Below, in pieces: positions 1 through 11,816 of a stretch of 11,816 nt of DNA. The notes under the pieces are model-generated. The model was not told where the DNA came from. It made no database searches and worked only from the letters and a program-made list of their open reading frames with translations. Positions within the stretch are counted from its first letter, which is position 1, and every line of letters starts with the position of its first letter. Source of the stretch: Aquamicrobium sp. GTDB taxonomy: Bacteria > Pseudomonadota > Alphaproteobacteria > Rhizobiales > Rhizobiaceae. The stretch lies in the NCBI GenBank assembly GCA_014860725.1, contig JACZJD010000350.1, positions 1-11,816 on the forward strand, in the 5' to 3' direction. The position numbers and the translations under genes were made by a program.

Positions 1-1
1 C

Positions 2-67
2 CCTACCGCCACGCCGGTCGAGGCCGGCGCGCCCGCACCCGAGACCACCGGCGCGCTGACGCGGTAG
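2..67 (+). CDS. Possible 3' end of an unidentified gene entering from the left
   Basis: Read from base 2, the plus strand gives 21 sense codons and then TAG, with no start because the frame runs off the left edge. The peptide is rich in Pro, Ala, Thr and Glu and ends in GALTR, like a flexible C-terminal tail. Nineteen of its 21 codons end in G or C, matching the codon habit of the genes here, and the other two plus frames look less biased. It would converge on gltD, with 21 bp between the two stops. The piece is too short to name a family and could be chance in GC-rich DNA. Confidence 0.3.
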
Positions 68-68
68 A

Positions 69-82
69 CGGCAGCGCTGCCG
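69..82. repeat. Perfect 14-bp palindrome between gltD and the left-edge frame
   Basis: CGGCAGCGCTGCCG is self-complementary and lies 6 bp beyond the gltD stop on the minus strand and just after the TAG of the possible gene ending at 67. It could fold as a short hairpin at the 3' end of either transcript. No T-run follows on either strand, so it is not a convincing intrinsic terminator. Confidence 0.3.
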
Positions 83-88
83 CCTCCG

Positions 89-1546
89 TCACCGCGGCAG
101 CAGCGTCGTCCCCATCAGGTACTTGTCGATGGCGTGCGCCGCCTGCCGGCCCTCGCGGATCGCCCACACGACGAGCGACTGGCCGCGGCGCACGTCGCCG
201 GCCGCGAACAGCCTGTCGACGCTGGTCGCATAGTCGCGGTCGTCGGCGACGACGTTGGTCGAGCGGCGGACGTCGACGGTGAGCGCGAGGCTGCCGTCGA
301 GCTCCTTCAGCACGCCGTCGTTGCGCGGCCCGGCGAAGCCGATGGCGATGAAGGCGAGATCGGCGCGGATGACGAACTCGGTGCCGGCGATCGGCTTGCG
401 CCTCTCGTCCACCTCGCAGCACCGCACGCCGGTCAGCACGCCGTCCTCGTCGCCGACGAAGGCGAGCGTCGCCACCTGGAACTCGCGCTCCGCGCCCTCG
501 GCCTGGCTGGTCGAGGTGCGCATCTTCGTCGCCCAGTAGGGCCACACGGTCAGCTTGTCCTCCTTCTCCGGCGGACGCGGGCGGATGTCGAGCTGGGTGA
601 CGCGCACCGCGCCCTGGCGGAACGCCGTACCGACGCAGTCGGAGGCGGTGTCGCCGCCGCCGACGACCACGACATGCTTGCCGCCGGCCAGGATCGGCTC
701 GGAGGCCCACGCCACGGACTGGATGTCCTCGCCGCCGATGCGCCGGTTCTGCTGGACGAGATAGGGCATGGCGTCGTGGACGCCCGCAAGCTCGACGCCG
801 GGGATGCCCGCGGGGCGCGGCGTTTCCGAGCCGCCGCAATAGAGCACCGCGTCGTATTCAGAGAGCAGTTCGGTGACCGGCTTGTCGACGCCGACATTGA
901 CGCCGCAGAAGAAGGTGACGCCCTCGCCCTCCATCTGCTTCACGCGGGCGTCGACATACTGCTTCTCGATCTTGAAGTCCGGGATGCCGTAGCGCATCAG
1001 CCCGCCGGGCCTGGACTCGCGCTCGTAGACGTGGACCGCGTGCCCGGCGCGGCCGAGCTGCTGCGCGGCTGCCATGCCGGCGGGGCCGGAGCCGATGATG
1101 GCGACGCGCTTGCCCGTCTCGACCGCCGCCGGCTGCGGCACGAGATAGCCCGTCTCGTAGGCCTTGTCGGCGATGGCCTGCTCCACCGTCTTGATGGCGA
1201 CGGGGATGTCCTCGAGGTTGAGCGTGCAGGCCTCCTCGCAGGGCGCGGGGCAGATGCGGCCGGTCCAGTCGGGGAAGTTGTTGGTCGAATGGAGGTTGCG
1301 GATCGCGCCCTCCCAGTCGCCGTTGTAGACGAGGTCGTTCCAGTCCGGGATCTGGTTGTGCACCGGGCAGCCCGTCGGCCCGTGGCAGTAGGGCACGCCG
1401 CAATCCATGCAGCGCGCGGCCTGCTTTTCGACCTCCTTGTCCGACATCGGGAGCGTGAACTCCCGGAAATGCCGGATGCGGTCCGCGGCCGGCTGGTACT
1501 TCAGCACCTGCCGGTCGATCTCGAGAAATCCTGTCACCTTGCCCAT
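89..1546 (-). CDS. gltD: Glutamate synthase (NADPH) small subunit
   Basis: This is the beta subunit of glutamate synthase (GOGAT). It oxidises NADPH through FAD and passes electrons over iron-sulfur centres to GltB, which reduces 2-iminoglutarate to glutamate. At 485 aa it has the usual length. Two Cys groups sit at the N-terminus: C46, C49, C54, C60 (CMDCGVPYC region) and C99, C103, C107 (CPAPCEEAC), as expected for the [4Fe-4S] clusters of this family. The FAD-binding GSGPAG is at 152-157, the NADPH-binding GGGDTAS at about 297-303, and the C-terminal FAD motif AAGD at 448-451, followed by [10 protein letters not shown]. The start has GAGGA 7-8 bases upstream. It lies 189 bp downstream of gltB on the same strand and is probably co-transcribed with it, although the gap contains hairpins. 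Nothing is truncated. Confidence 0.97.
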
Positions 1547-1622
1547 CGGCTCATCCTCGGACTTGCGTGCGACCCGGGCGCGGTTTCGCCGCCGGCGGGT
1601 CGTGCGTAGCTGTCAATCGAAC

Positions 1623-1666
1623 CCGGGACGCCATCCCGGCGTGGCGGGCCGCGCCGGGCGCGGCCC
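1623..1666 (-). repeat. Two tandem GC-rich hairpins between gltB and gltD
   Basis: Two inverted repeats lie side by side in the 189-bp gap. At 1623-1639, CCGGGA and TCCCGG (6-bp arms) flank 5 bases. At 1646-1666, GGGCCGCGCC and GGCGCGGCCC (10-bp arms) flank a single central G. In the gltB-gltD mRNA they would form strong stem-loops about 80-120 nt before the gltD start. No T-run follows, so they do not look like intrinsic terminators. They may stabilise the upstream gltB message or tune how much gltD is made, which is inference. Confidence 0.55.
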
Positions 1667-1735
1667 TCGATCAGCGCGGACGCGCTCCGGGTTTGAGCGA
1701 GGGCGGGACGCCCATCGGGAAGATCGCCAGCCGGA

Positions 1736-6463
<4,728 letters not shown>

Positions 6464-6544
6464 CGCCTCGTCCTCCGTCACTTTAGTCTATATCTATGTC
6501 GTTTCGCCGCGCCGCCGTTCGGGGGCGCTTCCCGCGCCGCCCGG

Positions 6545-6603
6545 CACGAAGGCCGGCATCTTGCGAAAGGGCCGGTCGCTTCGTGTGGCCTGCGAAGATG
6601 CCG
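6545..6603 (-). promoter_or_regulatory. Interleaved alternative stem-loops in the putative gltB leader
   Basis: Two strong inverted repeats overlap. In structure A, 6554-6564 (CGGCATCTTGC) pairs with 6592-6603 (GCGAAGATGCCG), giving 11 pairs and one bulge. In structure B, 6545-6551 (CACGAAG) pairs with 6579-6585 (CTTCGTG), followed after a small internal loop by CCGG 6553-6556 with CCGG 6572-6575. Both use 6554-6556 and the segments are interleaved, so they exclude each other or form a pseudoknot. They start 82 nt before the gltB ATG and are transcribed only if the gltB start site lies upstream of 6603. No T-run follows. A role in control of gltB is inference. Confidence 0.4.
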
Positions 6604-6634
6604 AACGCATCTGCGGCCCGGTCGTTGCAACCGG

Positions 6635-6681
6635 CGAATAGGACAGTATTGCTGTATAAGACAGTATTGCTGTCCTATTCG
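6635..6681. promoter_or_regulatory. 47-bp composite palindromic operator upstream of gltB
   Basis: The outer arms CGAATAGGACAG (6635-6646) and CTGTCCTATTCG (6670-6681) are perfectly complementary over 12 bp. Inside, the 14-mer GACAGTATTGCTGT occurs twice in direct orientation at 6642-6655 and 6660-6673, exactly 18 bp apart. Each copy is itself a dyad of the form ACAG-N5-CTGT. Such nested symmetry is typical of a site bound by two dimers, as some TetR-type repressors do; no particular regulator is recognised. It lies 171 bp from the gltB ATG and 188 bp from the threonine aldolase ATG, just downstream of a possible gltB promoter, so it could control either gene or both. Its AT content contrasts with the surrounding GC-rich DNA. 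Confidence 0.65.
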
Positions 6682-6710
6682 TCTATGCCATAGGAGCCGG
6701 CAGCGCACAA
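6682..6710 (-). promoter_or_regulatory. Possible sigma70-type promoter for gltBD
   Basis: On the minus strand, TTGTGC (6710-6705) and CATAGA (6687-6682) are separated by 17 bases. Both hexamers match the consensus only partly. Transcription would start near 6675, inside the 47-bp palindrome, so a protein bound there would block it. The leader would then be about 210 nt and would include the two alternative stem-loops at 6545-6603. No better promoter was seen closer to gltB. Confidence 0.3.
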
Positions 6711-6869
6711 GACGGAAATGCAAAAATTTCCGGCAAGTGGCGAAACTTTGCTGCGCGAACGGGCGCGGTTGCGTTCTTTCCGTTCAGCGCGCGCCTCTCC
6801 CCTTGCCGCGACGGCCCTGCCTCGTCCACAGTGCCGCCGACTGAAACGCCATCCGGATTCCTCCCAGCC

Positions 6870-7928
6870 ATGTTCTTCGCCTCCGACAACTGGGCCGGCG
6901 CCCACCCGGCCATCGCCGACAATCTCGCCCGCCGCGCCGCCGGCTTCGCCTCCGCCTACGGCTCGAGCGACCTCGACCGGGCGGTTGAACGGGCATTCTG
7001 CGACGTCTTCGAGCGCGAGGTGGCAGTGTTCTTCGTCGGCACGGGCACGGCCGCGAATGCGCTGTCGATGACGACGCTGGCGCGGCCGGGCGGCGTGTTC
7101 TTCGCCCACCGCGACGCCCATATGATCGCCGATGAAGGCGGCGCGGTCGAGTACCTTTCGGGCGGCGGCCGCCTCGCGCCCGTGGACGGGCCGCTCGGCC
7201 GCATGACGCCGCAGGCGCTGGAAGCGGAGATCGCGCGCTATCCGGCCGCCTTCGTCCATTCCGGACAGCCGGCCGCGATCTCCATCACCCAGGCCAGCGA
7301 GATCGGCACCGTCTACGCCCTCGGCGACATCGAGGCGATCGCCGCCATCGCGGCCGGCAACGGCCTGCCGCTGCACATAGACGGCGCGCGATTCGCCAAC
7401 GCCCTCGTCTCGCTCGGCGTCACCCCGGCCGAGATGACGTGGAAGCGCGGCGTCGACGTCGTGTCCTTCGGCGGCACCAAGAACGGCTGCTGGTGCGCCG
7501 AGGCCGTGGTGTTCATGGACCCCGGGAACCCCGAGAGCGCGCGGCAGTTCCCGTTCATCCGCAAGCGCGCCGCGCAGCTCTTCTCGAAGTCGCGCTTCGT
7601 CGCCGCCCAGTTCGAGGCCTATTTCCGCGACGGCCTGTGGCTGGAGACGGCCCGCCACGCCAACGCCATGGCGGCGCGCCTTGCCGCCCATGTCGAAGCC
7701 TCGCCGCATGCCCGGCTCGGCTGGCGGCCCGAGGCCAACGAGGTCTTTCCCATCCTGAAGACGGACGCCGTGGACAGGCTGAAGGCCGCGGGCGCGGTGT
7801 TCTACCCGTGGCACCCGCCGCACGGGATCGCCGATGCCATCGCGGAGGACGAAATCCTCGTCCGGCTCGTCGCCAGCTTCGCGACCACGGCCGACGAGGT
7901 CGACCGCTTCGGCGAGCTGCTCGGCTGA
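6870..7928 (+). CDS. Low-specificity L-threonine aldolase (PLP-dependent)
   Basis: This is a fold-type I PLP enzyme of the beta-eliminating lyase/threonine aldolase family. It cleaves L-threonine or L-allo-threonine to glycine and acetaldehyde in the cytoplasm. The protein is 352 aa, a normal length. Seen motifs are VGTGTAANAL at 56-65 in the cofactor-binding region, H84 in HRDAHMIADEGG (expected to stack on PLP), HIDGAR at 169-174 with D171 and R174, and the Schiff-base lysine K204 in SFGGTKNGC. The ATG at 6870 is preferred to an in-frame GTG at 6831 because relatives begin MFFASDNWAG. Neither start has a clear Shine-Dalgarno sequence. It is divergent from gltB and convergent with hsp20. Substrate stereochemistry cannot be read from the sequence, and a related aldolase or lyase activity is possible. 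Confidence 0.9.
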   Translation: MFFASDNWAGAHPAIADNLARRAAGFASAYGSSDLDRAVERAFCDVFEREVAVFFVGTGTAANALSMTTLARPGGVFFAHRDAHMIADEGGAVEYLSGGGRLAPVDGPLGRMTPQALEAEIARYPAAFVHSGQPAAISITQASEIGTVYALGDIEAIAAIAAGNGLPLHIDGARFANALVSLGVTPAEMTWKRGVDVVSFGGTKNGCWCAEAVVFMDPGNPESARQFPFIRKRAAQLFSKSRFVAAQFEAYFRDGLWLETARHANAMAARLAAHVEASPHARLGWRPEANEVFPILKTDAVDRLKAAGAVFYPWHPPHGIADAIAEDEILVRLVASFATTADEVDRFGELLG

Positions 7929-7948
7929 GCCGGCAAGGGCCGGAATGC

Positions 7949-7977
7949 AAAAGGGCGGCGTCCGAAGACGCCGCCCT
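7949..7977 (-). terminator. Intrinsic terminator for hsp20, probably shared with the aldolase gene
   Basis: An 11-bp perfect stem (7952-7962 with 7967-7977) closes a 4-base loop. On the minus strand the loop reads TTCG, a very stable tetraloop, and the stem runs into a TTTT tract (7949-7952). This fits a rho-independent terminator 24 bp after the hsp20 stop. On the plus strand the same hairpin lies 23 bp after the aldolase stop but lacks a T-run, so it would be weaker there. Confidence 0.8.
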
Positions 7978-8000
7978 GCGTTCATCCGTGGAGGAAGCGC

Positions 8001-8465
8001 TTAGTGGGCCGCCTTGGCCTCGATCTGCTTCGCCTTGGCAGGCGCGCTCGCGATCTCGATGCGGCGCGGCTTCATCTCCTCGGGGATGTTGCGCTTGAGG
8101 TCGATGTGGAGAAGACCGTTCTTGAGCTCGGCGCCCTCGACCTCGACATGGTCCGCGAGCTGGAAGCGGCGCTCGAACGCGCGCGCGGCGATGCCGCGAT
8201 GCAGGAACTCCCGCTCCTCCGACTGCTCCTCGGTCTTCTCGCCCTTCACGGTCAGCACGTTGCGGTGCGCCTCGATCGAGATGTCGTCCTCCGAGAAGCC
8301 GGCGACGGCCATCGAGATGCGATAGGCGTCCTCACCCGTGCGCTCGATGTTGTAGGGGGGATAGGTCTGGCCGTTCTCCGGCTGGGCGAGCGAGTCGAGC
8401 ATCGTGAAAAGGCGGTCGAAGCCGACAGTCGAGCGGTAGAGCGGCGAAAAATCGACGTGACGCAT
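8001..8465 (-). CDS. hsp20: Hsp20/alpha-crystallin family small heat-shock protein (IbpA-like)
   Basis: This is an ATP-independent cytoplasmic holdase that binds unfolding proteins and keeps them ready for DnaK/ClpB refolding. At 154 aa it has the usual size for rhizobial class A small heat-shock proteins. The N-terminus (FSPLYRSTVGFDRLF) is typical. The alpha-crystallin domain covers about 35-130, with YPPYNIE at 35-41 and the conserved NGLL at 116-119. The C-terminal IxI anchor for oligomer assembly is I136-E137-I138. The ATG at 8465 has AGGAG 9 bases upstream. An in-frame start at 8603 is rejected because it would overlap the -35 element of the heat-shock promoter. Control appears double: an RpoH-like promoter and a ROSE-like leader. 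It ends at a strong terminator shared with the convergent aldolase gene. Confidence 0.95.
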   Translation of the reverse strand: MRHVDFSPLYRSTVGFDRLFTMLDSLAQPENGQTYPPYNIERTGEDAYRISMAVAGFSEDDISIEAHRNVLTVKGEKTEEQSEEREFLHRGIAARAFERRFQLADHVEVEGAELKNGLLHIDLKRNIPEEMKPRRIEIASAPAKAKQIEAKAAH

Positions 8466-8568
8466 GGTTCTGTTCTCCTGTTGAGCAACATCTGTTTGCG
8501 TATGGCCGGCTGCGAAAACCCGTTGCGGCGTCTTCCCGCGGCCAGCGGCCCCTTCCTCGGCGGCCGCA
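8466..8568 (-). promoter_or_regulatory. hsp20 5' leader with ROSE-like RNA thermometer
   Basis: If transcription starts about 6-7 bases after the -10 element, the leader is about 100 nt, within the usual 60-110 nt of ROSE elements. Just before the start codon the RNA reads UUGCU-CAAC-AGGAG. UUGCU can pair with the AGGA of the ribosome site while leaving a G bulged, which is the hallmark pairing of ROSE thermometers in rhizobial small heat-shock genes. Farther upstream GCGGCC and GGCCGC can form a stable 6-bp stem. A competing UGUU/AACA pairing around the same loop exists. The fold was judged by eye only. Confidence 0.6.
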
Positions 8569-8574
8569 TCGGAG

Positions 8575-8604
8575 GATTTGGGTTCGCGGGAATCCGTTTT
8601 CAAG
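8575..8604 (-). promoter_or_regulatory. RpoH (sigma32)-type promoter of hsp20
   Basis: On the minus strand a perfect CTTGAAA (8604-8598) is followed after 15 bases by CCCAAATC (8582-8575), similar to the CCCCATNT -10 box of heat-shock promoters. The spacing is within the usual range. It places the start of transcription near 8568, about 100 nt before the hsp20 ATG. Confidence 0.65.
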
Positions 8605-8672
8605 CCCCCACCTCGGCGCGGGCGCGGCGCGATTCGGTCGCGCGGGAACGCCGCGCGCAGATGAACGCAGGA

Positions 8673-8845
8673 TGAACCGACCCTTCGGCTTCGGTTCAGG
8701 CGTCCGGGTCTACCTTTCTCTCAACAACGGAACAGACGGCGGGCCTGCCCCGACGTCTCCGAGGCCGAGCCGGGTGTATCGTCCCTTCCTCCCGGATCGA
8801 CAGAAGGCCGGAAGTCGCCGAAAAGCGCTTCCGGCCTTTCCCTTT
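8673..8845 (+). ncRNA. Candidate structured RNA in the hsp20-hydrolase intergenic region
   Basis: The 487-bp gap 8466-8952 holds the hsp20 control region and then this stretch, where no convincing gene is seen. TGAACCGA (8673-8680) and TCGGTTCA (8691-8698) form an 8-bp stem around a loop with CTTCGG. A CCGGG/CCCGG pair follows, then the terminator-like hairpin at 8804-8838. A chain of stems ending in a terminator suggests an independent transcript on the plus strand, but no promoter was recognised and the family is unknown. An open frame from 8672 exists, but it runs through the terminator and into the hydrolase in another frame, so it is probably not a gene. Confidence 0.25.
8804..8845 (+). 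terminator. Terminator-like hairpin before the hydrolase gene
   Basis: AAGGCCGGAAG (8804-8814) pairs perfectly with CTTCCGGCCTT (8828-8838), and CGC/GCG (8816-8818 with 8825-8827) extends the stem inward past a bulged T. The tail reads TTTCCCTTT, a broken U-tract, so termination on the plus strand is likely but not certain. It would stop any transcript coming from 8600-8800 before the hydrolase promoter. Confidence 0.5.
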
Positions 8846-8886
8846 CAGCGACGGCCGCCCTCCCCTCCTCCCCGCGCGAAATCCCT

Positions 8887-8915
8887 TTGCAATTCGGCCG
8901 CGCGCTTCCTATCAC
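8887..8915 (+). promoter_or_regulatory. Sigma70-like promoter for the alpha/beta hydrolase
   Basis: TTGCAA (8887-8892) and TATCAC (8910-8915) are exactly 17 bases apart. Transcription would start near 8922, about 30 nt before the ATG at 8953. This argues against using the in-frame TTG at 8887 as the start codon, since that TTG is part of the -35 box. Confidence 0.45.
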
Positions 8916-8952
8916 GGGCAGGCACCCCGACCCCGGAGAGCGACAGCCCACC

Positions 8953-9903
8953 ATGCCGGACTTCATTTTCGAGACGCCGGGCAACCCGATGCCGGAGAAC
9001 GCCAGCGCCGGCATGCTGACGATGCCGGACGGCCGGCGCATCCGCTATGCGCATTTCAAGGCGGCCGCGCGCCCGCTCAAGGGCACCGTGGTCATCCTCC
9101 AGGGCCGCAACGAGTGCATCGAGAAATATTACGAGACCGTGCGCGACCTGTCGGCGCGCGGCTTCGGCGCGGCCCTCTTCGACCTGCGCGGCCAGGGCGG
9201 CTCCGACCGCATCCTGGCCGACGCCGAGCGCGGGCATATCGGCGATTTCGACGACTATGCCCGCGACATCGACCCGTTCTTCCGCCAGATCGTGCTGCCC
9301 GACTGCCGCGGCCCCTATTACGTGCTCGCCCACTCGACCGGGGCGCTGGTCGCGCTGCTCGCCGCACCCCGGCTGCAAAGCCGGGTCGAGCGCATGGTGC
9401 TGTCCTCGCCGCTCCTCGGCCTGCCGGACGGCACGCTCTCGGCCCCCAACGCCTCGCGGCTGGCGAGCCTGATGCACGCCTTCGGCCTCGGCGCCGCCTA
9501 TATCAGCGGCGGCCCGCGCGAGCGGGAGCCGACGCCGTTCGAAAGGAACGTGCTGACGAGCGACCCGGTGCGCTACGCCCGCAACGTCGACATCCACCGC
9601 TGGTATCCGGAATTCGCGCTCGGCGGCGTCACCGCCTCGTGGGTGCGCGCCGCCTTCAGGGCTGCGGCCCGCGTCAACGACCCGGACTATGCCGCGGCCC
9701 TCAGGATTCCGGTGCTGGTCGTGGCGGCCGGCGCCGAGGAGGTGGTCGATCCGGCGGCGACCGAACGCTTCGGCCGCCGCCTGCGCGCCGGCAGGGTGCT
9801 GACCGTCGACGGCGCGCGCCACGAGCTGCTGCAGGAGGCCGACATCTTCCGCGAGCAGTTCCTCGCCGCCTTCGACGCCTTCATCCCGGGCAGCGGCGGC
9901 TGA
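8953..9903 (+). CDS. Alpha/beta hydrolase, lysophospholipase/monoglyceride-lipase type
   Basis: This is a serine hydrolase of the Hydrolase_4/PldB-like group, 316 aa, likely acting on lysophospholipid or monoacylglycerol esters; the true substrate cannot be read. The oxyanion region is VVILQGRNE (46-54), with LFDLRGQGGSD at 75-85. The nucleophile elbow is AHSTG with Ser128, where the first position is Ala rather than the usual Gly. His290 in DGARHELLQE completes the triad. At the expected acid position the sequence reads AGAEEVVD, so Glu262 appears to replace Asp; Asp266 is close by. No signal peptide or membrane segment is seen, so it should be cytoplasmic. The ATG at 8953 fits the promoter at 8887-8915; GGAG at 8935 is rather far upstream. 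Its stop lies 6 bp from that of the convergent hisN. Confidence 0.85.
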   Translation: MPDFIFETPGNPMPENASAGMLTMPDGRRIRYAHFKAAARPLKGTVVILQGRNECIEKYYETVRDLSARGFGAALFDLRGQGGSDRILADAERGHIGDFDDYARDIDPFFRQIVLPDCRGPYYVLAHSTGALVALLAAPRLQSRVERMVLSSPLLGLPDGTLSAPNASRLASLMHAFGLGAAYISGGPREREPTPFERNVLTSDPVRYARNVDIHRWYPEFALGGVTASWVRAAFRAAARVNDPDYAAALRIPVLVVAAGAEEVVDPAATERFGRRLRAGRVLTVDGARHELLQEADIFREQFLAAFDAFIPGSGG

Positions 9904-9909
9904 TTCCCG

Positions 9910-10686
9910 TCAGCCGTTGAGCAGGTCCAGCGCCGCGCGATGCAGCTCCGGCGTGGCCGCCGCGACGATGTCGCCCGCCTTCTCCGCCGGCCCGCCGTCC
10001 CAGGTGGTGACGATGCCGCCTGCCCGCTCGATGATCGGCACCAGCGCGACGATGTCGTAGGGCTGAAGCGCCGTCTCGACCACGAGGTCGATGTTGCCGG
10101 CGGCCAGCATCGCATAGGCGTAGCAGTCCGTGCCGTAGCGGGCGAGCCGCACCTCGCCTTCCAGCCGGTCGTAGACCGTGCGCTTGCCGTCGGCGAACAG
10201 GGCGGGCGTGGTGGTGCACAGCGTCGCCTCCGACAGCGATCGCGTCGGCCGCACGCCAAGGCGGCGCGCCCCGCCCGGCCCCTCGTACCAGGCTCCCTCG
10301 CCGTCGGAGAAGAACAGCTCGCCCGTGAAGGGCTGCGACATCATGCCTGCGAGCGCGTCGCCGTCCTCGGTGAGGCCGACCAGCGTGCCCCACAGCGGCA
10401 CGCCGGAGATGAAGGACCGCGTGCCGTCGATGGAGTCGATCACCCAGACATGGCGGCTGTCGCCGTTCTCGACGCCGAACTCCTCGCCGACGATGCCATG
10501 GCCGGGGAACGCCTCGCGGATCAGCGCCCGGATCACCTGCTCCGCCTCGCGGTCCGCCTCCGTCACCGGATCGAAGCCGGCGGCGTGCTTGTTGTCGGAG
10601 ACGAGCCCCGCCATGCGGAAGCGCGGCAGCGTCTCGCGCGCCGCGGCCGCGGCGATCCGCTGCATGAAATCCTTCTCGATCCTCAT
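9910..10686 (-). CDS. hisN: Histidinol-phosphatase, inositol-monophosphatase family
   Basis: A Mg2+-dependent phosphatase of 258 aa in the IMPase superfamily. The sequence resembles the rhizobial HisN branch, which converts L-histidinol phosphate to L-histidinol, the next-to-last stage of histidine synthesis. Metal-binding motifs are DPVTEADR (39-46), GEE (67-69), DSIDGTR (84-90) with D84 and D87, and QPYDIVALVPIIERAGG (208-224) with D211. The second motif has Ser85 where DPIDGT is usual. The ATG at 10686 has AGGAGAGGG 4 bases upstream. A general inositol phosphatase (SuhB) role is the alternative; the FDPVTEADREAE and FISGVPLWGT segments favour HisN. It is monocistronic here, convergent with the hydrolase and divergent from a small RNA gene. 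Confidence 0.85.
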   Translation of the reverse strand: MRIEKDFMQRIAAAAARETLPRFRMAGLVSDNKHAAGFDPVTEADREAEQVIRALIREAFPGHGIVGEEFGVENGDSRHVWVIDSIDGTRSFISGVPLWGTLVGLTEDGDALAGMMSQPFTGELFFSDGEGAWYEGPGGARRLGVRPTRSLSEATLCTTTPALFADGKRTVYDRLEGEVRLARYGTDCYAYAMLAAGNIDLVVETALQPYDIVALVPIIERAGGIVTTWDGGPAEKAGDIVAAATPELHRAALDLLNG

Positions 10687-10747
10687 CGATCCCTCTCCTC
10701 GCCGAAGCGCATCCCGGCCGCAGCGCCCGGGCAGCCGGCCGCCCGTC

Positions 10748-10776
10748 TGTTCACAACTCTGTTCACGGGCTGAACA
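10748..10776. promoter_or_regulatory. Cluster of TGTTCA boxes between hisN and the small RNA
   Basis: TGTTCAC occurs at 10748-10754 and again at 10760-10766, 12 bp apart. The second copy forms a perfect inverted repeat with TGAACA (10771-10776) around 5 bases. The cluster ends 6 bp before the -35 box of the small RNA promoter and lies upstream of hisN on the other strand, so a bound regulator could act on both. The same hexamer recurs as TGAACAGG/CCTGTTCA in the first stem of the small RNA. The cognate factor is not recognised. Confidence 0.45.
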
Positions 10777-10782
10777 ATCGGG

Positions 10783-10810
10783 TTGACATTTGTGCGTTGC
10801 AGCATAAATT
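10783..10810 (+). promoter_or_regulatory. Sigma70-like promoter of the small RNA gene
   Basis: A perfect TTGACA (10783-10788) is followed after 16 bases by TAAATT (10805-10810). Transcription would begin at about 10816-10817, exactly at the foot of the first stem-loop of the small RNA. This is the best-matching housekeeping promoter in the window. Confidence 0.7.
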
Positions 10811-10815
10811 TGACG

Positions 10816-10902
10816 GTGAACAGGGCGACCTGTTCATGCCCTCCTTGGGCGTTTCCTCCCTAGACTTGGGCCGCGCCGTGCACAACGGTGCGGTCATTTT
10901 TT
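10816..10902 (+). ncRNA. Small regulatory RNA with anti-Shine-Dalgarno motifs (suhB/cuckoo-like)
   Basis: The predicted transcript is about 87 nt with three stem-loops in a row. The first is TGAACAGG (10817-10824) with CCTGTTCA (10829-10836) around a GCGA tetraloop. The second is GCCC (10838-10841) with GGGC (10847-10850), exposing UCCUU. The third is the terminator. CCUCCUU at 10840-10846 equals the anti-Shine-Dalgarno end of 16S rRNA, and a second CCUCCC lies at 10855-10860. Hairpins presenting CCUCC motifs are typical of the alphaproteobacterial suhB/cuckoo RNAs (CcsR in Rhodobacter, alpha-r14 in rhizobia). The suhB family takes its name from a nearby IMPase-family gene, and here hisN of that family is next door. 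It likely blocks ribosome sites of target mRNAs. Family assignment is from memory; an untranslated leader is unlikely because the following gene is on the other strand. Confidence 0.7.
10869..10902 (+). terminator. Rho-independent terminator of the small RNA
   Basis: GGCCGCGCCG (10869-10878) pairs with CGGTGCGGTC (10886-10895) over 10 bp, including two G-U pairs, around a 7-base loop. It is followed by A and six Ts (10897-10902). This is a clear intrinsic terminator on the plus strand. Confidence 0.85.
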
Positions 10903-10938
10903 ATGGAGATTGGCTTCTTATCGGGATTTGCCCTGCGC

Positions 10939-10954
10939 CGGCGGCGCTCCGCCG
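10939..10954 (-). terminator. Hairpin directly after the N-formylglutamate amidohydrolase stop
   Basis: CGGCGG (10939-10944) and CCGCCG (10949-10954) form a 6-bp stem with a 4-base loop immediately after the minus-strand stop codon. There is no T-run beyond it, so it would be a weak or factor-dependent terminator at best. It may instead protect the 3' end of the message. Confidence 0.3.
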
Positions 10955-11816
10955 CTATTCCGCGGCCAGCGGCATCGCGCCGGGGTCGAGGAGCTGGTCG
11001 GGTATCGCGATCAGCTCGGCGCAGAACCGCGTCATGTCGGCGGCGAGCGCCGCGAAGCCGAAGGTCGGCTCGCAGGTGCGCTCGTTGAGATAGAGCCCGC
11101 GATTGACCTCGATCTGCAGCGCATGCAGGCCCTGGGCCGGCCGGCCGTAATGCTCGGTGATGAAGCCGCCGGCATAGGGCTTGTTGTGGGCGACGTTGTA
11201 GCCCATCCCGACCAGGATCGCGATCGCCGCTTCCGTCAGCGCCGGGGCGCAGGCCGTGCCGAAGCGGTCTCCGACGATGAAGTCCGGCCGGGTCCGGCCG
11301 TCGCCGACCCTGACGCTTGCCGGCATCGAGTGGCAGTCGACCAGCACCGCGAAGCCGAAGGCCGCATGCGTGTGCGACAGCAGCCGCCCGAGCTGCTCGT
11401 GATAGGGCTTGTAGATCTCCTCGACGCGCGCCACCGCCTCGCCGAGCGGCAGCCTGCCGGCATAGATCTCCAGCCCCTCGCCGACGAGGCGCGGCACGGT
11501 GCCGAGCCCGCCCGCCACCCGCGCCGAGCGCGTGTTGGCGTAGGATGGCAGCGGGTCCGTGAACATGCGCGGGTCGAGCTCCCATGGCTCGCGGTTGACG
11601 TCGAGATAGGCGCGCGGGAAGTTCGCCGCCAGCATCGGCGCGCCGAGCGCGACCGCGCCGCCGAACAGCTCGTCTACGAAGCAGTCCTCGGAGCGGCGGA
11701 TCGACACCGCGTCGAGCCTGCTCATGGCCAGGAAGCGCGGCGGATAGAGCCGGCCGCTGTGCGGCGAGTTGAAGACGAAGGGCACCCGCTGCTCGGCGGG
11801 GCTGGCGACCACGAAG
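10955..11816 (-). CDS. N-formylglutamate amidohydrolase family protein (5' end outside window)
   Basis: This metal-dependent amidohydrolase (PF05013-type) would release formate and glutamate from N-formyl-L-glutamate. About 286 residues are visible; the family is usually 270-300 aa, so only a few N-terminal residues are missing. A GTG at 11812 is in frame, but the codon before it is also sense, and relatives carry a few residues before the PFVFNSPHSG motif, so the true start is probably beyond the right edge. Family motifs, from the N-terminus, are NSPHSGRLYPP, EDCFVDELF, FPRAYLDVNREPWELDP, VDCHSMP and PYAGGFITEHYG, then LQIEVNRGLYLNE near the end. The HSG, DCHS and E-x-NR residues are the expected metal and substrate ligands. 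It converges on the small RNA gene, 52 bp from its terminator. A HutG role in histidine breakdown is possible, but no other hut gene is visible. Confidence 0.88.
   Translation of the reverse strand, partial: FVVASPAEQRVPFVFNSPHSGRLYPPRFLAMSRLDAVSIRRSEDCFVDELFGGAVALGAPMLAANFPRAYLDVNREPWELDPRMFTDPLPSYANTRSARVAGGLGTVPRLVGEGLEIYAGRLPLGEAVARVEEIYKPYHEQLGRLLSHTHAAFGFAVLVDCHSMPASVRVGDGRTRPDFIVGDRFGTACAPALTEAAIAILVGMGYNVAHNKPYAGGFITEHYGRPAQGLHALQIEVNRGLYLNERTCEPTFGFAALAADMTRFCAELIAIPDQLLDPGAMPLAAE

Follow-up and report, generated by a model that had tools for sequence, protein, structure and literature searches.

The window, the whole stretch of 11,816 nt analysed here, carries a small RNA gene on the plus strand between two minus-strand protein genes, together with the following features.

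9910 to 10686, minus strand: hisN, histidinol-phosphatase of the IMPase family, divergent neighbour (TIGR02067 307.8 bits, cut-off 275.15; PF00459)
10783 to 10788, plus strand: -35 box TTGACA (pattern scan; TTGAC invariant in 79 aligned sequences)
10790 to 10804, plus strand: PhaR/AniA operator-like dyad between the -35 and -10 boxes (consensus match)
10805 to 10810, plus strand: -10 box TAAATT (pattern scan)
10817 to 10902, plus strand: mmgR (suhB family) small RNA of about 83-87 nt (RF00519 match, fold; 5' end predicted at 10816-10820)
10818 to 10835, plus strand: hairpin 1, seven pairs and a GCGA tetraloop (fold and covariation; mostly outside the Rfam model)
10836 to 10852, plus strand: hairpin 2, with the 5-nt loop UCCUU (fold)
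10852 to 10861, plus strand: conserved 10-mer UUUCCUCCCU, likely pairing site (alignment, single match in the window)
10869 to 10902, plus strand: intrinsic terminator, an 11-pair stem at 10869-10895 and T6 at 10897-10902 (pattern scan, fold, alignment)
10955 to 11812, minus strand: N-formylglutamate amidohydrolase family gene, convergent neighbour (PF05013 253.2 bits)

The succession of promoter, tetraloop hairpin, second hairpin, CCUCCC motif and terminator that an earlier note had read at this locus is present in full on the plus strand (10783-10902), and the IMPase-family gene that it placed alongside is hisN by a TIGR02067 score above cut-off. Against the HutG equivalog TIGR02017, the product of the amidohydrolase gene stays under the cut-off.

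An Rfam scan of the whole window, with matches listed up to E 1, gave RF00519 (suhB, that is, mmgR) as the sole match, at 10831-10909 on the plus strand, with 62 bits against a curated cut-off of 41 (E 4.2e-11) and spanning model positions 1-77 of 77. This full-length match bears out the suhB assignment for which the earlier note had proposed the scan, and the RNA gene is the local mmgR orthologue, typical of its family and an RNA already described. The same note had suggested that it may be a divergent member on account of a CCUCCC motif lying mostly outside a clear loop; that label is mistaken, since CCTCCC falls outside the hairpins in the Rfam consensus structure too, as is normal for the family, and since the full model is matched at this score. 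In its complete form our reading, which we hold with a probability of roughly 0.88, is that the locus encodes an orthologue of mmgR (alpha-r8 / RF00519), a small RNA that acts in trans and carries a sigma-70-type promoter and a terminator of its own, under the PhaR/Hfq mechanism proposed below. It is based on sequence, predicted structure with covariation, the common locus and an operator-like promoter motif. That the series of elements arose by chance is unlikely, given the Rfam match, a TTGAC invariant across 79 sequences, an alignment in which 96.4% of cells pair under the fold of the window, and a 10-mer found once in the window where 0.01 occurrences are expected.

The CcsR1-4 or cuckoo RNAs of Rhodobacter reportedly have an anti-Shine-Dalgarno character, as does the RNA here, and the earlier note's view of that character is right. 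One could therefore suppose that the locus encodes an anti-Shine-Dalgarno RNA of the AbcR (ar15) or cuckoo/CcsR kind instead of mmgR, the more so as RF00519 and ar15 belong to the same Rfam clan, CL00108, and weak RF00519 matches elsewhere in the relatives are ar15. We consider this highly improbable: of the clan, Rfam retains RF00519 at the locus, with 62 bits, and ar15 (RF02345), which would be the best clan match in an AbcR RNA, is not among the matches in the window to E 1. As far as the extracted literature describes them, the Rhodobacter RNAs lie in an operon with a DUF1127 gene and are processed by RNase E, of which there is no sign here; the RNA is single, and a Pfam scan found no DUF1127 among five neighbours and six small ORFs, so that the proposed cuckoo type is not upheld.

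The -35 and -10 boxes are separated by a spacer of 16. Taken alone, the promoter scan is weak (two promoter-like sites against 0.8 expected), as is the terminator scan (seven terminator-like sites against 4.8 expected); sequence and conservation together nevertheless point to a promoter and an intrinsic terminator belonging to the RNA itself, as in other mmgR/suhB RNAs. From the position of the -10 box and the operator-to-start distance of 13 in S. meliloti (PMC12542648, extract), the RNA is predicted to start near 10816-10820 and hence to be about 83-87 nt long. The earlier length of about 87 nt lies within this estimate, with the 5' end a predicted one.

Between the two boxes, TGCGTTGCAGCA at 10793-10804 agrees with the PhaR consensus TGCRNYGCASMA at each of its 12 positions; that consensus comes from Bradyrhizobium, where it was derived by footprinting and aligning promoters (PMC6201568, extract). 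The relaxed PhaR pattern occurs twice in the window, both strands counted, where 0.26 occurrences are expected, and at least two were found in 8 of 200 shuffles. The predicted operator recurs among the orthologues: the full consensus is exact in 65 of 79 mmgR promoters and missing from 14, and TGC-N3-GCA is present in 78 of 79. In S. meliloti, where the operator of mmgR is given as CAATTGTGCACCGCAGCATTA against CATTTGTGCGTTGCAGCATAA in the window, PhaR is reported to shift the mmgR promoter in EMSA and to lose the shift once the palindrome is mutated (PMC12542648, extract); reviews, in the parts used here, name NtrC as inducer and AniA as repressor of mmgR. Separately, 5 of the 9 copies of TGTTCA/TGAACA in the window lie at 10748-10836, three of them before the -35 box and the other two as the pair that forms hairpin 1. 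The corresponding 70 nt upstream hold none in 75 of 76 relatives checked (out of 78 with the RNA), and the cluster is possibly a local operator.

The predicted fold of the 87 nt at 10817-10903 has an energy of -42.8 kcal/mol (z -5.4), a value equalled by 0 of 200 shuffles. To follow the fold across relatives we used an alignment of the window and 78 relatives, counted as 75 distinct rows, over which 12 pairs are changed on both sides against 7.3 in shuffles. None of 500 shuffles reached any of five pairing measures, and every slid control came out lower (slid structures pair 34-52% of cells), a comparison in which the structure, being taken from the window's own fold, is favoured over its slid versions. 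Kinship among sequences can beat shuffles without any structure, and more weight goes to the count of doubly changed pairs.

The three stems, a number that also matches the stem-loops given for MmgR in a review (PMC7143759, extract), differ in how they bear on the compensatory changes that the earlier note had suggested looking for. Hairpin 1 has them in full: all 7 of its pairs are changed on both sides among the 75 distinct sequences, 92.1% of cells are paired, and each pair is broken in 1 to 13 of the 75 rows. The terminator has them at 5 of 11 pairs (98.3% of cells paired). Hairpin 2, with 98.1% of cells paired and a nearly invariant stem, has no pair changed on both sides in the 75 distinct rows and hence no covariation support. 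Unlike in the Rfam suhB model, hairpin 1 lies here mostly upstream of the model, which begins at 10831, inside the hairpin, and leaves that portion unpaired.

The second hairpin had been described as presenting CCUCCUU in its loop. The hairpin stands, but in the predicted fold the first two C belong to the stem and the loop is UCCUU only. CCTCCC sits in the single-stranded linker between hairpin 2 and the terminator, within the unpaired, conserved UUUCCUCCCU that mmgR/suhB RNAs share, the first U of which can pair in hairpin 2 in the predicted fold. UUUCCUCCCU is exact in 77 of the 79 aligned sequences, which were themselves picked by the exact, overlapping 12-mer TTCCTCCCTAGA, so that invariance inside that 12-mer is by construction. 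Conservation extends to both motifs and is stricter in the linker than in the CCUCCUU loop: CCTCCTT is found in 66 of 79 aligned sequences and 26 of 30 loci of a wider sample, which sustains its conservation but not its rank as main motif, the linker core being kept in 78 of 80 loci (as TTCCTCCCTAGA) and in 30 of 30 Rfam-picked loci of the wider sample (as TTTCCTCCC). Published seed mutations and deletions, so far as the extracts go, target the linker 10-mer, and an S. meliloti mmgR variant without it is reported to over-accumulate PHB (PMC12559287, extract).

An ATG at 10836 opens the frame MPSLGVSSL..., and the stretch might accordingly be read as encoding a small peptide. The ATG is found in 69 of 79 sequences, with MPSLGVSSL in 62 of those 69, and 48 of these frames run through the examined stretch without a stop. 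Yet the ATG is missing in 10 of 79, the other 21 of the 69 frames are ended by stops at differing positions, the core-to-T-run distance shifts by non-multiples of three in 19 of 79, the overlapping ORF has no Pfam match, and in the predicted fold the ATG lies at the foot of hairpin 2; sameness within the 12-mer by which the sequences were picked is no proof of coding. We reject the peptide on the frame stops, the frame-breaking length changes and the missing Pfam match, and give it very little chance.

Relatives were sought with the hisN protein in one genome per bacterial or archaeal species, and the best 80 of the 205 found were kept; these include many Mesorhizobium, Phyllobacterium, Aquamicrobium and Chelativorans, the nearest being a Hyphomicrobiales MAG (85%). 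Upstream of hisN, 78 of the 80 loci carry the exact core on the other strand, the gene neighbourhood common to mmgR orthologues, and a relative of the amidohydrolase gene is present in all 80. On the hisN side of the RNA, between 89 and 9903 of the window, lie gltD, gltB and PLP-dependent aldolase-type, IbpA-like small heat shock and lysophospholipase-like genes; relatives of the last four occur in the flanks of 64, 72, 75 and 77 of the 80 loci, respectively, and a gltD relative in 2, gltD lying mostly beyond the flank.

We take SMc04042 and SMc04043 of Sinorhizobium meliloti to be its hisN and amidohydrolase genes. The extracted text of PMC2573895 places S. meliloti mmgR (sm8, equal to suhB) on the forward strand between these two genes, both on the reverse strand, and that of PMC5596092 places an RF00519 RNA of M. 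huakuii on the plus strand between two minus-strand genes. The original suhB naming invites the view that the RNA acts in cis, as an element or leader of the gene next to it, and it does stand immediately upstream of hisN. It lies, however, on the strand opposite hisN, faces a convergent gene downstream and has its own terminator, and the cis reading was judged unlikely by Corbino et al. (PMC1273637, extract); on strand and terminator we reject it as extremely improbable.

In two loci labelled Pseudaminobacter (L050 and L079) the core is absent upstream of hisN, and no remnant was seen by eye in 403 nt. Neither genome has RF00519 above cut-off: L050 gives no match, and the match of L079 is really ar15. 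A joint loss of the RNA and PHB genes is unsupported, as both genomes retain PhaR and phasins, along with hisN and the amidohydrolase gene. Among 11 close relatives, with 150 first-look candidates scored per genome, RF00519 gave one match over cut-off in 9 and two in none, and extra mmgR copies were dismissed, the 11 weaker matches (29.6-40.5 bits) being ar15/AbcR at 11 of 11 loci. Single copy holds only for these close relatives, several matches being listed in many genomes of an order-wide sample. In that sample, from the order of genome G003, 115 of 150 genomes have RF00519 over cut-off under stricter filters that lose weak matches. Thirty of the best-scoring order-wide loci have, in the stretch examined, a hisN relative in 20 and an amidohydrolase relative in 26.

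All 12 relatives searched have the PhaR DNA-binding domain (PF07879) and phasins. Across four relatives, pattern TTGTGCNNYGCANCA occurs 48 times, compared with once for the backward control, and in G001 and G003, the two genomes compared by coordinates, both phasin matches have such a site 79-209 bp away. Of 30 phasin matches, 22 have a relaxed PhaR pattern in the 460-bp stretch surrounding their start, compared with 170 among 3000 random windows taken from other loci; this is a count of presence only, as positions of reverse-strand sites are unreliable. The PhaR-phasin link rests on these pattern counts and phasin matches and not on mechanical ORF calls beside PhaR-like sites, of which 9 of 20 have a Pfam match, one being a phasin.

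Pairing with the linker is no stronger at phasin start regions than at controls (medians -10.9 kcal/mol for 9 loci, -11.0 for 13 and -14.1 for 3, against -11.9 for the 77 starts used as controls, of which 65 are hisN), a test that covered 25 of 30 phasin loci with start codons set by eye and left out L153, L156, L169, L171 and L172. Phasin mRNAs as preferred pairing partners thus find no support in start-region pairing. Three phasin-family genes without the PhaR pattern (L155, L157 and L158) have ribosome-binding sites of GGGAG/GGGGAG type that pair well with the linker, at -14.1, -24.8 and -14.0 kcal/mol, in a small, hand-grouped sample. The part of PMC12559287 used here states that no direct base-pairing by MmgR is known.

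The most likely mechanism would be an Hfq-assisted RNA that blocks ribosome-binding sites and is repressed by PhaR while PHB is scarce. By analogy with relatives, PhaR (AniA) would bind between the -35 and -10 boxes and repress mmgR; as PHB accumulates, PhaR would be drawn to the granules and mmgR released; and the RNA, with Hfq, would pair through UUUCCUCCCU with ribosome-binding sites and lower translation. Downstream, as in S. meliloti, phasins and PHB may be held down, directly or indirectly. The role published for MmgR concerns PHB storage: in the extracted reports, S. meliloti MmgR depends on Hfq and holds down phasins and PHB. Those on its Caulobacter sibling SisA describe a broad target set and pairing through the 10-mer in a reporter system, abolished by C40G. 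Given that target set, the broad translational repressor suggested by the earlier note may still apply. SisA is also reported to be sequestered by the sponge CrfA, and the mmgR orthologue could by that parallel act mainly as partner of a sponge RNA; as Caulobacter SisA is reported still to repress mRNAs directly, we regard this as very unlikely and keep Hfq-assisted repression as the likelier reading.

We further posit, at slightly less than even odds, an incoherent feed-forward loop set by PHB granules, in which PhaR would repress both the phasin genes and mmgR and MmgR would lower the phasins, as an old feature of the order and not a trait of S. meliloti, with the covarying 5' hairpin a functional module mostly outside the Rfam model. 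The wiring fits well in close relatives; of the 30 promoters of the wider, score-picked set, 5 have the relaxed full PhaR pattern, 16 TGC-N3-GCA only and 9 neither.

Among known systems, the closest likeness is to MmgR / Sm8 / SmelC689 of S. meliloti, in family, strand, place between two minus-strand genes and the PhaR operator predicted here in the promoter, and at 77 nt it is of the same length class. The suhB RNA of Corbino et al. 2005 (PMC1273637, extract) was already given a promoter, a terminator, a short 5' helix, a conserved unstructured stretch and the strand opposite suhB, as here. SisA-D of Caulobacter crescentus (alpha-R8) are of the same family and share the 10-mer with its anti-Shine-Dalgarno signature (PMC12559287, extract), but are described as four copies with unlike promoters, in contrast to the one match over cut-off in most close relatives here. 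The annotation itself is obtainable by an Rfam scan, and mmgR is already known. The comparison supports the mmgR locus, linker and PhaR operator as kept among close relatives of Mesorhizobium and Phyllobacterium, and these conserved relatives could guide the choice of tests for direct mRNA targets of MmgR.
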